Source: Dyadobacter luteus (GTDB lineage: Bacteria; Bacteroidota; Bacteroidia; Cytophagales; Spirosomataceae). From it: 64,000 nucleotides of DNA. Both the position numbers and the translations under genes were made by a program. The notes beneath the pieces are model-generated. The model was not told the origin of the DNA and made no database searches. It saw only the letters and a list, made by a program, of their open reading frames with translations. Positions 1-64,000 of the stretch are shown piece by piece; positions within the stretch are counted from its first letter, which is position 1; each line of letters begins with the position of its first letter. The stretch spans positions 310,001-374,000 of the forward strand of contig NZ_QNUL01000003.1 in assembly GCF_003383615.1 (NCBI RefSeq), given 5' to 3'.

Positions 1-117
1 CGTAACAACCTATGGAGCCAATCAAAGTTTTAAAACTTCGACCAGATAAATAAATCAATCAGGTAAAACTGATATACACGATAATAAATCGAGGTGAAGT
101 TTAGAGAAGAGGTTATA

Positions 118-143
118 AAAAAAGCCCGTCTCACGACGGGCTT
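118..143 (-). terminator. Intrinsic terminator after sucB
   Basis: A perfect 9-bp stem (AAGCCCGTC / GACGGGCTT) with a 4-nt loop at 122-143. It is flanked by an A-run on the plus strand (117-123), which is a U-tract when transcribed from the minus strand. It sits 10 bp past the sucB stop. Confidence 0.85.
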
Positions 144-152
144 AAATGTATA

Positions 153-1700
153 TTACATATCAAGTAATAATCTCATCGGATCTTCCAGCAATTGCTTCAC
201 GCGAACCAGGAAGCTTACAGAATCCTTACCATCAATAATGCGGTGATCATAAGAAAGCGCCACATACATGATAGGACGAATTACGATTTGTCCGTCTGCT
301 ACTACTGCTCTCTCCACGATATTGTGCATACCCAGGATGGCAGACTGAGGAGCGTTGATGATCGGTGTCGAAAGCATTGATCCGAAAGTACCACCATTAG
401 TGATTGTGAAAGTACCTCCCGACATTTCGTCAAGACCAAGTTTACCATCACGGGCACGGATTGCCAAACGAACGATCTCTTTTTCAATTGCAGCGAAAGA
501 AAGTGCTTCTGCATTTCTGATAACTGGCACCACCAAACCTCTCGGAGTTGATACTGCTACAGATACGTCAGCGAAATCGTTGAAGATAATTTCTTCTCCA
601 TCGATTGAAGCATTCACTCCAGGGAAATCTTTCAAAGCAACAGTAACTGCTTTCACAAAGAAGGACATGAAACCTAATCCAACTTCATGTTTTTCTTTGA
701 ATTTATCCTTGAATTTCGAACGCAAATCCATTACCGGCTTCATATCAACCTCGTTGAAGGTTGTAAGCATAGCCGTCTCATTTTTCACTGCTACCAAACG
801 GCGGGCAATCGTTTTACGAAGTGATGACATTTTTTCACGACGCTGTACACGGTTACCACTTGCAGCTGGTGCAGGTGCCGCCGCTGCAGGAGCAGAAGCC
901 GCTTTCGCAGGTGCAGCAGGTTTACTGCCTGCTTTCAAGGCATCATCTTTCATGACACGTCCGCCAGCTCCTGAGCCGTTCACATCTTTCACATCAATTC
1001 CTTTTTCTGCAAGTATTTTCGCAGCAACAGGAGAAGCATGTTTTTCTACTGATTTTTCAACAGAACCAGACTGAGGAGCAGCGGCTGGCGCAGCAGGTGC
1101 ACTTGAACCAGATGAAGCACCTTGTTCAATTTTGCAAATCAATGCACCGATTGCCAATGTGTCACCTTCCTGTCCTACAATTCTCAAAGTACCGGCAGCT
1201 TCTGCTGGCAGTTCAAAAGTTGCTTTATCCGACTCCAGTTCGCAAAGGATTTCATCCACCTCTACATGGTCTCCATCCTTTTTGCTCCATGAAGCAATAG
1301 TTACTTCTGTGATAGACTCACCTACCGCAGGAACTTTCATTTCGTAAATTTTGGCCTCAGCAGCAGCTTCTGGTTGTGCTTCGGTCGGCGCTGGTGCAGC
1401 AGCAGCAGCTGTTGCCGGAGCTTCACTTTTAGCTTCTTCAGCTGGCGCAGAACCACCAGACGCAGCTGTATCAATCGTTGCAATACGATCTCCGATGCTC
1501 AGCGTGTCGCCTTCCTGCGCTTTAATATGTAAAACACCTTCTGCTTCCGCAGTCAATTCAAAAGTTGCTTTATCCGAATCCAGCCCGCAAATGACTTCGT
1601 CCATCTTCACAAAATCCCCATCATTTTTGAACCAGTTTCCTATTGTCACCTCGGTAATAGACTCGCCAACGGGCGGTACTTTTATTTCAATTTCAGCCAT
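153..1700 (-). CDS. sucB: 2-oxoglutarate dehydrogenase E2, dihydrolipoyllysine-residue succinyltransferase
   Basis: The E2 core of the 2-oxoglutarate dehydrogenase complex moves the succinyl group from E1 to CoA in the TCA cycle. The 515-residue protein has two N-terminal lipoyl domains, with lipoyl lysines in SDKATFEL at about K44 and K159. These are joined by Ala/Pro-rich linkers to a peripheral-subunit-binding domain (about 222-256) and a C-terminal acyltransferase domain whose active site reads [10 protein letters not shown] (H486, D490). It lies 47 bp downstream of sucA and is clearly co-transcribed. Two lipoyl domains are more than the single one of the E. coli enzyme. Adjacency to sucA argues for SucB over the pyruvate dehydrogenase E2. 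No E3 gene is in the window. Confidence 0.95.
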
Positions 1701-1747
1701 TTTATCTGCAATCTTGTGATCGAATTAAGTGTCTTGTTTTTAGTTTA

Positions 1748-4513
1748 TTATTCAAAAGCCCTTACCAGAATCTCTGCCTGTTCTTTTGCATGGATCTTGC
1801 TAAATCCTGTTGAAGGAGAAGCACTTGACTCCCTTGCAATTACCTGAAGCGGGCTGGCTCCTTTGTACATGCGTAGCATGAATGTCCATCCACCCATGTT
1901 GAATGGTTCTTCCTGTACCCAGTATACCTTGGCATTCTTGTATTTAGCCAAATGTGCATCAATCTGAGCCTGTGGGAATGGGTGCATCTGCTCTAAACGG
2001 ATTATCGCAACATCATCACGCTTATCAGCCTGCTGTTTTTCGTAAAGCTCATAAAACAGCTTTCCTGTACACAGCAATACTTTTTTCACTTTCTTAGGAT
2101 CAGCATACGTGTCGCCAATCGTCTCCTGGAAATTACCGCTCACCAGACTGTCAATCGGAGAAACACAAAGTGGATGTCTCAGCATCGACTTCGGTGACAT
2201 AATGATCAAAGGCTTTCTGAACTGAGATTTCAGCTGACGACGCAGAATGTGGAAGAAGTTAGCCGGAGTCGTAACGTTTGCCACAATCATATTATAGTTA
2301 GCTGACAATTGCAGATAGCGCTCAGGACGAGCATTGGAATGCTCTGGTCCCTGGCCTTCATATCCGTGTGGAAGAAGCATTACCAATCCGTTCCAGCGAT
2401 CCCACTTGGTTTCGCTTGAAGAGATAAACTGATCAATTATTACCTGTGCACCGTTAGCAAAGTCACCAAACTGTGCTTCCCAGATCACCAGCGCTTTAGG
2501 ATTGGCCATTGAATATCCAAACTCAAAACCAAGTACTGCGTACTCGGAAAGCAGTGAGTTGTAGATCATAAAAGGTCCCTGATCCTCGCTGATATGTCCA
2601 AGACTATTATATGAATAGTTCGTTTCTACATCATGCAAAACTGCATGACGGTGAGAGAATGTGCCGCGTTGAACATCCTGACCGCTCAAACGAACAATAT
2701 TTCCTTCTGCAAGCAGTGAACCATAAGCAAGCAATTCGGCAGTTGCCCAGTTCACCTCTTTTTTATCAAAGATCATTTGCTCACGATCCTTAAGCAACTT
2801 GTCGATCTGCTTAAGTCGGTTGAAGCCTTCGGGAGTTTTAATCAATGCTTTTCCTACTTTCTCAATTATTTCAAGCGGAACACCTGTTTCTACCGACTGA
2901 TCAAAATCACCGGCAGTAGCTTTACGCAATGTATGCCACTCTTGTTCCAGCTTAGGCATTACGTAAGGTAATGCCTTTTGTTTTACCATATCAAGACGCT
3001 CCTGCAACAGCTGTTTGAACTCTTTGTCCATATTTACAGCCAATTGCGCATCTACATCGCCACGCTCTACCAATACCTTTTGGTAAATCTCGCGTGGATT
3101 CAGATGGTTCTCAATCGCTTTGTAAAGAACAGGCTGAGTAAACTTAGGCTCGTCCGCCTCATTATGACCATGACGACGGTAACAAACCATGTCAATGAAA
3201 ATATCCTTATTGAATTTCTGGCGGTATTCTACTGCCAGACGCATACAGAACACTACCGATTCAGGATCATCACCATTAACGTGTAATACCGGCGCATCAA
3301 CGATCTTGGCGATATCAGTACTGTAGATACTTGACCTTGCATCTTCGAAGTCCGTTGTAAAACCTACCTGGTTATTAATCACGAAGTGAATAGTTCCACC
3401 TGTATAATACCCACGCAGACCAGACATTTGAGTTACCTCGTATACGATACCCTGACCAGCAACGGCAGCATCACCGTGGATCAGTACAGGAAGTACACGA
3501 TCATAGTCGCTGTCGTACATACCATCGGCACGTGCACGGATGTAACCTTCTACTACAGGATTTACTGCTTCAAGGTGAGAAGGATTCGGAGCAAGTTTCA
3601 AATGAACTTTCTCGCCATTCTCTGCAGTGATCTGGCTTGCAAAACCCATATGGTATTTTACGTCGCCATCACCCCATACCTGATCTGGTAAATTACCTTC
3701 AAACTCGTTAAAGATCTGACCGTATGTTTTCTGCATCACGTTGGCAAGTACGTTCAAACGTCCGCGGTGAGCCATACCGATCATTACCTCTACAACACCC
3801 ATCTCAGCCGCCTTGTTGATCATGGCGTCTAAAGCAGGAATAGTCGTCTCTCCACCTTCCAGTGAGAAACGTTTCTGTCCAAGGTATTTGGTGTGAAGGA
3901 AGTTTTCAAAAACAACAGCCTCGTTCAGCTTTTTAAGAATATGCTTTTTCTCATCAATAGAGAAAGCCATATCCAATGCTTCCTTCTCTATTTTCTTACG
4001 AAGCCAGCTTTTTTGTTCACGATCGCGGATATATAAATATTCGAAACCGATGTTACGTGTATAAATCGTCTTAAGCGAGTCAACAATTTCCCGTAGTGTA
4101 GCAGGGCGTCCGAAAACTTCAACACCTGCTTCGAAAACAGAATCAAGATCTTCGATACCCAGATTGAAATCAGAGATTTCCAATTGTGGACGACGATCTT
4201 TTCTCTTTTTGATCGGGTTGGTAGTAGCCAGAAGGTGCCCTCTTGACCGATAACCACGGATCAGGTGAACCACCTCCATCTCCTTACGGATACGAGCCGG
4301 ATCAGCCTTACCTGCAGTAGCAGATTCCTTACCATTGACAGCACCGTTTGTGTGTCCGTTTGCCTTTTCAGGATATTTCTGAGAGAAATCGAAGCCCTCA
4401 AAAAACTTTTGCCAGCCTTCGTCTACTGAAGCTGCATCTTGCTTATAGGAATTGTATAAATCCTCTATGTAAGCGCCGTCGGAATTTGCTATATACGTGT
4501 ATTTATCCATCAC
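1748..4513 (-). CDS. sucA: 2-oxoglutarate dehydrogenase E1, thiamine-dependent
   Basis: E1 decarboxylates 2-oxoglutarate on thiamine diphosphate and succinylates the E2 lipoyl group. The 921-residue length is normal for the family. Recognisable segments include the N-terminal E2-binding region (YIEDLYNSYKQD), GMAHRGRLNVLANV, NPSHLEAVNPVVEGY, HGDAAVAGQGIVYE, and the ThDP/metal-binding part around CYRRHGHNEADEP. The C-terminal transketolase-like half ends with RLEQMHPFPQAQ. It is the first gene of sucA-sucB. The 107-bp gap upstream is AT-rich and probably holds the promoter. Confidence 0.97.
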   Translation of the reverse strand: MMDKYTYIANSDGAYIEDLYNSYKQDAASVDEGWQKFFEGFDFSQKYPEKANGHTNGAVNGKESATAGKADPARIRKEMEVVHLIRGYRSRGHLLATTNPIKKRKDRRPQLEISDFNLGIEDLDSVFEAGVEVFGRPATLREIVDSLKTIYTRNIGFEYLYIRDREQKSWLRKKIEKEALDMAFSIDEKKHILKKLNEAVVFENFLHTKYLGQKRFSLEGGETTIPALDAMINKAAEMGVVEVMIGMAHRGRLNVLANVMQKTYGQIFNEFEGNLPDQVWGDGDVKYHMGFASQITAENGEKVHLKLAPNPSHLEAVNPVVEGYIRARADGMYDSDYDRVLPVLIHGDAAVAGQGIVYEVTQMSGLRGYYTGGTIHFVINNQVGFTTDFEDARSSIYSTDIAKIVDAPVLHVNGDDPESVVFCMRLAVEYRQKFNKDIFIDMVCYRRHGHNEADEPKFTQPVLYKAIENHLNPREIYQKVLVERGDVDAQLAVNMDKEFKQLLQERLDMVKQKALPYVMPKLEQEWHTLRKATAGDFDQSVETGVPLEIIEKVGKALIKTPEGFNRLKQIDKLLKDREQMIFDKKEVNWATAELLAYGSLLAEGNIVRLSGQDVQRGTFSHRHAVLHDVETNYSYNSLGHISEDQGPFMIYNSLLSEYAVLGFEFGYSMANPKALVIWEAQFGDFANGAQVIIDQFISSSETKWDRWNGLVMLLPHGYEGQGPEHSNARPERYLQLSANYNMIVANVTTPANFFHILRRQLKSQFRKPLIIMSPKSMLRHPLCVSPIDSLVSGNFQETIGDTYADPKKVKKVLLCTGKLFYELYEKQQADKRDDVAIIRLEQMHPFPQAQIDAHLAKYKNAKVYWVQEEPFNMGGWTFMLRMYKGASPLQVIARESSASPSTGFSKIHAKEQAEILVRAFE

Positions 4514-4620
4514 AAATGTGATTATTTCATTTACAGGACAAAGTTAAGACACTTATGTAAACAAAACACATAAAATGTCCTATTAACTTTACCCAAAACT
4601 ATACTCATTTTAACATAAAT

Positions 4621-5544
4621 TTAATACTTCTGAAATCCATTCGGATTCGGGACAAATTTCAGCATCAACTCGTGTACTCCTTTCGGTCCGGTGTAATTCG
4701 TAAAAATTTGTTCCACTTGTTTGGAATTATAGAAATACCCAAGCCTGACATTTTTACCCACGTTGACCTCACCAGATAACTGAAAAAAATTAATCCCCGA
4801 TTGAGAGAAAGCATTTGACCCTCCCCCCATACGATACGAGGCACCGAATCCTACCTTTTCGCTGATCCATAATCTTGCTCCCAAATCCACTCGCAGCTTA
4901 TGATCCTTTTCCTGCACCAACAACGCATGAGGCAAAAGCATCAGTTCGTCGCCCAGGTCGTAACTGCCACCGGTCATTACATACAAAGGCCTGCGGTAAA
5001 AGCCACTAATGGCCTGATCACCGAATCCTTGCGAGAGGACTTCAGGTTTGGAGATACCTACATAGAAGTTTTCAGAATACAGCCAACCTCCTACGCCGAA
5101 ACTTCCAAGGACCCTGTTATTGGTTCTTGCTGAAAGATCAAACACCGGCAGCACATTGATTCCCCCCTGCGCACCCAGTCCCAATTTGAAGTTATCGGAT
5201 ATCCCCAAATGATACGCAAAGCTGGCAGACAAAGCAGTGGTCGTGAAATAGCTGGTCTGGTCGTTCAATGCCTGAAAACCTACTCCAAATTTACCATTCC
5301 CAAAAGTACCATCGGCGGCGAAGGTTTGGCTGGAAGGTGAATTGGGAATGTTAAACCACTTTCTGCGGAACATGGCAGTCATATTGAACGTTTCGCGAAC
5401 GCCGGTGAAGGCCGGATTGATCGCCATCGGGTTCTGAACATACTGCTCAGTAAGAACCTCTCTTTGTGAAAAACTATACGTTACTGAGCCTAAAATGGTT
5501 GCAGCAACCAACATCAACTTAAATGGTAAATTATATTTCATCAT
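4621..5544 (-). CDS. PorP/SprF-family type IX secretion membrane protein
   Basis: About 307 residues with a signal peptide and a predicted outer-membrane beta-barrel. The opening of the mature part (EQYVQNPMAINPAFTG) is the hallmark of the PorP/SprF family, which is associated with type IX secretion and with anchoring of large gliding adhesins. I chose one of the tandem ATGs at 5544/5541. An upstream TTG at 5562 lies 8 bp from a terminator hairpin and precedes the hydrophobic leader less well. It is transcribed alone after the 5570-5605 terminator. The family has many paralogues, so a specific partner cannot be named. Confidence 0.88.
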   Translation of the reverse strand: MMKYNLPFKLMLVAATILGSVTYSFSQREVLTEQYVQNPMAINPAFTGVRETFNMTAMFRRKWFNIPNSPSSQTFAADGTFGNGKFGVGFQALNDQTSYFTTTALSASFAYHLGISDNFKLGLGAQGGINVLPVFDLSARTNNRVLGSFGVGGWLYSENFYVGISKPEVLSQGFGDQAISGFYRRPLYVMTGGSYDLGDELMLLPHALLVQEKDHKLRVDLGARLWISEKVGFGASYRMGGGSNAFSQSGINFFQLSGEVNVGKNVRLGYFYNSKQVEQIFTNYTGPKGVHELMLKFVPNPNGFQKY

Positions 5545-5569
5545 ATTTAATATGGCGGGCAAATATCAG

Positions 5570-5605
5570 AAAAAATGGCAGGAGCAACCTCCTGCCATTT
5601 TTTTT
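5570..5605 (-). terminator. Intrinsic terminator after the TolB/BamA-like gene
   Basis: A 14-bp perfect stem (5571-5584 with 5589-5602, core ATGGCAGGAG) and a CAAC loop, with A and T runs on both sides. It ends the operon transcribed from 10650 and separates it from the PorP-like gene. Confidence 0.85.
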
Positions 5606-5633
5606 AATAGACGTTAAAAATCATTTCATTCCC

Positions 5634-8600
5634 TTAAAAATCATAACCAAGTGTTACGTATGGAATCGCCTTATTGGTATAACCGTTATCAATTCCCCAT
5701 GCGTAATCAAACTTGACGTAGAAACCGAATATGGTTGTACGGGCACCAAGTCCATATCCCATCAGGTATGGATTTTTGAAGGTGGTCACTGTCGCTCTGT
5801 AGGTATCGCCGTCGGCTCCAATGATTGTTGTATTCAAGCTACTTTCCTCGCTAAACGGCCCCTTGCCAGTCCAGGCAGTTCCGATATCTCCGAAACCAAC
5901 CACCTGGAAGTTCCGCAAAAAGCTGGAAGTAATTGACCCCCGGTACAGATACTTGATTAATGGAATTCTTAATTCAGCGTTTAAAAGCATATAACTTGTA
6001 CCTGACAACTTATTGAGATTGAAACCTCTCAGGTTTGTAGCAAAGTCGGTGAAGAAAATATCCCTGTTGTCAATATTAGGCCCGAATGCCAGCGGATCGT
6101 TCGCTGAGCGGCTGTCTTTTCTGTTTCCTATCCAGTTTTCCATCCCTCCGAGAATACTCTGCTTTGGCGCTCTTCCGCCGGAGTGACTTCCTGCTGCACG
6201 AATCGCAAGAATCAGATCCCGGTGTATTTTTTGGTAATGACGAAAATCGAGACTCAGCCGATTGAAGCTCTCATTCGCTGATGACAACCCTGCCTGCATA
6301 TCAAACCGTAATTTGAAGCGGGTTCCTTCCATCATATTCATACCATTCACTTTCGTATTATCAAAAACGTATTCACTACGCAATCCTCCAAAGTTCGAAT
6401 TCAGATCCGGATTTGCCAGAGAATAAACGTCTATCAGCCTCGATGAACTGAACATCGGGGAAAGTGTAAAACGGCTTGATGGCGAGAATGGGTAGGAAGC
6501 CGAGAAGGTAATCTGGTTGAAACGGTATTTTTGAGGATAGTTCTCGGCACTGGAATACAACGCTTTGCGATCGTAACGTACTCCAAAATCTATACGATAA
6601 GTGTTGTTGTTATACTCAGCAAATAAATCACTGTTCCTGAAATTGGACGAGATAAAAAATCCTGCCTTGACCACATGATTTTCCAGCAAGTCATTCATCG
6701 ATAACGACTGTGCATATCCGAATCCTCTGATCGGATCAATACGCCAGTCAGAACTTGCATCATTCGTAATAAACAGCCCTTTGTAAGGATATGGGCCTTT
6801 AATGGAAATATTATCACGTGTAGGTCTTGTACGGTTCAGCACTCCGGGTGTCCCTGAAAGTGCACCACGGCGCTGTCTTGACTCAAAAGTTTTAAGTACA
6901 TCCTCATCAAACTGATAATTGTCGATATCTACCTCTCCGTCTTTTAGTACCAGTTTCGAAACCGCAGGTTCCTGAAGTTTCGCAGTTGCAGAATCTTTCA
7001 CTGCCGCTGCTCCTTCCTGTGCGCCTGCCACAGGCTGCCCGCTATTCAGATCAGGAGATGAGATAGATGCATTTGTATCAAATCCGTTTTTGACAGCAGC
7101 ATTATAATAACCGTCATTCAGATAAGTAAATGCCAGTGCTCCACCAGACTTCGGATGAATGTCCGCACTCTTTATTCCGTGTATATAGTTGGTCAGTTGC
7201 TGAGGAGCATCACCGGCGCGTGAAATCTTAAATACATTCGAAATACCCTTACTGTCGGACAAGTAATATACCTCATTGGCGTCTGCATAGATCGGCGTCG
7301 ATTTTGTCTTGCCTTCTCCTTTCAACAGAACCTTGATTTCAGCTGACTTGGGGGTTCCGTCATGTTCAAAAATAGAAATCGGTCCGTTGATCGTTTTGTA
7401 ATCAGCCTTAATCGTATCCCCAAACTCAGCAGGACGATTTGACGAAAACACCAGCTTTCTTGAAGATCCCTGTATAAAGCGTGGGGAGAAGTCATCGTAC
7501 AAATCGCTTGTCAATGGCAAAGCCGAACCTCTGGCAACACTTACCAGATAAATATCATTTCTGCCTGATCTGTCAGCGCTTACCGCCAACATGCTTCCAT
7601 CATTAGAAACATCCATGTCTTCAATCTGATCAAGACCACGAATATTTCTTTTCAACTTTAGTTTAATTTTCTTAGTCCCCACATTTTCATACACATATAC
7701 ATTTTTGCGTCCGTTTTCTGAAACCAGAATTGTAAGCTGATTATTTCTCGACCATCCTAAAAGAGGAGGTTCACTATTGGTTTTGGCTCCTACATGATCA
7801 GCCTTTCCCTGACGTATCAGTTTTTTCGATCCGGTTTCTGTGTCCATCACATACACCTTATAGCGGCTGTTTTTAACTTCGCTAACAGCTGTGAATTTTT
7901 TGTCAAGAGAAATTTTAGCAACCGCAGCTGTTCCTGAACCATTGAATTCATGCAATTTCACTTTCCAGGTGGGCTGGGAAGCTACATAGGACTGCTCAGC
8001 GGCTTTGTTGAGATTCAAATAATATGCTTTCCAATCACGCAAAAAGCGATTATAAGAAGGTACGCCAAGTGTACTTGTAATGCTGGTTTGCTCTGTACGG
8101 ATAATACGGGTCAGGTTGAGAATATCAGATATCTTATCTTTTCCGTATCGTTCTGCTATGTAATTCCATATCGAATGACCGACCAATCTTGCGTCATTTC
8201 CGGACATCAGCGTCGGCTTTCTCACGTTGCGGTTTTTGAAGAAATCCCGCATGTAATCATTCAGTTCCGGCGACCAGCCTTCTGAGATATAAGCAGCAGC
8301 GCCTGTCATAAACCACTCCGGCACGGTAAGTAAAAGAGAGCTTTGCAAAGCCTCTTTCATATTACCGCCATAGAGCATATCATATATAAAGAGAAGACTG
8401 ATGTCGTTCACCAGCTTTTTTCTGAATCCCAGCTGGTCTCCGATATAGGCAATTTCTACACGTGACTGTGCAAGATCAAGCTTTTGATCATCACGGTTGT
8501 CCATTGTAGTAAGCCCCATGTTACTCTGTTCGAGTTCTGCCGGAGAATTATAAAGGAAAATTTTGACCCTGTTATAAGGCGTCCATCCGAGCACATCTGT

Positions 8601-8846
8601 GATCTTATCGAATTCACTTTCAGCATACTGAGCTGTAAGCTTGGCCAGATCAGCACCACCCTGATAGTGATAAATTTCAAAATTTGTAGTTCTGAAAATC
8701 TTCCAGTTAAAGGTTTTATATTGAACCCTGTTTTTACCGAAAGTTTCCTGAGAAGGGTATCTCTGCGCGGATACATCAGTACTCAACCCCAAAAAGGCTG
8801 CCATACTGACTGGTACAGCAAATAATAATAAAGATTTTATCCTCAT
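5634..8846 (-). CDS. Secreted TolB-propeller / BamA-barrel fusion protein
   Basis: 1070 residues with an N-terminal signal peptide (MRIKSLLLFAVPVSMAAFLG). Residues about 40-290 resemble a peptidase-MA-like domain (FEIYHYQGGADLAKL, then VPEWFMTGAAAYISEG), but no HExxH zinc motif is visible, so it is probably non-catalytic. Residues about 300-640 carry TolB/WD40-like propeller blades (DISNDG-, SADRSGRNDIY- and YYLSDSKGISNVF-type strands). The last ~370 residues look like an Omp85/BamA-type beta-barrel, ending YVTLGYDF with a terminal Phe. It is the third gene after cmk and the FAD oxidoreductase, 17 bp from the latter. Its molecular role is not known to me; outer-membrane localisation is a firm inference. 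Confidence 0.8.
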   Translation of the reverse strand: MRIKSLLLFAVPVSMAAFLGLSTDVSAQRYPSQETFGKNRVQYKTFNWKIFRTTNFEIYHYQGGADLAKLTAQYAESEFDKITDVLGWTPYNRVKIFLYNSPAELEQSNMGLTTMDNRDDQKLDLAQSRVEIAYIGDQLGFRKKLVNDISLLFIYDMLYGGNMKEALQSSLLLTVPEWFMTGAAAYISEGWSPELNDYMRDFFKNRNVRKPTLMSGNDARLVGHSIWNYIAERYGKDKISDILNLTRIIRTEQTSITSTLGVPSYNRFLRDWKAYYLNLNKAAEQSYVASQPTWKVKLHEFNGSGTAAVAKISLDKKFTAVSEVKNSRYKVYVMDTETGSKKLIRQGKADHVGAKTNSEPPLLGWSRNNQLTILVSENGRKNVYVYENVGTKKIKLKLKRNIRGLDQIEDMDVSNDGSMLAVSADRSGRNDIYLVSVARGSALPLTSDLYDDFSPRFIQGSSRKLVFSSNRPAEFGDTIKADYKTINGPISIFEHDGTPKSAEIKVLLKGEGKTKSTPIYADANEVYYLSDSKGISNVFKISRAGDAPQQLTNYIHGIKSADIHPKSGGALAFTYLNDGYYNAAVKNGFDTNASISSPDLNSGQPVAGAQEGAAAVKDSATAKLQEPAVSKLVLKDGEVDIDNYQFDEDVLKTFESRQRRGALSGTPGVLNRTRPTRDNISIKGPYPYKGLFITNDASSDWRIDPIRGFGYAQSLSMNDLLENHVVKAGFFISSNFRNSDLFAEYNNNTYRIDFGVRYDRKALYSSAENYPQKYRFNQITFSASYPFSPSSRFTLSPMFSSSRLIDVYSLANPDLNSNFGGLRSEYVFDNTKVNGMNMMEGTRFKLRFDMQAGLSSANESFNRLSLDFRHYQKIHRDLILAIRAAGSHSGGRAPKQSILGGMENWIGNRKDSRSANDPLAFGPNIDNRDIFFTDFATNLRGFNLNKLSGTSYMLLNAELRIPLIKYLYRGSITSSFLRNFQVVGFGDIGTAWTGKGPFSEESSLNTTIIGADGDTYRATVTTFKNPYLMGYGLGARTTIFGFYVKFDYAWGIDNGYTNKAIPYVTLGYDF

Positions 8847-8863
8847 ATATGCTTAGGCTTACA

Positions 8864-9940
8864 TCAATGGAAATATAACGAAAAATACCTCTGAATATTC
8901 ACTAGAGGATTTAATTCTTTCCCGTTTTCTAAATGTTGTACTAATTCATTTGCAAAAAATGGCCCGAGCGTTACACCTTTGGTACCTAATCCGTTAAAAA
9001 TGCATATATTTTTCCGAACAGGATGTACGCCAATCAGAGGCCTTCTGTCTTTAACCGAAGGACGTATTCCGGCAATTTCTCCTGTTACCTTGTAAGTACT
9101 CTTCAAAAGTCCCGCAAGCTTTTCTTCCAACTCTTCTCTACATGCTTTTGTAGGAGTCCAGTCCAACGGATCCCATGAATACGTGGCTCCCACTTTGGCT
9201 TTCGTCTCTCCCAAAGGAAGGATAAAAATGCCCTGATTAACAATATGAGATTCTAACTTTTGTTCTGTTTCGATCTCCAGTACCTGCCCTTTGACAGGCG
9301 CAAAAGGCAGCCAGTCGAAAACAGGGTCATTGACGGCAGTAAAACCCTGACAAAGCATCAGTTTTCCATACGTATTACCTTTCCACTTCACAAACTCCCC
9401 GGAAAGATTAAGGTCATGAAAATCAAAAACTCCTTCGATAAACTGACCTTTCTCCGAAAAGTAAGTTATACTCTTATCCATCAATAAAGGAAGATCGATC
9501 CATCCTGCACCGGTTACTTCAAGTGCACCGTGTTCCATATGTGTATACGCAGCAACTGCCTCCTGGTCTCTCCCCTCACCTACATATCTCGCAATTCCGG
9601 GTTCAGCCGTCTGGGCAAGATAAGTATTCTGCTCTGCAAGCGACCGAAACGGACGGTACACTGATGTTCTATGAAGAAATTTCGCATTGAGTGTTGTTTC
9701 CAGCTCTTCATAGAACCGGTAAGCATATGGAAAAAGGTCGTCTGCCAGCCAGGTCTTGACAAGCTTTTTACCTGTGAGCGGATTGAGTACACCAGCCGCC
9801 ACCCGCGAAGAATTAGGGGCCGAGGAATCGTGTATAATTTTAAAAGATTTACCGGCGGTTTGTAAATGCCAGGCTATTGACAAACCACCGATTCCATGAC
9901 CAACGATCAGATAATCGTAATCGGGAGTGCTATTGTTCAT
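8864..9940 (-). CDS. FAD-dependent oxidoreductase, DAO / glycine-oxidase-like
   Basis: 358 residues. The N-terminal dinucleotide-binding motif (YLIVGHGIGGLSIAWHL) and the C-terminal GIRPSVKDRRPLIGVHP and NGLGTKGVTLGPFFANEL segments are typical of the D-amino-acid-oxidase (DAO) family, including glycine oxidase and the MnmC oxidase domain. It would oxidise an amine or amino acid with FAD; the substrate is not evident. The start overlaps the cmk stop by 4 bp (ATGA type), so the two are translationally coupled. No thiamine-synthesis genes are nearby, which weakens a ThiO assignment. Confidence 0.82.
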   Translation of the reverse strand: MNNSTPDYDYLIVGHGIGGLSIAWHLQTAGKSFKIIHDSSAPNSSRVAAGVLNPLTGKKLVKTWLADDLFPYAYRFYEELETTLNAKFLHRTSVYRPFRSLAEQNTYLAQTAEPGIARYVGEGRDQEAVAAYTHMEHGALEVTGAGWIDLPLLMDKSITYFSEKGQFIEGVFDFHDLNLSGEFVKWKGNTYGKLMLCQGFTAVNDPVFDWLPFAPVKGQVLEIETEQKLESHIVNQGIFILPLGETKAKVGATYSWDPLDWTPTKACREELEEKLAGLLKSTYKVTGEIAGIRPSVKDRRPLIGVHPVRKNICIFNGLGTKGVTLGPFFANELVQHLENGKELNPLVNIQRYFSLYFH

Positions 9941-10650
9941 TTCAAATTATTTAAATCCCTTCTCCTGAGCGAAGATGCTATTTGCGCATCCGCCAGTCTG
10001 ACAACCATTTCTACCTGTTCGTCGAGTGTCATGAGTGAGTTGTCAATAAATACTGCATCTTCTGCCTGGCGCAAAGGACTCTCTGCACGGGTTGTATCTA
10101 TATGATCACGTAGTCTAAGATTTTCCAGAATTTCCTGTATCCCCACCAGATCTCCCTTTTCAATCAATTCCAGCTGACGTCTCTGCGCGCGGATCATTGG
10201 ATCTGCAGTCATGAAAATCTTAAGTTCAGCATTCGGAAATACGACTGTACCAATATCACGGCCATCCATGACGATGCCTTTGACTCTGCCCATTCGCTGC
10301 TGTTGTGCAACCAGAGCATGGCGCACTTCGGCAATTGCGCTCACCTCACTCACTTTTTCCGATACGTACATCTTTCTGATCTCATCTTCTATATTAAGAC
10401 CATTGAGATAGGTATCATTACGTCCGAGCTCGGGATGTCTCCGAAAAGTGATCTGGATCTGATTCAGCGCAGTTTCGACCTCTTTAGGATTGGTGAGACT
10501 GATATGATTCTGAATGAAGTATAAAGTGACTGCCCTGTACATGGCACCGGTATCAATATACGGGTAATTAAGCTGTTTGGCAACCAGCTTGGCAGTTGTG
10601 CTCTTTCCACAACTTGAATAGCCATCTATGGCAACGATTATCTTAGGCAT
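9937..10650 (-). CDS. cmk: (d)CMP kinase
   Basis: Cytidylate kinase phosphorylates CMP/dCMP with ATP in pyrimidine nucleotide metabolism. 237 residues from the ATG at 10650. The P-loop IDGYSSCGKSTTAK is at residues 7-20, followed by YIDTGAMYRAVT, the DGRDIGTVVFPNAELKIFMTA core and RAQRRQLEL in the lid region. A longer reading from 10692 adds 14 residues with no family similarity before the P-loop, so I reject it. It is first in the cmk / oxidoreductase / TolB-BamA-like operon. Confidence 0.95.
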   Translation of the reverse strand: MPKIIVAIDGYSSCGKSTTAKLVAKQLNYPYIDTGAMYRAVTLYFIQNHISLTNPKEVETALNQIQITFRRHPELGRNDTYLNGLNIEDEIRKMYVSEKVSEVSAIAEVRHALVAQQQRMGRVKGIVMDGRDIGTVVFPNAELKIFMTADPMIRAQRRQLELIEKGDLVGIQEILENLRLRDHIDTTRAESPLRQAEDAVFIDNSLMTLDEQVEMVVRLADAQIASSLRRRDLNNLK

Positions 10651-10828
10651 GTTTGCTGTATTGATCACATCTCTAAAACAGGGGTGTGACAAATTAGTAA
10701 AATAGTGTTCCCGAAATCCTTCTTAAAGCATAGTAACATTAGCTGAAACCAATTGCTGCATACGGATACGCGCTTTGCAAAAATAGAGAAACTACCGTGT
10801 AGCGAACAGCTTTTTTTAATCATAAATA

Positions 10829-10868
10829 AAAAAAGGATTGCCGGTTCCTCTGAACCCAATCCTTTTTT
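10829..10868 (-). terminator. Intrinsic terminator after lutC
   Basis: Outer stem AAAAAAGGATTG / CAATCCTTTTTT (10829-10840 with 10857-10868) plus an inner GGTTC/GAACC stem. It lies 28 bp past the lutC stop and is bounded by A and T runs. Confidence 0.85.
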
Positions 10869-10896
10869 ATTTCATAACCAATATAAGACCAGTTCC

Positions 10897-11484
10897 TTAG
10901 ATACTGTCTACCAGAAAAACTACCAGGCTTCGTGCTCCGTGTGCTCCTATCACCAACGACTGTTCAATGTCTGCAGTTTTGGATGGACCGGATATGAAAC
11001 AGCCCCAACCCGTCGTGTCCGTAAGAACCTTATAAGCATCATGCATATTATCCACAATGCTTTTTCTTGGAATTACAAAGGCAAGATTCTGCGTAATAAA
11101 AGGTAATACCCGGTGCGGAAGGTATTTATCAGAAATCCAGATTGCACCGTTTTCTGCCACACCAAACTCAGCCTGCAAAATCGCCACTTCAATCGTTTCC
11201 AATTCGTGTGGGTCTGAAACATTCAGACTAAAATCGGCCCAATCGGAAAGCTCCGGAATAGTTGTAGCACGGTTTACAACACCGTCATACATTTCTCCGA
11301 TCTTATATTTAAGCTCATCAGTACCGGACACCACGATCACTTCGGTATAAACTGCCGCGAGAGATTCCGTAAATTTTGCCTGCGGATCCGAAAAATTGCT
11401 GTTAAATGTAAAGCGCTCCGGAAGCTGCGTAGCATCAGGCTTGTTTGCTTTTATCTGCTGAAGTATTTTTTCTCTTGCACTCAT
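10897..11484 (-). CDS. lutC: Lactate utilisation protein C (LUD domain)
   Basis: 195 residues, a LutC/YkgG (LUD-domain) protein and the third subunit of the cytoplasmic LutABC L-lactate oxidation complex. Family signatures are MSAREKILQQIKANKP at the N-terminus and GVAENGAIWI and VIGAHGARSLVVFLV in the second half. It follows lutB by 21 bp and ends before a strong terminator, so lutB-lutC form one unit. lutA lies 2.1 kb upstream on the same strand, separated by a gene on the opposite strand. Confidence 0.9.
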   Translation of the reverse strand: MSAREKILQQIKANKPDATQLPERFTFNSNFSDPQAKFTESLAAVYTEVIVVSGTDELKYKIGEMYDGVVNRATTIPELSDWADFSLNVSDPHELETIEVAILQAEFGVAENGAIWISDKYLPHRVLPFITQNLAFVIPRKSIVDNMHDAYKVLTDTTGWGCFISGPSKTADIEQSLVIGAHGARSLVVFLVDSI

Positions 11485-11505
11485 TTTCTTAATTCGATAG
11501 CTGCC

Positions 11506-12879
11506 CTATTTACGATTCTTCACATACCAATCTCTGAAACTCTCCTTTGGTGGCTCGGGCATTTCGCGTTGTTTATACCAGGGATTGAGTCCGTTATTTA
11601 CCATAAAAGGAACCGCACGCATTACAGAGCGACCGATCCTTCCCGACCATTGGTAAAATCTGGGTTGAGACAATACCGTCGACATCGCAGTAATGCCTGC
11701 TTTCTTTCCGCCAGGGACATGGCCGGCCTTGACCAACACCTGCCTCCATTTGTAGAGCTGATCATGAATATCAATCTTCACAGGACAAACATTAGAGCAA
11801 CTTCCGCACAACGTACTTGCGAAAGGCAAATCTGCATTTTTGGACATATCCAGATTAGGCGCCAGAATAGAACCAATCGGACCTGCCACAGCATTATGGT
11901 AACTATGCCCACCACTCCGGCGGTATACCGGACAAGTATTCATACAAGCGCCGCACCGGATACATTTAAGCGAATTCCGGAAGTCCTCACGGCCCAGCTG
12001 CGTACTTCTGCCATTGTCAACAATTACAATGTGCATCTCCTGCCCTTCACGTGGTTTTTTGAAATGGCTGGAATAGGTCGTAATGGGTTGTCCTGTCGCA
12101 CTTCTGGCCAACAATCTCAAAAACACACCCAGATGTTCCTGACGGGGAATGATCTTCTCGAAACCCATACAGGCAATGTGAATATCCGCAAGGTGCGCCC
12201 CCATATCGGCATTTCCTTCATTGGTACTTACTACAAAACCACCCGTTTCTGCAATGGCAAAATTTACACCTGTCAGAGCGGCACGACGTGTTAAAAACTT
12301 ATCACGCAAATGCTGGCGGGCAGCTTCAGTAAGGTACTGAGGATCTGTAGCGCCGGCTTCTGTGCCCAGATGTTCGTGAAACAAATCACCAATATCCTGT
12401 TTTTTCAAATGTATCGCAGGAAGTACAATATGACTGGGAGGCTCGTTTCGCAACTGTACAATACGCTCTCCCAAATCGGTGTCAATAACATCAATACCAT
12501 TTTTGATCAGAAACTCATTCATGTGACATTCTTCTGTCAACATGGACTTGCTTTTAACCATCTGATCAATCTTATGTTTACGAAGGAGCCCAAGTACGAT
12601 TTCATTATGTTCAGCCGCATTGGATGCCCAATGTACGTGTACTCCGTTTTCTTTCGCTTTTGCTTCAAAAGATTCCAGCAAAGTATCCAGATGAGACAGC
12701 ACATAATGTTTGATAGAAGAAGCAGTCGTCCTCAACTCTTCCCATTCAGGCAGCATCTTGGACGATTTGTCTCTTTTGTGACGCACAAACCAAAGTGTTT
12801 CATCATGCCAGTTTACATAGGGCTCGTCGGCGTTGAACACATCCGAAGCACCTGCGTGGTCCATTGTTACCTTTGACAT
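11506..12879 (-). CDS. lutB: Lactate utilisation iron-sulfur protein B
   Basis: 457 residues. An N-terminal LUD-like domain (about 60-300, with EEC, GTEAGATDPQYLTEAAR and AETGGFVVSTNEGNADMG segments) is followed by two 4Fe-4S clusters: CIRCGACMNTCPVYRR at about 305-320 and LCGSCSNVCPVKIDIH at about 360-375. LutB is the ferredoxin-like electron-transfer subunit of the LutABC complex that oxidises L-lactate to pyruvate. The C-terminus carries the DUF3390-like tail of the family. Upstream is an AT-rich 240-bp region, so lutBC may have its own promoter. Confidence 0.93.
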   Translation of the reverse strand: MSKVTMDHAGASDVFNADEPYVNWHDETLWFVRHKRDKSSKMLPEWEELRTTASSIKHYVLSHLDTLLESFEAKAKENGVHVHWASNAAEHNEIVLGLLRKHKIDQMVKSKSMLTEECHMNEFLIKNGIDVIDTDLGERIVQLRNEPPSHIVLPAIHLKKQDIGDLFHEHLGTEAGATDPQYLTEAARQHLRDKFLTRRAALTGVNFAIAETGGFVVSTNEGNADMGAHLADIHIACMGFEKIIPRQEHLGVFLRLLARSATGQPITTYSSHFKKPREGQEMHIVIVDNGRSTQLGREDFRNSLKCIRCGACMNTCPVYRRSGGHSYHNAVAGPIGSILAPNLDMSKNADLPFASTLCGSCSNVCPVKIDIHDQLYKWRQVLVKAGHVPGGKKAGITAMSTVLSQPRFYQWSGRIGRSVMRAVPFMVNNGLNPWYKQREMPEPPKESFRDWYVKNRK

Positions 12880-13028
12880 ACTCTTCTTAACAATTAGATA
12901 ATAGTATTATTTAAAGAACTTGAATTGCACTATTCACATTCGCTGTACTATTCAAAGTTTAGAATTTGTTTAACGAACAACTTTCAAATTGACACCTAAA
13001 AGCTATTTTATTGTATAGCAATATGTTA

Positions 13029-13036
13029 TACTTTTG
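13029..13036 (+). promoter_or_regulatory. Possible Bacteroidetes -7 box (TACTTTTG)
   Basis: TACTTTTG matches the Bacteroidetes -7 consensus TAnnTTTG and lies 85 bp upstream of the secreted-protein gene at 13122. A clear -33 TTTG is not evident at the ideal spacing, so this is tentative. Confidence 0.3.
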
Positions 13037-13121
13037 ACATACAAAGATTTTCGATCGGGGCATCGGAGTCTGAAAAAAGTTTATTTTAACTTTTCTTAGA
13101 CACATAAACATCACAACTCCT

Positions 13122-13514
13122 ATGAAAACAAAAACCATCATCCTCGCAGCAGCCCTGACCGGCTTGCTTTTTTCAGCCTCTACATTCAACAGCAATGCTC
13201 AGGCTACCGCTACTTCTGAAAAAACCGTTGCAGCTGACAACAAGCTGAGCGTATTGGAAGTTAAACCTATGCAATTCAGAGTTTTATATAATACACCTCA
13301 GTCAAATGCAGTTTTAGTACGTATTCTGGACATCAACAAGAACGTGTTGTTCTCAGAAACTAAACGTACCGAAGCTAACTATCTGAAATACTTCGATCTA
13401 TCTACGCTTCTTGACGGTAGCTATACTTTCGAGATCACTGACGGAAAAGAGAAGTATACACAGACGTTTGATATCCTGACTAAAACGAGCCGCGTCGTTT
13501 CTTCTATCAACTAA
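13122..13514 (+). CDS. Small secreted protein, unknown function
   Basis: 130 residues. A clear Sec signal peptide is present (MKTKTIILAAALTGLLFSAS, cleaved near SNAQA). The mature domain of about 100 residues is predicted all-beta, with repeated polar/hydrophobic alternation (AVLVRILDINKNVLFSE, YFDLSTLLDGSYTFEI), resembling the short periplasmic beta-sandwich proteins (DUF3244-like) common in this phylum. That assignment is weak. It has its own terminator and lies convergent to lutA, splitting lutA from lutB. No function should be assigned. Confidence 0.8.
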   Translation: MKTKTIILAAALTGLLFSASTFNSNAQATATSEKTVAADNKLSVLEVKPMQFRVLYNTPQSNAVLVRILDINKNVLFSETKRTEANYLKYFDLSTLLDGSYTFEITDGKEKYTQTFDILTKTSRVVSSIN

Positions 13515-13554
13515 CGAGTGGTTCTTCTCAGATTCTGAACTTCCGAAACTTTGT

Positions 13555-13590
13555 AATGCCGGCGTCTTTATTGATGTCGGCATTTGTTTT
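13555..13590 (+). terminator. Intrinsic terminator after the small secreted protein
   Basis: Stem AATGCCG / CGGCATT (13555-13561 with 13578-13584) followed by TTGTTTTT. It overlaps the end of convergent lutA. Confidence 0.65.
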
Positions 13591-14354
13591 TAGGCAAGTG
13601 CCGGTAGGGCATTGTTCAGAATTTCTGCAATATGCTTCACCTGCACTTCTGAATTTTTCCTTCTCAAAATCCCTTCCAGATGCATCAGACAACTCATATC
13701 TGATCCCGTGATGTATTCCGCATCATGCCTGATATGATCTGCCACACGATCCTTCCCCATCTTAACTGACACCGCTTCTTCACTCACACAGAACGTTCCT
13801 CCAAAACCACAGCATTCGTCTTTACGATCCAGCTCCACAAGTTCTAAACCTTTTACATTTCGCAAAAGTGTTTCAGGTTTTGAAAATGGTTCAGCATTCA
13901 GTTCCGACATCTGCGCCAGGTGAAGACCTCTCTGACCGTGGCACCCCTGATGCAAACCAACCCTGTGAGGAAAATCCGCCTGGATAAAATCTATTTTCAA
14001 AACATCAGTAATAAACTCTACCAGCTCATACACCTTCTTTCTAACCTCCTTCGATTCAGTCGGTTTCCCCTCTACTTTCAAATGATCTTTGATATGCAAC
14101 ACACAGCTTCCTGATGGCGAAACTATGTAATCAAACTCACCAAATGAGTTCATAAACAACGTATTACACCCATTGGTCAGATGTTCAAATCCGGAGTTTG
14201 CCATAGGTTGCCCGCAGCAAGTCTGGTTAAGAGGAAAACCAACATTACAGCCCAGCTTCTCCAACAGCTCCAACGTTGCAATCCCTACCTGAGGATAAAA
14301 CTGATCCACGTAACACGGGATGAATAGGCCAATTTTTAGATGAGAATACTTCAT
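13590..14354 (-). CDS. lutA: Lactate utilisation protein A, CCG-domain oxidoreductase
   Basis: 254 residues from the ATG at 14354. Two cysteine-rich CCG motifs are visible: NQTCCGQPMANSGF and DECCGFGGTFCV. The start FIPCYVDQFYPQVG is typical of LutA/YkgE. This subunit works with LutB and LutC in L-lactate oxidation. A start at 14378 would add 8 unrelated residues and overlap the upstream gene. From 14354 the gene begins 1 bp after the stop of the EEP-fold gene, so translation is coupled. It looks like the tail of the putative 6-deoxysugar operon. Confidence 0.92.
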   Translation of the reverse strand: MKYSHLKIGLFIPCYVDQFYPQVGIATLELLEKLGCNVGFPLNQTCCGQPMANSGFEHLTNGCNTLFMNSFGEFDYIVSPSGSCVLHIKDHLKVEGKPTESKEVRKKVYELVEFITDVLKIDFIQADFPHRVGLHQGCHGQRGLHLAQMSELNAEPFSKPETLLRNVKGLELVELDRKDECCGFGGTFCVSEEAVSVKMGKDRVADHIRHDAEYITGSDMSCLMHLEGILRRKNSEVQVKHIAEILNNALPALA

Positions 14355-14355
14355 T

Positions 14356-15138
14356 TTACCAAAATTCAACTGTAGCAATTATTGGATAGTGATCTGAGGC
14401 TTTGGGATAATTTCTGATTACCTTATAGTCTTTCACACGCACTTTATTATTCAGCAATACAAAAATATAATCGAGCCTGTCGCCGGGTATCCCTTCATTC
14501 CAGGTCTCCACTTGTGAGCCTTGTGCAGCATCCTGCCACTTCTGACGAAATGAAAAGTAGGGCTGCTCGTTCGGCCGCGCTCCCATATCCATTCCGAGCA
14601 CTACGGGTTGAATACTTCCCTGAAGCATTTGATTGATATAAGCCGACTGCAGCGCTCTGTCCATCACAGAGGCATATTCCAGCCGGGAGTTACAAAAACG
14701 CAAAGTCAGATTTCTCGAATGACGTATCAATCCGCAATGCAATACCTTCGGATCCGCTCCCGGAGTTGACGGCAAGGTAATCGTTTGTGATTTTTCCAAT
14801 GGCCATGCCGACAAAATCCCTACTCCCTGGCTCCCACTTTCCGAATGCTCTGCCGCGCCGTAGGTAAAATACATGCCCGTCTGAGTGGCCAGCTGTCTGA
14901 GCTGAAACTGCGTCTTACCGTTATTAATCAGACTATCAACGGCCTGGAGCGCAACCAGATCCGGTTTATTTTCATTGATAATCCTCAATATATCCATCAT
15001 ATTCGATTCCTCATTCATGCCCAATCCATGACGAATATTAAAACTCATGATCCTCATCTCTACCGCCTTACGAGGCTGAGAAGCGAGTAAAACAAAAGCA
15101 CTACAAAAAAGGATGGCTATTAATACTAATTTCTTCAA
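14356..15138 (-). CDS. Secreted EEP-fold (endonuclease/exonuclease/phosphatase) protein, degenerate active site
   Basis: 260 residues with a signal peptide (MKKLVLIAILFCSAFVLLAS). The fold is recognisable from RIMSFNIRHG (29-38), DRLDYIFV (220-227) and the terminal SDHYPIIATVEF (from 248). Key residues differ from active relatives. The metal-binding Glu of the LQE motif is Ala (LQAVD, A66). The TH of the THLD motif is S-R (151-152). The GDFN motif reads GMDM (182-185). The SDH triad is intact. It is probably a pseudoenzyme or has an unusual substrate. It sits between the amidohydrolase and lutA on the same strand. Confidence 0.78.
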   Translation of the reverse strand: MKKLVLIAILFCSAFVLLASQPRKAVEMRIMSFNIRHGLGMNEESNMMDILRIINENKPDLVALQAVDSLINNGKTQFQLRQLATQTGMYFTYGAAEHSESGSQGVGILSAWPLEKSQTITLPSTPGADPKVLHCGLIRHSRNLTLRFCNSRLEYASVMDRALQSAYINQMLQGSIQPVVLGMDMGARPNEQPYFSFRQKWQDAAQGSQVETWNEGIPGDRLDYIFVLLNNKVRVKDYKVIRNYPKASDHYPIIATVEFW

Positions 15139-15307
15139 TCCGCTTAATCAAATAGGTTCACAACAAAGAATACACTTCAAATTATAACATCAATATGCAT
15201 GTTTTTCATTTGCTGAGCAACCTTCTGCACTGAGTTTTATGCGGTGAATCCTGCCTGATCAATCAAAATAAAGCCTATCCCCATTCTTACTTTCCGCCGC
15301 AATCTCC

Positions 15308-16135
15308 TTATTCCAAACGATAAAAACGTACCGCATTTCCTCCCATCACATCTTCCTTTTCAGAAGCATTGAAACCCGAAAAATAGTCCGTCAGTACTGC
15401 TTTCATTTTCTCATAATCTCCCGCAACAAGACATACGGGCCAATCGGAACCAAACATAATTCGTTTACTTCCAAAAGCTTCGAACACCACATCCAGATAA
15501 GGCACGAAATCCGATTTCTTCCAATTGTACCAATTCGCTTCGGTAATCATTCCTGAAACCTTACAGCTCACATTAGGCAATTGTGCCAGCTCCTTTAATT
15601 CCTTATTCCAGGGTTCAATTTCTCCCTTTTTGATAAATGGCTTGGCGATGTGATCTAAAACAAACCTTACATTGGGCAACTTTGAAGCGAAAGAAAAAGC
15701 CTCTTTCAACTGATGCGGATATACCAGAATGTCATAAGTAAAATCAAAAGCAGCCAGCTGCTCCACGCCATTTATAAAGGTTTGCTGTTCCAGAAAGCCT
15801 TCCGGCTCTGCCTGTACCACATGTCGAAAACCTTTCAGCAATTCAAATTGTGAATACACTTCCAGTTTATCGTATATATCTTCCGACCGGAAATCAATCC
15901 AACCTACTACACCTTTGATAAAATCGTTTGCTTCCGCGAGGTGCAGGAGAAATTCAGTTTCAGCATCAGACTGATCGGCCTGTACTGCCACACAGCCGTC
16001 TACCTTATTTTTATCTAAAACAGGTTTCAGATCGGCAGGCAAAAAATCCCGGCGTATCGTCTCCATTTCCGGAGTAATCCAGGAATCTCTGATCGGATCA
16101 AAAATCCAGAAATGCTGATGAGAATCGATAGTCAT
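15308..16135 (-). CDS. Amidohydrolase family protein, probable L-fuconolactonase type
   Basis: 275 residues, a TIM-barrel amidohydrolase of the COG3618 group (L-fuconolactonase, L-rhamnono-lactonase, pyrone-dicarboxylate lactonase). Evidence is the N-terminal metal-site motif DSHQHFWIFDP, VRFVLDHIAKPFI in the middle and MFGSDWPVC with its catalytic Asp near the C-terminus. In this context it would open a sugar-acid 1,4/1,5-lactone to the free acid. It lies in a co-directional set with an SDR, a fumarylacetoacetase-family hydrolase and a UxaA dehydratase. Substrate is inference from context. Confidence 0.85.
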   Translation of the reverse strand: MTIDSHQHFWIFDPIRDSWITPEMETIRRDFLPADLKPVLDKNKVDGCVAVQADQSDAETEFLLHLAEANDFIKGVVGWIDFRSEDIYDKLEVYSQFELLKGFRHVVQAEPEGFLEQQTFINGVEQLAAFDFTYDILVYPHQLKEAFSFASKLPNVRFVLDHIAKPFIKKGEIEPWNKELKELAQLPNVSCKVSGMITEANWYNWKKSDFVPYLDVVFEAFGSKRIMFGSDWPVCLVAGDYEKMKAVLTDYFSGFNASEKEDVMGGNAVRFYRLE

Positions 16136-16140
16136 ATTTC

Positions 16141-16269
16141 AAATAGTCAGGTATTAATATTTGTTGTCATTTGTAGCCATGTATTGTCATTTTTTGTCAA
16201 AGGTTGTCAGGAGTTGTCATTTCTAGTCATAAATTTCAAATTACAATGCTTGACTACTTCATGACAACA
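16141..16269. repeat. Tandem 10-bp array with consensus NNNTTGTCAT plus an inverted copy
   Basis: Seven consecutive 10-bp units from 16161 to 16230 each end in G(T/C)CA(T/A/G), mostly TTGTCAT. An eighth copy (TAGTCAG) lies in phase at 16144-16150. An inverted copy ATGACAACA at 16261-16269 is the exact complement of TGTTGTCAT at 16162-16170. The array fills the gap between the amidohydrolase and hydrolase genes. One unit per helical turn would put all sites on one DNA face. Confidence 0.75.
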
Positions 16270-16303
16270 AACGACCATTCATGTCCTTTGACCATTTCCA
16301 GAT

Positions 16304-17170
16304 TTACGCCACCGGCGTCCATGCAACTGCTTCCTGTTTCTGCTGACCAAGACCTTCAATACCCAGTTCTACCACATCTCCTGCTTTTAGGTATACCTGA
16401 GGTTTCATTCCCAGACCTACACCTGCGGGAGTGCCGGTTGTGATCATATCACCAGGAAGCAGCGTCATAAACTGGCTCAGATAACTTACCAGAAAAGGAA
16501 TATGGAAAATCATATCAGAGGTATTGCTATCCTGAATTTTCTTACCATTGAGTGTCAGCCACAGATCCAGATTGTTAGCATCTGCCACTTGTGAAGCTGG
16601 AACAAAATAAGGACCAAGTGGAGCAAATGTGTCGTTACTCTTTCCTTTTACCCACTGTCCGCCACGCTCCAACTGATAAGCTCTTTCGGAATAATCGTTA
16701 TGAACTGCGTAACCAGCTACATAATTCAGCGCATCTGCTTCTTCAACATAACTTGCCTTTTTGCCAATGATCACAGCCAGCTCCACTTCCCAGTCCGTCT
16801 TTTCAGAATTTCTTGGAATAATTACGTTGTCATTCGGACCGCAAAGTGCCGAAGTAGCTTTGAAGAAAATGATCGGTTCTTTTGGCAATTCTGTAGCACC
16901 CGATTCGTAAGCGTGTTTGGCATAATTCATACCAATACATACGATTTTCGAAGGACGAGCAACGCAGGATCCGAAACGAAATCCGTCTTCTACTTTCGGA
17001 GCAGATGCAGCATTGGTTGTAAGCCATTCTTCCAGACGCTTTACACCGTCCGTTGCGAAAAATTTCTCGTTATAGTCTTCGCCAAAGGCAGAGACATCTA
17101 TCTTAGTTCCATCTGCAAGTTCAACACCCGCTTTCTCTTGCTCAAAAGCACCAAATCGGAATAATTTCAT
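16304..17170 (-). CDS. Fumarylacetoacetate-hydrolase family protein, probable 2,4-diketo-3-deoxy-L-fuconate hydrolase type
   Basis: 288 residues. The FAH-fold signatures are CIGMNYAKHA, the metal ligands in DWEVELAVIIG (Glu, Glu) and HNDYSER (Asp), and TTGTPAGVGLGM near the end. Family members cleave C-C bonds of diketo acids. With the neighbouring sugar-acid enzymes the likely reaction is cleavage of a 2,4-diketo-3-deoxy-hexonate to pyruvate and L-lactate, which would explain the linked lut genes. Ureidoglycolate-lyase-like or other acylpyruvate hydrolase roles cannot be excluded from sequence alone. Confidence 0.85.
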   Translation of the reverse strand: MKLFRFGAFEQEKAGVELADGTKIDVSAFGEDYNEKFFATDGVKRLEEWLTTNAASAPKVEDGFRFGSCVARPSKIVCIGMNYAKHAYESGATELPKEPIIFFKATSALCGPNDNVIIPRNSEKTDWEVELAVIIGKKASYVEEADALNYVAGYAVHNDYSERAYQLERGGQWVKGKSNDTFAPLGPYFVPASQVADANNLDLWLTLNGKKIQDSNTSDMIFHIPFLVSYLSQFMTLLPGDMITTGTPAGVGLGMKPQVYLKAGDVVELGIEGLGQQKQEAVAWTPVA

Positions 17171-17271
17171 GGTTTTAGGTTTTGCTGTCGGCCTTAAGCT
17201 GCCAGCTGTTTACTTATTTTTTCACTAGTATTTTCTGTACAATTGAGCTAACCGCTAAAAGCTATTCGCTA

Positions 17272-18045
17272 TCAATTATTTAGCTTCTCAAATCCCCCAT
17301 CAATCAGATAATCGCAGCCCGTAACAAAGCCAGCCTCGTCTGAGCACAGATAAAGCGCCAGCGCCCCGATTTCATCTGGTTTTGCCATTCGCCCAATGGG
17401 TTGCGTTTTAGACAACTTCTCAAACATTTCAGCTTCCTGACCAGGATAGTTTTTGGAGATAAATCCATCCACAAATGGCGTATGTACACGCGCCGGAGAA
17501 ATGCTGTTGCAACGTATGTTATCAGCCAGGTAATCCTTGGCTACCGAAAGTGTCATCGAATATACCGCACCTTTGGTTGTCGAATAAGCGAAGCGATCAG
17601 GAATACCAACGGTAGCCGCAATGGACACCATATTCAAAATCACACCTCCACCGCCCTTTTTCAGATGCGGAATAGCAGCAAAAAGACAGTTGTAGACACC
17701 CTTCACGTTGACACTTAACAAGCGATCAAAATCAGCTTCCTGGGTAGTATCTGCCTTGCCAACATGAGCGATACCGGCATTATTCACAACGATATCAATC
17801 TTTTGTCCGGAAGCGATACCATCAATTAGGCTCACCACATCTGCCTGCTTAGACATGTCGACTGCATGCGCATCGGCAAGTCCTCCTTCCTTTCTGATCT
17901 CATCAGCAACCTGCCTGGCAAGTTCAAAATTGAGTTCAAGAATATGGACATGAGCGCCTTGTTTGGCGAATGTCTTCGTGATAGCTAATCCAATGCCGCT
18001 TGCTCCTCCTGTTACCAGAGCTACTTTTCCGCTTAAATCAAACAT
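17272..18045 (-). CDS. SDR family NAD(P)-dependent dehydrogenase (sugar or sugar-acid)
   Basis: 257 residues, a classical short-chain dehydrogenase. The Rossmann motif is TGGASGIGLAI (11-21), NNAGIAH lies mid-protein, the catalytic Ser is in NMVSIAA and the Tyr-Lys pair in YSTTKGAV. The C-terminus GCDYLIDGGFEKL is typical. In the cluster it could oxidise either the free sugar (L-fucose dehydrogenase) or the 2-keto-3-deoxy-sugar acid at C4. Only one SDR is present here, so the other oxidation step must be encoded elsewhere. It lies 145 bp from the dehydratase and 101 bp from the hydrolase. Confidence 0.85.
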   Translation of the reverse strand: MFDLSGKVALVTGGASGIGLAITKTFAKQGAHVHILELNFELARQVADEIRKEGGLADAHAVDMSKQADVVSLIDGIASGQKIDIVVNNAGIAHVGKADTTQEADFDRLLSVNVKGVYNCLFAAIPHLKKGGGGVILNMVSIAATVGIPDRFAYSTTKGAVYSMTLSVAKDYLADNIRCNSISPARVHTPFVDGFISKNYPGQEAEMFEKLSKTQPIGRMAKPDEIGALALYLCSDEAGFVTGCDYLIDGGFEKLNN

Positions 18046-18190
18046 GATCTTAATATTAAAAAATCCTCCGGCTTCAACTCAAGCCGGCTTTATATGGAAA
18101 GGTTTTTTAATTTATTCTTTACTCAAAACCTTCCCCACACCCTCTACTCAACACCCTTACCCCCATGCCCAAACCCCTCTGCCTCATTCA

Positions 18191-19846
18191 CTAGAGAGAA
18201 ACCCCTCTTTTCCACGGAATAAAGTCATCCTGACCCAGTTGCTGCGCTTTCGTTAGCTCACCGCTGGCCACCTTAATTACATATTCTAAAAGGTGTTCCG
18301 CATTCTGTTCAATAGACTGCGTTCCGTCAACGACTGGTCCGCAATCGAAGTCAATCACATCAGGCATACGTTTCGCCAGAACTGAGTTGGTAGCCACTTT
18401 GGCAACGGGACAAATCGGGTTACCTGTTGGCGTACCCAAGCCAGTGGTGAACAAGATTACATTCGCACCTGCAGCGCTCTGTCCTGTTGTTGCTTCGACG
18501 TCATTACCAGGAGTACAAACCAAATGTAGCCCCGATTCTGTAGCACGCTCTGTATAATTCAATACATCCGAAACATATGCATTTCCTCCCTTTTTAGCAG
18601 CCCCGGCAGACTTGATCGCATCTGTTATCAGACCATCTTTGATATTACCAGGTGAAGGATTAAATGCAAACGCAGAACCTACAGCTTCAGCTTTACCTGC
18701 ATAGTCACGCATCAGTTTCTCAAACTTGGCAGCTTTTTCTTCGGTTACACATCTGTTCAGTAATTCCTGCTCTACACCGTTCAGCTCAGGAAATTCAGCC
18801 AAAAGAGTCTGTCCGCCCAATCCGACTACGATGTCTGAAAGATGCCCAAGAACAGGGTTGGCCGATATACCCGAGAACCCATCAGATCCTCCGCATTTCA
18901 GACCAACAGAAAGCTTAGACAAAGGCGCCGGTTCTCTTTCAAATTTATTGATCTCAGTAAGTCCTATGAAAGTCTCTTTAATTGCTCCCGACATCAATGA
19001 GTACTCTGTACCTTTCTGATGTTCGAACGCGAAAAACGGTTTATTGAAATTGGCGTCTCTTTTGCGGATTTCGTCTTCCAGTGTTTTCAACTCCGAATTC
19101 TGACATCCCAGACTCAACACCGTAATACCAGCCACATTCGGATGCACCGCGTAGGAAGCAAACAATGAGCATAATGTATTGGCATCAAAGCGTGTTCCCC
19201 CGCAACCTCCTTCATGCGTCAGGAATTTCACACCATCCACATTTTGAAAAGGACGATCTGGTTTACGATCTACAATTGCCTGCTGCTCGCCCGAACTTTG
19301 CAGACTCCGGATCGCATTGATATCTCCTGCTTTATACAGATTCAGAAAATCCCGGACATGGTCACGGTAGATGTCTGTTTGAGCATATCCCAACTCGCGC
19401 TCAAACGCGTCCTTCATGATCATGACATTTCTGTTTTCACAGAATACCAAAGGAACCACCAGCCAGTAGTTGTATGTCCCAACCCTACCATCAGCACGAT
19501 GGTAACCATTAAAGGTACGCCCCTCCCACTTGCTTACATCCGGTTGTGTATATGTATAAGGTTGTCTTTTCGCCGTACTGTAATCGTGCGCATCATGTTT
19601 CAGGTTGAACGTCGTGATAGGCTCACCCTTTTTGATAGGCTGAGTAGCTCTTCCTACCAGAACCCCGTACATGATAACTGCCCCTCCTGTTTCAATATCC
19701 TCCGTTACAAATTTGTGTTTTGCAGAAACGCCATAAGCAAGATTAAACTGCTCACCATTCCATTCTGCAATATCTCCCGCAGGCAGATCACGCAACGCAA
19801 CAATGACGTTGTCAGATGGATGGATTTTTAAAAGATTCGACGCCAT
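18191..19846 (-). CDS. UxaA-family (altronate/galactarate type) sugar-acid dehydratase
   Basis: 551 residues, a full-length member with an N-terminal SAF domain (about 1-95) and the large UxaA catalytic domain. Segments include FLTHEGGCGGTRFDA, GLKCGGSDGFSGISANP and FTTGLGTPTGNPICPV, all characteristic of altronate dehydratase-like iron enzymes. It would dehydrate an aldonate to a 2-keto-3-deoxy acid. Given the lactonase and diketo-acid hydrolase neighbours, L-fuconate or a related 6-deoxyhexonate is a better guess than altronate. First gene of the minus-strand catabolic set, divergent from the AraC regulator. Confidence 0.86.
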   Translation of the reverse strand: MASNLLKIHPSDNVIVALRDLPAGDIAEWNGEQFNLAYGVSAKHKFVTEDIETGGAVIMYGVLVGRATQPIKKGEPITTFNLKHDAHDYSTAKRQPYTYTQPDVSKWEGRTFNGYHRADGRVGTYNYWLVVPLVFCENRNVMIMKDAFERELGYAQTDIYRDHVRDFLNLYKAGDINAIRSLQSSGEQQAIVDRKPDRPFQNVDGVKFLTHEGGCGGTRFDANTLCSLFASYAVHPNVAGITVLSLGCQNSELKTLEDEIRKRDANFNKPFFAFEHQKGTEYSLMSGAIKETFIGLTEINKFEREPAPLSKLSVGLKCGGSDGFSGISANPVLGHLSDIVVGLGGQTLLAEFPELNGVEQELLNRCVTEEKAAKFEKLMRDYAGKAEAVGSAFAFNPSPGNIKDGLITDAIKSAGAAKKGGNAYVSDVLNYTERATESGLHLVCTPGNDVEATTGQSAAGANVILFTTGLGTPTGNPICPVAKVATNSVLAKRMPDVIDFDCGPVVDGTQSIEQNAEHLLEYVIKVASGELTKAQQLGQDDFIPWKRGVSL

Positions 19847-20146
19847 AGTGATTTTTTGGTGTAATAATTCCTGTTTAATTCCGAATTGAGCTTTAAAAAC
19901 AGTTCAGTGCCCAAACTTACTATTCAAATTAAAAATAAGATTGAAATACTTTTCGGGCAGATCAATCGCATTCGGGCATTCGGGATCAGAAGGAAAAAGT
20001 TACCAAAATTTAAATACATTGTTCCTGGTGAAATTGAATACAAATGAATAGTTTTCCTGAACTTCATAATTTTACAATAATAGCATTTTTTTCAACTATA
20101 TTGGCATGTTAATACTTTCACAGCTTAGTAACATGCTTTTTTAACA
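19847..20146. promoter_or_regulatory. Divergent control region between the dehydratase and AraC regulator
   Basis: A 300-bp AT-rich intergenic region. It holds direct repeats of TTCGGGCA at 19952-19959 and 19971-19978 (19-bp spacing), with a partial third TTCGGG at 19979-19984. This is the arrangement expected for an AraC-family operator. A separate inverted repeat lies at 20104-20136. Confidence 0.5.
20104..20142 (+). promoter_or_regulatory. Inverted repeat plus T-tract just upstream of the AraC gene
   Basis: GCATGTTA (20104-20111) and TAACATGC (20129-20136) form a perfect 8-bp stem with a 17-nt loop, followed at once by TTTTTT (20137-20142). It ends 4 bp before the GTG start. It could be an autoregulatory operator or an attenuator-like hairpin. 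Confidence 0.45.
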
Positions 20147-21010
20147 GTGAAACCTCAACTTTTAAAAGTTCATAAGGCCTTACAGCAGTCTTTCAGCATA
20201 CGCCGCGATGTGGTTCTGTATTTCTATAACCGCTGGCATTACCACCCGGAACTGGAACTCGTTCATATAGAACAGGGCTCAGGCACTCAGTTTGTGGGTG
20301 ATAATATCCAGAATTTTCAAAGTGGTGATCTTATCCTGATAGGACCTAACCTACCTCATTACTGGCGATGTGACGAAAAGTACTTCCAGGGAGACACAAA
20401 TTTGTATGCGCAGGCAACGGTACTGCATTTTTCAGAAAGCATTTTCGGCACGTTTCTGGATCTTCCCGAAAACAAAGCCATCAGGGAATTATTACTACGT
20501 ACAAGAAAAGGAATGAAATTGACCGGGCCTGAGAATGAGATAGTGAAAGGTATCTTGCAGGATCTTCTTGACGAAAAAGAAAGCAACCCGGTGATTGCAT
20601 TGCTTAAAATCCTGCAGACACTATCGCAGAATCCCGAAGCTTCTGAACTTTCCAGCTCGGATTATCCACAGGAATTTGACGCCCACGATACTGATCGGAT
20701 CAATCAGATATACCAATACTCTCTTGCCAATTTTCAACAAAAAATTAGTATCGAAGAAATTGCGGAAGTGGCAAATATCAGCCCGCATTCCTTTTGCCGG
20801 TACTTTAAAAGCAGGAGTCGTAAGACTTACTCTCAGTTTTTGCTCGAATTACGTATCGGACATGCCTGTAAACTACTGAGAGAAGGAAAGTTGAGTGTTG
20901 CACAAGTTTGCTATGACAGCGGTTTCAACAACTTTGCCAATTTCAATAAATACTTCAAAAACCTGACAGGCAACAGCCCTTTGAGATACCAAAAAGAGTA
21001 TCGGTCTTAG
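20147..21010 (+). CDS. AraC family transcriptional regulator
   Basis: 287 residues with a GTG start. The opening MKPQLLKVHKALQQSFSIRR matches the usual beginning of Bacteroidetes AraC regulators, and no in-frame ATG is close. The N-terminal half (about 20-150) is a cupin sensor (YNRWHYHPELELVHIEQGSG). The C-terminal ~100 residues are two helix-turn-helix units (ISIEEIAEVANISPHSFCRY, then FNNFANFNKYFKNLTG). It is divergent from the UxaA dehydratase and most simply activates the sugar-acid/lut genes in response to the sugar or a derived acid. Confidence 0.9.
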   Translation: MKPQLLKVHKALQQSFSIRRDVVLYFYNRWHYHPELELVHIEQGSGTQFVGDNIQNFQSGDLILIGPNLPHYWRCDEKYFQGDTNLYAQATVLHFSESIFGTFLDLPENKAIRELLLRTRKGMKLTGPENEIVKGILQDLLDEKESNPVIALLKILQTLSQNPEASELSSSDYPQEFDAHDTDRINQIYQYSLANFQQKISIEEIAEVANISPHSFCRYFKSRSRKTYSQFLLELRIGHACKLLREGKLSVAQVCYDSGFNNFANFNKYFKNLTGNSPLRYQKEYRS

Positions 21011-21301
21011 AAAGCCATACGCTGCTATAAACTGATATTATTTTGTAGCACTGGAGAACAATCGGAGAGGAAAAAGCCAGAATAGTTGAAAAATATGCTC
21101 AGATAATTAAAGTTTAAGCCAAATCAAATTTTGTACTTTACAAATAATTAATTACCCTTTTCAGATAGCAGTATATAACCTGCCCTAGTTGAAGTAGCAG
21201 ATAACGGGAATATACAAATCAGGATTAAACATTCTAAAATCAAAATGTATAGCTTTAACAAGTAGTGATGTCACACCAACTTGTATTAAACCAAACTATT
21301 G
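21011..21301. other. Intergenic, no gene seen
   Basis: About 290 bp of AT-rich DNA between the AraC gene and adenine deaminase. A short open stretch ending at 21117 (EEKARIVEKYAQIIKV then stop) reads like coding sequence but has no start, so it is not called. Confidence 0.6.
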
Positions 21302-22930
21302 ATGCGCGTTAATCTTGTAAACATATTTGAACAGTCTGTAAGTGAAGCAGAAGTAACAATTGAAAACGGACTGATATCTGCAATATTGATCTTCGGACCT
21401 GAAAACGCTACATTGCCCTATGCATTACCTGGCTTTGTAGATGCCCACGTGCACATCGAAAGCTCCATGCTCACGCCCGCACAATTCGCCCGCCTGGCCG
21501 TAGTACACGGAACTGTGGCTACTGTTTCCGATCCCCACGAAATCGCTAATGTACTTGGAATAGAAGGCGTACATTATATGATCGCCGACGGAAAGCGTGT
21601 ACCATTTAAGTTTTGCTTTGGTGCGCCATCCTGCGTGCCCGCAACTGTTTTCGAAACAGCCGGTGCCACGATTAACGCTGAAGATGTACGACAGCTGCTG
21701 GCAAGTGATGACATTGGTTATCTGGCCGAGGTTATGAATTTTCCGGGCGTGCTGGGTGGCGATCCTGACATGCTGGCCAAAATCGCATGGGCTAAACATT
21801 TCGACAAACCAGCAGACGGACATGCTCCCGGACTTCGTGGACAGCAGGCCGAAGCCTACGCCAATGCAGGACTCAGCACCGATCACGAATGTTTCACTTA
21901 TGCAGAAGCCAGAGAGAAAATTGATTACGGAGTAAAAATACTGATCCGCGAGGGAAGTGCAGCAAGAAACTTTGAAGCGCTGATTCCTTTACTCAGTGAG
22001 TTTCCCGAAAAAATCATGTTCTGTTCTGACGATAAACACCCCGATTCTCTTGTAGTCGGCCATATCAATCTGCTTGTAAAAAGAGCTTTGGAACAAGGAC
22101 ATTCATTATGGGATGTGCTCAAAGCTGCAAGCTTAAATCCAATTACACACTATAATTTACCGGTAGGTCTGCTAAGGCAGGGTGACGCTGCAGACTTCAT
22201 CGTTGTGAATAATCTCGATGACTTTGATATTATACAAACATGGCTGGATGGTGAACTTATAGCCGAAAACGGCACCTCTCTGATCCCAAATCTTCCGAGC
22301 AACCATATCAATCAATTTGATTGTAAAAGAAAAAATGCGGAAGACTTTCAGTGTAAAGCAAACCAAACCGCGTCACAATTAAGAGTCATCGAAGCATTGG
22401 AAGGACACCTGATCACAAATCAGCTCACTGAACCGATTCCCATGAAGGACGGGCTGATCGTGGCGGATCCTGATCGTGACATTCTGAAAATTGCCGTGGT
22501 AAACCGATATAGGGATAGCACACCTGAAATTGCCTTTATCAGAAACTTCGGACTGAAAACCGGAGCTATTGCATCAACCGTAGCACACGACTCACATAAT
22601 ATCATTGTGGTGGGCTGCGATGATGCCAGTATTGCCGAAGCTGTCAATCTGCTTATAGATGCAAAAGGAGGGATTTCTGCTGTAGGCGAAGGTCAAAAAT
22701 TGAAACTGGAATTACCGATTGCCGGACTGATGACTGACCGTGATGGCTATGAGGTTGCCGCAGAATATACCAAAATGGACGAGTTCGTAAAAGGCTCGCT
22801 CCACTCTACATTACAGTCGCCGTACATGACTTTGTCGTTTATGGCACTCCTCGTAATTCCGTCACTAAAGCTCAGTGACAAGGGGTTATTCAATGGTGAC
22901 AAGTTTGAATTTGTATCTCTGACAATATAA
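21302..22930 (+). CDS. ade: Adenine deaminase
   Basis: About 542 residues. It deaminates adenine to hypoxanthine in purine salvage, using an amidohydrolase metal centre. Signatures: LPGFVDAHVHIESSMLTP with the HxH metal ligands, TVATVSDPHEIANVLG, DGHAPGLRGQQAEAYANAG, FCSDDKHPDSL, and the C-terminal domain with VAHDSHNIIVVGCDD. The ATG at 21302 follows an in-frame TTG at 21299; the ATG is the better start. Monocistronic in appearance. Confidence 0.95.
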   Translation: MRVNLVNIFEQSVSEAEVTIENGLISAILIFGPENATLPYALPGFVDAHVHIESSMLTPAQFARLAVVHGTVATVSDPHEIANVLGIEGVHYMIADGKRVPFKFCFGAPSCVPATVFETAGATINAEDVRQLLASDDIGYLAEVMNFPGVLGGDPDMLAKIAWAKHFDKPADGHAPGLRGQQAEAYANAGLSTDHECFTYAEAREKIDYGVKILIREGSAARNFEALIPLLSEFPEKIMFCSDDKHPDSLVVGHINLLVKRALEQGHSLWDVLKAASLNPITHYNLPVGLLRQGDAADFIVVNNLDDFDIIQTWLDGELIAENGTSLIPNLPSNHINQFDCKRKNAEDFQCKANQTASQLRVIEALEGHLITNQLTEPIPMKDGLIVADPDRDILKIAVVNRYRDSTPEIAFIRNFGLKTGAIASTVAHDSHNIIVVGCDDASIAEAVNLLIDAKGGISAVGEGQKLKLELPIAGLMTDRDGYEVAAEYTKMDEFVKGSLHSTLQSPYMTLSFMALLVIPSLKLSDKGLFNGDKFEFVSLTI

Positions 22931-23052
22931 TAAACAAGCCAAATGATTGAAATTGTAAGATTAAGCCATCCGATGTAATTTTATCTGTAAATATTTTTAT
23001 AATGTGTTTTTTTATAAATATATTTACAAGTGTATAAATGACCCTTATTTAA

Positions 23053-23082
23053 TAATTCCTAACCTCAGTTAATTCCTAACCT
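23053..23082 (+). repeat. Two 13-bp direct repeats before the ECF sigma gene
   Basis: TAATTCCTAACCT occurs at 23053-23065 and 23070-23082, a 17-bp period, ending 8 bp before the sigma-factor ATG. It may be a control site in the leader. An inverted repeat TGTAAATAT / ATATTTACA lies farther upstream at 22986-22994 and 23020-23028. Confidence 0.5.
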
Positions 23083-23090
23083 TAACAAAA

Positions 23091-23672
23091 ATGGCTCACC
23101 TACGCTACAAACAAGAAGAAGAGCTCTGCTTCTGGGATCAGTTCAGAAAGGGCGACGAAAATGCTTATGCATGTCTTTATAAATCTTATGTGCATATTCT
23201 TTACCAGTATTGCTCACAATTCACAATTGACAAACCCCTGATTAAAGATTGCATTCACGACTTGTTCGTAGAGTTATGGAAAAACAGAGCCACCTTAGGT
23301 GATACTACATCGGTAAGGTTCTATCTGATGGCATCTATCAAAAGAAAGCTGGTTCGCCACCTTAATGCACAGCAGAAACATACCAGCAATGAAGATATTC
23401 CTGTAGAATACTGGCACATCAATACGCCTTCTCACGAAAATCATATGATATCTGAAGAAGAATTTGATTCTACCAATCAGCATTTGAACGTGGCCATCAA
23501 CGGACTTCCACGTCGCCAGCGCGAAGCCATTTTCCTTAAATTTTACATGAACCTTAACAACCACGAGATCGCCGATCTGATGAAAATCAATATCCAGTCG
23601 GTTTATAATCTTGTGTTTGGTGCTTTAGGAAATCTGAAAAAACAAATGACTCTGGAAAGGCTAACTTTCTGA
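23091..23672 (+). CDS. ECF-type RNA polymerase sigma factor
   Basis: 193 residues with sigma-70 region 2 (about 20-90: NAYACLYKSYVHILYQYCSQ, then IKDCIHDLFVELWKNRATLG) and region 4 (about 125-185: GLPRRQREAIFLKFYMNLNN, HEIADLMKINIQSVYNLVFG). This is the usual Bacteroidetes ECF size. No anti-sigma (FecR-like) gene or SusCD pair is adjacent, so its signal and regulon are unknown. A strong terminator follows, so it appears monocistronic. Confidence 0.9.
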   Translation: MAHLRYKQEEELCFWDQFRKGDENAYACLYKSYVHILYQYCSQFTIDKPLIKDCIHDLFVELWKNRATLGDTTSVRFYLMASIKRKLVRHLNAQQKHTSNEDIPVEYWHINTPSHENHMISEEEFDSTNQHLNVAINGLPRRQREAIFLKFYMNLNNHEIADLMKINIQSVYNLVFGALGNLKKQMTLERLTF

Positions 23673-23693
23673 TATTTAAGTTAACCGACATAT

Positions 23694-23728
23694 AAAAAAC
23701 GCGTGGCGAACTATGCCACGCGTTTTTT
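23694..23728 (+). terminator. Intrinsic terminator after the ECF sigma gene
   Basis: A 14-bp perfect stem AAAAAACGCGTGGC / GCCACGCGTTTTTT with a 7-nt loop, ending in a T-run. Confidence 0.9.
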
Positions 23729-23768
23729 GTTATCAATGGTATATTAAAACCAAATCAGTCTTTTGCCA

Positions 23769-25040
23769 ATGACTATGGTGAGCACACCACTTGCGGAACG
23801 CCTCCGGCCAAGAACCCTGGATGATTATATAGGACAGGATAAACTGTTAGGCCCTAAGGGTTCTTTACGCCGGGCAATTATGCAAAATGCGATTCCTTCC
23901 ATGATTTTATGGGGACCGCCCGGAGTGGGTAAAACGACGCTGGCACTCCTGCTCGCTGATGTTACCAAAAGGCAATTTCATAACCTGAGTGCGATCAGTT
24001 CAGGTGTAAAAGACCTTCGGGAAATCCTTTCCAGACCATCCGGCTTGTTCCCGCCTATTTTATTTATTGATGAGATTCATCGGTATAACAAAAGCCAGCA
24101 GGACGCATTGCTCGGAGCAGTTGAAAAAGGCCAGGTCACATTGATCGGGGCCACAACTGAAAATCCGTCATTTGAAATCAATTCGGCTTTGCTCTCCCGA
24201 TGCCAGGTATATATTCTGGAAGCATTCGGGCAGGATGAACTAAAAGAGATTATTGACCGGGCACTTGTTAAAGACAGCTGGCTGGCTGGCAAAAATATTA
24301 CTTTCAATTCTTACGATGCCCTATTCAGACTATCAGGGGGTGACGGAAGAAAACTACTGAATTTGCTGGAACTGGTTGTGTTAGCTAAAGGTGATGTCAG
24401 CGAGATTGAAATCACTGATGAGTGGGTAACCGAAGTCGCTCAACAGAACATAGCCCGTTACGATAAATCCGGCGAACAGCATTATGATATCATTTCAGCA
24501 TTTATAAAATCTCTCCGTGGAAGCGATCCGAATGGTGCTGTATATTGGATGGCACGCATGATTGTAGCAGGAGAAGATCCCTCCTTTATAGCGAGAAGGA
24601 TGCTGATTATGGCTTCAGAAGATATAGGCAATGCCAATCCCACCGCTATGATTATGGCTAATGCATGTATGCAGGCGGTGAATGTAATCGGCTATCCGGA
24701 GTGCCGTATCATCCTGTCTCAGGTAGCGGTGTATCTGGCCACGTCACCAAAAAGTAATGCTAGCTACATGGCGATCGGCGAAGCCATTGAATTGGCTAAA
24801 AATACGGCTCATTTGCCCGTTCCGCTGCATCTTCGCAATGCTCCAACCAAATTAATGAAGCAAATTGGCTACGGAAAGGATTATAAATATGCACATTCTT
24901 ACGAAGGCAATTTTGCAAGGCAGGAGTTTTTACCCGAAGAGCTAAGCGGTACGAGACTTTTTGAGCCCGGCAGCAATGCGAGAGAGGAAGAGATCCGAAA
25001 AAAACTACAATATTGGTGGGGAGACCATTATAAATACTAG
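23769..25040 (+). CDS. rarA: Replication-associated recombination protein A (RarA/MgsA), AAA+ ATPase
   Basis: About 423 residues from the ATG at 23769; an upstream TTG at 23763 is possible. Clamp-loader-like ATPase acting at stalled replication forks. Features: PLAERLRPRTLDDYIGQDKL, Walker A WGPPGVGKTTLA, Walker B ILFIDEIHRYNKSQQDALL, sensor 1 IGATTENPSFEINSALLSR, and the C-terminal tetramerisation region (EDPSFIARRMLIMASEDIG, HLPVPLHLRNAPTKLMK). Length and motif order are normal. It has no operon partner. Confidence 0.95.
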   Translation: MTMVSTPLAERLRPRTLDDYIGQDKLLGPKGSLRRAIMQNAIPSMILWGPPGVGKTTLALLLADVTKRQFHNLSAISSGVKDLREILSRPSGLFPPILFIDEIHRYNKSQQDALLGAVEKGQVTLIGATTENPSFEINSALLSRCQVYILEAFGQDELKEIIDRALVKDSWLAGKNITFNSYDALFRLSGGDGRKLLNLLELVVLAKGDVSEIEITDEWVTEVAQQNIARYDKSGEQHYDIISAFIKSLRGSDPNGAVYWMARMIVAGEDPSFIARRMLIMASEDIGNANPTAMIMANACMQAVNVIGYPECRIILSQVAVYLATSPKSNASYMAIGEAIELAKNTAHLPVPLHLRNAPTKLMKQIGYGKDYKYAHSYEGNFARQEFLPEELSGTRLFEPGSNAREEEIRKKLQYWWGDHYKY

Positions 25041-25067
25041 GATCGAGGTAATTGGAAACCGACTTTA

Positions 25068-25343
25068 TTATGACTTTTTCCTTGCATCCCGTTCTCTTTT
25101 TAGAAATTCTGCTATATCGTCCTTTTTATGGGCAATAGCTTTTTCAAAATCACCATACGACAGTATACGAGAAGAGCCTCCGGATTCAGCTGCCTTCCAG
25201 TCAGACCCGATTCTATTTGCAAAAAGCTTCAGATTCTCCTCAGTTTCTTTATCTGATAATACTCTGACAGCCTTTTCATTATCACACTTTGGGGATGAAC
25301 CAAACATCTCATAACCTTCAAGTATTTTCGGCTTATTTTTCAT
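25068..25343 (-). CDS. Small hydrophilic protein, unknown
   Basis: 91 residues starting MKNKPKILEGYEMFGSSP and ending in a charged helix (KKDDIAEFLKRERDARKKS). No family is recognised. The amino-acid composition is protein-like and it is convergent with rarA (27 bp apart). The alternative reading on the plus strand overlaps the end of rarA and has shadow composition, so this strand is preferred. It could be a toxin-antitoxin-size or phage-defence accessory, but nothing in it shows that. Confidence 0.6.
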   Translation of the reverse strand: MKNKPKILEGYEMFGSSPKCDNEKAVRVLSDKETEENLKLFANRIGSDWKAAESGGSSRILSYGDFEKAIAHKKDDIAEFLKRERDARKKS

Positions 25344-25578
25344 CGAAAATTTGTAAAAATCGTGAACTTTTAAGACCTAAATTCTGACAATTGTGAAATT
25401 TGGTAAGGCAACGAAAAATCTTCTATTCAAGGATATTAGCGGAAGAAATATGATACAAATATAGAACAACTTCGATGAAGCAACAACCTTAACCCGAAAT
25501 TTTTGATGCTATAGATTTAGATTTCGTATTATCTTGCTGTCCACAAATTAGTATGATCAAATATTTCCAGGTAAAACT

Positions 25579-26157
25579 ATGATACCAACCACCCTCACAC
25601 TGGAGCAGCGACAAATGCTCATCAATCAATTCAGGTTACTTTTAGTTGTTGAAAATGAGGAGCAACAAGAGCAGTTAGCAAAAAGAATTGAAATACTGGA
25701 AAAGGGGTATACAGGTTTATACCCAAAAGTATTCGATCAACTGTACGAAGAAATACCAATATCAGTATACAATGATGTAGAAGCAATTCTCGCAATGTAC
25801 AAGAGAATCAATGAATCTGTCAGAAATTTGCCTATATCAGAACAAGAACTGCTCAATCTGGCGAGTTTGGAATTTGAAGGATTTGATGACAACAATGAAA
25901 TGTACTACCACATGATGTCGTATCTTGTCGACAGAATGGACGAACACCACGATTACCGCGGACGCAATCTCCGTTCGCATAATCCGCTTAGCATGGTTAA
26001 GTACAATAAGATGCTCGCCGTCTATAACCGTCTTCAGATTGCCAACAGCTCCCACTACAGCAGCAACGAGTTACAAGAGTTCATCGATGCACTAATCGAA
26101 GAGGTAAATGACGAAATTAAGGAGAATGAATTAGACGAGACTGAGGCCGGCAAATAA
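25579..26157 (+). CDS. Acidic hypothetical protein with YfbU-like features
   Basis: 192 residues, strongly acidic (C-terminus DALIEEVNDEIKENELDETE) and predicted mostly helical. The start LTLEQRQMLINQFRLL and the middle LYEEIPISVYNDVEAILAMY and LEFEGFDDNNE segments resemble the small YfbU family, whose function is poorly known. I hold that match with moderate confidence. It is monocistronic and ends before the terminator at 26283. Confidence 0.75.
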   Translation: MIPTTLTLEQRQMLINQFRLLLVVENEEQQEQLAKRIEILEKGYTGLYPKVFDQLYEEIPISVYNDVEAILAMYKRINESVRNLPISEQELLNLASLEFEGFDDNNEMYYHMMSYLVDRMDEHHDYRGRNLRSHNPLSMVKYNKMLAVYNRLQIANSSHYSSNELQEFIDALIEEVNDEIKENELDETEAGK

Positions 26158-26282
26158 ATTAAGGACTCACATTATAATGTTATTAAATTTAAATTACTAA
26201 ATATTAGATATTTATTCCAATAAAATAATTAAATTTGTATTTGAGGACTGGTAACAGTACTCATAACGTTGAGTAAAATCGG

Positions 26283-26316
26283 ACATCCTGGGGCTCCTTG
26301 CCCCCGGATGTTTTTA
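26283..26316 (+). terminator. Intrinsic terminator after the YfbU-like gene
   Basis: Stem ACATCC-T-GGGG / CCCC-C-GGATGT (26283-26311) with a CTCCTTG loop, followed by TTTTATTT. Confidence 0.8.
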
Positions 26317-26370
26317 TTTATACCCCACATTATAAGCTCATCTGTATCAAACCTGGCAGATATATTCACC

Positions 26371-26541
26371 TTATGCAAATTTCCTAAAAACCTGGCCTGA
26401 ATGGTGTTTGTAATTATTGCTGAATTGCTTCTTTGCTGACAACTGGCGTATCACCCAAATTGCCCACAGACCGGCTCCTACCATCATTACCAAAACAAGA
26501 TAGGGCCAGAATGAAAGGAAATTCAAAAATGACTGTACCAT
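26371..26541 (-). CDS. Single-pass small membrane protein, 56 residues
   Basis: A short reading frame from ATG 26541 to TAA 26371. The sequence has one hydrophobic helix (FWPYLVLVMMVGAGLWAIWV, residues about 11-30) followed by a basic tail (RQLSAKKQF). This charge pattern puts the tail in the cytoplasm (positive-inside). No homologue is recognised. Codon composition looks coding, and the competing minus-strand frame from 26596 has no such organisation. It lies 190 bp from the T9SS gene's terminator. Confidence 0.55.
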   Translation of the reverse strand: MVQSFLNFLSFWPYLVLVMMVGAGLWAIWVIRQLSAKKQFSNNYKHHSGQVFRKFA

Positions 26542-26680
26542 AGTTATTTGAGTTAGGTTCTACATTTTTTCTAGTCACTTCTAATGAAATAATCATTCCA
26601 TATACATGCCATCGCGGAACGCAGTCTATCTGTAAAATTTACGCCGCACTTCGATGTTATTCGAAACCTATGATACACAA

Positions 26681-26713
26681 AAAAGTCGCCGGACAAACTG
26701 CCCGGCGACTTTT
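26681..26713 (-). terminator. Intrinsic terminator after the large T9SS protein
   Basis: 12-bp stem AAAAGTCGCCGG / CCGGCGACTTTT with an 9-nt loop, A-run on the left flank. It lies 20 bp past the stop at 26733. Confidence 0.85.
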
Positions 26714-26732
26714 AAAAATACATCTACTATTT

Positions 26733-29700
26733 TTATCTTTTAACAAATTTGCTGCTTACGATCTGCCCATCCTTACGAGTTATCTGAACTATATAAAGAC
26801 CGGACACAAGCTGTTCTGTAGAAACCACAGACTTAACATCTCCCGCAGATTCAAATACGACTTTACCCAGTGTATTGAATACCTTTACGGTTTTAACCAA
26901 TCCCCAATCTTTCACCTGAATATTTAAAGGCTCAGCATTGGCAACCGGATTAGGATACAGTTTCAGAGATTCGATAGCGAACCTTACGCTCTGAATTCCA
27001 CTCAATGCAAATGTTGCATCTCTGTCAATCATTTTCAGACGATAAAGGTTTTCTCCATCGAAAGGATTAACATCTGTGAAGTTATAGGTAACAATGGCTG
27101 AGCTCTCACCCTTTGCATCTCTGTTACCAATGGCGTTCCATTCTTTACCATCCCTGCTTCGTTGTACTTCAAAGCTTTCGCTATTCGATTCCGAAGTTGT
27201 AGACCACGTCAATTGAGCAACCTCTCCTTCTTTCGCTACCTTGAAAGAAGCCAGTTTAACAGGAAGTGAAGATTCGATAATAAGCGTATAATCGTTGCTG
27301 GCTATCTGCTGACCATCCGTCACATACACCGTGAAGGTATTTGTGCTGATTCCTGTGGTATTTGGATTACCAGTAAGTGTGCCATCCGAAGCCAGGTTGA
27401 ATCCTGTTGGGAAAGCCAGTATTCTTGATCCCAAGCTAGGAGGCGTAAGCGAATAAGTAAGCGTCGCTCCGGAAATACCGCCTGTTGCACTACCGTTTGT
27501 ACTTCCACCTTCTATCACTGCCTGAGCTATTGAAGCAGAGTAAGAATTTTGGCTAACTATTGCAGTTGGGAAGGTACCTCCGGGTAGTGCCAGCTCAGGG
27601 CTAATTACAACATTAGTATAAGATTGAGCTACTGTCGAACCTGAAGCAGGATCAGTAATGGTAACTGTAAAGCTATAACTATTAGCCGTTGATGGTGATC
27701 CTCCGAAGGTACCATTCGCATTCAAGGTCAGTCCAGCGGGCAAGACACCACCAGTTACTTCATAGTTATAATTGGCTGTTTCACCACTCCCGCCTGTGGG
27801 CACCGGAATATTTGCCGGATATGGTGAAGCTCCTACATAACTATTAGGTAATTGAGCTGTATTTGCCACCAATGGGTTATAAATCGTAATACTGTATGCC
27901 GCCTCTAAAGATTGTCCGGATGTAGGATCTGAAATCAAGACTGTTATAGGGTAGACTCCCGCATCACCAGTAGGGATCCCGCTTATTGAACCATTCCCAT
28001 TCAAAGTCAAACCAGCCGGCAATGGACCCGATGTTCCCGTCAGCGCATAAGTGAAAGTACCACTTCCACCTGTGGCAGCAATAGAGGTACTTGTATAAGG
28101 CTGTGTCCGGATACCTGACGGCAATGCAACAGGGTTGGCAGCCACTTTTGGGTAAACTAATATTGAGAACAGCCTTTCAACTACAACTGGAGTACCACCA
28201 AATGCACCATCAGTAACAGTTGCGGTAAATGTAATAGTTGTTCCTCCCTCTGCAAATGATCCTGTTGGAATACCAGTTATACGCCCATCTGTCCCTAGTG
28301 TTAGCCCAGCATTAGTTAGGTTGGTAACTGAGACCCCAGCAAAATTATAAGTACTACCAGTTTGCCCTCCGGTATATGTTATCGACTTTCCAGTTCCTGT
28401 ATAATTAACTCCCTCAACTACGTAAGTCGGATTTATGAATGTTGGTACTGGTAATACTGTGATATTTACAGGCACTTTTGCGGAAATGTTAGTACATCCT
28501 ACCTTTTGAGAAGCAGCATAGTAAACATAGTTACCAGCTGTAGCAATTGAGGAAACTGGTAAATTATATGGCGACAAACTTGGAGAACCTGACAAAGCTG
28601 TCGTACTGGACCCTTCGTACCATAGAATATTATTACCAGCAGATGTAGCAGTAATTGTAGGCAACGGCATTCCCGCATATACAGTTAAACTATTATTAGC
28701 ACCCAGCGTCACTGTCGAAGAAATCGCTGGAGCAGGTGCTGCAAGTTCTACATCATAAAGGCGTAATGCATCACCTATTACAGTTGCATTAATTAAACCC
28801 CCATTAAATGAAACCTCTACCCGATCAAATTCAACACCAGGCTGAAAAGTAGTATTAATATCAGCATAGCCACTATTTATAGTCAAGATATTTGCCAAAT
28901 TAAGTCCTATTAAGCTTAGGCTATTTTGAAGTGACTGAGTGGCTACCGGAGTATTGCTTGCTCCTTTGTAAGCCTTGAACGTTACACCTCCGCTAAGCAG
29001 ATCTAACGAAATCACTGACTGATTAAGTGAGAGATGAATTTTCACTGCATCGGAAGCTGATGCCGTATGATCAAACAGGATTTCCTGGGCAATTGTATTT
29101 GCAACTCCAACATTTGCTAAACCGTTACTAAACTTTGAATAGGTTGTGGGACTATCATCAATAGCCAGGTGAGCATCTGCAACTAATTGACCCAGATCGA
29201 GCCCTGCTAAAACAGATTCGGTAGTTAGTGTAATTCCTGTACTGCCATACCCCGTAAACAAAGGTCTGACACTACAAGCATTACCTGTAGATACCGTAAA
29301 CGCATTATGAACATTAGTAGAAACCGAAGATGCTGCAACCAATTTTAAACCAGTAGGAACTGCAACATTCAACCTAACGGCATTAAATGCTTCTGAAGCC
29401 GGAGGAGTCACCGCTGCGTGCCAATCATTATTTTTGTCGATTAATAGCTTGGTAGTGGTTTGATTATTATTAGATATAGTAGTTCCCTCATTCGAATCAC
29501 CAAAAATATCAAGGCCAGCAGGTAGGGTATATGCACCTGCATTTTTATATACAGAACCAGTGATATTGTAAATGGTAGATAATCCAAGAAGAGTACTGAC
29601 ATTAACATTGATACCCTCAGTTATTGGCTTCGCACCTAATTTGAAATAAACTTGCGTCCCTGCTGCAATAGGAGCATTACCGGTGTTTCTAAACAACAAA

Positions 29701-30008
29701 TATACATTGGCTCCAGCCAGCCCTGCTACAACGCTGAGGTCCGTAGCCTTCATAGTAGCACTAGCCGTGGTAGACCCCGTTAATACAGATGCTGTACCAT
29801 AATAAAAATTATTCCTTGCTATAGGTGAAGTTATTTCTGCACCACCGACTCCCAATACCTTTGTATTATAGAAATCTCCCGTCTTCTGCCCTGTCAGATA
29901 CGTCTTCGTCTGCGACTCGGCGTTTTGTGTCGAAAATGCGAGAAGGACAGCCAGCAGCCCTCCGCTCCCGAACTTTAAATAGTTAAAAAACCTCGTAAAT
30001 CTTTTCAT
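26733..30008 (-). CDS. Large secreted T9SS substrate with putative Ig (He_PIG) repeats
   Basis: 1091 residues. N-terminal signal peptide ending near NAESQT. Residues about 30-430 form an unrecognised beta-rich region. About 430-540 is an Ig-like domain (SLTVYAGMPLPTITATSAGN). Residues about 545-920 hold four or five He_PIG-type Ig repeats, each with a GSGTFTYALTG-like strand and LPAGLTLNGNGSISGIPT signature. Then a fibronectin-like LPVKLASFKVAKEGEVAQLT module and a T9SS type A sorting domain (about 1015-1091: LYPNPVANAEPLNI, FNTLGKVVFE). Probably exported and anchored to the cell surface as an adhesin or binding protein. It is monocistronic. Confidence 0.88.
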   Translation of the reverse strand: MKRFTRFFNYLKFGSGGLLAVLLAFSTQNAESQTKTYLTGQKTGDFYNTKVLGVGGAEITSPIARNNFYYGTASVLTGSTTASATMKATDLSVVAGLAGANVYLLFRNTGNAPIAAGTQVYFKLGAKPITEGINVNVSTLLGLSTIYNITGSVYKNAGAYTLPAGLDIFGDSNEGTTISNNNQTTTKLLIDKNNDWHAAVTPPASEAFNAVRLNVAVPTGLKLVAASSVSTNVHNAFTVSTGNACSVRPLFTGYGSTGITLTTESVLAGLDLGQLVADAHLAIDDSPTTYSKFSNGLANVGVANTIAQEILFDHTASASDAVKIHLSLNQSVISLDLLSGGVTFKAYKGASNTPVATQSLQNSLSLIGLNLANILTINSGYADINTTFQPGVEFDRVEVSFNGGLINATVIGDALRLYDVELAAPAPAISSTVTLGANNSLTVYAGMPLPTITATSAGNNILWYEGSSTTALSGSPSLSPYNLPVSSIATAGNYVYYAASQKVGCTNISAKVPVNITVLPVPTFINPTYVVEGVNYTGTGKSITYTGGQTGSTYNFAGVSVTNLTNAGLTLGTDGRITGIPTGSFAEGGTTITFTATVTDGAFGGTPVVVERLFSILVYPKVAANPVALPSGIRTQPYTSTSIAATGGSGTFTYALTGTSGPLPAGLTLNGNGSISGIPTGDAGVYPITVLISDPTSGQSLEAAYSITIYNPLVANTAQLPNSYVGASPYPANIPVPTGGSGETANYNYEVTGGVLPAGLTLNANGTFGGSPSTANSYSFTVTITDPASGSTVAQSYTNVVISPELALPGGTFPTAIVSQNSYSASIAQAVIEGGSTNGSATGGISGATLTYSLTPPSLGSRILAFPTGFNLASDGTLTGNPNTTGISTNTFTVYVTDGQQIASNDYTLIIESSLPVKLASFKVAKEGEVAQLTWSTTSESNSESFEVQRSRDGKEWNAIGNRDAKGESSAIVTYNFTDVNPFDGENLYRLKMIDRDATFALSGIQSVRFAIESLKLYPNPVANAEPLNIQVKDWGLVKTVKVFNTLGKVVFESAGDVKSVVSTEQLVSGLYIVQITRKDGQIVSSKFVKR

Positions 30009-31070
30009 AAGTTTAAAGAGTAAAGTAAAACAATTAGATAAGCGTTATTGAACTTGGTAAAACATTAAAAAACACCAGAGTTGCAATTGTGGAGGTATAT
30101 GAAATTCTGAGTTCCGACATATATCGAAACACTTGATAACGAAAGCTAACACACCTTTTTACAAATACTTAACAAACAAGACTTAGCACAGCTTCATTTG
30201 AAACTGCAGCTCATTTGCAGACCTATAATAAGTGTTTGGAAACTTTGCAGCTGGGTTTACCGGAAGGTAAATAGCGCGTGTAGTGCAAGAAAACAGGGCT
30301 GGATGGGATGAGAGTACCCACCGGGAGAAGTATTAAGTTTTTCATAGCGCGTTTGTGAGTAAAGTTTAACTTATATTGTTGATTATCAGGTTTACAATTT
30401 TTTGCATTGTAGTTACAGACAATAGCTTTTCGTAAAATAGTCGCCGGCAATTGCAAGACGCTACCCTACCCTATATACGTACTCATACTACTATATAGCG
30501 CTTACTACCCCGCTAGCTTTCACACCCACCATACGAATTAATTTACTATCAACTCAATACTACCTCCATACTACCAAAACTGGTACGTAGTAAAACAATG
30601 ATCTTTATTCGCACCAAAACTAATCATTATCATTATAAATAAAAATATTAATCACTTATAGATAACAATTAATTCTATTCTTTACACAACAATTATCTAC
30701 CGGCCATTTTCACACACTTGTATTTTTCACAAAACAAAATCGTTCACTTTAGCTATAATATAAACATTCGTTAAAGTTCTAATCAACTAAGATGTACTAT
30801 AAAATCAAGATATACACCATATTAAGCCACTTCATAACTTAACTTCCATATATAAATACAAATTAGTGCCACAAACTAATCCTACTCATATAATTTGATA
30901 ACCAATAGAATTATTTTGAATAAAAATTCAATCATATCACATCACAAACCAGCGGTGACATAATTCATGTCACAAATTGTTTTTAGACATCGGGAGGACA
31001 TCTGTCAGCACAATACAGATAATGGATTGTTATTGTAGAGAACAGACTACAAAGCCACAGATAAATCAAC
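30009..31070. other. AT-rich intergenic region, no gene seen
   Basis: More than 1 kb upstream of the large T9SS gene with no convincing frame. Composition is clearly more AT-rich than the flanks. Around 30460-30620 short TACTACC/CATACTAC words recur (for example CATACTACTATATAG and ACTACCTCCATACTACC). One weak 77-codon minus-strand frame at 30223-30456 has shadow composition and is not called. Confidence 0.6.
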
Positions 31071-31113
31071 AAAAAAGCATCGACCTGAGGACAAAAATCC
31101 CCAAATCGATGCT
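31071..31113 (-). terminator. Terminator after aldo/keto reductase
   Basis: Stem AGCATCGA (31076-31083) / TCGATGCT (31106-31113) with a 22-nt loop and an A-run at 31071-31076, which is a U-tract for minus-strand transcripts. It is 32 bp past the stop at 31145. Confidence 0.7.
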
Positions 31114-31144
31114 CACCGACAAATATTACTACCATATACTGGTA

Positions 31145-32185
31145 CTATCGCTCTCTGTAAAAATCCGGAAGGGGATTCAGTGGTTTAAAATTTCGTTGGT
31201 GCCAATATGGGTAAATGGGTGATCTTTCACTCGCAGCGTCTAATTTCTTCACTTGATCCGTATTAAGATTCCAACCAACAGCACCTAAATTCTGTATCAG
31301 CTGTTCTTCATTTCTGGCTCCGATCACAACATTACTTACAGAAGGTCGCTGAAGTACCCAATTCAGGGCAACCTGAGCAACTGTCTTTCCGGTTTCTTCT
31401 GCAACTTCATCCAGCGCGTCAATAATTCCATAGAAAATATCGTCAGGGACTGCGGGTCCCTCTCCTCCCCCCTGAGCGATTCTCCCATCTGCAGGAACTG
31501 GCGCATCTCTCCGGTAACGTCCACTCAGTCGCCCGGCCGAAAGGGGGCTCCACACAATCGTTCCAACCTTTTGATCCAAAGCAAGCGGCATCAGTTCCCA
31601 TTCAAATTCACGGCTCAAAAGGGAATAATGAGCCTGATGAGCAACATATTTAGCCCAACCATATCTTTCAGAAACCGACAATGATTTCATCAGATGCCAT
31701 CCTGAAAAATTAGAACATGCAATATATCTCACCTTACCACTCTTCACAAGATCATCCAGCGCACTTAGTGTTTCCTCAACAGGCGTATTGCCATCGAAGC
31801 CATGCATGTGATAAATATCAATGTAATCTGTATTGAGCCTCCGCAGACTATCCTCACAACTGCGGATCAGATTAAAACGCGACGAACCATAATCATTGGG
31901 GCCATCCCCCATTTTGAATGTAGACTTCGTCGACAAAATAATCTTGTCCCGTAAACCTATTATAGCTTTACCTAATATTTCCTCAGACGCTCCCTGCGAA
32001 TAAACATTGGCTGTATCAAAGAATGTAACTCCGGCATCCAGACAAAGCTTCACCATACGGGAAGCTTCGTCTACTTGCGTATTTCCCCAGGCTTTAAAGA
32101 AATCTCCGCCACCACCAAACGTGCCTGTACCAAAACTCAAAACCGGCACCTTCAAACCGGATCCTCCTAACTGTCTGTATTCCAT
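31145..32185 (-). CDS. Aldo/keto reductase
   Basis: 346 residues, an NADPH-type TIM-barrel oxidoreductase of the YajO/YhdN-like group. The catalytic set is visible: Asp and Tyr in FFDTANVYSQGASEE, Lys in ILSTKSTFK, His in IDIYHMHGFD. The nucleotide-binding C-terminal part is VVIGARNEEQLIQNLGA. It may reduce aldehydes or sugar-derived ketones; the substrate is not indicated by its neighbours. The 30-bp gap to the helicase gene suggests they are co-transcribed (helicase first). Confidence 0.9.
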   Translation of the reverse strand: MEYRQLGGSGLKVPVLSFGTGTFGGGGDFFKAWGNTQVDEASRMVKLCLDAGVTFFDTANVYSQGASEEILGKAIIGLRDKIILSTKSTFKMGDGPNDYGSSRFNLIRSCEDSLRRLNTDYIDIYHMHGFDGNTPVEETLSALDDLVKSGKVRYIACSNFSGWHLMKSLSVSERYGWAKYVAHQAHYSLLSREFEWELMPLALDQKVGTIVWSPLSAGRLSGRYRRDAPVPADGRIAQGGGEGPAVPDDIFYGIIDALDEVAEETGKTVAQVALNWVLQRPSVSNVVIGARNEEQLIQNLGAVGWNLNTDQVKKLDAASERSPIYPYWHQRNFKPLNPLPDFYRER

Positions 32186-32215
32186 AGTTTGTTTCAGTTT
32201 ATATATGTCTGTTTA

Positions 32216-34126
32216 TCAAATTTCAGCAAACTCCCATGCACTTTTGTATCCGTCTAGCTCTTCGGCATAAGATACAAACGAACTATAAAAGGGCAGTACC
32301 GATAACGTTGCACTATCTCCTATTACAACCAGCTTTTTACGTGCACGGGTCATAGCCACATTCATTCTTCGTATATCAGAAAGAAATCCTATGGTACCTT
32401 CCGGATTACTTCGGGTCATACTTATATATACGATATCCCGTTCCTGCCCCTGAAAACTGTCAATGGTGTTCACAGAAATATTGGAAACATAGGGTTGCAG
32501 ATCAGGAGCGTGCTTCAGCTGATCCGCAAGAACAGCAATTTGTTGCTTGTATGGTGAAATAATGGCTACCGTAGGAAAATTCTTATCCGTATAGCCCTGT
32601 TTCTCAAGATCACTAGCCAATTGCGAAAAATGCCTAAAAAGAAAGGCTGCTTCTTCCGGATTAGTCGAACTTGTACCGTCCAACTGCTCATCAAACCCGC
32701 AGCCCGCAGTATCTATAAATGTAACCGGTAAATCTGCGGGGAACAAAAGTCTGCTTTTAACGGACTCATGTGCCCGCAAACGATCCTCGTAAAATATCTG
32801 AGATGAAAAACGCATGATAGATTCATGCATCCGGTATTGCTCTTCCAAAAGCACAACTCCTTCGGGATATAATACGGCATTTTTTTCAAGAAGCGTATTT
32901 GCCAATCCATTCCGCGCAGCCTCGTCAGATTTAATCGTTGGAGAAAGTTGAAAATGATCACCCGCCAAAACCACCTTCTGCCCTTTTAATATAGGAATCC
33001 AGCACGCTGGTTCCAGTGCCTGCCCTGCTTCATCTATCACAACAGTACGATATTTCACATTTCTTACCGTGTAGTGATTGGCCCCTACAGGAGTCGCAGT
33101 AATAACCTGCGCTCTGCTCACGACATCATCGATAATATATTGTTCCGAATTCGTCACCTCTTTCATAATCCTGTGCGCCTCATCGAAAAGTGCCTTCCTT
33201 TGCTCACGCTCCGATTTCCCAAACTGTCTCTTATACTTATGCGCCATGTTCTTATACTCGTTCGCCTGCTTTTTGAGATTTTTGATCTCCTTCATTCGCG
33301 CGTGACCAGCCATTTTACTATCCAGTGTAAGATCATTCAACCGTTCGGATACTCTGGCCGGATTCCCCACACGAAGTACGTTCAATCCAGCCTCCGAAAG
33401 CTTCTCACTCAGCAGATCAACAGCGGTATTACTAGGGGCGACAACCAATATTTTTTGATGATCCTGCACAATCAGTGCCTTCACAGCCTGTACCAGCGTA
33501 GTAGTTTTGCCTGTTCCGGGAGGACCGTGTACCACGGCAATCTCATTGGCTGCCAGAATTTTTTTTACCGCCAGTTGCTGTGATTCATTTAAAGAAGGAA
33601 TAGGTTGAGTTACAAGTTTATCATTAAAAGTAGGCTCATCCAGCCCAGTCAGTACTCTTATCAATCGCCCGAGTTCTCCCGATTCCGCAGACTGAGAAGC
33701 TGTTTTAAGAGCAGATTGCATCTCGTCGTAACTATTGTCATCAAAAAGCAGATCAATCCCAAGCTTGCCATCCCGGGACCAGTCGGGCAACTCATCGGTT
33801 TTTAAAGTTATCTTTAACCGGTTACCACTCTGGTGCGTCACTGTGCCTTCCACCCTATCCTTTTTAGGATCATGGTTAGAAAACAAAACAGCCGGAACAC
33901 CAAACCGCAACTGATGCGAAAGGTCAGTGTGTGTAGTGCGCTCCACCTCCACGGTAAGATAGTCACCTCTGCTCATTTCAGATCCGCGAATAGCAATAGG
34001 GTACCAGGATAAACCAGCAGCACGTCGTTGCGAAACCGAAGTGGTTTCTATAAGCTTTATATAGGATTGCTTGTCTTCTTCCCGCTCTATCTTCAGCAGG
34101 TCAAGCAATTTTTTGAAATATTCCAT
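32216..34126 (-). CDS. SF1B (Upf1/IGHMBP2-like) DNA/RNA helicase
   Basis: 636 residues from the ATG at 34126. The longer frame from 34168 adds 14 residues without family similarity. Motifs: an OB-like N-terminal region, Walker A VVHGPPGTGKTTTLVQ, motif Ia VVAPSNTAVDLLSEKL, motif II VVIDEAGQALEP, motif III LAGDHFQLSPT, and motifs V/VI NTIDSFQGQERDIVYISMTRS and NVAMTRARKKLVVIGD. These are typical of bacterial Upf1-like helicases that work on ssDNA or RNA. It starts 135 bp from the divergent AlkC-like gene. Confidence 0.93.
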   Translation of the reverse strand: MEYFKKLLDLLKIEREEDKQSYIKLIETTSVSQRRAAGLSWYPIAIRGSEMSRGDYLTVEVERTTHTDLSHQLRFGVPAVLFSNHDPKKDRVEGTVTHQSGNRLKITLKTDELPDWSRDGKLGIDLLFDDNSYDEMQSALKTASQSAESGELGRLIRVLTGLDEPTFNDKLVTQPIPSLNESQQLAVKKILAANEIAVVHGPPGTGKTTTLVQAVKALIVQDHQKILVVAPSNTAVDLLSEKLSEAGLNVLRVGNPARVSERLNDLTLDSKMAGHARMKEIKNLKKQANEYKNMAHKYKRQFGKSEREQRKALFDEAHRIMKEVTNSEQYIIDDVVSRAQVITATPVGANHYTVRNVKYRTVVIDEAGQALEPACWIPILKGQKVVLAGDHFQLSPTIKSDEAARNGLANTLLEKNAVLYPEGVVLLEEQYRMHESIMRFSSQIFYEDRLRAHESVKSRLLFPADLPVTFIDTAGCGFDEQLDGTSSTNPEEAAFLFRHFSQLASDLEKQGYTDKNFPTVAIISPYKQQIAVLADQLKHAPDLQPYVSNISVNTIDSFQGQERDIVYISMTRSNPEGTIGFLSDIRRMNVAMTRARKKLVVIGDSATLSVLPFYSSFVSYAEELDGYKSAWEFAEI

Positions 34127-34261
34127 GCTGCAAAAGTAACTGATGACGCATGAAGTTCGGCGACACACCTGGGAAGTAAATTTTCAGGAGTGAACGCCTT
34201 CCGTATACACCCGAATCTGTATTTTTACCAATCTGTTACTCTGAAATATAGAAATGCATTT

Positions 34262-35365
34262 ATGAGCACACTTCTCAAAGACCTTTACTCTCCTTCTTTT
34301 TATAATAAATTAGCCGGAAGCCTAGAAGTTAGTCTGGATCAATTTGATAAAGCTGCTTTCATTGATGGAATCTTTACGAATCAATTTGCTGATATGGAGT
34401 TAAAAGACCGTATGAGACACACCGCACGTGTTTTGAATAGCTATTTGCCTGCGAGGTTTTCTGATTCTGTTGCTGCTTTAAAGCAAATCATTGCTCAGTT
34501 GTTAAAAGATAATTTCCGTGCAGGAAGTCTGGAGTTCGCCTTTCTTCCTGATTATATTGAAAATTACGGAATAGATGATTATCCGAATGCGGTTATCGCT
34601 CTGGAATTCATGACACAATTTATCACTTGCGAATTTGCAGTAAGACCGTTTCTGATCAGGTATCCGGATGAGATGCTGAAACAAATGCTAGTCTGGTCTC
34701 AGCATCCGGAGCCGACTGTAAGACGACTGGCGAGTGAAGGAACACGTCCCCGGTTACCATGGGCGATGGCCGTTCCTTATCTAAAGCAAACCCCGGAGCT
34801 GGTATTGCCTATTCTTGAAAATTTGAAATATGATTCGTCAGAATCCGTGAGAAGAAGTGTTGCTAACAGCCTGAATGATATTGCGAAATCACATCCGCAT
34901 ATCGTACTCGAAACTGCAAAAAAATGGTCGGGTCAGAGCAAAGAAACAGATGCCATTATCCGACATGGGGCCCGGACACTTTTAAAACAGGGCAATGCAG
35001 CTATTCTCGACTACTATGGATTGACTGCCAATAACATCAGCATGAGCGCCATAGAATTGGAGTCGTCTGAAATAAGAGTAGGAGAAAATCTGTCCTTTTC
35101 TTTTACTGTACAAAACGAGTCTGCCATAGCTCGTACTATCAGATTGGAATATGCAATCTATTATATGAAAGCAAATGGGCTGTTATCCAAAAAAGTATTT
35201 AAAATCAGTGAGAGATCTTACGCGGCTTTAGAGCGCTCGACAATTGGAAGAAAACAAAGCTTCAGACCTATAACCACAAGAACATTTTATTCGGGTTTGC
35301 ATAAGTTATCGCTCATTGTGAATGGAGAGGAGAAGACAATAATCGAATTCCGATTAGATGTATAA
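34262..35365 (+). CDS. AlkC-like DNA alkylation-repair glycosylase
   Basis: 367 residues from the ATG at 34262; an in-frame GTG at 34190 adds 24 atypical residues. The N-terminal ~270 residues are helical HEAT-like repeats with the family signature HPEPTVRRLASEGTRPRLPW. The last ~100 residues (from NNISMSAIELESSEIRVGEN) form a predicted beta-sandwich, as in AlkC, whose C-terminal Ig-like domain helps bind damaged DNA. It would excise alkylated purines such as 3-methyladenine. It is divergent from the SF1 helicase. Confidence 0.88.
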   Translation: MSTLLKDLYSPSFYNKLAGSLEVSLDQFDKAAFIDGIFTNQFADMELKDRMRHTARVLNSYLPARFSDSVAALKQIIAQLLKDNFRAGSLEFAFLPDYIENYGIDDYPNAVIALEFMTQFITCEFAVRPFLIRYPDEMLKQMLVWSQHPEPTVRRLASEGTRPRLPWAMAVPYLKQTPELVLPILENLKYDSSESVRRSVANSLNDIAKSHPHIVLETAKKWSGQSKETDAIIRHGARTLLKQGNAAILDYYGLTANNISMSAIELESSEIRVGENLSFSFTVQNESAIARTIRLEYAIYYMKANGLLSKKVFKISERSYAALERSTIGRKQSFRPITTRTFYSGLHKLSLIVNGEEKTIIEFRLDV

Positions 35366-35374
35366 ACAAAAATC

Positions 35375-35406
35375 CGGCTGACAATTCTGAAAAGAAAAGT
35401 CAGCCG
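35375..35406. terminator. Terminator between convergent genes
   Basis: Stem CGGCTGAC (35375-35382) / GTCAGCCG (35399-35406), A-rich flanks on both sides. It can serve both the AlkC-like gene and the convergent small gene at 35428. Confidence 0.75.
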
Positions 35407-35427
35407 AAAATATTTACTCTATACGAT

Positions 35428-35814
35428 TCAGGCAGTTGCCATTGTTCTGTTTTCCAAAGCCAACCCCTTGATTCCCTTCAGATTCCTGACCTTTTTTTCG
35501 ACTACAAGCGTGTCCTCAAACACATAATCGTCTCCTGCTTTCTCCTTAAATTCCTTCAAGGCAGCATTCAATTGTTTCTTTGACAGACCACTGTATACCA
35601 ATTGCAACAGGATTGCCTTCTCATTCGACAATCTTTTTAGCTTCCAGTACTTAGGATGATCAGCACCTATAGGAGCACGGAAGGCATGATCGTTCTTTTC
35701 CTTTACCAGAAAATCATAATCAATCACAACCTGTCCTGAACTAATGAGGCTTCCTTTCACAACGATTTTTGCCTCTCTGTCTACTGTAAGTTTAAATATT
35801 TTTTCGTGTACCAT
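35428..35814 (-). CDS. Hypothetical protein, about 128 residues
   Basis: From the ATG at 35814 (MVHEKIFKLTVDREAKIVVK); longer frames from 35868 add an implausible leader. The N-terminal half is beta-rich and the C-terminal half helical with a basic amphipathic segment (LSKKQLNAALKEFKEKAGDD). No signal peptide or membrane helix is apparent. The family is not recognised. The upstream 100 bp carry the perfect 38-bp palindrome at 35923-35960. Confidence 0.75.
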   Translation of the reverse strand: MVHEKIFKLTVDREAKIVVKGSLISSGQVVIDYDFLVKEKNDHAFRAPIGADHPKYWKLKRLSNEKAILLQLVYSGLSKKQLNAALKEFKEKAGDDYVFEDTLVVEKKVRNLKGIKGLALENRTMATA

Positions 35815-35922
35815 TTCTGCATAAATTTTATCCTGTGTGCTATAATTCCGTGCTGGAGTAAAACCCACTCTTCTTCACGGGTATTAATACAAAAATTTAT
35901 ACCCAAGGTAACAATCAAAAGC

Positions 35923-35960
35923 ATAAAAGTTCGAATATTTATAAATATTCGAACTTTTAT
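35923..35960. repeat. Perfect 38-bp palindrome without a loop
   Basis: The left arm ATAAAAGTTCGAATATTTA (35923-35941) is exactly the reverse complement of the right arm (35942-35960), with TTCGAA cores. It lies between the start of the 35428 gene and the stop of the methyltransferase-like gene (35998). It could be an operator for a dimeric repressor or a strong hairpin ending the cmoA operon. Confidence 0.85.
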
Positions 35961-35997
35961 TATACAATATTTAGTAAACGGCAAATGATCTGGATGC

Positions 35998-36726
35998 TCA
36001 CCCCATCTGATCAGTCATTTTTCCTGACTTCTTCAGATAACGCACATAGAAATAAACTATACCCAGAATCACCAGCGCAGTCGCAAAAATATAGAGCCTC
36101 TGCTCTTCATCCGGTACTATTTGAGGATATTTAAAAAGCAAAATTGCCACGATCCCGACAAGCCAGACCATTAGCGTATTGTATTCTTTCAACAACCAGC
36201 GTTTGTAATTGAATCGCATCTGGTTCATGGTGGCACCTATCCCACCAAACCGGATCAGCCAGCGGTTAACCCGACTACAGTACTGATCAAAATCCGACCC
36301 GAATTTGTTACGCAAAAAATTCTCCTCAGCTAACACAATCGCCTGATAAATAAAGAGAAACAACGGAATGATAATTCCTACATAGATCAGAGAATTCGAA
36401 AGTACACCCACGCCCAGCAGCATCAGAATATTACCCACATACAGCGGATTACGGCAATGATTAAATATTCCTTCTGTAACGAGCTTCTCAGCGTATACCT
36501 TTTTATCACGCCCGCCCCGAATGATATACGCCAACCCAATGGTTATTCCGCGTATAATTTCTCCTGAGAAGGTAATTACCAGACCCAATATGATAGGAAT
36601 TAGATAATAGTTTGGGCCAAATGCTTCTTGCGTGAACAGTGGAGCAGAAGGTAAGAAAAGCAATAAGTAAAGAAAAATGAAGAGTGTGTTCCTGTATTTG
36701 AAAAAGAAATTACCGATTGAAATCAT
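35998..36726 (-). CDS. Isoprenylcysteine carboxyl methyltransferase-like membrane protein
   Basis: 242 residues with about five or six membrane segments. The catalytic-site-like region reads GIFNHCRNPLYVGNILMLLG, and the second signature AEENFLRNKFGSDFDQYCSRV follows. Both are shared by ICMT and phospholipid N-methyltransferase (PEMT/NnrU) families, which methylate a lipid or lipid-anchored substrate using SAM. The start overlaps the CmoA-like stop by 4 bp, so they are translationally coupled. The methyl acceptor is unknown. Confidence 0.8.
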   Translation of the reverse strand: MISIGNFFFKYRNTLFIFLYLLLFLPSAPLFTQEAFGPNYYLIPIILGLVITFSGEIIRGITIGLAYIIRGGRDKKVYAEKLVTEGIFNHCRNPLYVGNILMLLGVGVLSNSLIYVGIIIPLFLFIYQAIVLAEENFLRNKFGSDFDQYCSRVNRWLIRFGGIGATMNQMRFNYKRWLLKEYNTLMVWLVGIVAILLFKYPQIVPDEEQRLYIFATALVILGIVYFYVRYLKKSGKMTDQMG

Positions 36727-37478
36727 GATTTTTTATGAGCTATCATTCCCGAAAAATTATACCATTTGAAGAAAGTTTCGCAATCTCCGAAACCTGCCTC
36801 TTTAAGCAGTAACAGGTTCTCTGACAACTTATAGGGTATCAGTACATTTTCAAGCGCCTCCCGTTTCTGCGAAATCTCCATTTCGCTGTAATGATTTCGT
36901 CTCTTGTAATTATAGTAGTACTTTATAAAGTCACGGTTGAAAACAGTACTCTCGGCGAGCACCTTTTCTACAAGTAGCAATACACCACCCGGATTCAATC
37001 CTTCATAAATATTCCGAAGCAGGCGCTCCCTGTAGAGCGGTCGTACAAATTGCATGGTGAGACAAAGGATTACCACAGAGGCATTTTTAATGGGAAGTTG
37101 CTCATGCAAATCACCCACAACAAGATCATACGGACGCACAAAACCAGCCTCTTTGAGCTTTTTATCACACTTATCCAGCATTTCTGTAGACTCATCAATA
37201 CCGATGAATCGTACGTCGGAAGGAATAAGCTTATCAACCTCTATCATGGTCGTTCCTGTAGAACACCCCAAATCATAAACGAAGCTCCCTTCTTTAACAT
37301 GGTCAGCAGCAATCTCCGCCAACATTCTCTGCGTTTCATTGTAAAACGGTACCGACCGGCTCACCATGTCGTCAAAAACGGTGACAACCTTTGTACTGAA
37401 TTTGAAATCTGAAACTTTTGTAATCTCTTCATTAAAAACCAAATCCCTTCCTCCCTGTTCCACATCCTCTGTAATCAT
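36723..37478 (-). CDS. cmoA: CmoA-like carboxy-SAM synthase
   Basis: 251 residues from the ATG at 37478. Similarity to CmoA extends over the full length: VVTVFDDMVSRSVPFYNE, SAM motif FVYDLGCSTGTTMIEVDK, LCLTMQFVRP, IYEGLNPGGVLLLVEKV, and YSEMEISQKREALENVLIP, where the conserved Arg (QKR) matches E. coli Arg199. CmoA makes carboxy-S-adenosylmethionine from prephenate for CmoB in tRNA cmo5U34 synthesis. No cmoB is near, and the partner here is a lipid-type methyltransferase, so an alternative carboxymethylation or ordinary methyl-transfer role is possible. Confidence 0.8.
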   Translation of the reverse strand: MITEDVEQGGRDLVFNEEITKVSDFKFSTKVVTVFDDMVSRSVPFYNETQRMLAEIAADHVKEGSFVYDLGCSTGTTMIEVDKLIPSDVRFIGIDESTEMLDKCDKKLKEAGFVRPYDLVVGDLHEQLPIKNASVVILCLTMQFVRPLYRERLLRNIYEGLNPGGVLLLVEKVLAESTVFNRDFIKYYYNYKRRNHYSEMEISQKREALENVLIPYKLSENLLLLKEAGFGDCETFFKWYNFSGMIAHKKS

Positions 37479-37953
37479 AATTGAGTAATTTAAAGTTAGG
37501 TACGTCAATACTTTTCGCTTGTCTGATCCGGGCTGTTCCTAAGCCAGATATACCGGATTATTATACAGTACGCAGAATAAGCGGGAAAGGTATTAAAAAA
37601 ACCTTAGAATTTCTGAAAGATCAGAAAAATTGGAACTATTGAAAAAGAGTTCAAATACCAAATAAATTAAATATTACAATACGATTTACATCCATTTAAG
37701 ACAGTTTTTGGCTATCGTACCTAAATTTCAAAATTCTTAACATTAAGGAAATATAGTAACGATGTTGTGTAAGCGCTGGAATCTGCAAGTAGGATGGTTG
37801 GATTTCTCACAAAATTATATATTTCCCTCCATATCAGATACTGGTAACGTTGAAGCACAATATTCTTCAATAAACCAAAAGCAGAACTCGATACAATTAA
37901 CTAAGACTGACCATTACACACAATTAAAGTTTTGAAACATCAGTAGAGATAAA
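37479..37953. other. Intergenic, no gene seen
   Basis: About 475 bp upstream of cmoA with scattered AT-rich stretches. It probably contains the cmoA promoter. I see no frame with coding composition, no RNA gene and no clear repeat. Confidence 0.6.
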
Positions 37954-37991
37954 AAAGAAAAGGCCGACTGCATTTGTGTGCAACCGGCCTT
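37954..37991 (-). terminator. Terminator ending the lipid cluster
   Basis: Stem AAGGCCG (37960-37966) / CGGCCTT (37985-37991) with an inner TGCA/TGCA step and an A-run (37951-37960) on the plus strand. It follows the FA2H-like gene stop at 38013. Confidence 0.8.
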
Positions 37992-38012
37992 AGCCCGCTA
38001 TTTTATCTTTGA

Positions 38013-38624
38013 TCAGTAATCCGATCCGAATATCTTGTCCCAAAAATTTGAACTGACTCCAAATCCCTTTTCACTATCCGAATAATGGTGTACCATATGA
38101 TGTTTTTTGAGCTTCTTCCAAAATTCATTTTTGAAACTGGCATGATGCAGCGCATAATGTGTCATGTCATAGAAAAGGTAACCCGTTATAAATCCCGAAA
38201 AAAAAGCAGCTAATGGGAATTCAGTGAAAAACAAACTAAACAAAAAGTAGAATCCCGTAGCAAGCGGAATGCTTACAGAAGGAGGCATTACCAGTCTCAT
38301 AGCATCGTTGGGATAATCGTGATGTACACCATGAAAGATAAAATGTATGCGTTCCATAAGTTTACCTTTAGGAGTAAAATGGAACACAAAGCGGTGCATC
38401 ACGTATTCTGTCAGCGACCAGATGAAAAGTCCTCCCGAATAATAGGCTGCGAATGAAAGCAGCGACATCTTACCGGGAAACAGAGCGCTCCATGAGAAAT
38501 AGCCGATTACCGGTATAAAAATAAAAAGTGGAACGCTGTAATGGACTTTGGAAAGGGGTTCAAGAAAGTTGCTCTTGAACATTCTTGTGGACTCACGCGA
38601 GTTCGAGACATAATTTTTAGCCAT
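38013..38624 (-). CDS. Fatty acid hydroxylase / FA2H-like membrane protein
   Basis: 203 residues, four hydrophobic segments and the histidine clusters of the sterol desaturase/fatty acid hydroxylase superfamily: HRFVFHFTP, FHGVHHDYPND, HYALHHASF and KKHHMVHHYSDSEKGFGVSS followed by DKIFGSDY. The last block closely matches fatty acid 2-hydroxylases (FA2H/Scs7), which hydroxylate the acyl chain of ceramide; the cytochrome b5 domain of eukaryotic FA2H is absent. It ends a cluster starting with serine palmitoyltransferase and lies 1 bp after the DUF4833 gene. 2-hydroxyceramide formation is a strong inference. Confidence 0.85.
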   Translation of the reverse strand: MAKNYVSNSRESTRMFKSNFLEPLSKVHYSVPLFIFIPVIGYFSWSALFPGKMSLLSFAAYYSGGLFIWSLTEYVMHRFVFHFTPKGKLMERIHFIFHGVHHDYPNDAMRLVMPPSVSIPLATGFYFLFSLFFTEFPLAAFFSGFITGYLFYDMTHYALHHASFKNEFWKKLKKHHMVHHYSDSEKGFGVSSNFWDKIFGSDY

Positions 38625-38625
38625 G

Positions 38626-39204
38626 TCAGGATGGTTTTATGCGTTGTACAATAGTTTTGCCGGTTGCGATTTCAGTTCCTTTTAATTCAATATAAAGTAC
38701 ATTCGGAGACCAGAAAGTCCCGCCATCAATGCGTATAAACACACGGCTCAGAATACATTTTCTGGTACCTATGTCAGCGTAAACATGGTATTTATTCTTA
38801 CTGTCCTTTCTGAGATACAAAGGCAACTTCGAATAAGCGACAGATCTTAATTCAAAATCTCCGTTACCAATTGACTTTGAGTTGATTCCGTAGGCAAATT
38901 TACGTTGAAGATAATTCAGATCTTTACGACCTCCCCCTTCGGGATAACGTATCCAAAAGGTACTAACGGGATCTTTTTCTTTCACCTGACCCTGTGCATC
39001 CCTGTTCAGCTCATACACAATTGTGTTCGTATTAGGATCCCGCTGTATGTAGAATAACAGACCCGGAACCTCGCGACCCGGAACCGGAAAAGTGTCAGGA
39101 TCTGCCAGACTCCCCTTCTCAACCGATTTGTCTAAGTTTGTTCCTTTAAAAGAAAAAAGGAACGGTATCAAACTGATTATTAATATGCTGATGACGTATT
39201 TCAT
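38626..39204 (-). CDS. DUF4833 secreted or lipid-anchored protein
   Basis: 192 residues with an N-terminal signal peptide (MKYVISILIISLIPFLFSF) and a mature beta-rich domain (LLFYIQRDPNTNTIVYELN, ending RVFIRIDGGTFWSPNVLYI) matching DUF4833. The function of this domain is not known. It lies between the PfkB kinase (11 bp) and FA2H-like (1 bp) genes, so it is likely cotranscribed and exported, possibly a periplasmic lipid-handling protein. The role is speculative. Confidence 0.78.
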   Translation of the reverse strand: MKYVISILIISLIPFLFSFKGTNLDKSVEKGSLADPDTFPVPGREVPGLLFYIQRDPNTNTIVYELNRDAQGQVKEKDPVSTFWIRYPEGGGRKDLNYLQRKFAYGINSKSIGNGDFELRSVAYSKLPLYLRKDSKNKYHVYADIGTRKCILSRVFIRIDGGTFWSPNVLYIELKGTEIATGKTIVQRIKPS

Positions 39205-39215
39205 AAAAAACAGCC

Positions 39216-40127
39216 TTACTTTTCTTCGGCACTCACACTCGTAATGTACGGGGTATAAGAACCCTGATTAATAATTGCTTCCACTTCTTCAATTCCATGG
39301 GTAAACGGCCCGGAGACCGCAATGTTTAACGTAGCCATAGCTGCCCCATATTCTCCGGACTGCTGGATAGACGCCCCCTGTATACGTTTCATAAGATAAC
39401 CCGCCATGTAGGTATCTCCACAGCCGGTTGCATCCACGATTGCAGCTGGTTCATAAGCAGGAATGGTATGGAAAATTCCATCTCTGTATACAACCGAGCC
39501 TTTACTTCCCAAAGTGATAATCACCTCTTTCACACCCATCTCAGCCAGAATTTTGGCTCCATCCTCAACATCAGCGGTACCGGTTACAGCCTGCATCTCA
39601 AACTCATTGGCTTTCAGGTAAGTGATGTATGGCATGGCTTCGTTCTTGTCTGCCCAATCCGTATAGTACACTTTTTTGTCTTTGACATAGCGCAGGAAAC
39701 CCTGGATGTCCAGTGATACTTCTCCTTTTGACGCCAAATGTTTTATAAGCGCAACGGAGATATCGTCCGACAGCAATGGTCCAAGATGGAACACTTTCGC
39801 ATTGATGTCCGGCATCTGCGGAACATCAAAAGATGCTGCAGTATGCAGTACATTTTGCTCACGGTGATCCTGATTCTGACTATAGATGTTCTCAAAGTGA
39901 ACTGTAAACTCACTGAAAAGCGCATGCACTTCTATATCAGACTCACGTAAAGCATCTACTATATGGGCCTCTTCGCTGCTCAGTGCAGTCACGAGGGTAT
40001 AATTCAGATCGAAGTTCTGTATCGCTTTTGAGAAGTAAAATGAGGTACCCCCCGGCATAAATTTAACAGATTGGGTTGTCACTACTTTATCCAGCGTGAT
40101 GTGCCCTATGGTACAGATATCGTACAT
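39216..40127 (-). CDS. PfkB-family carbohydrate or inositol kinase
   Basis: 303 residues. It has PfkB features: KFMPGGTSFYFSKAI near the N-terminus and the ATP/anion-hole catalytic signature VDATGCGDTYMAGYLMKRI with its base Asp around residue 230. The substrate could be a sugar, inositol or nucleoside. Position in a cluster with a nucleotidyltransferase and a CDP-alcohol phosphotransferase makes a kinase for a head-group polyol (such as myo-inositol) attractive, since PfkB-fold inositol kinases exist. No direct substrate evidence. Confidence 0.82.
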   Translation of the reverse strand: MYDICTIGHITLDKVVTTQSVKFMPGGTSFYFSKAIQNFDLNYTLVTALSSEEAHIVDALRESDIEVHALFSEFTVHFENIYSQNQDHREQNVLHTAASFDVPQMPDINAKVFHLGPLLSDDISVALIKHLASKGEVSLDIQGFLRYVKDKKVYYTDWADKNEAMPYITYLKANEFEMQAVTGTADVEDGAKILAEMGVKEVIITLGSKGSVVYRDGIFHTIPAYEPAAIVDATGCGDTYMAGYLMKRIQGASIQQSGEYGAAMATLNIAVSGPFTHGIEEVEAIINQGSYTPYITSVSAEEK

Positions 40128-40175
40128 TTTATTACTGGTTTAGTCCGGCCGGTTTCGATAAACCAGCATCACAGA

Positions 40176-40892
40176 TTACTTATTCAACTGATTTATTATA
40201 CCCGGAACCTGACTGAAATCCTTAATTTCAGCATCTGCCTGGTACGGTCCTTCATGATTGACGGTGGTATCTTCCCATCCCGCCACATTGATCCAAATCG
40301 CCTTGCAACCTATTGTTTTGGCCGGCACAATGTCTTTGGTGAAAGAATCACCGATAACCACACATTCCTCAGGTTTCAATCCCAGTGCTTCAACACCGAG
40401 CTGATAGATTTTAGGATCAGGCTTACGCACTTTCACCACAGCCGACTCTACAATTTCCTGAAAGAAAGATTCGATTTCAAACACTTCCAGCACACGATTG
40501 ATATTCCCGTAAAAATTGGAAACCAGAATAACAGGATACTGGCTGGCCAGCTCTTGCAGAACAGGTTTTGCCTTTCTTACTGTCTCCAATGCAAAGTCGT
40601 TACACTCCTTCGCAATTGCTTTAATAAGCTCTGCAGGTAACTCCGAACCATTATCCTTCAGGAATTGAAACTGTTGTTCAACCTTCAATTCAAGCGTGTC
40701 ATAAAAGGAATGCGAGGGTTTGATAATAGGGTTAATCGCCAGCGAACGTTCTCCAAATGAATAGGCTTTGGAAAACTCTTCCTTTGTAATCCCTGATTCA
40801 AACTTCTGATAGGCGCTCCACAAAACCGAACCCCAATGCAGACCGTTTGTATCTATCGTCCCACCGTAATCTATCAATACTCCTTTTATCAT
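40176..40892 (-). CDS. HAD-superfamily hydrolase
   Basis: 238 residues, subfamily IA-type phosphatase fold. Motif I is GVLIDYGGTIDTNG, where the nucleophile Asp is followed by Y-G-G; motif II VILVSNFYGN, motif III Lys in VVKVRKPDPKIYQLG and motif IV VVIGDSFTKDIVPAKTIGCK. Motif I departs from the usual DxDGT, since the second Asp is Gly (DYGGT), so phosphatase activity may be reduced or specialised. It lies 4 bp from the flippase-like gene. It could remove phosphate from a lipid head group or act on an intermediate. Confidence 0.83.
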   Translation of the reverse strand: MIKGVLIDYGGTIDTNGLHWGSVLWSAYQKFESGITKEEFSKAYSFGERSLAINPIIKPSHSFYDTLELKVEQQFQFLKDNGSELPAELIKAIAKECNDFALETVRKAKPVLQELASQYPVILVSNFYGNINRVLEVFEIESFFQEIVESAVVKVRKPDPKIYQLGVEALGLKPEECVVIGDSFTKDIVPAKTIGCKAIWINVAGWEDTTVNHEGPYQADAEIKDFSQVPGIINQLNK

Positions 40893-40895
40893 AAC

Positions 40896-41942
40896 CTATT
40901 TATTTGCCGCAATTGAATGCGCATAACTTAATTCATTTTCTTCGGTCGCCTCTTTTGAAGAACCTTTTCTGTTGATCAGCGCCAGACCAATCAGGATCCA
41001 GACAATCTCTCTGATACGCATCACCACACCTATGAAGATACCTGCAGAAGCCGCCATACCTACACTGCTGAGCGCCATCGCCAAACCTCCTTCGCGGGTC
41101 CCGAGTTGCATCGGGAAGAAGAATACAAGATTGGCAAACAAAGATGATCCGGAACTGATTACCAACGATTCCATCACAGACATATCCAGGCCGATTGCTA
41201 CCGCAGTAAAATAGATTTCTGCACATCCTACCACTCTCGCAGCAAACTCCAGAAACAACGACCAGTAAAATCTTGGTTTTCTGTCTGCATACAAAATCCT
41301 GATCTGATTGTCGATTTCAAGCAGAGATTCTGCCTTTTCTTCACCAAAAGCACGTGCTTTTTTTCCAACGAACGGAAGTTTTCCCAGCAAGTTAATTGTA
41401 CTGACAGTAAATCCTTTGCGATAAACCCGGATGAACCAATAACCCAAAAGCAAACTTGTGATCAGCATAAATCCACATCCGGCCAGAATCATGCTATTGA
41501 CCGGAATAAAAGCCAGGATCAGCAGAATTGAAACTAACCAAAACAAAACATGGGAAAACATATGCATCAGGCTGTACAAAAGTACCGACGATGTTGCTTT
41601 ATTGATTCCGAGCGTCTGTTTCAGCTCCATGATGCGGTAGGGTTCTCCACCCAGCGCAACAAAAGGGGTAATATAGTTAATGGCGTATCCACTGATCGTC
41701 AATCTTAGAACAGACCAGAAAGACATATTGCTCTCCGGCAAACCAGGCTCCTGAATAATCGCTTTAAAAGCATAAGCATTTAAAACGTAGATCAATAGCC
41801 AACTTCCGATAACAGGGACAAACCATATTCCGGTTTTCTGAATATTTTCCCATATAGATTCCACCCCGATGCCATAAATCATATAGCCGAGTGTCATAAC
41901 CCCTATGAGCAGAAATACCGCCTTATATATTTTAGACCCCAT
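40896..41942 (-). CDS. Lysylphosphatidylglycerol synthase TM/UPF0104 flippase-like membrane protein
   Basis: 348 residues with about eight membrane segments. Family features: NYITPFVALGGEPYRIMELK and FFFPMQLGTREGGLAMAL. These polytopic proteins (AglD-like/UPF0104) are thought to flip lipids across the cytoplasmic membrane. It overlaps the CDP-alcohol phosphotransferase gene by 11 bp. A role in flipping the finished (phospho)sphingolipid to the periplasmic side fits but is inference. Confidence 0.85.
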   Translation of the reverse strand: MGSKIYKAVFLLIGVMTLGYMIYGIGVESIWENIQKTGIWFVPVIGSWLLIYVLNAYAFKAIIQEPGLPESNMSFWSVLRLTISGYAINYITPFVALGGEPYRIMELKQTLGINKATSSVLLYSLMHMFSHVLFWLVSILLILAFIPVNSMILAGCGFMLITSLLLGYWFIRVYRKGFTVSTINLLGKLPFVGKKARAFGEEKAESLLEIDNQIRILYADRKPRFYWSLFLEFAARVVGCAEIYFTAVAIGLDMSVMESLVISSGSSLFANLVFFFPMQLGTREGGLAMALSSVGMAASAGIFIGVVMRIREIVWILIGLALINRKGSSKEATEENELSYAHSIAANK

Positions 41943-42897
41943 ATTCTGTACCAGTAGTAATCTTTTTATAAAAATGATTGCTCACTTGTTCCTGTTTCAA
42001 ACACATGTAGATCAGGATCGGATTCAGGACAAAAATGTCGAAGAAGAAGTAAATCCAAGCTTGGTCCAGAAACAACCACAGGAATAAAAACAGAACCCTT
42101 GTGTTAAACTGGATAATATTGGTATACTTCATCAAAGGTTTGTTCATTGCCCGGAAATCGATGATCAGATTCTGAGGTAAACCCATTTTAAATTTCTCTC
42201 TGACAACAGCAAGTAACTTCTGCAGCTTTGGAGAGAAGAATTCCTGCTGTTTGGTATAATTCAGATACGTGCGCGCCACCAGCTTCATTCCGAAATCTTT
42301 CGACCAGGTCAGCTGATCGTACTCGCGTTGCAGATCACGGCTGTTATCCAGTTCACTTCCGGAAGTCCCTTTGATAAAGAATAAATGAACATTTCTGTAA
42401 TAATCTGCCATGGCCGACTGCACCACGTGAGAAGCTCCTGCTAACACACCCGGAATCCAGATCAGCGCTGTCCAGCCTTCTTCCATGCTCCGAAGACAGA
42501 TGGCAATATGGATCGATATAAACCAGAAATCCCCTGCAGCTCCGTCAAGAATCCGGCCAAGTCTGCTTTTGTTATTCGTCAAACGGGCCAACTGCCCATC
42601 GGCACTATCCAGCGAATTGGCAAACACTAGGGAAAGCATTCCCATTACATTCACCCAAATGTCCTGACTGTAAAAGAGAATACCGGCGGCAACACCAAAG
42701 AAAATACTGATGATTGTTACCGTATTAGGCGTCATTCCGATTTTGGCACAAAACAGTGCTATCTGATACCCAATAGGCCGATAGAACCAAATATCAATTT
42801 TCTCTTCCGTATCATTCGACTTCAGTGAACTTTCAAATGCTGAAACGTCCTGCGCTTTCGCCGTCACTACGGTATCGTCTTTAAATGTGTTATCCAT
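41932..42897 (-). CDS. CDP-alcohol phosphotransferase, variant active-site motif
   Basis: 321 residues from the ATG at 42897; the frame from 42963 adds 22 residues that overlap the ATP-grasp gene. Several membrane segments. The CDP-alcohol motif is recognised in SLDSADGQLARLTNNKSRLG, then RILDGAAGD. The first three Asp and the A-R are canonical, but the fourth Asp is displaced by one residue (D-x4-D instead of D-x3-D). It transfers a CDP-activated polar alcohol to a lipid. The neighbouring sphingoid-base genes suggest ceramide or a related lipid as acceptor. Confidence 0.85.
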   Translation of the reverse strand: MDNTFKDDTVVTAKAQDVSAFESSLKSNDTEEKIDIWFYRPIGYQIALFCAKIGMTPNTVTIISIFFGVAAGILFYSQDIWVNVMGMLSLVFANSLDSADGQLARLTNNKSRLGRILDGAAGDFWFISIHIAICLRSMEEGWTALIWIPGVLAGASHVVQSAMADYYRNVHLFFIKGTSGSELDNSRDLQREYDQLTWSKDFGMKLVARTYLNYTKQQEFFSPKLQKLLAVVREKFKMGLPQNLIIDFRAMNKPLMKYTNIIQFNTRVLFLFLWLFLDQAWIYFFFDIFVLNPILIYMCLKQEQVSNHFYKKITTGTEYGV

Positions 42898-42902
42898 CCG
42901 GA

Positions 42903-43766
42903 TCAGTTTGAAAACTTTTGAAAAATTCTTTGCGCAATAAAGCCTGCTGCCTCGTCGCGACATGGCGCAAAGCTCGGCCAGTCGTTCAGATCAATGATAT
43001 GAAATGTTCCGCCGGCGCCTACTATTGCGTCGCCTCCGTAAATATCTATTCCTAAAACCCGGGCCGACTCACCAGCAATTTGCTGTAATTTCTGCTCGTC
43101 GAATTCGTAATACAACGACTTTCCATTGATCGTTTCGTATTCAGAATATTTATGATGGTTGTTATCGTAAGGATAAAACCAAAAGAAAAAGTCTGTGCCG
43201 TAAACTCCATAAAACTTCACAAGATCTCCTACGAGGTGTTCTGAAATAACTGCATCAGGGATTTCACGAAGCGCATATTCCTTCAGAATTTCCTTTGCCT
43301 CCTTACGGGTGTAAGCAAAGGTTACATCTTCCTTATGTATAGCATGAAAGTCTCCCCTTTTGATCCAAAATCCTTTTCCGGGCAAATTGTCAAAAACTTC
43401 TTCACCAACGTAATCGGTTGATACCACATAACTCTTAGGATAAGGAATTGCATTGTCCACTAATCCGTTGGTCATATTTGTCCTGAAGCAATTCTCGATA
43501 CCAAAAGCGGAATTTACCACCTTCACTCCTGCCTGCTCCAAATCCTGCAATTTCTTCACGACCTCCTTTTGGCGAGCCATAGTAAAGATCATATCATAAG
43601 GAACATCCTCCATTTCTAAAAACTCATTCTCAAAAACAAGATCTACCTGTCCTCCAAGTTTTTCCAGTTCCAGCTTAGTCAATGAAAATATAGCGTCATC
43701 ATTCCCAATGTGATTGGGGGAAAATTTCTTATTCCTGGGTACGGCCAGTATTCTTTTATTATTCAT
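42903..43766 (-). CDS. ATP-grasp-like protein, unknown substrate
   Basis: 287 residues. A predicted ATP-grasp fold is suggested by the GKGFWIKRGDFHAIH segment (nucleotide-binding lysine) and by the C-terminal VLGIDIYGGDAIV, then HIIDLNDWPSFAP, the acidic/Asn metal-binding end of RimK- and ITPK-type proteins. Family not firmly recognised. Possible activities are amide/ester ligation of an amino acid to a carboxylate or inositol phosphate phosphorylation, as for the structurally related ITPK. The gene sits 5 bp before the CDP-alcohol phosphotransferase and after a 111-bp gap. Confidence 0.6.
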   Translation of the reverse strand: MNNKRILAVPRNKKFSPNHIGNDDAIFSLTKLELEKLGGQVDLVFENEFLEMEDVPYDMIFTMARQKEVVKKLQDLEQAGVKVVNSAFGIENCFRTNMTNGLVDNAIPYPKSYVVSTDYVGEEVFDNLPGKGFWIKRGDFHAIHKEDVTFAYTRKEAKEILKEYALREIPDAVISEHLVGDLVKFYGVYGTDFFFWFYPYDNNHHKYSEYETINGKSLYYEFDEQKLQQIAGESARVLGIDIYGGDAIVGAGGTFHIIDLNDWPSFAPCRDEAAGFIAQRIFQKFSN

Positions 43767-43877
43767 AGTAAACTGCCTTTAACCTTTGCTTCTACATTGG
43801 TTTCAGGCCTCATTAATCAGTGTCAGAATTCTTTACTTTACCCTGCTCGGGTTATTATCCGGACTTCACCAGCCCTT

Positions 43878-44591
43878 CTACGCCTCTGCCGTTTCCATTA
43901 AAAAATGTTCAGCCGTTTCAATGTCCGCAACGTGATCTACATCCACGATTTTAGAAAACGGATATGCTTTCAGCTTCATGCCGCTGGTCAGCAACTGGCG
44001 CTGAAAATTACGCATCCGGTTGGTTCCATTCTCAACAGCTTCTGTAGCTACCTGTAACGCTTTGCCGCGAAGACAATAAATACCGCCAGAAATAAATGGT
44101 GTATTTCCTTCATTGCTATCGGTGAATGCGGTGATATTTAATTCCTGATCCGCCTGAACAAACAATGGGCTTTCGTCGTCAATGAAGGTTGTCACAGCCA
44201 TCAGGCCATCAATTTCCTTGTCAGCCTCAAAGGCCTGTATGAACTCCTTAAATTCCGCTTCTCTGAATACCGTATCAGTGGTTGTAAGGCAGACCGCATT
44301 TAACTCGTCGGCATTCCTGAGCAATTCATAAAAGCTGTGGAGCGAACTTGGAGTAGTCTTTTTAGTGATTTGCAGGCTATAGTCAGAACCAAGACTAGCC
44401 AGATGCGTCTCCAAAAGCACAGCCTCTTCGTTGATGATAATATAAATCGCATCAGCCTGGTTACGTGAGAAAACCCCCACGAGCCTGTCGATAAGCATTT
44501 CTCCGTTAAGACTCACCATTGGCTTTGGCAAAGTGAAACCTTCCTTTGCCAACCGCGAACCTTCTCCTGCTGCTATAACTGCGTAATTCAT
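43878..44591 (-). CDS. NTP transferase (nucleotidyltransferase) for an activated head group
   Basis: 237 residues with the GT-A-like pyrophosphorylase motif VIAAGEGSRLAKEGFTLPKP followed by LNGEMLIDRLV; the acceptor/metal motif lies around VCLTTTDTVFRE. It resembles MobA/IPCT/LicC-type enzymes that make CDP- or UDP-activated compounds from a phosphorylated alcohol. Next to a CDP-alcohol phosphotransferase and a sugar/inositol-type kinase, a CTP:alcohol-phosphate cytidylyltransferase is the simplest reading. Confidence 0.8.
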   Translation of the reverse strand: MNYAVIAAGEGSRLAKEGFTLPKPMVSLNGEMLIDRLVGVFSRNQADAIYIIINEEAVLLETHLASLGSDYSLQITKKTTPSSLHSFYELLRNADELNAVCLTTTDTVFREAEFKEFIQAFEADKEIDGLMAVTTFIDDESPLFVQADQELNITAFTDSNEGNTPFISGGIYCLRGKALQVATEAVENGTNRMRNFQRQLLTSGMKLKAYPFSKIVDVDHVADIETAEHFLMETAEA

Positions 44592-44651
44592 TGGTTTTTC
44601 ATATTTGATGTCAGAAATTCCTTGTTCAACTCAGGCATTCCTGCAAAGTTC

Positions 44652-47210
44652 TTAAAAATCGAGCCTGAATCTCGCTCTTATTCCCCATTCTGAAATATTG
44701 GGGTTGTCCAGGTAAGTAAAACGCTTAACAAGATCAACCCGAAGGAGTTTGAATATATTCGCAACACCTACGCTACCTTCAATATAAGGTTCTCTGGAAA
44801 GTGTGTAGGAAATTGGTTTGCCATCCTGATCCACCGGAAAGTGAAATACAGATGCTCCGTTTGCAGGATTATTTTCATCTCTGAGTCCGCCTACCAAGCC
44901 TTTGAAACTAAATACTTCTCTCAGTTTCAACTTTTTAAGTAAAGGCACTTTGTTAAACAAAAACCCATTCATGTAATACTGTACATCCAAACCTGCGTAG
45001 TGATCACTCACAAACTCCAGGAAGTTCATCAGGTTATAAGAATTAAGCTGATAGGCATAGGTTTGGTTCGCACGATGAATGGTCAGCAATGGAAAAGGAA
45101 TATTCTTTCCTACTATATAGCCCCCTTCTCCCGTCAGATCCACAAATCCAAACTGCGACAAATACACTCTTTTCGTAATGTTAGCATTGAAATTATGGTA
45201 GCTTGTCTGCCCATCCAACACTCCTTTTAACCCAGCATTGTAGCGAAGTGTAAAAATCGGGAATTTGTTGATGATCGGCGTTCTGTACAATTTCCCCTGG
45301 TAAAACTGTTCTCCCGGCGCATAACGAAGCTCTACATTCACTTCGGTATTTCTCAAACGTTCAATATTCACAACATCGCCAATAGGCTTCACAGCTTCGT
45401 AGCGCAGTATACCTGCCGGACTTTGCGCCCATTGCGTAAATCCTAATTTGTAGGAGAAACGGTTCTGGAACTCACGCACATACTCCAGCTTATATACATC
45501 ATTGTAAAGCCATCTGTTGTTATCTCCACGTTTGAAAGATAGAAGGAAGTTGTCTTCCTGTACAAACTGAAGATCCTGTCCCGGAATTTTAGTATCGCGC
45601 TGATAACTTGCTCTTATGTAATGCAGCGGGAAATGATAAACCGATTTGTTATTCAGCGAATAGGTTCCACTTAAAAAGTATTTCCATTTTTCATCTTTGA
45701 AACCATAGGCAGCATATGTTTCGAAAAATACTCGTTTACTCAGTTCTGTAGTTGTCCGACCACCAAATCGCAAACGCAAACCTTCCACAGGGTTGAAGCT
45801 GTAAAAAGTATTCACAGGCCCTATTTCCACTTTACCAAAAGACTTGTATCCAGCCAAAAACAAAGTTGTAATATCCATCGTTCTGCGGAAGGATGGGATC
45901 GTTTGCAGTGTGTCTACATTTCGATAGATGTTCTTTTCCGATCTGTCCAAAGGCATATGCCGCACCTGAGCCCAATAGTTCTCTCCTTTTCTTTCCAGAG
46001 GGTTAAATACGATCTGCTGCGCCGGACCCCGGTAAAGGCTGTCAGCCTGCTCCTTGTTGATCTCGTAATTTTTGAAATTAACAGTACGTTGCCCGTACAA
46101 GCCAGCGCCTTTATCCCCAAGCGCGAATTCCATCCCCAACGTGGTTTTGCTCAGGTGATAACGACCGTCTGTACTTTTCTCAAACTCAAGACGCGCTTCC
46201 AAATCCCTCATAAAATTGAGGTTGATATCTTTATTCACCGTCAGGTATGCGTTTTGGACTGCGTAATTCCCATCAAGCGTGATGAATAGCCTTCCTTCGA
46301 AAAGCATATCCGTTTTGTTACGCGGCACAAATCCAAGTTCAATCAGCCACGGCTCCTGAGTTTTGACAGTATCCCTGATAAAAAACTTATAGAATGTAGG
46401 TGCAGTGTTTGCAATAGGGCTCAGTAACAGGTTCGTCGCAATTGAAACATCATTTTTATAAATGTTGATGTCTTCATACAAACGGTTGAAATAAGCACTC
46501 AAACCATCGTTATCAACAAATTTGCTATCGAATTCCGCACGGCGATTTGCCTTTACCCATTGTTTCTTGGTATACGGACTTTTACGAAAGTAAACCTGCG
46601 ACAGTTTTTCTTCCATGTATGCAGGCAGCATATTCTTGCCACCTATTGCTGCCGAATCCTGGTCATTGAACAGAAACTGATAATTCTTAAATACCTTTCT
46701 ATCCTTAAATTTATCCGACAGGTTGCTCAGGGCAAAAGACATTTTCTCATACTGCTCATACTCTACGAAATCGTAGTTAGCCATTTGATTTTTGTCTTTG
46801 TTAGCAATCACCTGGCGAATCAGCTGAACAGCAGGATTATCCCTGTTACGGTATTTCGCTCTACCTTTTACCGTGATCTCTTTGAGCATAGAAGCATCCA
46901 CACGCATTTTGATATTCTGCACCTGATTGGTGCCCTGCGGTATCGTTCTTTCTACACTTTCGTAACCCACATATGTAAACCTGATCCGGAAATTGGGGGC
47001 TGTCAGGGTCATTGCATATTTCCCATCCACATCCGAGGTGGTTCCCATGGTTGTTCCAGGAATAACAATATTTACGTACGGTAATGTCTCTCCGGTTTTT
47101 TCATCAGTGATCACCCCTTTTACGGTGGCGGACTGTGCCGTTGCATCTGCAATTCCTAAAAACAGAATTGAGATAGAGAGCACCCATTTTATATATGCTT
47201 GCTTAAACAT
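44652..47210 (-). CDS. DUF5686 / carboxypeptidase-regulatory-like outer-membrane protein
   Basis: 852 residues from the ATG at 47210 (TTG at 47246 is less likely). Signal peptide ending near ATAQS, a carboxypeptidase-regulatory-like (CarboxypepD_reg) domain (about 25-110: VKGVITDEKTGETLPYVNIV), then a DUF5686 region and a C-terminal beta-barrel-like part ending IRARFRLDF with terminal Phe. This combination is common in Bacteroidota outer-membrane proteins of unknown function. Located in the lipid cluster, on the same strand. It may take part in outer-membrane assembly or lipid transfer; that is speculation. Confidence 0.85.
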   Translation of the reverse strand: MFKQAYIKWVLSISILFLGIADATAQSATVKGVITDEKTGETLPYVNIVIPGTTMGTTSDVDGKYAMTLTAPNFRIRFTYVGYESVERTIPQGTNQVQNIKMRVDASMLKEITVKGRAKYRNRDNPAVQLIRQVIANKDKNQMANYDFVEYEQYEKMSFALSNLSDKFKDRKVFKNYQFLFNDQDSAAIGGKNMLPAYMEEKLSQVYFRKSPYTKKQWVKANRRAEFDSKFVDNDGLSAYFNRLYEDINIYKNDVSIATNLLLSPIANTAPTFYKFFIRDTVKTQEPWLIELGFVPRNKTDMLFEGRLFITLDGNYAVQNAYLTVNKDINLNFMRDLEARLEFEKSTDGRYHLSKTTLGMEFALGDKGAGLYGQRTVNFKNYEINKEQADSLYRGPAQQIVFNPLERKGENYWAQVRHMPLDRSEKNIYRNVDTLQTIPSFRRTMDITTLFLAGYKSFGKVEIGPVNTFYSFNPVEGLRLRFGGRTTTELSKRVFFETYAAYGFKDEKWKYFLSGTYSLNNKSVYHFPLHYIRASYQRDTKIPGQDLQFVQEDNFLLSFKRGDNNRWLYNDVYKLEYVREFQNRFSYKLGFTQWAQSPAGILRYEAVKPIGDVVNIERLRNTEVNVELRYAPGEQFYQGKLYRTPIINKFPIFTLRYNAGLKGVLDGQTSYHNFNANITKRVYLSQFGFVDLTGEGGYIVGKNIPFPLLTIHRANQTYAYQLNSYNLMNFLEFVSDHYAGLDVQYYMNGFLFNKVPLLKKLKLREVFSFKGLVGGLRDENNPANGASVFHFPVDQDGKPISYTLSREPYIEGSVGVANIFKLLRVDLVKRFTYLDNPNISEWGIRARFRLDF

Positions 47211-47309
47211 GGCGTAAGCTGAATAATTTCCTTTTTTATTTTTCAAAGCACTTCCTTCCGGACAAGTTTGCTAACTGTCCGCTGACTTAATCTCAGATCC
47301 GTTTTTATG

Positions 47310-48331
47310 CTATAACCACTGGTGTTCCCTGTACCAGCTCAGTGTTTGATATACACCTTTTTCGAGTTCAAATTGAGGTGTATACCCCAATCGCACTTTC
47401 GCTTTTTCAATGGAACAGTTCCAGTTTTCAGCTGTAAGTTCTCCAATCTTTTCCCTATTGAGTACCGGGGCATTACGGGAAAAAGTTGAGCATATTTCGA
47501 GTATTTCTGCGGTAAGTTTTATAACTCCGACAGGCAAATGAATCCTGGTGAGCTTGTTTTTGCTAAAATTCCTGAACAAATCGGCCAACTGGTATCGGTT
47601 GTATTCCCTTCCGTCGGATATATTGTAAACGGTATGGTTCACGTCAGTCTCATTGAGAGCAGCCATCGTAGCCGCCACCAGATCGTGTACATATACAAAA
47701 CTCAGCCGCTGTGGTTTTTGGCCTATGTACAGATCAAGACCTTTGCTTAATGTCTTGAACAATATATAAATATCCTTTTCTCCGGGACCGTATACGGCTG
47801 TTGGTCTGATAGTTGTAAGCGGAAGCTTTGTCAGCTCTGCCAGATAACTTTCCGCAAGCAACTTACTTTTACCGTAAGATGTAACGGGTCTCGGATCGGT
47901 ATATTCGTCAATCGGTATCGGCGAATTGTATTGAATCGGACCAAGTGCTGCAAGACTGCTCATGAAGACAAAGCGCTTCAAAGGAAATCCCGCTTCCAGT
48001 GCTGCCTGAGCAAGACGAAGCGTGTAGGTGGCATTGATCTCGTTATATATCCCGGTTTCTTTGGCGCGGGTCACGCCTGCTGCATGAATTACATGACTGT
48101 AAGCACTACTTTTAAATAAATCGAGTAACGCTTCCTTTGAGTTAAAATCCGGATACACAAATAGCAGTTTCCCTGTTTTATTCTCCTCTGCCTTTTCTCC
48201 CAACACTTTCAGTTCACTCGTATTGCTCGATCTTCTCACTGCAGCATGCACTTCAAATCCCTCATCCAACGCTGCCTTCACAAGATGCTGACCAATGAAT
48301 CCACTTGCTCCGGTAATCAAAACTCTTTTAA

Positions 48332-48335
<4 letters not shown>
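47310..48335 (-). CDS. NAD-dependent epimerase/dehydratase-type reductase, ceramide reductase candidate
   Basis: 341 residues, extended SDR. Glycine motif TGASGFIGQHLVKAAL (8-23), SSLAALGP serine region, catalytic SYGKSKLLAES (YxxxK). It overlaps the GNAT gene upstream by 4 bp. In Caulobacter, an NAD-epimerase-type protein (CerR) next to serine palmitoyltransferase reduces the 3-keto group in ceramide synthesis, and the present order is the same. The assignment rests on this gene context and family, not on sequence alone; other sugar-nucleotide epimerase roles are possible. Confidence 0.8.
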
Positions 48336-50673
<2,338 letters not shown>

Positions 50674-50782
50674 CTAAAATCGGGAAACACTTGTTGAGAC
50701 TCCCCCCGGAGGTAAAATATTCGTTCCTAACTTAATATTTTACAAAAAAAACAAATTGGCTTAACAATCCCTTCATCTTCTG

Positions 50783-51397
50783 TCAGGAACTTCGAAAAAG
50801 ATAATTCGTAACCATACCGATTACGTGGTTTTTATGTGTCTCTGTAAACTGATCAAAATCTTCTTCTGATAGCCCATACATCTTACGGTGCATGTTTTTC
50901 CCAACAAAAACAAACTGAAGACTACCCATGATGATTGGCATAAGATGCTCAACTTCAATATCTCTTACCAAACCATTTTTCTTGGCATCTTCTATTTGCT
51001 TAATTAGGATACCGTTCAGCAACTCCTTGTATTTAGACAGCTCCGGCAGAAGATTCTCGCAATCACGATGAATTTCCGTCATGATAAAAAGAACCAGTGT
51101 AGGCTCCTCTTTCATCATTCTGTAATCCTCTTCTATAATCTCAATAATCTTTTCTTCCAGACCAATCGGCTTTTCCAGAATTTTGATCGTATTGGTACAG
51201 TACAATTGAAACAAATCTCTGAAAATCTCAATGAACAGCTTCTCCTTACTTCTGAAATAGTAGTTCGTAAGGGCAATGTTCATACCCGCCGCATCCGCAA
51301 TATCCCTTGCCGTCGTACCTGCAAAACCTTTCTTCAAAAAGACAGATTTGGCAGCCTCCTTTAGTTTTTCCTCACTGGATAAGTTGATACACTTCAC
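50783..51397 (-). CDS. TetR family transcriptional regulator
   Basis: About 204 residues from GTG at 51397 (a TTG at 51424 is possible; no in-frame ATG is near). The N-terminal HTH is EKLKEAAKSVFLKKGFAGTT followed by ARDIADAAGMN and TNYYFRSKEKLFIEIF. The C-terminal ligand-binding region is helical. It is upstream of serine palmitoyltransferase on the same strand, so it may be the first gene of the lipid operon or its regulator, perhaps sensing an acyl-CoA or lipid. That regulatory link is inference. Confidence 0.88.
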   Translation of the reverse strand: MKCINLSSEEKLKEAAKSVFLKKGFAGTTARDIADAAGMNIALTNYYFRSKEKLFIEIFRDLFQLYCTNTIKILEKPIGLEEKIIEIIEEDYRMMKEEPTLVLFIMTEIHRDCENLLPELSKYKELLNGILIKQIEDAKKNGLVRDIEVEHLMPIIMGSLQFVFVGKNMHRKMYGLSEEDFDQFTETHKNHVIGMVTNYLFRSS

Positions 51398-51820
51398 AAT
51401 GCTAATTGTTGTTGTTGATAGCAAAGGTCGTCGATGATTTCGGATTCTCCAACGATTTCAAATATAAATTTTAAACAACCATTTAAAAACTTCATTTAAA
51501 ATAGTTTGATATCAGAATATTTACATTTTTATCCAGATAAAAATTCCCGCAAACCCTGATTTATTTTAATTAATTGTTAATTCATTGTGAACGTTGTTAA
51601 TAGCATCCACTCTCTTTGGAATACGGCTCAAAATTGCACGGACAGATACAATATACTTACCATCAAACATTTACAATATATCTACAGAAGAAAAAAACAG
51701 TAATTTCAGTAAACACGGGTTTGCACTACAGAAGATTTCACTTCCCATTACACCCTTCTCTCTAACCAAATATTAAGAAATTACATACAATCAGAAAGAC
51801 CCGAAATACCGGATAAACAA
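51398..51820. other. Intergenic, no gene seen
   Basis: About 420 bp of AT-rich DNA upstream of the TetR gene and before the terminator at 51821. It should contain the TetR promoter. The only frame (51594-51776, plus strand) has shadow-like composition. Confidence 0.6.
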
Positions 51821-51852
51821 AAAAAAGTGATTGCCGTTGTGGCAATCACTTT
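51821..51852 (-). terminator. Intrinsic terminator after the second T9SS protein
   Basis: 12-bp stem AAAGTGATTGCC / GGCAATCACTTT with loop GTTGT, A-run on the left, 37 bp past the stop at 51890. Confidence 0.85.
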
Positions 51853-51889
51853 CTCCAATAGTAACTAAATTTTACGCTAATTCAGGATA

Positions 51890-53359
51890 TTATCTGGCAA
51901 TCACAATACGGTGTGTATAGTGTGATCCGTCGTTAACCGTCACACGAACCAGATAAGTACCAGTTAGCAAGCTTTTCACATCTACACCTTTATCAGCCGC
52001 AACTTCCTTGTTAAAGGAAACAACATTACCCGCATTGTTGAAAATTGTAACTTCCTTCACAGTCTGCTGACCTTCTTCCTGCACAAACAATTGCTGAGCA
52101 ACTGGGTTAGGGAAAAGATTCATTTGGATATTGCTGCCTTCAAGCTGCACACCAACTATTTTACTGTAAGCAAAAGAACCATCCAGATCAACCATTTTAA
52201 GACGGTAGTAGCTCTTTCCTCCAAGTGGAGACAAGTCTGTGAAGCTGTAATTGTTCAGCACATCACTGTTTTGCGCAGCAGCTTTTGTTCCAGCCAACTG
52301 CCAGTTTTTAGCATCTGCACTTTTCTCAACCTCGAACTTCTCGCTGTTAGTCTCAGCAGTTGTACTCCATTTAACATCCACAGTGCTAAGCTTTCCTTCC
52401 GAAGTAGCTTTTGCAACGAATGAAGTTAAGGTAACAGGAAGTGGATTAACTTCGTACGTATATGTAAGACATACACCGGCCTTCGCATATGTACTTACTT
52501 CAAATGCGGAGTTACCACTGGTGCTTGTAATAGCAGTAGCAGCCTCAGCCATAACATCAAAAGATACTTGACCAGCACCAATAAACTCACTGAATTCGCT
52601 AACAGTCAACACTTCAGATTTTGCTGACGAGATATCATAATATGTCAACACCTGATCTGGAGTAAGACTTATTCTTTCTGCTTGTCTGTTACCTGCAAAC
52701 AACTTGTAGCTTTCCAGCCCCGCATATGTCTTACCTGCAGGCCCCTCAATTGATACTAATGCACCTAAATCCAATTTAGAATATGTCGCACCTGTAGAAG
52801 TAGCTGTTATCTTAATTGTTGGGTTCTCTACAGCTGCCGAATGGAAGACAGATACAGACTGCAAAGCTGCATTGTTGGTCGGCCGTGCCTTATCGACTAA
52901 AACTGTACCCTGCCAGTCGGTCATATTATTAGTTGAAACACCACAATTGGTAATTGTTTTATCACCCGCCACAAGTACAAGATCTGAAATGCTGTTGTTT
53001 CCGGCAGCGGCAACAATACTAGTTGATGGACTCCCACTTAATGCAGAAAAACCAGCAGTAGGATAGACGTACGAAACCTGATAGGTATTCCCAACATGCC
53101 CAAATAAACTAAAATTTCCAGTATTATCACTTAATGCGTACGATACAGGAACACTAGTTCCACCATCAACACGTGACAAGATAGCGATAATACCTGCAGG
53201 AGTTTGTGACGTTCCATTCACTGTTACTTTACCATTAATTACAGCACTATGGACGCTGCTGTGATTAGGTGCCGGTAGCACTGGCAACGCCTGCCCAAAG
53301 GTATAAGTGCTCAGTCCTGCGCACAAAACAACTTGAAAAATTGCTAAAAGTTTTTTCAT
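51890..53359 (-). CDS. Secreted T9SS type A sorting-domain protein
   Basis: 489 residues: signal peptide (MKKLLAIFQVVLCAGLSTYT, cleaved near TFGQA), an N-terminal domain with a CarboxypepD-like GKVTVNGTSQTPAGIIAILS start, a beta-rich middle, a module (LPVTLTSFVAKATSEG, then TDLSPLGGKSYYRLKMVD) that parallels one in the large T9SS protein at 26733, and a C-terminal sorting domain (LFPNPVAQQLFVQEEG, ending THRIVIAR). Exported through the type IX system. The function of the middle region is not recognised. Confidence 0.87.
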   Translation of the reverse strand: MKKLLAIFQVVLCAGLSTYTFGQALPVLPAPNHSSVHSAVINGKVTVNGTSQTPAGIIAILSRVDGGTSVPVSYALSDNTGNFSLFGHVGNTYQVSYVYPTAGFSALSGSPSTSIVAAAGNNSISDLVLVAGDKTITNCGVSTNNMTDWQGTVLVDKARPTNNAALQSVSVFHSAAVENPTIKITATSTGATYSKLDLGALVSIEGPAGKTYAGLESYKLFAGNRQAERISLTPDQVLTYYDISSAKSEVLTVSEFSEFIGAGQVSFDVMAEAATAITSTSGNSAFEVSTYAKAGVCLTYTYEVNPLPVTLTSFVAKATSEGKLSTVDVKWSTTAETNSEKFEVEKSADAKNWQLAGTKAAAQNSDVLNNYSFTDLSPLGGKSYYRLKMVDLDGSFAYSKIVGVQLEGSNIQMNLFPNPVAQQLFVQEEGQQTVKEVTIFNNAGNVVSFNKEVAADKGVDVKSLLTGTYLVRVTVNDGSHYTHRIVIAR

Positions 53360-54112
53360 TAGGAAAACCCGATTAAATTGTTGATTACGAATTATTTGAT
53401 TTAAACTTCTTGAAAATCAATTTCCGCCAAGTCTTACACAAAGCAGAAAAATGAAAAGAGGGAAAAGAGATATAATTTAATTTTTTCAATATTCACTTGT
53501 GCTGGTTTACATTCAACACAAAATATCGATAATAGAAAAAATTTTAGTTTTTGATAAATTCTACGCATCAAAAGTAGAATGTTTCGAGCACCTCGACAAC
53601 CAATTTTCCCTGTAAATCAAATAATTGCAAACATATCTGCATAAGATTAGTATTAATTCTACTCTACACCAATTAGGAATCCTACTATTCAATTGACACA
53701 TTTCGAACTGTGACATAAATTGTAAATATTTTATATTGCATTCAGAAGAACTTTTCCCTACACCAATAAAAGTGCAATAAGCCTTGTAGGTAGAAGAAGG
53801 AATTCAGGAGGTTAAACCCTCATCTCATATTGACCTTCCCCTGTTATTTCATTTTGTTAATCCGTTCAATTCGAATCTTCGTTTAGTTACATATGAATCA
53901 AAAATAATTTACTGCAATTGTCGTCATTATTCTACTAATGAAATGTGGGATTTCTATGGAAAGTCTAAATTAAAAATCAGAACTTTGGCTTTCTTACACG
54001 CACTCATCAAAATCCCGACCCACACGCAGTCTGAAACCGCTGTAAATAAGATTTAAACTTCTTATTTACAGCCAAATGACCCATACCTTACCATCCATTT
54101 TTAGAGTTTAAA
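53360..54112. other. AT-rich intergenic region with one hairpin, no gene seen
   Basis: A 750-bp region between two divergently transcribed genes. It holds promoters for both, but no frame with coding composition. The hairpin at 54039-54072 is listed separately. Confidence 0.6.
54039..54072. promoter_or_regulatory. 12-bp inverted repeat upstream of a response regulator gene
   Basis: GCTGTAAATAAG (54039-54050) and CTTATTTACAGC (54061-54072) form a perfect 12-bp stem with a 10-nt AT-rich loop, ending 40 bp before the regulator start. There is no T-tract, so an operator is likelier than a terminator. Confidence 0.55.
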
Positions 54113-54736
54113 ATGAACGTATTAATTGTCGAAGACCATCCTTTGTTCATCATTGGAACTACGCTAACAATAAGAGATATCAGTCCTGAGGCCATTATTT
54201 CAACTGCCACCACATTTCCGGATGCCTTGATTCTTCTCGAAAAAGATAAATTCGATATCGTTATTCTGGACATAGATTTACCGGGAGGTGAGAATCTTAA
54301 AATGATGGATATGATCCGTAAGATTGCTCCGCAGGTCAGCATTCTGATTCATTCCGCATTTGATGAACACCTGTATGCAATGCCGTATCTACAGGCAGGT
54401 GCAGATGGATTTGTCTCTAAAAAAGCAACTCCTGATGAATTTAAGAATGCAGTGAATACTATCATGAATGGTAAGAAATACCTCAGCTACGAAATACAGC
54501 AAACACTACTTACTAACATTGGGGAGCCAAAGCCTACAAGTCAGCTGACTCCCAGCGAATTGCAGGTAATGCAACTACTGATAGAAGGGAAATGGACAAA
54601 GGAGATAGCTCACTTGCTGAATTTGAAGCAAAACACGATCAGCACGTATAAAAGAAGAATATTTGACAAGCTCAATGTAAGGGATTCTATAGAGCTGGCA
54701 AAAAAAATGTCTCTATCCACAAAATCTCACCATTAA
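54113..54736 (+). CDS. NarL/LuxR-type response regulator
   Basis: 207 residues. Receiver domain about 1-120 with the acid pocket in IVEDHPLF, phosphoacceptor in VILDIDLPGG, Ser at ILIHSAF and Lys in GFVSKKATP, all normal. C-terminal LuxR HTH about 140-200 (LTPSELQVMQLLIEGKWTKE, then HLLNLKQNTISTYKRRIFDK). No histidine kinase is adjacent, so its partner is an orphan. It is divergent from the T9SS gene across a 750-bp gap and convergent with the phosphoesterase. Confidence 0.92.
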   Translation: MNVLIVEDHPLFIIGTTLTIRDISPEAIISTATTFPDALILLEKDKFDIVILDIDLPGGENLKMMDMIRKIAPQVSILIHSAFDEHLYAMPYLQAGADGFVSKKATPDEFKNAVNTIMNGKKYLSYEIQQTLLTNIGEPKPTSQLTPSELQVMQLLIEGKWTKEIAHLLNLKQNTISTYKRRIFDKLNVRDSIELAKKMSLSTKSHH

Positions 54737-54746
54737 CTCCTCTGGC

Positions 54747-54793
54747 TGGCTATCAATCCATTTCACTCAGAAGGTGTAATAGATTGATAGCCA
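54747..54793. terminator. Bidirectional terminator between convergent genes
   Basis: 12-bp inverted repeat TGGCTATCAATC (54747-54758) / GATTGATAGCCA (54782-54793) between the regulator stop and the phosphoesterase stop, with T-rich DNA after it. Confidence 0.65.
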
Positions 54794-54807
54794 CATTTAT
54801 TTTGCTA

Positions 54808-55947
54808 TCAGGCCAGTGTTTTTCTGTTTTTAATAACGATGAGGTTCCTGTCGAACAACGCTGCCGGCGAGAAATCTTCTGTAATCATCTCATGAGGAAT
54901 CGTATAGTATTCGGTGACGAGTTCTACACCTTCTGGTTTCCGCGACAAAATTACCTTAAGAAAACCATGTTTGGTATCGCAGAAATTTTTCAGCTCTACC
55001 CCTTCAAATAGCGGATTTTTTGAAGTGAAACGTTCGTCGGAAACTTCTGCAACGGCATGCAGCTCGTCGTAACCACCAGCCCCCGCAACAATAAACGGCA
55101 CCTCTGCCCCATCATCATATCTCTTACTGAATCTTTGGTAGTTATGAACGTGGCCACTAAAAACAATATCAGGCCTCACGCCGGTTTCGGCATAACTTCT
55201 CTCAAAAAACTCAATCATAGGAATACTTGCTCCATGATTAATGTCGGCTGAATAGGGAGCATGATGAATACAAACAATCAGCGCTTTATCCGGATGCCGG
55301 GATGCTGCCCATCTCAATTGTTCCACAAACCACTGCTCCTGCTCTCCCCGGATGGCTCCGTACTTGGTTACATTCCCGTGCAAACCAATGATATTCGCAA
55401 GGGGTGTTTCCAAAACCCAGTACATATTGGGCTGAATCATACTTTGGCGTTCACTACCTCCGCTGAATGCGATTGCTCCAGCTTCCCTGGCACAAAAAAC
55501 CTGCATGAAAGCAGACAAACTTGTATAGGGAACCGGGTTATCGGGATTTACATCACTATCATGATTTCCAGGTATTGCAAAAATAGGTGCAGGATAGTGT
55601 TTATAAGGTTCGAAAAACTGCCTTTCAAATCTTTCAATTTCTCCATGATTGTAAACCACGTCTCCAAGATGATACAGGAACGACGGTTTTTCTTCAACCT
55701 GAAACTGATCTTCCAACTGAGCCGCAACAAGCTTTTGAAAATCAGGACTGCGGAGACTGCCCGTGTCACCCACCATGTGAAAAGCAAGCGTATCTCCTGC
55801 TTTTCCGGGAATGACTTTGTCCAGACTGAGGCGATATGGATATTTGCCGGTTGGATCCGGAAGATTTTGAAACTTAAAAGAATCATCCGGCTGATCTTTC
55901 TTGATCACCGGTACAGTGTACTTTTGATTTGCAACTAAAAACGTCAT
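54808..55947 (-). CDS. Metallophosphoesterase, purple acid phosphatase-like
   Basis: About 379 residues from the ATG at 55947. Metal-binding motifs of the calcineurin-like superfamily: FHMVGDTG (GD), HLGDVVYNHG (GD), AIPGNHDSDV (GNHD), CIHHAPYS (H) and VFSGHVHNYQRF (GHxH). Likely a phosphomonoesterase or phosphodiesterase. No signal peptide is obvious, though the N-terminus has hydrophobic residues. Substrate unknown. Confidence 0.87.
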   Translation of the reverse strand: MTFLVANQKYTVPVIKKDQPDDSFKFQNLPDPTGKYPYRLSLDKVIPGKAGDTLAFHMVGDTGSLRSPDFQKLVAAQLEDQFQVEEKPSFLYHLGDVVYNHGEIERFERQFFEPYKHYPAPIFAIPGNHDSDVNPDNPVPYTSLSAFMQVFCAREAGAIAFSGGSERQSMIQPNMYWVLETPLANIIGLHGNVTKYGAIRGEQEQWFVEQLRWAASRHPDKALIVCIHHAPYSADINHGASIPMIEFFERSYAETGVRPDIVFSGHVHNYQRFSKRYDDGAEVPFIVAGAGGYDELHAVAEVSDERFTSKNPLFEGVELKNFCDTKHGFLKVILSRKPEGVELVTEYYTIPHEMITEDFSPAALFDRNLIVIKNRKTLA

Positions 55948-56120
55948 TCCCAAAAATACAAAACTTGTGTGAAGCCATAATTAATTACACTACGGAATAG
56001 ATGAGAAAATCCCCGACTGCGGAGCACAACTGTAAGATCATGAGAATTTTTATAATCTTATAAAGTTAAAGTCTTACTTTCGTAAACCAGATCCGCTTTT
56101 CATACATCAATACCGCTGCC

Positions 56121-56471
56121 ATGAACAAACCTGCAAACATTGATGCGTATATAAATGACTTTCCTGAAGAAATCCGGCAACGCCTGCAAGACATCAGATC
56201 GACCGTAAAAACGATTGTTCCCGATGCAGGGGAAGCCATCAAATATGGAATGCCGACGTTTGTATGGAAAGGCAACCTTGTTCATTTTGCTGCATTCAAA
56301 AATCATATCGGCTTCTACCCTGCTCCTGCAGATCCTGCCGGTTTCGAGATTGATCTTTCAGCCTACAAAACAGGTAAAGGTTCAATTCAATTTCCCCACA
56401 ACCAGGCATTACCTCTTCATATAATTATTGCTATTACAAAATGGAGAGTGAAAAAGATGATTACAGCCTGA
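56121..56471 (+). CDS. DUF1801 (YdhG-like iron-chaperone family) protein
   Basis: 116 residues. The family pattern is clear: IDAYINDFPEEIRQRLQDIR, AGEAIKYGMPTFVWKGNLVH, IGFYPAP, then the basic C-terminus ITKWRVKKMI. These frataxin-fold proteins are small and their role is uncertain; some are annotated as iron chaperones. It is monocistronic. Confidence 0.87.
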   Translation: MNKPANIDAYINDFPEEIRQRLQDIRSTVKTIVPDAGEAIKYGMPTFVWKGNLVHFAAFKNHIGFYPAPADPAGFEIDLSAYKTGKGSIQFPHNQALPLHIIIAITKWRVKKMITA

Positions 56472-56968
56472 GGAAATTACAGGAACTTCGGAACCATCTG
56501 AATGACACATTTTCAATACAAACGAAATAATCTGCCGTTTTTCATAACGATATCAATTGTAACCGTTGTATTAAAAATTATACGTATATTGTATAGGTAC
56601 ATTTGAATTTATCCGCTACATTTGGGAATAAACACATTTTTTGAGGTTCAAACAGAAATGTAACCGAAAAGAATGTATCCCTCAACTTTATAAAAATTTC
56701 AAAATGTCAGAACTCAACGAAGAATTCTACACACTTCACCTTCATTCTACAAGTAAAAGCAACCGTGTGAAAAAACATATTGTATTTACACAACGACTTT
56801 GATCAAATGCAGTAGTATGCCGGGTGACTCTCCTGATAGCATACTGCAATTACTTGATCTTATCCTGAATAAGTCCGATGCCGTGAACAGCTGATCTCCG
56901 GTCAGGGCTCATATCATGTATTAACGTTTTGCTGTCCACTACCAGAATTAATCCATTACCTTATCCTC
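56472..56968. other. Intergenic, one possible short leader ORF
   Basis: About 500 bp before the second response regulator. It holds a 32-codon frame (56704-56802, MSELNEEFYTLHLHSTSKSN and a basic end) with no homology I recognise, and a weak AGTATGC/GCATACT stem near 56815-56845. Neither is confidently functional. Confidence 0.35.
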
Positions 56969-57616
56969 ATGTTACGTATTGCCATCATCGATGATCATTT
57001 TATCTACCGAAAAGGGCTGACTCATATTCTTGAAAACAATTTTCCTAAAACTGAAATACTGGAAAGAAATGCAGGCGAGGGCACAGAAACTGCTTTGGTT
57101 CATTTCAATCCCCATGTGATTATGATGCACCTGGAGAATATCCATGAAAGAGAAGGATTTATGCTTGCAAGTAAGTACAAATCGCTTTTTCCAAATACTC
57201 CACTGGTTATTTATGAAGAAAGTGCCAATTATAACAAAGCACTCAAAGGACTACGCGCTAAGATTGACGCTTACCTTGATAAAAATTGTGAAGAAGAAGA
57301 GTTCGTCAAATGTGTAAAGACGGTCCTTGAAGGGAAAAACTACCTGTGCAAATCGGTTCAACAGCATATCATTGAGCAGGTGATTCAAAGAAAAATCCCT
57401 TTGAAAACACCAGGAATACTTTCGCTGCGCGAGTCTGAAATTGCACGACTCATCAGCGACGGCGAAAGAACATCAGGAATCGCCCTGATTCTCGGTCTCA
57501 AATCTTCTACAGTCAGCACGGTGAAGGCTACTATCTTCGCCAAGCTGGGTGTCAACAATGTGGTGGAACTGAGGTCACGAATGGCTCAGCTCAGGGAAGA
57601 ACAAAACTCGCTGTAA
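56969..57616 (+). CDS. NarL/LuxR-type response regulator with an altered receiver
   Basis: 215 residues. Receiver about 1-125 keeps the acid pocket (IIDDHF, D8-D9) and the Lys (K105), but the phosphoacceptor position is His (VIMMHLENI, H54) where Asp is expected; the usual Thr/Ser position is Tyr/Glu (VIYEESA). The LuxR HTH (SLRESEIARLISDGERTSGI, then LGLKSSTVSTVKATIFAKLG) is normal. It may work as a phosphorylation-independent or pseudo-receiver regulator. No cognate kinase is adjacent. Confidence 0.87.
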   Translation: MLRIAIIDDHFIYRKGLTHILENNFPKTEILERNAGEGTETALVHFNPHVIMMHLENIHEREGFMLASKYKSLFPNTPLVIYEESANYNKALKGLRAKIDAYLDKNCEEEEFVKCVKTVLEGKNYLCKSVQQHIIEQVIQRKIPLKTPGILSLRESEIARLISDGERTSGIALILGLKSSTVSTVKATIFAKLGVNNVVELRSRMAQLREEQNSL

Positions 57617-57832
57617 GGCACTGACAGAAAATCTGATTATAAAATTTCACAGGAAAAATAAATCAGTCGGGCAGTGATCATTTACTTCATCGCACCAGCG
57701 CTTTTAGCAACACCTTTATTTCATATTGAAATCGGGGTGTTATTTTTTTATTGAGACCTGATGATTCAAATACACTTCAGCACAAGAGAAAAACAAGTAC
57801 TTTCGCATAATAATGTGAATCCTGTTTAATAC

Positions 57833-59377
57833 ATGCAGTCTTACCTCAATCTGTTCCATTTCCGTCAGCAGATCAATTACAAAAACGAAATTCTGGCCGG
57901 GCTTACTGTCGCTATGACAATGATCCCCGAATCCCTCTCATTCGCCATTCTGGCCGGGCTACCGCCACTTTGCGGGCTTTACGCTGCATTTATCATGGGC
58001 CTTGTTACATCTGTTTTCGGGGGCAGACCAGGACTCATATCAGGAGGAGCCGGTGCCACTGTGGTAGTACTTATTGCTCTGATGAATTCTCACGGTATCG
58101 AATATGTATTTGCTGCGGTTGTACTGGCAGGCATTTTTCAAATTCTGGTAGGACTTTTTAAATTAGCCAAATTCATCAGGCTCGTTCCGCAATCGGTGAT
58201 GTATGGCTTTGTGAATGGCTTGGCTGTCATCATTTTTCTGGCACAACTCGATCAGTTTAAAGTGCGCCAACCGGGCTCGGTCGCCTGGCTTCAAGGCGAA
58301 GCCCTGATGACGATGGCGGGGCTGGTTTTACTCACCATTGCCATTACGATTCTTTTTCCCCGTATTACAAAAGCAGTCCCCCCTTCGCTTGTTGCCATTA
58401 TTGTTGTTTTTTGTGTGGTACTAGGGCTTCAGATTGACACCCGTCTCGTGAAAGACATTGCTTCTGTAAGCGGAGGTTTACCCCCGTTTCATATACCGTC
58501 GGTTCCTTTTACGTTCGAAACCTTACAAATTGTATTTCCGTACGGGCTGATCATGGCTGGTGTAGGGCTTACTGAAGGGCTGCTTACATTGAATCTGGTA
58601 GATGAAATTACCGCAACAAGAGGAAATGGTAACCGCGAAAGTCTTGCACAAGGCTCGGCTAATATATTAAATGGATTTTTCTTCGGAATGGGCGGCTGCC
58701 CTATGATTGCGCAAACGCTTGTCAATTTATCTGCAGGTGCAAGAACCCGCCTTTCCGGCATTATCGCATCGCTTACAATCCTTTGCATTATTCTGTTTGC
58801 TTCACCGATTATTGATCTCGTCCCAATGGCTGCGTTAACCGGTGTTATGATCATGGTGGCGATCGGAACTTTCGAATGGTCGAGTTTCCGGATCATTAAT
58901 AAAATGCCCCGACAAGATGTTTTTGTGGGCATTCTCGTAGCCCTGATCACGATTTTCCTGCATAACCTTGCACTGGCTGTTTTGATCGGCGTCATTATCT
59001 CTGCACTTGTATTTGCATGGGAAAGTGCCAAACGGATCAGAGCTAAGAAATATATAAAGGATGGAGCTAAACACTATGAAATCTACGGTCCGTTGTTCTT
59101 CGGATCCGTGACCGCATTTCATGAAAAGTTTGACATAACCAACGATCCCGAAACTGTCATTATTGATTTCAAGGATAGTCGTATTGCCGACATGTCGGGT
59201 ATTGAAGCTTTGAATAAACTAACTGAACGGTATGCAAAGGTGGGCAAAAAACTGCATTTGAAACACCTGAGTGAAGATTGCAGGCGCTTGCTTGAAAATG
59301 CCTCTTCAGTAATTGAAGTCAATATTATGGACGATCCGATTACCGCGTTGCACTTGACTAATCAAAAATTTTCATAA
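57833..59377 (+). CDS. SulP-family anion transporter with STAS domain
   Basis: 514 residues, 11-12 membrane segments then a cytosolic STAS domain (from about residue 415: HYEIYGPLFFGSVTAF, DFKDSRIADMSGIEALNKL with the conserved Asp-Ser). The N-terminus (LAGLTVAMTMIPESLSFAIL) and GLTEGLLTLNLVDEITATR fit SulP proteins, which transport sulfate, bicarbonate or other anions; the group with short STAS tails includes BicA-type bicarbonate carriers. It has its own terminator. Confidence 0.92.
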   Translation: MQSYLNLFHFRQQINYKNEILAGLTVAMTMIPESLSFAILAGLPPLCGLYAAFIMGLVTSVFGGRPGLISGGAGATVVVLIALMNSHGIEYVFAAVVLAGIFQILVGLFKLAKFIRLVPQSVMYGFVNGLAVIIFLAQLDQFKVRQPGSVAWLQGEALMTMAGLVLLTIAITILFPRITKAVPPSLVAIIVVFCVVLGLQIDTRLVKDIASVSGGLPPFHIPSVPFTFETLQIVFPYGLIMAGVGLTEGLLTLNLVDEITATRGNGNRESLAQGSANILNGFFFGMGGCPMIAQTLVNLSAGARTRLSGIIASLTILCIILFASPIIDLVPMAALTGVMIMVAIGTFEWSSFRIINKMPRQDVFVGILVALITIFLHNLALAVLIGVIISALVFAWESAKRIRAKKYIKDGAKHYEIYGPLFFGSVTAFHEKFDITNDPETVIIDFKDSRIADMSGIEALNKLTERYAKVGKKLHLKHLSEDCRRLLENASSVIEVNIMDDPITALHLTNQKFS

Positions 59378-59383
59378 AAAATG

Positions 59384-59414
59384 AGAAAGCCCGATGATCG
59401 ACATCGGGCTTTCT
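59384..59414. terminator. Bidirectional terminator between SulP and LEA-like genes
   Basis: 13-bp stem AGAAAGCCCGATG / CATCGGGCTTTCT with an ATCGA loop, A-run left and T-rich right. It serves both convergent genes. Confidence 0.85.
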
Positions 59415-59417
59415 ATG

Positions 59418-59744
59418 TTACTTGTTATCTTCTGTTTTCTCCTCAATCTTAGCCGCAGCTTTATTGACACCCTTTTTGGTAGCCTTATACCCTTTTTCTG
59501 CTGTTTCACCTACAGCTTTAGCGCCTTTCTTTACACCTTTCTTCGTTGCATCATAACCCTTTTCGGCAGTTTCACCCACCTTTTCTGCACCCTTCTTTAC
59601 TCCGTTCCCTACAACTTTGGCATCTTTTTTAACTTCTTCTCCAACTTTCTGAGAAGTCGCCTTCGCTTTTTCAGCAGTAGTTTCCTGAGCGTAGCTGAAA
59701 GTAGATGCAGCAACAAGAGCCGCAATGATCATTAACTTTTTCAT
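59418..59744 (-). CDS. Secreted LEA-like Lys/Ala-rich repeat protein
   Basis: 108 residues. Signal peptide (MKKLMIIAALVAASTFSYAQ). The mature part is low-complexity, highly charged and helical, with a 22-residue repeat at 50-71 and 72-93 (each containing VGETAEKGY and ATKKGV), i.e. two 11-mers. This resembles group-3 LEA/CsbD-like proteins that may protect against drying or envelope stress. It lies 80 bp downstream of the hybrid sensor gene on the same strand; whether cotranscribed is unclear. Confidence 0.8.
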   Translation of the reverse strand: MKKLMIIAALVAASTFSYAQETTAEKAKATSQKVGEEVKKDAKVVGNGVKKGAEKVGETAEKGYDATKKGVKKGAKAVGETAEKGYKATKKGVNKAAAKIEEKTEDNK

Positions 59745-59824
59745 GTTTTTTTAGTCTGTGATTTTAGTAATTTAAATACCTGAATTCGCCTCAATGGCTA
59801 ATTCAATACTGACAACGAAAATCT

Positions 59825-62800
59825 TTATGTTGTGGTATTATCGTCTCTATGATTTTGTCGGTGCGTGCGCGCATATTGCGAAGGCGACATATGATATACT
59901 TTCTGAAAGGACACCCGAAAGTTCTTCGGGTCTTCTATTCCCACCATCATTGCGATCTCCGATACACGGGCATGACCGTTCGCCAGCAAGTGAGCTGCCC
60001 GCTTCAGACGGATGTCTTTAATGAACTCAATCACCGACTGCCCTGTAATACTCTTTACCCGCTTGTAAAAAACCGACTGGCTCATGCCCATCATCCCTAC
60101 CAGACTCTGTACATTAAAATCGGGATTAGCAAGATTCTGCTCTACAATTTTCATCGCGTTTTCTAAGAAAGAACGATCTTCATCCGGTATTGCAATTTCG
60201 GCAGGCTGAAGTAAAATACTGCGCTGGTAATATTGATGCAGCTTGTTTCTATTAAGTAATATCGTATTGACTTTCGCCTTCAGAATACGTGGATTAAAAG
60301 GTTTGGCGATGTAATCATCTGCCCCGGTTTCCAATCCTTCCAGCTCCTGTATGGCTGCTACCCGGGCGGTGAGTAACAATACGGGAATATGCGCCGTTTT
60401 GGGATTTCTTTTGATTTTTTTACAAAGATCAAGCCCATTCATACCCGGCATCATTACATCGCTCAATACAAAATCCGGTTGTAAGTCAGGCACTTTATTC
60501 CAACCATCAAGACCATCTTCAGATAAAGTGACCTCGAACGTCGGTGTGAATAGACTTTTCAGATATTCTCTTACATCCGGATTATCCTCTACGATCAACA
60601 TCTTGTAACGCGGACCGGGAGCGGAGTCAACGGGAATAACCAGCACCGGCTCTGTTTCTTTGTTTTCAGTATACTGAACAGGCTCCTGTCCCAGTATTTG
60701 CGCTGCAGATACATGGGATTTACCAAATGGAAGTTTCACTAAGAAAGTACTCCCCTGTCCCGGATTACTTTTGACAGAAACTTCACCCGAGTGGCTGTGT
60801 ACAAGCTGTTTCACCAAAGCCAACCCGATACCTGTTCCCTTCGCACCAATTGCCCCCTGAGCCGAAGCCTGATAATAGGGATCAAAAATGCGGTCTATAT
60901 CCTGCTCATTTATTCCAAAACCTGTGTCTTTAACAGATACCTGAAGATAATTTTGAGTCAACTGTCCTGCAGAAAAAACAGCGTCATCATTCTTGTTTCC
61001 GCTCACAAGCACTTCAATATCAACTTTTCCTCCTTCCGGGGAATACTTGAATGCATTCGACAGCAGATTGGTTAACACGACTTCCAGTTTCTCTGTATCG
61101 AAATAAAGCTGTATCTCTTCTTCTGGTAACGTAATGTTGTAGCTCATGTTTTGCTCTTCAGCCTTGTGCCTGAAAATGAGAAAAATTTCATGGATAAAGC
61201 TCAGAATATTGCCACGGGTTACCGACAGCGCCACGTTACCGGTTTCCACCTTTCTGAAACTCAGAAGCTGATTCACCAGGTTGAGCAGTTTCTGAGTTTG
61301 CTTATGCATCATTTCCACTTTCTCCTTCATCTCTCCGGATTCACCCAGGTAGGCCATAAATTCCTCCATCGGCCCCAGAATCAACGTGAGCGGTGTACGG
61401 AATTCATGAGATACATTTGTGAAGAAATTGATCTTCACATCGGCAATTTCCTTTTCTTTTTCGGCATGAAGCTTTTCCAAAGCGATCCTGTTTTTCAATT
61501 CAAGCCTGCCCAATGTTATTTTTCGGTAAAGCAGAAAAGCCCCAAGTACAATTAAAACATAACCCATACATGCCCACCAGGTCTTATACCAGGGTGGCAG
61601 AATAATTACCTTCACCTCAGCTGGTTTCACCGACCATACCCCTTCGCCATTGCTGGCTTTTACGCGGAAAATATACTCACCGGCAGGAATATTGGCAAAA
61701 CTGGCAACCCGTTGCCCTTCTGGTAGTTGTATCCAATCACTGCTGTAGCCTTCCAGAAAATACATGTATCGTTGCTTCTGCGGATTCACGTAATTTAAAC
61801 CTACAAATTCAAAGGAGAAGTCATTTTCCGATGCCTTAATCGTCACTCCTTCCGGTTCAGAAAATGGTCGGGTAACCATGGAACTCCCCACTTCATCGTC
61901 GTCATTACCCGTATTTCGGTTCAATACCCGCAACCTCGTGATATGCACTACGGGTGCATGGGGATTAGCCCTGATGGCGTCAGGCTTAAAATAATTAAGT
62001 CCGTTGGTACCTCCGAAGTACATCGTTCCATCGGCAGAATGAAAAGCCGAACCGACCTTAAAAGAATTACTCTGCAAGCCGTCGCTGACATCGTAATGCA
62101 TTACCTTTTTGGTATCAGGGGTAAATTTGAACAAACCAGCCCCTCCGATCCACAGGTTACCGCTGTCATCTGCCAGTATACTTTCTATATCGTTTTCAGG
62201 TAACCATTTGTAATATCTATCAACCCTGTATTTATCTTTTTCTCTGACCAAACGGTGCAGACCGCCCCCTATTGTCCCCGCCCAGATATCACCCGATTCA
62301 TCCTGCAGCAAAGGCCACGCGAAATTAACCTTCAGGCTATGTTCGTCATCTGCACGATGATTGAAATGATGGAGCACACGCAAAGATTCTTTTCCAGCCC
62401 TAAGTTGCAAAATGCCGTTATCAGCAGTACTGGCCCACAGAACGTCTTGCTTATTATCGTAAAGCAGAAAAGTAAACTGGTTGGAGGGGAGAGATGAGTT
62501 CCGGGTGTAAAAAGCGCTAACGAAATTACCCTTCTGATCATAAAGAAGTAGACCCTCCGTCGTACCCACCCAAACCCGTTGATGCTTGTCGGTGATGATA
62601 CTCTCTACACTCATGTAGTTCCAGGGTTTGTACCCCGGGATTGAAGGAAGAGCCCGTAACGTTTTTCCGGATTGACGATCCAGTAGATAAAGTCCGTTGT
62701 AACGTGTTCCGATCCAGACCGCTTCACTTCCAACATAAAGCGCGGCTACATCCACACCAGTTGCGTTTCCCTGTAAAGAACGGTGCAGAAAATTATCATA

Positions 62801-64000
62801 ATTTTTGCGTTGAGGATCATAACGCGAAAATCCATTCCTCGTTCCTATAAAAAGCTGATTGTATTGCTCATCTTTATGAATTACGTTCACATAATTATTG
62901 GAAAGCGCACTACTTGTAGAAGCATCACGCCTTAAGTGAGCAAAACGTCCCTGATTTAAACGAACCTTGTTGACACCCCCAGAAGACGCCGCCATCCAAA
63001 GATTATTGAACGAATCTTCGAGTATCTGATGAATACGGCCAGAATTGATACTATTTTCATCTCCGTCAGATGGCAAGAACGTTCTGAATGCATAATTTCC
63101 GGATAGACTGCTTGTATGCTCAGTCATCAGCAAACCAAAGTTGGTTCCGATCCATAACCTGTCCGAGGAGTCCATGAAGATGCATTGCACGCCATGAAAC
63201 AAAGTTGATAAGGCAATCAATACGGGTTTAGGTTTAGAAACCTCAGCCTTCACGATGCGATACACGCGCTGATCGCCTCCTATCCATAAATCTCCCTTTT
63301 TGTCCTGATACAAAGCCCGGACATCCTCTTCTAGCCAGGATGTCACCCGTTGCGGATATATGTTTTGTCTTCCGGCCAGCCTGGCATCCATCTGCCACAA
63401 GCCACCTGCCAGTGTTCCTATCCATACCCTACCAAACTGATCGGCCAGTAAACCCGTGACGTCGTAGCTTATATTTTTTGAAGCACTAAATTTCACCTCA
63501 TCGACCCGGCTGATCTCATGTTTATGATCAACAGTAATCACAAATAGCCCTTGATCCTGCGTCCCTACCCATAATCTCCCGCTGCTGTCTGTAGTGACGG
63601 AGCGTACCGATGTTTTGTTTATTCTTGATAAAACTTCCCTGAACTTGCCTGACGTCGTCATCTCCTTTACATTGACAAAGGCATCGCTTAACGGATTGTA
63701 GCAAAACAGCCCTGCCCGTTCCGTACCCGCCCAGATCCGACCAGCTCTACCGTTATACAGCACGCGAATCCGATTGCTCGACACCCCGCCCTGTTCGGTA
63801 TTATAAAGCTCATACTTCTTCAGCTCATACCCATCATAACGGTTAATCCCATTGTTCGTACCTATCCATATGAAGCCATTCGAGTCCTGACTTACCGCCA
63901 TCGCATCGCTGTGCGCCAATCCTTCGTCGACCGTTATGTGCTCAAATTTGAAAGTACTTACCGGCTGGCTGTACACTTGGAGCACACCAGACAGCAACGC
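59825..64000 (-). CDS. Hybrid two-component sensor (one-piece histidine kinase, receiver, AraC HTH), partial at 5' end
   Basis: At least 1391 residues; the frame is open to the right edge, and the visible start (TTG at 63997) is only the tail of a signal peptide, so the true start lies outside. Order: about 14 Reg_prop propeller blades (motifs such as GLLADQFGRVWIGTLAGGLW), a Y_Y_Y domain (to about 790), one membrane helix near 800, HisKA with FFTNVSHEFRTPLTLILGP near 865, HATPase (VKDTGFGINEQDIDRIFDPY), a receiver with Asp in FVLSDVMMPGMNG near 1180, and an AraC HTH at the C-terminus. Such sensors usually detect periplasmic glycans and control polysaccharide-use genes; the target locus is probably to the right of the window. 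Confidence 0.95.
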   Translation of the reverse strand, partial: ALLSGVLQVYSQPVSTFKFEHITVDEGLAHSDAMAVSQDSNGFIWIGTNNGINRYDGYELKKYELYNTEQGGVSSNRIRVLYNGRAGRIWAGTERAGLFCYNPLSDAFVNVKEMTTSGKFREVLSRINKTSVRSVTTDSSGRLWVGTQDQGLFVITVDHKHEISRVDEVKFSASKNISYDVTGLLADQFGRVWIGTLAGGLWQMDARLAGRQNIYPQRVTSWLEEDVRALYQDKKGDLWIGGDQRVYRIVKAEVSKPKPVLIALSTLFHGVQCIFMDSSDRLWIGTNFGLLMTEHTSSLSGNYAFRTFLPSDGDENSINSGRIHQILEDSFNNLWMAASSGGVNKVRLNQGRFAHLRRDASTSSALSNNYVNVIHKDEQYNQLFIGTRNGFSRYDPQRKNYDNFLHRSLQGNATGVDVAALYVGSEAVWIGTRYNGLYLLDRQSGKTLRALPSIPGYKPWNYMSVESIITDKHQRVWVGTTEGLLLYDQKGNFVSAFYTRNSSLPSNQFTFLLYDNKQDVLWASTADNGILQLRAGKESLRVLHHFNHRADDEHSLKVNFAWPLLQDESGDIWAGTIGGGLHRLVREKDKYRVDRYYKWLPENDIESILADDSGNLWIGGAGLFKFTPDTKKVMHYDVSDGLQSNSFKVGSAFHSADGTMYFGGTNGLNYFKPDAIRANPHAPVVHITRLRVLNRNTGNDDDEVGSSMVTRPFSEPEGVTIKASENDFSFEFVGLNYVNPQKQRYMYFLEGYSSDWIQLPEGQRVASFANIPAGEYIFRVKASNGEGVWSVKPAEVKVIILPPWYKTWWACMGYVLIVLGAFLLYRKITLGRLELKNRIALEKLHAEKEKEIADVKINFFTNVSHEFRTPLTLILGPMEEFMAYLGESGEMKEKVEMMHKQTQKLLNLVNQLLSFRKVETGNVALSVTRGNILSFIHEIFLIFRHKAEEQNMSYNITLPEEEIQLYFDTEKLEVVLTNLLSNAFKYSPEGGKVDIEVLVSGNKNDDAVFSAGQLTQNYLQVSVKDTGFGINEQDIDRIFDPYYQASAQGAIGAKGTGIGLALVKQLVHSHSGEVSVKSNPGQGSTFLVKLPFGKSHVSAAQILGQEPVQYTENKETEPVLVIPVDSAPGPRYKMLIVEDNPDVREYLKSLFTPTFEVTLSEDGLDGWNKVPDLQPDFVLSDVMMPGMNGLDLCKKIKRNPKTAHIPVLLLTARVAAIQELEGLETGADDYIAKPFNPRILKAKVNTILLNRNKLHQYYQRSILLQPAEIAIPDEDRSFLENAMKIVEQNLANPDFNVQSLVGMMGMSQSVFYKRVKSITGQSVIEFIKDIRLKRAAHLLANGHARVSEIAMMVGIEDPKNFRVSFQKVYHMSPSQYARTHRQNHRDDNTTT

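Follow-up and report, generated by a model that had tools for sequence, protein, structure and literature searches.

A ceramide-linked gene module in Dyadobacter luteus predicted to attach a phosphoinositol head group, with an ATP-grasp protein as a steady member

We analyzed a window of 64,000 nucleotides from Dyadobacter luteus (contig NZ_QNUL01000003.1, positions 310,001 to 374,000), in which a six-gene module lies on the minus strand. An earlier note had described these six open reading frames, and their order and coordinates proved correct. In ascending coordinates, the module comprises a PfkB-family kinase (39216..40127; PF00294), predicted from its match to TM0415 to be an ATP-dependent myo-inositol kinase; a HAD-family protein whose motif I lacks the second Asp (40176..40892; HAD_2); an LPG_synthase_TM/UPF0104-like membrane protein (40896..41942; PF03706, 1.7e-29), possibly a lipid translocase; a CDP-alcohol phosphotransferase-like membrane enzyme (41932..42897, ORF to 42963; PF01066); an ATP-grasp protein (42903..43766), a candidate inositol-phosphate kinase on the basis of its AlphaFold model, fold and weak profile matches; and an NTP transferase (43878..44591; PF00483, PF12804), a candidate CTP:inositol-phosphate cytidylyltransferase. 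Matches to PF00294, HAD_2, PF03706, PF01066 and the two NTP_transferase models were all above the Pfam cut-offs. The CDP-alcohol gene probably starts at 42897 rather than 42963, because its three nearest homologues have 315-323 residues compared with 343 for the ORF.

On the same strand, a gene for a DUF5686 protein with a carboxypeptidase-regulatory domain (44652..47246; PF18939, PF13715) separates the module from a trio of ceramide genes. Serine palmitoyltransferase (spt; 49450..50658) exceeded its NCBIfam cut-off (NF047600, 720.7 bits against 640), and the other two proteins matched general family models only: a GNAT-like acyltransferase (48332..49453; PF00583), presumably the bacterial ceramide synthase, and an NAD-dependent epimerase-like protein (47310..48335; PF01370), which we take to be the ceramide reductase. 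Next after the PfkB gene lie genes for a DUF4833 protein (38626..39204; PF16117) and a fatty acid hydroxylase (38013..38624; PF04116) that possibly acts on ceramide acyl chains, both also on the minus strand. Promoter-like sites numbered 27, against 27.4 in shuffles, and terminator-like sites 21, against 11.2.

Homologous loci were fetched with an ATP-grasp alignment, and the best 80 of 549 confirmed loci were kept; selected in this way, these named loci lean towards Dyadobacter and are uninformative on how frequently the ATP-grasp gene is absent. Setting aside 13 with a contig end less than 6 kb away on one side left 67 complete loci. Both spt and PfkB lay beside the module in 30 of these 67 (best 80 of 549), which bears out the recurrence of the gene order with spt, a check proposed in the earlier note, and supports its link between the module and the ceramide genes. 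The gene order of the window was kept in two congeners, one sister genus and 28 of the 67 complete loci (best 80 of 549), which argues that it is non-random. Among the same loci (67 complete, best 80 of 549), the DUF5686/carboxypeptidase-regulatory gene was present in 31, the DUF4833 gene in 30 and the fatty acid hydroxylase gene in 18, and the LPG_synthase_TM gene was not found in 17; two BT1523-type genes are counted in the CDP-alcohol tally of 66, and the NTP transferase tally of 65 omits two NTP/ATP-grasp fusions. Two Parapedobacter loci held spt, the module, PfkB and inositol-phosphate synthase (MIPS) together, with the HAD gene shifted behind the others in one of them.

With the CDP-alcohol protein instead of the ATP-grasp protein as bait, 13 clusters containing NTP, HAD and CDP-alcohol genes were reached (the window, L009 and L039-L049), and the ATP-grasp gene was present in all 13. 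Across a 296-genome sample of the phylum, the ATP-grasp protein occurred in 12 genomes, a count that excludes 3 of 15 genomes with weak partial matches only, and all 12 carried the module-type CDP-alcohol enzyme (E < 1e-50; 14 of the 97 genomes with any match). The two of these 14 without the ATP-grasp protein had no NTP or HAD gene nearby (L050, L051). Within the family of the window, 14 of 91 genomes encoded the ATP-grasp protein; a family search centred on G398 gave 17 of 201 and was excluded from conclusions. The gene also accompanies NTP and CDP-alcohol genes in distant clusters, is doubled in L041, L045, L046 and L047, and is fused to the NTP transferase in two related MAGs.

Three Dysgonomonas loci departed from this arrangement. 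In L122, genes for PgpA, GtrA, PIP synthase and phosphoinositol dihydroceramide synthase replace the module CDP-alcohol gene, the latter two above their NCBIfam cut-offs; the gene is likewise replaced in L123, where PIP synthase was above its cut-off. This swap of the transferase for phosphoinositol genes ties the locus to phosphoinositol dihydroceramide. Both loci retain the NTP and ATP-grasp genes despite the swap, which counts against the pathway proposed below. So does the genome of L125, in which neither a module-type nor a BT1523-type transferase was found; its locus retains the NTP, ATP-grasp, HAD and MIPS genes.

Inositol had been named as the polyol by analogy, and this choice now has evidence behind it: MIPS in homologous clusters and TM0415 residues in PfkB make inositol the most likely polyol. 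MIPS lay inside the cluster in 30 of the 67 complete loci and PfkB also in 30 (best 80 of 549), with 28 loci having PfkB only, 28 MIPS only, 2 both and 9 neither, suggesting that PfkB takes the place of MIPS in supplying inositol phosphate. The nine loci with neither gene nearby count against our preferred explanation. In the 296-genome sample, 11 of the 12 ATP-grasp genomes had MIPS, a gene present in 49 of all 296 genomes (Fisher p 1e-8, kinship ignored); in the family of the window, it was present in 3 of the 14 ATP-grasp genomes, with none shown in 11. The earlier statement that inositol-phosphate synthase is missing is correct for the operon, where no protein matches MIPS, but not for the genome, which has a divergent MIPS elsewhere. 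The product of MIPS is the 3-phosphate.

The best solved match of the window PfkB was TM0415 (1vk4, 4e-25, residues 4-285 of 303; also 5ysp), followed by 7e4l (2e-23) and then ribokinase (7e-12). The inositol-contacting residues D11, N78, Q141 and R145 of TM0415 were kept in 31 of 31 PfkB sequences, and its PPi residues R229 and R232 were replaced by A (T in one) and C. The window protein thus resembles the TM0415 myo-inositol kinase in near full-length similarity and shared inositol contacts, but the PPi signature RXGRGD (PMC5931981) reads A-T-G-C-G-D in the window. This loss predicts the use of ATP, and the protein is likely an inositol kinase rather than a PPi kinase. TM0415 yields the 1-phosphate, and two of the three pocket residues linked to the difference in phosphate position (PMC5931981) match TM0415 in the window PfkB.

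For the remaining enzymes, residue alignments (89, 86, 90 and 96 sequences) were built from the window, L039-L049 and L060-L139 at E 1e-10, a threshold that excludes BT1523-type genes. The NTP transferase weakly matched the NCBIfam model for IPCT-DIPPS (NF041135), among others; its R13, K23 and D106, present in 90 of 90 sequences, were paired by motif and by eye with R16, K26 and D112 of IMPCT (PMC12275187). Of the CDP-alcohol signature DX2DGX2ARX8GX3DX3D, the first three Asp are kept and the fourth is Gly (Gly144, numbered from 42963) in 89 of 89 sequences, and the PF01066 match stands despite this loss. The fourth Asp is the presumed base of the family (PMC6506517), and its absence counts against our preferred explanation. 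The closest solved structures were AF2299, followed by choline/ethanolamine transferases and PIP synthases; with the structure model, Foldseek gave no match below 0.001, the best being AF2299 and PIP synthases. The model appears to contain about six membrane helices, a number on which the hydropathy profile gave no definite answer; enzymes with about six helices have been linked to soluble acceptors rather than ceramide (PMC4634129), which also counts against ceramide as the acceptor. Motif I of the HAD protein is D-[YF]-G-[GA]-T, with the first D in 85 of 86 sequences and Gly at the second Asp site in 85 of 86, and S125, K157 and G181-D182 are kept in 85 or 86 of 86. Lacking the second Asp of the DxD motif, the protein is weakened as a candidate for a plain phosphatase, a further point against the pathway proposed below.

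The ATP-grasp protein had no match in a Pfam scan at E 0.001, PF05770 (ITPK) included, and its two NCBIfam matches, both to RimK-kind glutamate ligases, were far under the cut-off (rimK_fam, 21.9 against 143.4 bits). Its fold was assigned from the AlphaFold model (pLDDT 90.4) and Foldseek, in which, among the best 50 of 1331 matches, D-Ala ligases, ArgX/LysX and RimK outranked the first ITPK (rank 13) at close E-values (4e-13 for ligases, 2e-12 for the first ITPK). The modeled fold is compatible with a kinase or a ligase, and the comparison does not decide between them. Single Pfam scans of 19 members were similarly divided, with weak matches to RimK in three and to ITPK in two (best 0.0048); the commonest name, Imm40 (5 of 19), appears chance-like. 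A profile from a wider set of relatives matched ITPK4 (2e-5) and EhITPK (3e-4), with the peptide ligase 7drm scoring close to ITPK4, a point against the kinase reading. The profile from closer relatives scored ITPK4 and human ITPK1 worse, and with it ITPK4, 7drm, ArgX and human ITPK1 all fell within 0.058-0.16; given this disagreement, ITPK kinship is a lead only. By eye, the position of the VKFY lysine is occupied by K in both ITPK alignments extending that far, and 7drm has R there. The earlier assignment of the HAD and ATP-grasp proteins together to head-group adjustment is too loose: a catalytic Asp expected of a HAD protein is missing here, and in distant clusters, too, the ATP-grasp gene accompanies those for the NTP transferase and the CDP-alcohol enzyme.

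Taken together, the operon probably makes ceramide and adds a phosphoinositol head group to it; at the sequence level, gene order, conservation, MIPS in homologous clusters and the inositol-kinase residues of PfkB carry this reading, and the proposed order of kinase, cytidylyltransferase and CDP-alcohol transferase finds support. Serine palmitoyltransferase and the GNAT-like and epimerase-like proteins would produce ceramide, PfkB would phosphorylate myo-inositol, probably scavenged, with ATP in place of MIPS, and the NTP transferase would form CDP-inositol. The CDP-alcohol enzyme would then move phosphoinositol onto the lipid, and the LPG_synthase-like protein may carry the product across the membrane. 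We tentatively suggest that the ATP-grasp protein is a kinase placing a second phosphate on inositol phosphate ahead of cytidylylation, and that the HAD protein would strip this phosphate after the transferase step. This scheme fits both gene fusions, namely the ATP-grasp/NTP transferase fusion and the CDP-alcohol/HAD fusion of P. veroralis (Heaver 2022, PMC9246714). Its extension to Bacteroidota inositol lipids in general, made via a doubly phosphorylated intermediate by an ATP-grasp kinase, CDP-inositol phosphate, an Asp-less transferase and dephosphorylation by an atypical HAD protein, with Dyadobacter and its kin using scavenged inositol, is more speculative and somewhat doubtful.

Other readings of the module were considered. 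A plain Kennedy-type route, following the pathway logic of Heaver 2022 (PMC9246714), would lead from inositol monophosphate via CDP-inositol to DAG or ceramide, with the ATP-grasp protein as an amide or ester ligase decorating the head group, for instance by attaching an amino acid, and with a different role for the HAD protein. The ligases at the top of the Foldseek ranking (best 50 of 1331), the weak NCBIfam and Pfam matches to RimK, none of them above its cut-off, and the doubled genes favor a ligase, as do extra genes that join several distant clusters, such as the class-III aminotransferase and Gfo/Idh oxidoreductase of L043 (Pfam). However, no L043-like aminotransferase was found in the 80 named loci (best 80 of 549; E 1e-6), so that an amine for acylation is not evident there, and the NTP/ATP-grasp fusion better suits a kinase feeding a cytidylyltransferase. 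PI-DHC, moreover, has been reported from B. vulgatus and P. veroralis (PMC9246714), whose ATP-grasp content lies outside our comparison. We regard this route as unlikely. Less likely still, the ATP-grasp and HAD proteins might shift the position of the phosphate, with the product of MIPS losing its phosphate to the HAD protein and free inositol being phosphorylated again by the ATP-grasp kinase. The differing products of MIPS and TM0415 and the two TM0415-like pocket residues in PfkB are consistent with such a shift, but an ATP-grasp inositol kinase would make PfkB superfluous, and both genes occur in 30 of the 67 complete loci (best 80 of 549), a co-occurrence that, in loci fetched by the ATP-grasp gene, says little on PfkB clusters without it.

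It is similarly improbable that the product is a non-sphingolipid inositol phosphodiester, for example PI-DAG, a component of the capsule or a di-inositol phosphate in soluble form, with the adjacency of spt being regulatory. The closest solved structures include AF2299, PIP synthases and IPCT-DIPPS, spt is missing from the vicinity of 28 of the 30 MIPS-type clusters (67 complete loci, best 80 of 549), and inositol is found in the capsule of B. thetaiotaomicron (Heaver 2022, PMC9246714). Against this, spt is joined to the module in 30 of the 67 complete loci (best 80 of 549), and a phosphoinositol dihydroceramide synthase set replaces the transferase in Dysgonomonas L122. A polyol other than inositol, such as glycerol, mannose or another sugar alcohol, would agree with the many substrates that PfkB kinases accept and with the mannose-bearing ceramide lipid of Sphingobacterium. 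Phosphorylglycerol ceramide has also been mentioned for Porphyromonas gingivalis (PMC9246714). The presence of MIPS in 30 of the 67 clusters (best 80 of 549) and the TM0415 residues make this highly improbable.

The earlier note had put the operon forward as its best candidate for an undescribed system, which our comparison does not support: apart from PfkB, the operon resembles, as a variant, a cluster of the gut bacteria Bacteroides vulgatus and Prevotella, for which Heaver 2022 (PMC9246714) had already predicted a second, still unconfirmed, inositol-lipid route. That cluster has an NTP transferase, a CDP-alcohol transferase and a HAD protein beside MIPS, with LPG-synthase-like and carboxypeptidase-regulatory proteins nearby, all but MIPS being shared with the window, which has PfkB instead and adjoining ceramide genes. 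The tags BVU_RS13095, 13105 and 13115 suggest a window-like arrangement in which a single gene separates neighbouring members, provided that tag numbers rise by five per gene (PMC9246714); the two clusters were compared by description, and homology is inferred. The pattern by which the B. vulgatus transferase was identified ends in GX3DX3D (PMC9246714), which none of the 89 aligned module transferases matches. The BT_1522-1526 inositol phosphoceramide pathway presumably has the same product, and genes of this kind occupy the place of the module transferase in Dysgonomonas L122 and L123; its enzymes are PIP synthase, PIP phosphatase and IPC synthase, with no NTP transferase or ATP-grasp protein named for that operon (PMC9246714, PMC8791184). 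The CpgD route to ceramide diphosphoglycerate in Caulobacter (PMC12275187), likened here by description, also supplies a cytidylyltransferase-made CDP head group for a ceramide lipid, as proposed for the window, but the head group differs. ITPK inositol phosphate kinases (PMC7614388, PMC8024741) share with the window protein the ATP-grasp fold, a weak profile match and the K in VKFY; unlike them, it fails the Pfam ITPK model, and its nearest Foldseek folds are ligases.

The word "ATP-grasp" is absent from the main text of Heaver 2022 (PMC9246714), and our search of mostly open-access literature, excluding preprints, found nothing on this member. New here are the ATP-grasp protein as a steady module member and its NTP fusion, together with a CDP-alcohol enzyme and a HAD protein that each lack an Asp, the presumed catalytic one in the former and the second of motif I in the latter. 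These results give a fuller parts list, with an added ATP-grasp enzyme, for a second bacterial inositol-lipid route that was drawn but unproven in 2022, and propose a variant based on salvage, with an inositol kinase taking over from de novo synthesis; both give direct predictions for free-living bacteria, Dyadobacter and Runella among them. The odd transferase and HAD residues, in turn, point to chemistry beyond the published pathway drawing.

Six ORFs on the minus strand of the window (39216-44591) make up the module; their products are a kinase of the PfkB family, a HAD protein, an LPG_synthase_TM membrane protein, a CDP-alcohol transferase, a protein resembling ATP-grasp enzymes and an NTP transferase. 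The module is preceded by genes for spt, which scored above the cut-off of NCBIfam NF047600, a GNAT protein, an epimerase and a DUF5686 protein, neighbouring genes overlapping or lying a short distance apart, and is followed by DUF4833 and fatty acid hydroxylase genes. The genome carrying the window is 6.95 Mb. Near the operon end, at 35998-37508, lie two methyltransferase genes, one of the CmoA type, whose product passes TIGR00740, and one PEMT-like; relatives of both follow the operon in 20 of the 80 named loci described below, the best 80 of at least 549.

Two congeners and a sister genus (L007, L008 and L009) share the order spt, GNAT, epimerase, DUF5686, NTP, ATP-grasp, CDP-alcohol, LPG_synthase-like, HAD, PfkB and DUF4833. 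Named genomes were searched using 19 aligned ATP-grasp proteins as the query; at least 593 stretches matched, at least 549 were confirmed, and the best 80 loci were kept and annotated by comparison with proteins of the window and its relatives. Among the 67 complete loci (6 kb or more of flanking sequence in both directions), a separate NTP gene was found in 65, a CDP-alcohol gene in 66, a HAD gene in 65 and the membrane protein in 50; both loci lacking a separate NTP gene carry it as a fusion. The window's form of the cluster was present in Dyadobacter, Runella, Rhabdobacter and Larkinella. The Sphingobacterium form consists of myo-inositol-phosphate synthase (MIPS), NTP, ATP-grasp, CDP-alcohol, membrane protein and HAD genes, Dysgonomonas and Tannerella relatives have NTP, ATP-grasp, CDP-alcohol, HAD and frequently MIPS, and in two Parapedobacter loci (L112 and L113) the module is accompanied by spt and MIPS as well as PfkB.

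Because the 80 named loci were fetched with the ATP-grasp protein itself, they are uninformative on its constancy, and the CDP-alcohol protein was searched as an independent bait against 296 genomes of the phylum. A close match occurred in 14 genomes, 12 of which also encode the ATP-grasp protein; at the loci of the other two (L050 and L051), no NTP, ATP-grasp or HAD gene was found nearby. The ATP-grasp gene was present in all 13 places with NTP and HAD genes, namely 11 distant clusters (L039-L049), the window and the sister-genus locus L009. It is rare in the window's order, with four strong matches in 148 genomes, all within the window's family. CDP-alcohol relatives at L050-L052 and L056 are 24-40% identical and keep the fourth signature Asp; none of these loci has a full NTP/ATP-grasp/HAD set, L056 showing one weak NTP-like match. 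Seven genomes (G155, G150, G204, G196, G297, G165 and G218) have a MIPS match close to such a relative, at a distance of about 1 kb or less.

The distribution of MIPS and PfkB points to inositol as the probable polyol. Of the 67 complete named loci, 28 had PfkB and spt without MIPS, 28 had MIPS without PfkB or spt, two had all three, and nine had neither MIPS nor PfkB. MIPS was identified in four Pfam-scanned distant clusters (L039, L040, L042 and L043) and, by match position, in L041 and L044-L048; for L049 it lies on a different contig from the cluster. In the phylum sample, 11 of the 12 genomes with the ATP-grasp protein had MIPS, compared with 49 of 296 overall, and the single exception was a Runella that has PfkB. 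The window's family was represented by 91 genomes, of which 14 encode the ATP-grasp protein; three of these 14 have MIPS (G473, G127 and the window's own genome, G000), the last two with lower scores than G473. In both samples, whole-genome absence of MIPS was judged by a single Pfam model on mostly draft assemblies. The G000 match, on contig 12 (L140:8825-10030), is a divergent inositol-3-phosphate synthase nearest to TIGR03450 but under its cut-off; G127 scored similarly.

The closest solved relatives of the PfkB protein were entries for the myo-inositol kinase TM0415 (92 bits, residues 4-285) and 7e4l (87 bits), followed by ribokinase at 48 bits. TM0415 is a PPi-dependent enzyme whose functional residues have been named (PMC5931981). 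Its four inositol-contacting residues are the same in 31 of 31 PfkB homologues, K171 is retained, and the PPi-required R229 and R232 are replaced by A (one T) and C, respectively. Retention of the inositol residues together with loss of both arginines therefore leads us to predict, from sequence, an ATP-dependent inositol kinase, whose product would be either the 1- or the 3-phosphate.

The ATP-grasp protein has a confident AlphaFold model, with which Foldseek retrieved ATP-grasp folds, ligases on top; inositol phosphate kinases of this fold (ITPK) ranked 13 and 33 among the best 50 of 1331. A profile from a wider set gave E-values of 2e-5 for ITPK4 and 5e-5 for the peptide ligase 7drm, and one from a narrower set gave 3e-4 for Entamoeba ITPK, every other match being above 0.05. 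K136, H141, H144, K184, D246, D259 and N261 are invariant in 96 of 96 sequences. In two MAGs, from Dysgonamonadaceae (L121:9224-10843) and Candidatus Symbiothrix (L126:9224-10843), the NTP and ATP-grasp proteins form a single 539-residue protein; the two fusions are 91% identical to each other, and the L121 protein shares 53% and 54% identity with the separate proteins of the window. According to Heaver 2022 (PMC9246714), the CDP-alcohol and HAD proteins are fused in P. veroralis. The two kinds of fusion suggest that a kinase step would precede cytidylylation and that the HAD step would follow transfer.

Of the signature Asp residues of the CDP-alcohol enzyme, the first three are intact, but the fourth, the presumed catalytic base (PMC6506517), is Gly in 89 of 89 sequences; nine more distant relatives (L050-L058) retain this Asp. 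In HAD motif I, the nucleophile Asp is kept in 85 of 86 sequences, but a Gly stands at the position of the second Asp, likewise in 85 of 86. The model of the CDP-alcohol enzyme reads as six-helical, and six-helix enzymes have been tied to soluble acceptors, additional helices to lipid acceptors (PMC4634129). In view of these features, the transfer step assigned to the CDP-alcohol enzyme is tentative.

In two Dysgonomonas loci (L122:9295-14588 and L123:9304-16835), genes of the BT_1525-1522 type for inositol phosphoceramide replace the module's CDP-alcohol gene. In L122, the ATP-grasp gene is followed by PgpA, GtrA, PIP synthase and PAP2 genes, the last two products passing the NCBIfam PIPSynBT1523 and phosphoinositol dihydroceramide synthase models, and neither HAD nor MIPS was seen at the locus. 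L123 has genes of similar size and start in that place, its PIP synthase also passes, and HAD and MIPS come after. A search of the rest of both genomes found no CDP-alcohol enzyme of the module type. Genes of the characterised route thus occupy the place of the module transferase. However, both loci retain NTP and ATP-grasp despite the swap, which counts against a simple reading, as does L125 (9269-14849), where NTP, ATP-grasp, HAD and MIPS are kept and a 590-residue protein is encoded at the CDP-alcohol gene's place; no transferase of the module or BT1523 type was found in that genome.

Extra genes occur within the module in the distant clusters L041-L048 of the phylum sample. By Pfam, L042 includes MlaE, MlaF and MlaD, and L043 a class-III aminotransferase and a Gfo/Idh oxidoreductase, with genes of similar size and place in other clusters; a second ATP-grasp gene is present in each of L041, L045, L046 and L047. 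These clusters could specify an amino-inositol lipid pathway.

The earlier note had put the module forward as a candidate for an undescribed system. That reading is not supported, because Heaver 2022 (PMC9246714) had already predicted, without proof, a second inositol-lipid route comprising MIPS, an NTP transferase, a CDP-alcohol transferase and a HAD protein, and the present gene set is a variant of this kind. The prediction was repeated in a 2023 review (PMC10191378), and the term "ATP-grasp" is absent from the main text of Heaver 2022. Judging by the spacing of the locus tags BVU_RS13095 to BVU_RS13115 in B. vulgatus, BVU_RS13100 may encode the ATP-grasp protein. While the predicted route has MIPS as a member, the window's form is instead linked to spt and would be fed by a kinase. 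No paper on such a form was found among the open-licence PMC literature.
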